From the NCBI GenBank assembly GCA_031259745.1, contig JAIRLB010000017.1, positions 1 to 8,759 of the forward strand: a stretch of DNA of 8,759 bases, written 5' to 3'. A program made the position numbers and the translations under genes. The first letter of the stretch is position 1. Every line of letters begins with the position of its first letter. Source of the stretch: Rickettsiales bacterium. GTDB lineage: Bacteria > Pseudomonadota > Alphaproteobacteria > Rs-D84. This document shows positions 1-8,759 of the stretch, in pieces. The notes beneath the pieces were generated by a model, which saw only the letters and a list, made by a program, of their open reading frames with translations, was not told the DNA's origin and did not search any database.

Positions 1-53
1 AGAGATCTAACTTTTCATAGATAATAAAAATTGTTTTCACTTCTAGGCATGAC

Positions 54-172
54 CCTTAAAAACTCTTTTGTTTTTATAAAAAGGCCGCAATTGTACGGAT
101 TCAACGCGGTGTTTCACACGCTGTTTGTTTATGAGCTTTGTTAAGGCCCCGAACCCAAATCCCTTTGGATTC
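54..172 (-). ncRNA. candidate structured RNA (RNA-1), unknown family
   Basis: Read on the minus strand, the element opens with a 9-bp hairpin (172-164 pairing with 159-151) capped by GGGA, a GNRA tetraloop. A conserved GGGGCCUU follows. A long-range helix (133-146 with 54-65, about 12 bp with two single-base bulges) closes the element. Inside it lies a small hairpin, GCG-u-GUG-AAA-CAC-CGC (121-106). The 5' hairpin begins 6 nt after a TATAAT box in a good sigma70-type promoter. Positions 96-175 align without gaps to 1469-1548 of RNA-2, and the differences in the hairpin are compensatory. I see no clear terminator on the left, so the 3' end is uncertain. It could be a small RNA, or the leader of a gene lying left of the window. 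No known RNA family was recognised. Confidence 0.5.
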
Positions 173-178
173 GCATTT

Positions 179-207
179 ATTATACTTAAACTTGCACAAA
201 TTTGCAA
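179..207 (-). promoter_or_regulatory. sigma70-type promoter for RNA-1
   Basis: On the minus strand: -35 TTGCAA (207-202), a 17-nt spacer, and -10 TATAAT (184-179). The predicted start falls at or near G172, the first base of the RNA-1 hairpin. The -35 lies inside the spacer of the opposing tsaE promoter, so polymerase should not be able to occupy both at once. Confidence 0.6.
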
Positions 208-219
208 ATGGTTTATAAT
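192..219 (+). promoter_or_regulatory. sigma70-type promoter for tsaE (leaderless)
   Basis: -35 TTGCAC (192-197), a 16-nt spacer, and -10 TATAAT (214-219). Only 7 nt separate the -10 from the ATG at 227, so transcription should start at or beside the A of the start codon. The mRNA would then have no 5' leader. There is no Shine-Dalgarno sequence before the ATG, which agrees with this. Confidence 0.6.
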
Positions 220-226
220 TCTTGGC

Positions 227-667
227 ATGGAAAAGATTCTAAACAGCATTGATGAGACAAGGGCCTTTGCGCACGGATTTGCAAAAACTCTGCGCGTGCC
301 GCAAACCGTGGCGTTGCACGGGGATTTGGGTGTTGGGAAATCCGAAATCGCCCGCACGGTGATTCAGACATTGTGCGGCGAGGACACGGTCGTCCCAAGC
401 CCGACTTTTACACTGGTGCAGTCTTATGAATTAAGAAATCAGAAATCAGAATCAAAGGTAGTGAAGCAAATCAGAAATATTTCTCACTTTGACTTATATC
501 GCGTCCAAGATGTTTCCGAACTAGAAGAGATCGGCTTAGCGCATGCCATGGAAAATGACATCACATTAATTGAATGGCCAGAAATCGTCGGGGCCAAATT
601 ACCGTCAAATACGATTCATATTTACATAACAGAACACAAAAACGGCCGCAAAATCGCAATAGAATAA
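227..667 (+). CDS. tsaE: tRNA threonylcarbamoyladenosine biosynthesis ATPase TsaE
   Basis: TsaE is the cytosolic P-loop ATPase that works with TsaB and TsaD to make the t6A37 modification on ANN-decoding tRNAs. The 146-aa product has the family marks in order: Walker A GDLGVGKSE near residue 32, PSPTFTLVQSYE (switch region), HFDLYRVQDVSELEEIGL, and TLIEWPEIVGAKLP (Walker B-like). The start at 227 is preferred over an upstream in-frame ATG at 125. The extra N-terminal residues would overlap RNA-1 and both promoters, and TsaE normally begins just before the helix leading to Walker A. Between SYE and HFDLYR there are about 10 more residues than in E. coli TsaE, encoded partly by a GAAATCA heptamer repeat (435-454). 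The neighbour on the right is convergent. Confidence 0.93.
   Translation: MEKILNSIDETRAFAHGFAKTLRVPQTVALHGDLGVGKSEIARTVIQTLCGEDTVVPSPTFTLVQSYELRNQKSESKVVKQIRNISHFDLYRVQDVSELEEIGLAHAMENDITLIEWPEIVGAKLPSNTIHIYITEHKNGRKIAIE
435..454 (+). repeat. heptamer tandem repeat (GAAATCA) inside tsaE
   Basis: Two exact GAAATCA units (435-441, 442-448) are followed by a third with one base missing (GAATCA, 449-454). A related AAATCAG-like stretch recurs at 468-478. The array encodes a hydrophilic insertion between two conserved TsaE motifs, so it appears to be a tolerated expansion within a surface loop. Confidence 0.5.
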
Positions 668-719
668 AAATATAAGTGCATAATTCCCTTCACTTGCGAA
701 ATGATAAATAATTTCTTAT

Positions 720-1283
720 TTACAAATCAGAATTCGGAACGTATGCGCAATCTTCTGTGAAATTATAATTTCCGGTGTCGTCACTGAAAGTGTATAAATT
801 GCTCATATTGCAGCTGGTTTCAGATGTATTGTTTCCCGGTGCACTTGATCCGCATCTGAGTATGCCGCCACTATCGGTCAAACATGGGCATTTTTTACAT
901 CCTTCTGAATCATTTGCCGGATTTCCATAATATCCGTTATCGCATATGTAATAAGTATTGCCGCCATATCCCACGCAAGAACAATTAGCTTCATACTCGC
1001 AGATTTTTGCAGTTTTGCATGTCAAGATATTATTTGAATTAGCTGTCTCCTCGCAGCTGTCAGTTGCGGAACTGCATGTAACAGTGGAACATGAGCCGAC
1101 GCAAGAGGAGAGACAATCTCCGCATTTTGATTTGCAAGAAAATAAATTACAGCCATTATTTGATAATATGCATCCATCTTCAAAAAATGCTGCGCAGTTG
1201 CAATTACAATCTATTGAATCTGCGTGGCAGACAGAGTGAATAATACATACAAATATTGTTATAAAAGTTAGAATTTTGTTCAT
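720..1283 (-). CDS. secreted cysteine-rich protein, unknown function
   Basis: A 187-aa protein with a signal peptide (residues 1 to about 21: positive start, hydrophobic core, likely cleavage after CHA). The mature part has about 165 residues and 23 cysteines. Spacings include CNCNC near the mature N-terminus, many C-x2-4-C pairs, and a later CDNGYYGNPANDSEGCKKCPC module that resembles EGF-like or GCC2-type disulfide modules. The C-terminal half is rich in Ser, Thr, Asn and Gly. An exported, disulfide-bonded surface or secreted protein is the best reading. A metal-binding role is possible but the His content is low. A strong AAGGGGGTG Shine-Dalgarno site (1291-1299) precedes the start. The structured RNA-2 region lies directly upstream, so RNA-2 may be its leader. 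I recall similar CxxGYYG...GCxxCP proteins in gut Alphaproteobacteria, but this was not checked. Confidence 0.75.
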   Translation of the reverse strand: MNKILTFITIFVCIIHSVCHADSIDCNCNCAAFFEDGCILSNNGCNLFSCKSKCGDCLSSCVGSCSTVTCSSATDSCEETANSNNILTCKTAKICEYEANCSCVGYGGNTYYICDNGYYGNPANDSEGCKKCPCLTDSGGILRCGSSAPGNNTSETSCNMSNLYTFSDDTGNYNFTEDCAYVPNSDL

Positions 1284-1306
1284 CGTTCATCACCCCCTTT
1301 GAGTTC

Positions 1307-1333
1307 AAGGAAAACCGCCGGAATAATGGCGGT
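1307..1333 (-). terminator. intrinsic-terminator-like hairpin, or attenuator, at the end of RNA-2
   Basis: On the minus strand ACCGCC (1333-1328) pairs with GGCGGT (1319-1314) around an 8-nt loop and is followed by UUUUCCUU. This polarity fits a rho-independent terminator for minus-strand transcription only. It sits about 30 nt before the start codon of the cysteine-rich gene and just upstream of its Shine-Dalgarno site. It could therefore end an independent RNA or act as an attenuator. The U tract is short and interrupted. Confidence 0.5.
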
Positions 1334-1545
1334 CGGGGAGTTTAGAACAATCATGTTAAGAAATGACCCCGCCAGCTTTCAGGTTTCCCCTTTTGTATAA
1401 CTAGCGGCTCCCCAACCTTGTGGGTGGGGATGCATAATAAAAGAAGCGCATCCGCGCCAATTATTATGCGGATTCAGCACGCAAATCATCGTGCCGTCTT
1501 AACATGGGCTGTTCTAAGGCCCCAAACCCATATCCCTATGGATTC
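1308..1545 (-). ncRNA. candidate structured RNA (RNA-2), unknown family, possible 5' leader
   Basis: This fills the 346-nt stretch between the rpe end and the cysteine-rich gene. Read on the minus strand it has these helices. A 5' hairpin (1545-1524) has 9 bp and a GGGA tetraloop. A closing stem of about 22 bp is built from GGGG/CCCC (1523-1520 with 1338-1335), 8 bp (1517-1510 with 1349-1342) and 10 bp (1506-1497 with 1361-1352). Inside are hairpins GCACG/CGTGC (1494-1477), a 9-bp stem with an inner GCGC/GCGC helix (1469-1432), CCCCACC/GGTTGGGG (1429-1410) and CCGCTAG/CTGGCGG (1407-1369). The last contains a G-U pair that would be an A-C mismatch on the plus strand. A terminator-like hairpin ends it. 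It is not tmRNA, RNase P, SRP RNA or a riboswitch that I recognise. Confidence 0.55.
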
Positions 1546-1552
1546 GCAAATA

Positions 1553-1581
1553 AAAGTACTAAAAAATTTATGAAAAAGCAA
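1553..1581 (-). promoter_or_regulatory. probable sigma70-type promoter for RNA-2
   Basis: On the minus strand: -35 TTGCTT (1581-1576), a 17-nt spacer, and -10 TACTTT (1558-1553), with 7 nt to the first base of the RNA-2 hairpin (1545). The -10 is weaker than that of RNA-1, but the placement relative to the conserved hairpin matches RNA-1 to within one base, which supports both. Confidence 0.45.
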
Positions 1582-1612
1582 GTTTATATGTAACCAGCGC
1601 AATAGGCGGGGC

Positions 1613-1640
1613 GAATCGTAAATCATAAGTCAAAAATCGC
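1613..1640 (+). repeat. degenerate heptamer array across the rpe stop codon
   Basis: Four consecutive 7-bp units read GAATCGT, AAATCAT, AAGTCAA, AAATCGC. The array covers the stop codon (1630-1632) and the last codons of the ftsA-rpe ORF. The unit resembles the GAAATCA heptamer in tsaE. Confidence 0.4.
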
Positions 1641-3420
1641 ATTGTTCCCAGCGCAGCAGGGACCGCACGGCCAATGGAAAATCTGCGCTGCGCGCCAGAT
1701 AAGAACCGCTGACCAGATAATCCGCGCCCGCCCGCCAGCAAGCCTGCGCTGTATCCGGATTAATTCCGCCGTCAACGGATATCTTGAATTTCAGTCCGTA
1801 TTTCTTGCGCGTATTCGCCAAGACGGAAATCTTATGAATGGCGCCGTCTTCGAATTCTTGTCCCCCGGCGCCGGGCTTTACCGACATTATCAGAACGTCA
1901 TCAATCTCTTTTATAACCGGTTTCAGAATATCGACCGAGCTATCAGGATTCAACGCGATTCCGCTGCGCTTGCCCATATCCCTTATCTTTCGCAAAGCCG
2001 CGCGGACCCCGGCTGTATTGGTCGACACAATAATTGTATCCGCGCCCGCATTCGCTGTGGCCGCGGCCCAAACAGCCGGACTTTCCGTCATCAGGTGAAC
2101 ATGCAGGTGGGCGGCCGTGTGTTCACGTATGAATTTTAACTCGTCCATTCCGCCGGCAATTCTGTCCACAAAGAAACCGTCCATAACATCGACGTGAATC
2201 ATTGAAATATTGCCGGATTTGAATAAATCGTAAGTTGCCGGCGATTTCATATTGAATGCCAGCGTGCTTGGTAATATAGGGGTAAATTTTGCCGTCTTCT
2301 TTTTCCTGCGCTTAAAAGCAGACGCGATTCCGGAAACAATAGTCTTCCATTTTTCGCGCTTGTCCAGGTACGCCTTGACACGCGGCGCCTGCTGATTCCA
2401 GATATATTCGGACAATGCGTTTACGGCGGCGTCCGCCCCCAGGTTTTTGACGGGGATGTTGAACGTGTTTTCCAATAATTCCCCGATACCGGAAATGCCG
2501 CTGCCGCCGCCGGACAGGAATATATGTGACGGGTTGTATTTCGCCAGCGAACCGTCCAGCGATTCCTTGGCAGCCGCGATAATGTTCAGCAATATCGGCA
2601 GCAGTATATCATTCACATCCGCGCGTGAAAAATCATATGACGCGTCCGCCGGAGTAAATCTATCCATTTCATTTGCCGAAACAGATGCGGCAGCATGTTT
2701 GATTCGCTGGGCGTCAACCGGGCCGATATTTAATTTGTCGCTGATCGCGCTGGTAATGAACGACTGTCCCATTTTTATCTTGTCAAAAAATACGGGGCCG
2801 CGGCCCGTCCAAATGGAAAGACTGGTGAATTCCGCGCCCAAGTCTATAAACAAAGCCGTTTGTTTTTTGTTGCGAAACACGGCGTCCAGCAAGAACGACG
2901 GGTCTTTCGTGCAGTCGGCTTGGATATGAGCGCGGCGCAGAAACGCCAATATCTCATTCAGTCTTTCCTTTTCATGGAAAATGACCCCGAATACTGAAAT
3001 CATCTGGCGGTCGATATATCCGACAGGCGTCAGCAGGTTGCGAGCGCAAATCGTGTCATATCGCAGCGGAACAACATGCATTGGATAAAAGCCTTTGCTT
3101 GGTTTTATCTGTGCAATTTGATGCTGGATATCGGCGGATGTGATTTTATGCTCGCCCGACCACAGAGTGCTTTTGGCGGTCATTTCAAATTCCGATTTTC
3201 CAAAATTTCCGGTAATATAGGCGGAATCAAAACGGGATCCTATTTGCTTTTCCAGTTCATCGACCACGGATTTTATCGCAAAGATGGTGTCCATACTTTC
3301 CACGCTGTGCATGGCTGATTTGGTAATACGCCCGGAACGCACGCGATGAGCCACGGCGCGCACGACGGCGCTTCCGATGTCAAGGCACAGAAAAGACGAG
3401 TCGAACAAATTCATGACCAT
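1630..3420 (-). CDS. ftsA-rpe: FtsA-Rpe fusion: cell-division actin homologue fused to ribulose-phosphate 3-epimerase
   Basis: One 596-aa ORF holds two full domains. Residues about 1-350 are FtsA, the actin-like protein that anchors FtsZ to the membrane. It has a phosphate-1 motif LDIGSAVVRAV (13-23), the FtsA-specific 1C subdomain (about 80-160), IDLGAEFTSL (192-201) and an adenosine loop LSGGGSGISG (302-311). A basic amphipathic stretch, KWKTIVSGIASAFKRRKKK (357-375), matches the usual C-terminal membrane-targeting helix. Residues about 379-585 are Rpe, the D-ribulose-5-P/D-xylulose-5-P epimerase, with PST, HVDVMDG (H409, D411), HVHLM (H442), SVKPGAGG and VDGGI (D550). The metal and acid-base residues are all present. 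SVKPGAGG replaces the usual SVNPGFGG. The start at 3420 has GAGG 6 nt upstream; ATGs at 3432 and 3414 are alternatives. ftsQ lies 35 nt upstream. ftsZ does not follow. Confidence 0.92.
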   Translation of the reverse strand: MVMNLFDSSFLCLDIGSAVVRAVAHRVRSGRITKSAMHSVESMDTIFAIKSVVDELEKQIGSRFDSAYITGNFGKSEFEMTAKSTLWSGEHKITSADIQHQIAQIKPSKGFYPMHVVPLRYDTICARNLLTPVGYIDRQMISVFGVIFHEKERLNEILAFLRRAHIQADCTKDPSFLLDAVFRNKKQTALFIDLGAEFTSLSIWTGRGPVFFDKIKMGQSFITSAISDKLNIGPVDAQRIKHAAASVSANEMDRFTPADASYDFSRADVNDILLPILLNIIAAAKESLDGSLAKYNPSHIFLSGGGSGISGIGELLENTFNIPVKNLGADAAVNALSEYIWNQQAPRVKAYLDKREKWKTIVSGIASAFKRRKKKTAKFTPILPSTLAFNMKSPATYDLFKSGNISMIHVDVMDGFFVDRIAGGMDELKFIREHTAAHLHVHLMTESPAVWAAATANAGADTIIVSTNTAGVRAALRKIRDMGKRSGIALNPDSSVDILKPVIKEIDDVLIMSVKPGAGGQEFEDGAIHKISVLANTRKKYGLKFKISVDGGINPDTAQACWRAGADYLVSGSYLARSADFPLAVRSLLRWEQCDF

Positions 3421-3455
3421 TACCACCCTCATCCGTCAAGCGAGGTGCTTTCTTG

Positions 3456-4139
3456 TTATTGTTTCACCAGTATTCTGGCGCTGTCGCGCATGTCCAAAAT
3501 ATTTATCTTTTTGGACAATATCTGATGGTTTTTATCCATAATCATCAGTGCGCTGATGGATGCGATCGGGTCTTGCTCTGGCAGCATGATTGTCGCGCTG
3601 CCGGTTGTGTGAATGTTCCAGCGGCGATTCTCGATCCATTCCAAATAATCTAAATGCGGTGCAAGATTATGGGCGGTTTTTGCAATGCCAATGATATCCG
3701 TCGGCAAAGCCCCGCGAAAAACGACCGTATTTTCAGGCCTGTGATCAATCGGACGTTTAATTATCGTGCCATCTGCCGACAACGGATAAAAATGCTTACC
3801 ATCCGTCCATAATGCGACGGCTTTGTGCAGTTTAACCTTTATCGCCAGACTACCGTTCGGCAGACGGCGCACAGCCGATGTCTTTACATCCGGGACGGCT
3901 TCGATGCGGGCATTAATATCGTCAAGATTGACGGAATAAGTCCTTGTTCCTGGGGAAATACTGGCCGCCGCCGCAATAAAAGACAGATTTTGTCCGCTGA
4001 AATCTGAAGAAATTGATATGGATTTAATTGTAGCCGCTGAACCGTGGCCCAAAGAGATCATAATAATGCGCACTGCAAAATACACCGCCAAAACAATTGC
4101 GGCGACAAAACATAACCAAAACCATAAAGATTTTCTCAT
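3456..4139 (-). CDS. ftsQ: cell division protein FtsQ
   Basis: FtsQ is a bitopic inner-membrane divisome protein that links early (FtsA/Z) and late (FtsB/L/W/I) components. The 227-aa product has a short cytoplasmic N-terminus, one membrane segment (about residues 5-25) and a POTRA domain (about 37-105) with the family run VPDVKTSAVRRLPNGSLAI, followed by KAVALWTDG and LSADGTII. The beta domain ends in RWNIHTTGSATIMLP and the ILDMRDSARILVKQ strand, typical of FtsQ. The cytoplasmic tail is much shorter than in many Alphaproteobacteria. The start at 4139 is chosen because an in-frame ATG at 4175 overlaps the -35 box of a good promoter, while 4139 lies 7 nt after its -10. ftsA-rpe follows closely, so the two form one transcription unit. 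Confidence 0.88.
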   Translation of the reverse strand: MRKSLWFWLCFVAAIVLAVYFAVRIIMISLGHGSAATIKSISISSDFSGQNLSFIAAAASISPGTRTYSVNLDDINARIEAVPDVKTSAVRRLPNGSLAIKVKLHKAVALWTDGKHFYPLSADGTIIKRPIDHRPENTVVFRGALPTDIIGIAKTAHNLAPHLDYLEWIENRRWNIHTTGSATIMLPEQDPIASISALMIMDKNHQILSKKINILDMRDSARILVKQ

Positions 4140-4146
4140 GTATGGA

Positions 4147-4175
4147 ATTATACCATAAATTCGCGAATTGCGCAA
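4147..4175 (-). promoter_or_regulatory. sigma70-type promoter for ftsQ (leaderless)
   Basis: On the minus strand: -35 TTGCGC (4175-4170), a 17-nt spacer, and -10 TATAAT (4152-4147), then 7 nt to the ATG at 4139. The arrangement copies that of tsaE and predicts an mRNA starting at or beside the start codon. No Shine-Dalgarno sequence is present. Confidence 0.62.
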
Positions 4176-4187
4176 ATTGTGCGATTT

Positions 4188-4580
4188 TTAGCTGGCGCGC
4201 AGCAAATAGCCGCGTCTGAACATGCACTTGCGGTATGCGCCGACCGATTTTGAACTGGAATTGGATGGAATCGACATCAAAGCACGCTGGCCGATGTCTG
4301 TGAATTCGTTTGATTGGAATGTGACCCACAGCCCGTCCCAATCGGGCATCATAGCGCTTTGGTTAGGCGCGATCAGCTTTGCAATACGAGAGCGAGGCAT
4401 GTGGGCGGGTTTAGTAACACCCAGGCAGTTCTTGTGGTCACGAACAAATTGTTCCGTGGTTACAGCCTCGTTTTCCCAATTAAGAATGGTAGCGTCGTCA
4501 ATGCTGCCGCTATTTGGCGACGAACAGGCGGCCAATGCAGCTAACAGCAAGCAATTAATGATGAACAATGTAAGTTTCAT
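4188..4580 (-). CDS. small lipoprotein, unknown function
   Basis: A 130-aa protein with a lipoprotein signal peptide (MKLTLFIIN..., lipobox LAAC, lipidated Cys19). The mature 112 residues contain two more cysteines (CLGV and KCMFRRGYLLRAS), which could form a disulfide, plus a central PDWDGLWVTF segment. Residues after the lipidation site are Ser/Asp-rich rather than Asp at +2, so outer-membrane sorting is likely. No family is recognised. The start is set at 4580 because 36 upstream in-frame codons would run through the promoter and the divergent gene. It is read alone. ftsQ begins 48 nt downstream but has its own promoter. Confidence 0.75.
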   Translation of the reverse strand: MKLTLFIINCLLLAALAACSSPNSGSIDDATILNWENEAVTTEQFVRDHKNCLGVTKPAHMPRSRIAKLIAPNQSAMMPDWDGLWVTFQSNEFTDIGQRALMSIPSNSSSKSVGAYRKCMFRRGYLLRAS

Positions 4581-4586
4581 GTTTTT

Positions 4587-4615
4587 ATTATAATTTATTT
4601 GCTTTATTGTGGCAA
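4587..4615 (-). promoter_or_regulatory. sigma70-type promoter for the small lipoprotein (leaderless)
   Basis: On the minus strand: -35 TTGCCA (4615-4610), a 17-nt spacer, and -10 TATAAT (4592-4587), then 6 nt to the ATG at 4580. It overlaps the opposing promoter of the 107-aa gene, so the two divergent genes probably compete for polymerase. Confidence 0.6.
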
Positions 4616-4628
4616 TAGCTTTTATAAT
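4599..4628 (+). promoter_or_regulatory. sigma70-type promoter for the plus-strand operon
   Basis: -35 TTGCTT (4599-4604), an 18-nt spacer, and -10 TATAAT (4623-4628). This gives a leader of about 15 nt with purine-rich AAAAGGG (4634-4640) and GAGGG (4644-4648) before the ATG at 4651. Unlike its divergent partner, this transcript would carry ribosome-binding sequence. Confidence 0.5.
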
Positions 4629-4650
4629 CACAGAAAAGGGATAGAGGGAT

Positions 4651-4974
4651 ATGTCGAACAGTGTGGATAATTTTATAAGGCTTGCCAACTTTTATAATCA
4701 GATGACGACAATAATGTCGGCAATCTGCGTTCAAAAGGGCGGCATTGCCATAGAAAACTATGTTGGGCGTTTTTTTGCCGCGGACATATTGGAATTCATC
4801 GCAGGCTATGCCGCCAGGATAGAGCGCGAAAAAATGCCTGTCAGTCCGGATGTCGCCACCGCGATCGCGAGGTTCGGGCAGGAATTTGAAAAGGTGAAAA
4901 ATTTGACCACGCCGACACAGAAGCCTATTCATGAAATGACTTTGGAAGAATTTGAAAAGGTCATGAATATTTAA
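4651..4974 (+). CDS. hypothetical 107-aa protein
   Basis: Not recognised. The product looks cytosolic, with no signal peptide or membrane helix. It is predicted mostly helical, with a charged middle segment (YAARIEREKMPV) and an acidic C-terminus ending in LEEFEKVMNI. It is taken as real because it has its own promoter and Shine-Dalgarno sequences. It is also the first gene of a tightly packed co-directional group, with the secretin-like lipoprotein next, 81 nt downstream. Base composition matches its neighbours. No role can be assigned from sequence alone. Confidence 0.65.
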   Translation: MSNSVDNFIRLANFYNQMTTIMSAICVQKGGIAIENYVGRFFAADILEFIAGYAARIEREKMPVSPDVATAIARFGQEFEKVKNLTTPTQKPIHEMTLEEFEKVMNI

Positions 4975-4976
4975 GT

Positions 4977-5104
4977 CAATGAACAATTGGCAATGAACAG
5001 TGAACAAAATGTTCGATGGGATATTGGAATTGTTCCAAAAAGTTTAGGTGAAAACATGAAACTATTAAAATCAATGTTTATTATTCATTGTTCATTGTTC
5101 ATTG
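4977..5104 (+). repeat. inverted heptamer repeats flanking the secretin start
   Basis: Upstream, heptamers CAATGAA, CAATTGG, CAATGAA, CAGTGAA run from 4977 to 5004. Downstream, the reverse-complement unit TTCATTG is repeated exactly three times (5084-5104) and encodes the core of the signal peptide. Positions 4991-5006 can pair with 5089-5104 over 16 bp in RNA, with one G-U pair. The loop encloses the Shine-Dalgarno site (5046-5050) and the start codon (5056). Confidence 0.6.
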
Positions 5105-6384
5105 CCTGTGGCTGCCAATTCCAACAACGCCTGGATTTACAGGAATATGATACGGTCCAGGTCGTCAATAATCTGGTCATTGACGAAAATTCCGTCCCTA
5201 TCTTTCCGAAAAAAGCCGCGCTGACGACCGATACTGTGCGCCGATTTTCCATTGATCTGCCGAAACGTTGCAGGGTGGATTGGAACAATCAGAACGTATT
5301 GTCCGTAATACCCGAGGAAAAGGTTGAAATTGTGCGCCTGGACGTGGGCGATCCGTTGCCGTCGTTTAATGTCTCAGATTATGAATTTACAAAGCTGACA
5401 GTCAAAGAAACCTTGGAAAAGCTGCTGGATGGCGCCGATATAGAGGTTGTCGAAGATGAGGACCTGTCGGAAAAGGTTACTGGATCCATTCAATCCGGCT
5501 CGCTGACCGACACCGTTGAGCTAATTGCCAAAATGGGCCGCGCCTATTATTCGTACGATGACGACTCCAAGGAAATTCACTTGGCGCACCGCGCGAAATG
5601 GCTTATGAAGATGCCCCGGGATGAAAACATAATTATGGCGCTGCTGGATGCGATGCACGGCGCCGATATGCGCAATCTGCTGGTCGACTGGGAAGACAAG
5701 ACGGTTACTTTTGAAGGAAATTATCAGACAGAGCGCGAAGTTGCGCGGATTGTATCCGATGTCGGCTCCAAGAAATATATGATCGCGTGGGATATAGACG
5801 TGTACCGCGTCTATCCGCGCACGGACAATCCAATTATCTGGATGAACATATTGCCGGCTTTCGGCGATAAGAATGTAAAAATGTCAATTCCGGGAGTCGT
5901 AGGACGTGCACTGGTTGCAAGTCCTGAGATAAATACCAAGACATTGCAGGAATTCCTGTCACAACAGGGAAATGTTGTTTTGATTTCTCAGGGCACCTTT
6001 GTTATTCCGAATGGATGGCAGTCCAGATTCGACATAGGTCAGTGCGGCAAAGAGGAAAGGCTGGAAACCGATCTGACCATCGGCGCGACTGGAAAATACG
6101 GCGATTATGCCGGACGCAAGAAAATTGATTCCAAGATTGTCCTGCGCACTAATGCCGGCGAGCTGACATCGTTTAAAATCCCGAGCAGCCCCGGCGACAA
6201 TTATGTCATCATAGGCATTCCAACTCATTCGTTTGTGACCGAACCAGAAACGCTGATCAATCCATTTGCGGAACTGGTCGTATTCATGTCCCCGCGCGTT
6301 ATTTCAATTGTGGACGCCGGAACTCCTGCTTCGGAGATGACGCCACTGTATGGCGACGTGCTACGCGAGTATTTGGAGGAGTAA
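5056..6384 (+). CDS. secretin-like outer-membrane lipoprotein (type II/IV pilus secretin family)
   Basis: A 442-aa protein with a lipoprotein signal peptide (MKLLKSMFII..., lipidation at C18 or C20). Residues about 100-175 resemble the N0/STN domain (FTKLTVKETLEKLLDGADIEV; DTVELIAKMGRAYYSYD). A short N1-like segment follows (about 195-240). Residues about 245-420 resemble a secretin barrel: GNVVLISQGTFVIPNG, an internal DSKIVLRTNAG strand and the C-terminal AELVVFMSPRVISI, close to the secretin consensus ending in ITPRVI. At 442 aa it is shorter than PilQ and nearer to lipoprotein secretins such as BfpB or PilN. It would form an outer-membrane pore for pilus or protein export. The start at 5056 has AGGTG 5 nt upstream. 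The nitroreductase gene starts 1 nt after its stop. The assignment rests on motif resemblance only. Confidence 0.6.
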   Translation: MKLLKSMFIIHCSLFIACGCQFQQRLDLQEYDTVQVVNNLVIDENSVPIFPKKAALTTDTVRRFSIDLPKRCRVDWNNQNVLSVIPEEKVEIVRLDVGDPLPSFNVSDYEFTKLTVKETLEKLLDGADIEVVEDEDLSEKVTGSIQSGSLTDTVELIAKMGRAYYSYDDDSKEIHLAHRAKWLMKMPRDENIIMALLDAMHGADMRNLLVDWEDKTVTFEGNYQTEREVARIVSDVGSKKYMIAWDIDVYRVYPRTDNPIIWMNILPAFGDKNVKMSIPGVVGRALVASPEINTKTLQEFLSQQGNVVLISQGTFVIPNGWQSRFDIGQCGKEERLETDLTIGATGKYGDYAGRKKIDSKIVLRTNAGELTSFKIPSSPGDNYVIIGIPTHSFVTEPETLINPFAELVVFMSPRVISIVDAGTPASEMTPLYGDVLREYLEE

Positions 6385-6385
6385 A

Positions 6386-6904
6386 ATGTACCCAACAACC
6401 GGAAATATTTACAAACGCCGCAGTGTGCGTTCTTTCAAAAGGACCCCGATTTTGGACGATGATTTAAAGTTTATTTTATCAAGCGGGCTTTCCGCGCCCA
6501 GTGGCGAAGGAATTCATCCTCTGGAAATGATTGTTATAAAATCAGACGAAGCCAAGGCGAAGATAAAATCATTCTATGAATGGGCGGAATTTTGCGTGCA
6601 ATCGCCCGTGTCGGTTTTGGTTTGTTATGATAAAGATAAAATTCCGGCAGAATACGACAGTTGCGAAGATTTGGGAAAACTAGACGCCGCCGCCGCTATA
6701 CAGAACATGTTGTTGCGCGCAACCGATTTGGGCATTGCCAGCTGCTGGACTCATGCGCTAGAAAATGCCGCGAACTACCGCGATTTATGCAAATTGCCGG
6801 AAAATATAGTTCCGGTCGCATTGATTGTACTTGGATATTCCGACATTCCGTTCGAATCCCGCGATGGGTTCGACGTGGCGAAAATCCACAACGAAATATG
6901 GTAA
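6386..6904 (+). CDS. nitroreductase-family FMN oxidoreductase
   Basis: A 172-aa flavoprotein of the nitroreductase fold, which uses NAD(P)H and FMN to reduce nitro compounds, quinones or related substrates. The natural substrate is unknown. The FMN-binding YKRRSVRSF motif lies at residues 8-16. LSAPSGEGIHPLEMIVI follows, corresponding to the usual APSxxNxQPW. The helix DAAAAIQNMLLRATDLGIASCW carries the second flavin-contact region, then LIVLGYSD. Its length is at the short end for the family. The Shine-Dalgarno GGAGGA (6375-6380) lies inside the end of the preceding gene, 5 nt before the ATG, so translation is probably coupled. lolC/E follows after 9 nt. Confidence 0.85.
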   Translation: MYPTTGNIYKRRSVRSFKRTPILDDDLKFILSSGLSAPSGEGIHPLEMIVIKSDEAKAKIKSFYEWAEFCVQSPVSVLVCYDKDKIPAEYDSCEDLGKLDAAAAIQNMLLRATDLGIASCWTHALENAANYRDLCKLPENIVPVALIVLGYSDIPFESRDGFDVAKIHNEIW

Positions 6905-6913
6905 AGGAAAATC

Positions 6914-8170
6914 ATGTTCACAAAACTTGAAAGAAAAGTCGCGTTCCGCTATTTGCGCGCGAAACGCAAAGAAGGATTCGTATCTGTTATCTCTTGGGTG
7001 TCTTTGTTGGGAATTATGCTGGGCGTTGCGACGCTGATTGTTGTGATGTCCGTTATGGGCGGATTTCACGACACTTTGCTGTCGCGCATTATCGGAATGA
7101 ATGGGCATGTCGTTGTTTATCACCAGGATGGCGCTGTTCAGGATTATGATTTCCTAATTGACAAAATGAGACAGAACAAAGTTGTTGCGGCACATGCTGC
7201 CGATATTGTTCCCATCGCAGAAGGACAGGTGATGGTGTCCGCCAATGGGAACAACTCGGGCGCGATGGTGCGCGGCATTCGAATGTCCGATTTGCAGGCC
7301 AAGACCGCCACAGGGACGAAAATCTACGGCAGGAATCTGGATTCGATCAAAGACGGCGAGCTGGTCATTGGGAATTCCTTATCTCGTTCTTTGCACGTAA
7401 CGATGGGTGACAAAGTTTCGCTGGTGTCCGCTAACGGCGGAACGCCGACCGCATTTGGCACGATGCCGCGAATTATGTCTTATCCTGTCATGTCTTCGTT
7501 CTTTATGGGCATGTACGAGTATGATTCCGGGTATGTGTTCATGCCTCTGACCACCGCCCAGAAATACTTGAACATAGGCGACAGCGTCACGCATATCGAC
7601 TTGTTCCTGCGGGACCCCGAAAAGACGGTGACTGTCCGCGAATCGTTGTCCGCTTTGCTGCCGTCCGGATTTATTGTTCGCGACTGGCGTGATTTGAACC
7701 GCGGATTTGTTGGTGCGCTGCAAGTAGAATCAAACGTGATGTTTCTGATTCTGATGCTTATCGTTATCGTCGCGGCGTTCAATATCGTGTCGTCCTTAGT
7801 CATGCTAGTCAAAGACAAATACAAAGACATCGCCGTCTTGCGCACATTCGGGGTTCCGCGCCGCTCTATGATGAAGATATTCGTTTTGTCCGGCACCAGC
7901 ATCGGTGTCATCGGCGCCGCGTTCGGAACGGCGCTGGGCGTGCTTATTGCCACATATATAGAGCCGATAAGAAAGTTCTTCCAATGGGCTACCGGCCGGG
8001 ATTTATTTCCAGCGGAATTGTATTATTTATCGGAACTGCCGTCAAAATTGATATTTGCAGAGGTTGTCGGAATCGCGCTGGTCGCGGTTGCGCTGGCTTT
8101 CTTGGCGACATTGTATCCGGCATGGAAGGCGGCAAATACGGATCCGGTGGAGGTATTGAGAAATGAATAA
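6914..8170 (+). CDS. lolC: lipoprotein-releasing ABC transporter permease (LolC/LolE family)
   Basis: A 418-aa inner-membrane permease of the LolCDE complex, which extracts lipoproteins from the inner membrane and hands them to LolA. It has the FtsX/MacB layout: a cytoplasmic start (ERKVAFRYLRAKRKEG), TM1 (about 25-50, ending VVMSVMGGF), a periplasmic domain of about 220 residues, then three helices (about 275-300, 325-350, 380-405). A coupling segment (DIAVLRTFGVPRRSMMKIF) follows TM2, and the protein ends in YPAWKAANTDPVEVLRNE. AGGAAA 5-9 nt upstream supports the start. The ATPase gene lolD, often next, is absent here. The last 8 bases overlap the next gene. LolC and LolE cannot be separated with certainty. 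Many Alphaproteobacteria have a single form. Confidence 0.9.
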   Translation: MFTKLERKVAFRYLRAKRKEGFVSVISWVSLLGIMLGVATLIVVMSVMGGFHDTLLSRIIGMNGHVVVYHQDGAVQDYDFLIDKMRQNKVVAAHAADIVPIAEGQVMVSANGNNSGAMVRGIRMSDLQAKTATGTKIYGRNLDSIKDGELVIGNSLSRSLHVTMGDKVSLVSANGGTPTAFGTMPRIMSYPVMSSFFMGMYEYDSGYVFMPLTTAQKYLNIGDSVTHIDLFLRDPEKTVTVRESLSALLPSGFIVRDWRDLNRGFVGALQVESNVMFLILMLIVIVAAFNIVSSLVMLVKDKYKDIAVLRTFGVPRRSMMKIFVLSGTSIGVIGAAFGTALGVLIATYIEPIRKFFQWATGRDLFPAELYYLSELPSKLIFAEVVGIALVAVALAFLATLYPAWKAANTDPVEVLRNE

Positions 8171-8380
8171 TCAGATAAAAATCGGCGGAATGTATCAGCA
8201 TTTCAAAGGGATGAAAGTCTGTGTTTTGGGGCTTGCGAAAGATTCGGAAACTATGGATGACGTGGTTGTTTATATTAATTGGCCGACGGAAAGATATGGG
8301 TGCGGCCCGCGAAAATGTGGTTTGACCAGATTATCCGCCCGGGCGTGAACCAGCCGCGCTTTGTTGAAGTAAATGAATGA
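8163..8380 (+). pseudogene. DUF1653 protein, frameshifted
   Basis: The first 40 codons encode KIGGMYQHFKGMKVCVLGLAKDSETMDDVVVYINWP, the start of a DUF1653 protein (consensus GxYrHFKGxxYxVLGxAxHSET...VVY). The original frame then runs into unrelated residues and stops at 8348. From 8285 the -1 frame continues with DGKIWVRPAKMWFDQIIRP and RFVEVNE, the normal second half (usually WVRPxxMF), ending at 8378-8380. One base is missing between about 8283 and 8290. Restored, the protein would have 72 aa, the usual size. The start overlaps the lolC end by 8 nt, so it is translationally coupled. The cause could be a real mutation or a sequencing error. The family's function is unknown. Confidence 0.8.
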
Positions 8381-8759
8381 TGAAATAATTCATCATCGCC
8401 GTTCGGTTCGACTGCATGAATACGATTATTCAATTTCCGGATATTGTTTCATAACAATATGCACCATGACAAGAAATGCATTTTTGGCAAAATCAAAAAT
8501 GGCGAAATGATTTTGAATAAATTCGGCCGGATAGTTTGCGAATGTTGGAATGATATCCCAAAGCATTTTCCAAACACAAAATTACACGAATAGGTCATAA
8601 TGCCGAATCACATGCATGGAATTATTGAGATTATAAATTCGGGGGCAATCCACGATTTTGTGGGTGCAAATAATTATTTGCACCCACAAAATCAAGAAGT
8701 ATTGGATCAATAGTAAAAGGTTTTAAAATAGGAACAACCAAACAAATCGGCAAATCAAT
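8373..8759 (+). pseudogene. decayed IS200-like (Y1, REP-associated type) transposase, truncated by the window end
   Basis: Three frames together rebuild a Y1/HUH single-strand transposase. Frame 1 starts at 8373 with an N-terminus carrying RRSVRLHEYDYSISGYCFIT, then shifts in a T run at 8481-8485 (five T where six would keep frame). Frame 2 gives FGKIKNGEMILNKFGRIV, then LHE, a TAG stop (8591) where homologues have Tyr, and VIMPNHMHGII with the catalytic HMH (HUH) motif. After a palindrome, frame 3 gives SRSIGSIVKGFKIGTTKQIG. The ATG overlaps the DUF1653 end (ATGAATGA). Such enzymes cut and join single-stranded hairpins. With two frameshifts and a stop this copy should be dead. Confidence 0.8.
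8654..8693. repeat. perfect 40-bp palindrome
   Basis: The 20-bp half 8654-8673 is followed by its exact reverse complement (8674-8693) with no spacer. The left half encodes the VGANN run expected in the transposase, and the right half is its inverted copy. The reading frame of the transposase changes across it. It has no U tract or GC-rich foot as a terminator would. Confidence 0.9.

Follow-up and report, generated by a model that had tools for sequence, protein, structure and literature searches.

The window, an 8,759-nucleotide stretch of a Rickettsiales bacterium genome, carries two related RNA elements on its minus strand among a set of protein-coding genes. Domain scans of eight window proteins identify TsaE, an FtsA-like protein plus an epimerase, FtsQ, a nitroreductase and a MacB/FtsX-type permease, and find no phage domain among the eight. 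The FtsA-like region (195–329) and the ribulose-phosphate 3-epimerase region (404–579) form an unusual fusion within a single 600-aa open reading frame at 1630–3432 (minus strand). Inverted repeats also occur: a perfect 20-nt repeat without spacer at 8654–8693 (GATTTTGTGGGTGCAAATAA and its complement), and nested repeats AATGAACA/TGTTCATT around a gene start at 4974–5107.

The two elements came to attention through blocks 143–175 and 1516–1548, which differ at 3 of 33 positions in the sequence and belong to repeat families D1 and D2. A/T at 158/165 becomes T/A at 1531/1538, the compensatory swap that the original prediction described, and G at 151 becomes A at 1524, turning G-C into G-U on the minus strand and giving a mismatch on the plus strand. 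The hairpin has the GGGA loop as claimed, though its stem is 10 bp rather than 9. Each hairpin was also thought to follow a sigma70-type −10 box. This describes copy 1 well (TATAAT, 179–184) and copy 2 poorly, for which the hexamer is a weak TAGTAC (1556–1561, minus strand); a best −10 match of at least 5/6 is nonetheless common nearby, found in 29 of 38 copies (window copy 2 included) versus 5 of 36 control stretches. Shuffled sequences fold less well than the minus strand, which has z = −2.6 for 40–190 (1 of 200 shuffles equally good) and z = −6.8 for 1290–1552 (0 of 200). A DNA-level or plus-strand reading was rejected because both the pairing changes and the downstream genes match the minus strand. 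The two blocks are parts of one conserved structured RNA, and the observation is confirmed. The hairpin is, however, the smallest part of that RNA, which is complete only at copy 2; the two elements belong to one RNA family, as proposed, but are not equivalent, copy 1 having no 3′ domain.

Copy 2 spans about 240 nt, from 1547 to about 1309. Fold and alignment place the 10-bp GGGA hairpin at 1522–1547. Next come GGGGCC, a long strand, several hairpins and the core stem-loop. A strand complementary to the long one follows, then ACUCCCCGACC, and last a terminator-like hairpin that carries a U run. The GGGG at 1520–1523 constitutes the 5′ strand of helix P1, whose CCCC partner lies within 1331–1341 (fold, covariation). 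The long stem P2 pairs a seqA-like 5′ strand at 1497–1519, assigned by covariation, with a 3′ strand at 1342–1361, the predicted antisense segment; the pairing energy within the copy is −28.8 kcal/mol. Between them lie the middle hairpin CCCC..GGUUGGGGAG at 1408–1432 (fold, alignment), whose G strand doubles as the 5′ strand of an alternative helix resembling that of sRNA-Xcc1, and the core stem-loop at 1362–1408, recognised by conservation, with an internal loop of GUUAUACAA and GAAA, and with GGGGUCAUU. The segment ACUCCCCGACC at 1331–1341 has three possible partners, namely the 5′ GGGG of P1, the middle G strand and the SD of the downstream gene. Like the P2 3′ strand, it is defined by alignment, covariation and pairing energies. 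The intrinsic-terminator-like hairpin CCGCC..GGCGGUUUU occupies 1309–1332, as judged from the sequence and its conserved pairs. About 25 nt beyond it begins the predicted target gene (1283–720, minus strand); its SD (GGGGG) and start codon lie at 1281–1300, where the antisense segment pairs from the SD as far as the start codon. The 187-aa product has no Pfam match; it has a signal-peptide-like N-terminus and 25 Cys residues and is predicted to be exported.

Copy 1 comprises the 5′ half only (82–174, minus strand, by sequence and fold, with the 3′ limit set by eye). Within 54–178 it has the hairpin (149–174) and a seqA-like 5′ strand and then diverges from the family; no family core, antisense strand or terminator is seen by eye. 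It is also absent among the nine listed of the 14 matches to the 3′-domain model in the window's genome.

Both the P2/P1 pairing and the alternative pairing covary. The counts derive from alignments A2 and A1, which took 15 and 28 of the 38 elements; these aligned more readily than the rest, a selection that favours clean pairing counts. Across the 15 full-length copies, window included, the 51 pairs are 97.1% formed, falling to 39–52% when the partners are slid. Changes on both sides occur at 23 of the 51 pairs (shuffled mean 11.4, 0 of 500 as high), and P2, with 18 pairs, holds 14 of the 23. The covariation score is 0.356, versus 0.163 for shuffled alignments and at most 0.097 for slid controls. 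The pairs of the terminator hairpin are conserved. Among 19 paralogues the 5′ and 3′ strands of P2 pair at −19.3 kcal/mol with their own partner and −9.5 kcal/mol across copies, the own partner being best in 17. The antisense strand, made up of the 3′ strand of P2 and ACUCCCC, is complementary to sequence in the 5′ half of its own leader, and its C-rich end also pairs, in a mutually exclusive manner, with the middle G strand. This second helix, formed by middle GUCGGGGAG and 3′ CUCCCCGAC, excludes P1 and shares a few bases with the terminator. It is paired in 96.3% of cells and scores 0.196 (shuffled 0.109, slid at most 0.085); two of its pairs that are not part of P1 have changed on both sides.

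Folding of the same 15 copies yields different structures for the whole RNA and for its 3′ part. In all 15 copies the minimum free energy fold of the full-length RNA contains P1 and P2, and in 12 it has at least five terminator pairs; in the remaining three, which have a CCCACCCG strand, the terminator scored 0 by the coordinates used. Folded alone, the 3′ fragment adopts the Xcc1 helix (7–10 pairs) in 15 of 15 copies and keeps only three terminator pairs in nine copies, three of which are those scored 0 at full length. In the full-length RNA, the alternative helix costs 11–21 kcal/mol.

The RNA is widespread in the window's family. A 28-nt hairpin pattern (up to two mismatches) matches 64 of 183 family genomes, in 9 of 13 genera, and its backward control matches 0 of 183, so the pattern occurs far beyond chance. 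The covariance-model search, run with a model of the 3′ domain built from 28 sequences (R1), bears out the expectation of a structured minus-strand RNA with covarying homologues, many more of which lie on that strand: homologues are present in 165 of 173 family genomes at E ≤ 0.001 (113 of the 115 good ones, 13 of 13 genera) and in 28 genomes outside the family. When more candidates were scored, single family genomes gave 14 (G000, the window's genome), 57 (G001), 32 (G004, a single contig), 49 (G030), 45 (G147) and 16 (G163) matches, that is, up to 57 in a genome of about 1.1 Mb. Five genomes outside the family have 8, 6, 6, 8 and 0 matches, the last being G275. Of 385 genomes drawn from the class, 32 have an R1 match, four of these being family members; the weakest match in this draw is partial (E = 5e-4). 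The exact pattern is also found in 11 record stretches from metagenome genomes titled Rickettsiales, Alphaproteobacteria, Proteobacteria or Pseudomonadota bacterium, two of which originate from yak and sheep colon.

For closer comparison, loci were fetched for 32 of the 57 matches in G001, 20 of 32 in G004 and 8 of 14 in G000, the window being one further G000 locus. Relative to the start of the hairpin, similarity between copies extends from about −50 to +237, that is, from promoter to terminator, and reaches 95% identity; near-identical copies have differing genes behind them. In the genus mate G001, one element (L017) lies divergently beside a gene that by eye resembles the window's permease gene at 6914. 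The window has no element at that gene, unlike G001, and positions therefore vary within the genus.

Of the 60 loci fetched (G004, G001, G000), 56 have a gene that begins 120–250 nt past the start of the model. By a crude measure, 45 of 56 linked genes encode a hydrophobic N-terminus, compared with 31 of 70 background open reading frames picked by script, some of them still element-linked (p = 5e-5). The 57 downstream proteins, window included, fall into 30 sequence clusters: five clusters hold 32 proteins (12, 8, 6, 4 and 2), the window's protein belonging to the largest, and 25 are singletons. At least 5% Cys is found in 32 of the 57. Pfam matches include outer-membrane barrels, an autotransporter, Chlam_PMP, glycosyltransferases, LicD, trypsin and one N6 methylase, and at least 31 of the 57 have no Pfam match. 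The 22 proteins from outside the family include glycosyltransferases, a surface antigen, a pilin, and EcoRI-type and other methylases, with lipoprotein-like starts noted by eye. No common Pfam family unites the genes behind the RNA.

The window's own antisense strand, AUUGUUC..ACUCCCC, pairs with GGGGGU GAU GAACGAU, from the SD up to the start codon, at −18.5 kcal/mol. Complementarity between the corresponding strand and the RBS of the following gene is clear in phages (see below) and modest in the window's family, where the antisense feature is partly kept. Over 63 family loci, the mean energy is −10.78 for a locus's own RBS and −9.44 for those of other loci (p = 1e-4, the floor), with same-strand controls at −8.66 (shuffled) and −8.95 (reversed). 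The own target has a mean rank of 24.1 of 63 and is in the top five in eight loci. In 32 loci the strand has an end other than CUCCCC; among these, the own SD is in the top five in six (L268, L304, L307, L311, L313 and L317) and ranks near the bottom in L315, L316 and L060. GGGG is present in the SD of 22 of 56 linked genes versus 7 of 71 other script-picked ones; outside the family it shows no enrichment (2 of 19 linked genes). Taken alone, G001 gives p = 0.001 (n = 28), and the match is not significant in G004 (p = 0.11), in the outside-family set (p = 0.14), in G275, which is of the RF02221 type (p = 0.20, n = 9), or in G233 (p = 0.16, n = 3). A broader 50-nt segment has no clear effect in 37 family loci (−15.5 versus −14.9). 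Initial p values of 0.007 (G001), 0.0002 (G004) and 0.02 (outside set) were discarded because the segments included terminator arms.

The closest Rfam family is that of sRNA-Xcc1 (RF02221), which matches copy 2 at 1323–1417 (minus strand) with 40.5 bits. The best match in the window's genome scores 52.3 bits, and neither reaches the gathering score of 53. A search of the window for the RF02221 core pattern with up to three mismatches finds none. The architecture of RF02221, in which helix P1 encloses a core stem-loop carrying AUACAA and GAA(A), is present, as judged from the alignment and helix counts. The only other Rfam match in the window is a chance-level miRNA; neither C4 (RF01695) nor IsrK (RF01394) matches it at E up to 1. 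By Rfam scores, then, the window RNA is a member of none of RF02221, RF01695 and RF01394, and we consider it probably homologous to RF02221. Three loci from the class that score above the RF02221 cut-off (L118–L120) by eye have the same longer layout, as in 5′ CUUAGAAACCU with 3′ AGGUUUCUAG. RF02221 has no match in 14 control genomes and 13 matches in G275, a single 1.4-Mb genome, in which R1 finds nothing; more generally, the Rfam model and the family-built model recognise each other's members weakly. In G275, six of 12 further loci (L341–L352) are followed by a small protein of 87–113 aa with the motif HY(D/N)IKxxFxxLL, and two by a similar one.

The RF02221 core pattern occurs in at least 120 viral-contig stretches. 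We parsed 80 of these, with 82 cores (73 distinct); two contigs, L196 and L167, have two cores in tandem. R1 was run on 50 of the 80 loci (with L260) and the Rfam models on 12, all 12 of which exceed the RF02221 cut-off, with no C4 match at E ≤ 0.01. At E ≤ 1, R1 yields 30 matches, 26 of them on the core, in 24 of the 50 loci, and four off the core; only nine core matches persist at E ≤ 0.01. The Pfam analysis covered 66 of 72 downstream proteins and found, in rows that may overlap, AntA in 14, KilA-N in 13, Bro-N in 10, pRha in 8, ORF6N in 7, P22_AR_N in 5 and P22_AR_C in 19. Pairing was evaluated in 56 non-redundant loci with a recognisable RBS. The 3′ strand is antisense to its own RBS, at −19.9 kcal/mol compared with −13.2 for others (p = 2e-4, the permutation floor), and to the upstream part of its own leader (−28.6 versus −21.2 kcal/mol). 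Of the full-length phage RNAs, 58 of 82 adopt the latter pairing. In viral contigs, the RF02221 core forms the 3′ half of a leader of this type, which mostly precedes antirepressor-type genes. RF02221 thus appears to be the 3′ portion of a leader in which one antisense strand is opposed to two partners, a mimic upstream and the RBS.

These phage copies were reached by pattern and covariance searches only; blastn against named phages, with the window RNA or a copy from an Azospirillum plasmid as query, gave no match, nor did query L124 against plasmids. Azospirillum plasmids carry three RNA copies, one before hypothetical genes and a Gam-family gene and another before Bro-N and toprim genes, both near HTH regulators, and the third in an unannotated stretch. 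A passage of PMC12189769 reports that RF02221, C4 and isrK matches adjoin one another in Xylella fastidiosa De Donno.

Several characterised RNAs share parts of this design. C4 RNA of phages P1 and P7 is released by cleavage from an antirepressor-gene leader and acts as an antisense RNA, pairing with the RBS of the same gene; the same layout is seen in the phage RF02221 loci, and the window-family RNA differs in its extra terminator and 5′ hairpin. IsrK of the Salmonella prophage Gifsy-1 is described, in a section of PMC4825925, as a promoter, structured RNA, terminator and read-through mRNA with alternative structures; some transcripts pass the terminator to give an inactive mRNA, and the short RNA works in trans. 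The equivalent series here, of promoter, RNA, intrinsic terminator, RBS, gene and alternative folds, is seen by sequence and prediction only. An antirepressor gene follows IsrK, as in the phage relatives of the window RNA, whereas host genes follow the window-family RNA. The account of P4 CI RNA in the same source has it pairing upstream and downstream of itself and causing termination. The window-family RNA is predicted to share its seqA/seqC arrangement, one antisense segment with partners on both sides and premature termination; termination in P4 stops replication genes, while the window-family leader itself holds the intrinsic-type terminator. On the basis of layout, the window RNA is predicted to work like C4, IsrK and P4 CI. 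With sRNA-Xcc1 it has in common the type of core, the P1-like helix and the position before a gene, but Rfam models only the 87-nt 3′ part, as an sRNA; the window-family RNA adds the 5′ half with the P2 5′ strand and the terminator-like hairpin with its U run.

We therefore favour, with somewhat more confidence than doubt, the interpretation that the complete copy is a self-antisense leader of the C4/IsrK/P4 CI kind, derived from phage and amplified before host genes, for which switching is predicted. In this model, the RNA likely switches the downstream gene by pairing with itself and with the RBS of that gene. The leader would be co-transcribed with the gene behind the terminator-like hairpin. 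By default, P1, P2 and the terminator would form, and the 5′ half would sequester the antisense strand, leaving the gene off and producing a short RNA. Removal of the 5′ half by cleavage, or its engagement by another RNA, would release the antisense strand. The 3′ part could then refold to the sRNA-Xcc1 shape and open the terminator stem, and/or the released strand might block the RBS on the read-through mRNA. Phage antirepressor leaders would be the source, multiplied as a promoter-leader unit before host genes, which would mostly encode exported or surface proteins.

Base pairing alone does not require the conserved unpaired core, which could serve as a binding site for a ligand or protein. 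An unlikely alternative is a riboswitch or protein-binding attenuator, in which a metabolite or protein bound by the core (UAUACAACA/GAAA, GGGGUCAUU) decides between terminator and antiterminator, the RBS match being incidental. The terminator-like hairpin, the two mutually exclusive covarying helices and the high conservation of the unpaired core are all compatible with such a device, as is an RBS match that lacks significance in several subsets. The genes behind the RNA, however, share no Pfam family, phage RNA of the same kind is RBS-antisense, and the long stem varies freely by compensation (−19.3 versus −9.5 in the 19 paralogues), like antisense pairs.

The title of a 2011 paper reportedly presents sRNA-Xcc1 as a trans-acting sRNA. 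Applied to the window, this would make the RNA an independent regulator and the gene behind it a bystander, which we regard as improbable. The terminator-like hairpin would suit an independent transcript, and part of PMC2996969 documents a stable 88-nt sRNA in Xanthomonas with mapped ends. Yet 56 of 60 loci have a gene that begins a short, constant distance away; in the window's family the SD of this gene is biased towards a match; and Xanthomonas cassettes also place the RNA upstream of symE according to PMC12444791. That paper also places sRNA-Xcc1 in integron cassettes; no R-box motif, as an attC-like or integron reading would suggest, is seen by eye. Least probable of all is a selfish mobile promoter cassette or repeat whose RNA structure serves integron- or transposon-like spreading rather than regulation. 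In its favour are the sharp similarity unit with differing flanks, the abundance of copies (14 to 57 matches in each of six family genomes) and the location of some copies near contig ends; against it are the constant orientation and distance to the gene and the SD bias.

Within the literature searched, whose scope did not extend to most subscription papers or to the spelling anti-repressor, sRNA-Xcc1 and antirepressor were not found together, and only two papers mention RF02221; within that literature, the leaders before host genes are new, as is the description of RF02221 at full length. The self-antisense leader interpretation would recast sRNA-Xcc1 as the antisense half of a wide class of phage leaders, and would show that a phage-type regulator has been adopted as a common leader in reduced genomes. 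The paralogues have private stems, and orthogonal RNA control within one cell is therefore testable. More tentatively, and with the balance of judgement against it, a phage immunity RNA may have been domesticated in dozens of copies within one bacterial genome, each with its private stem, as a self-antisense switchboard for a surface-protein repertoire. If so, sRNA-Xcc1 would be one half of this leader class, and these bacteria would possess an RNA-based counterpart of antigen switching.
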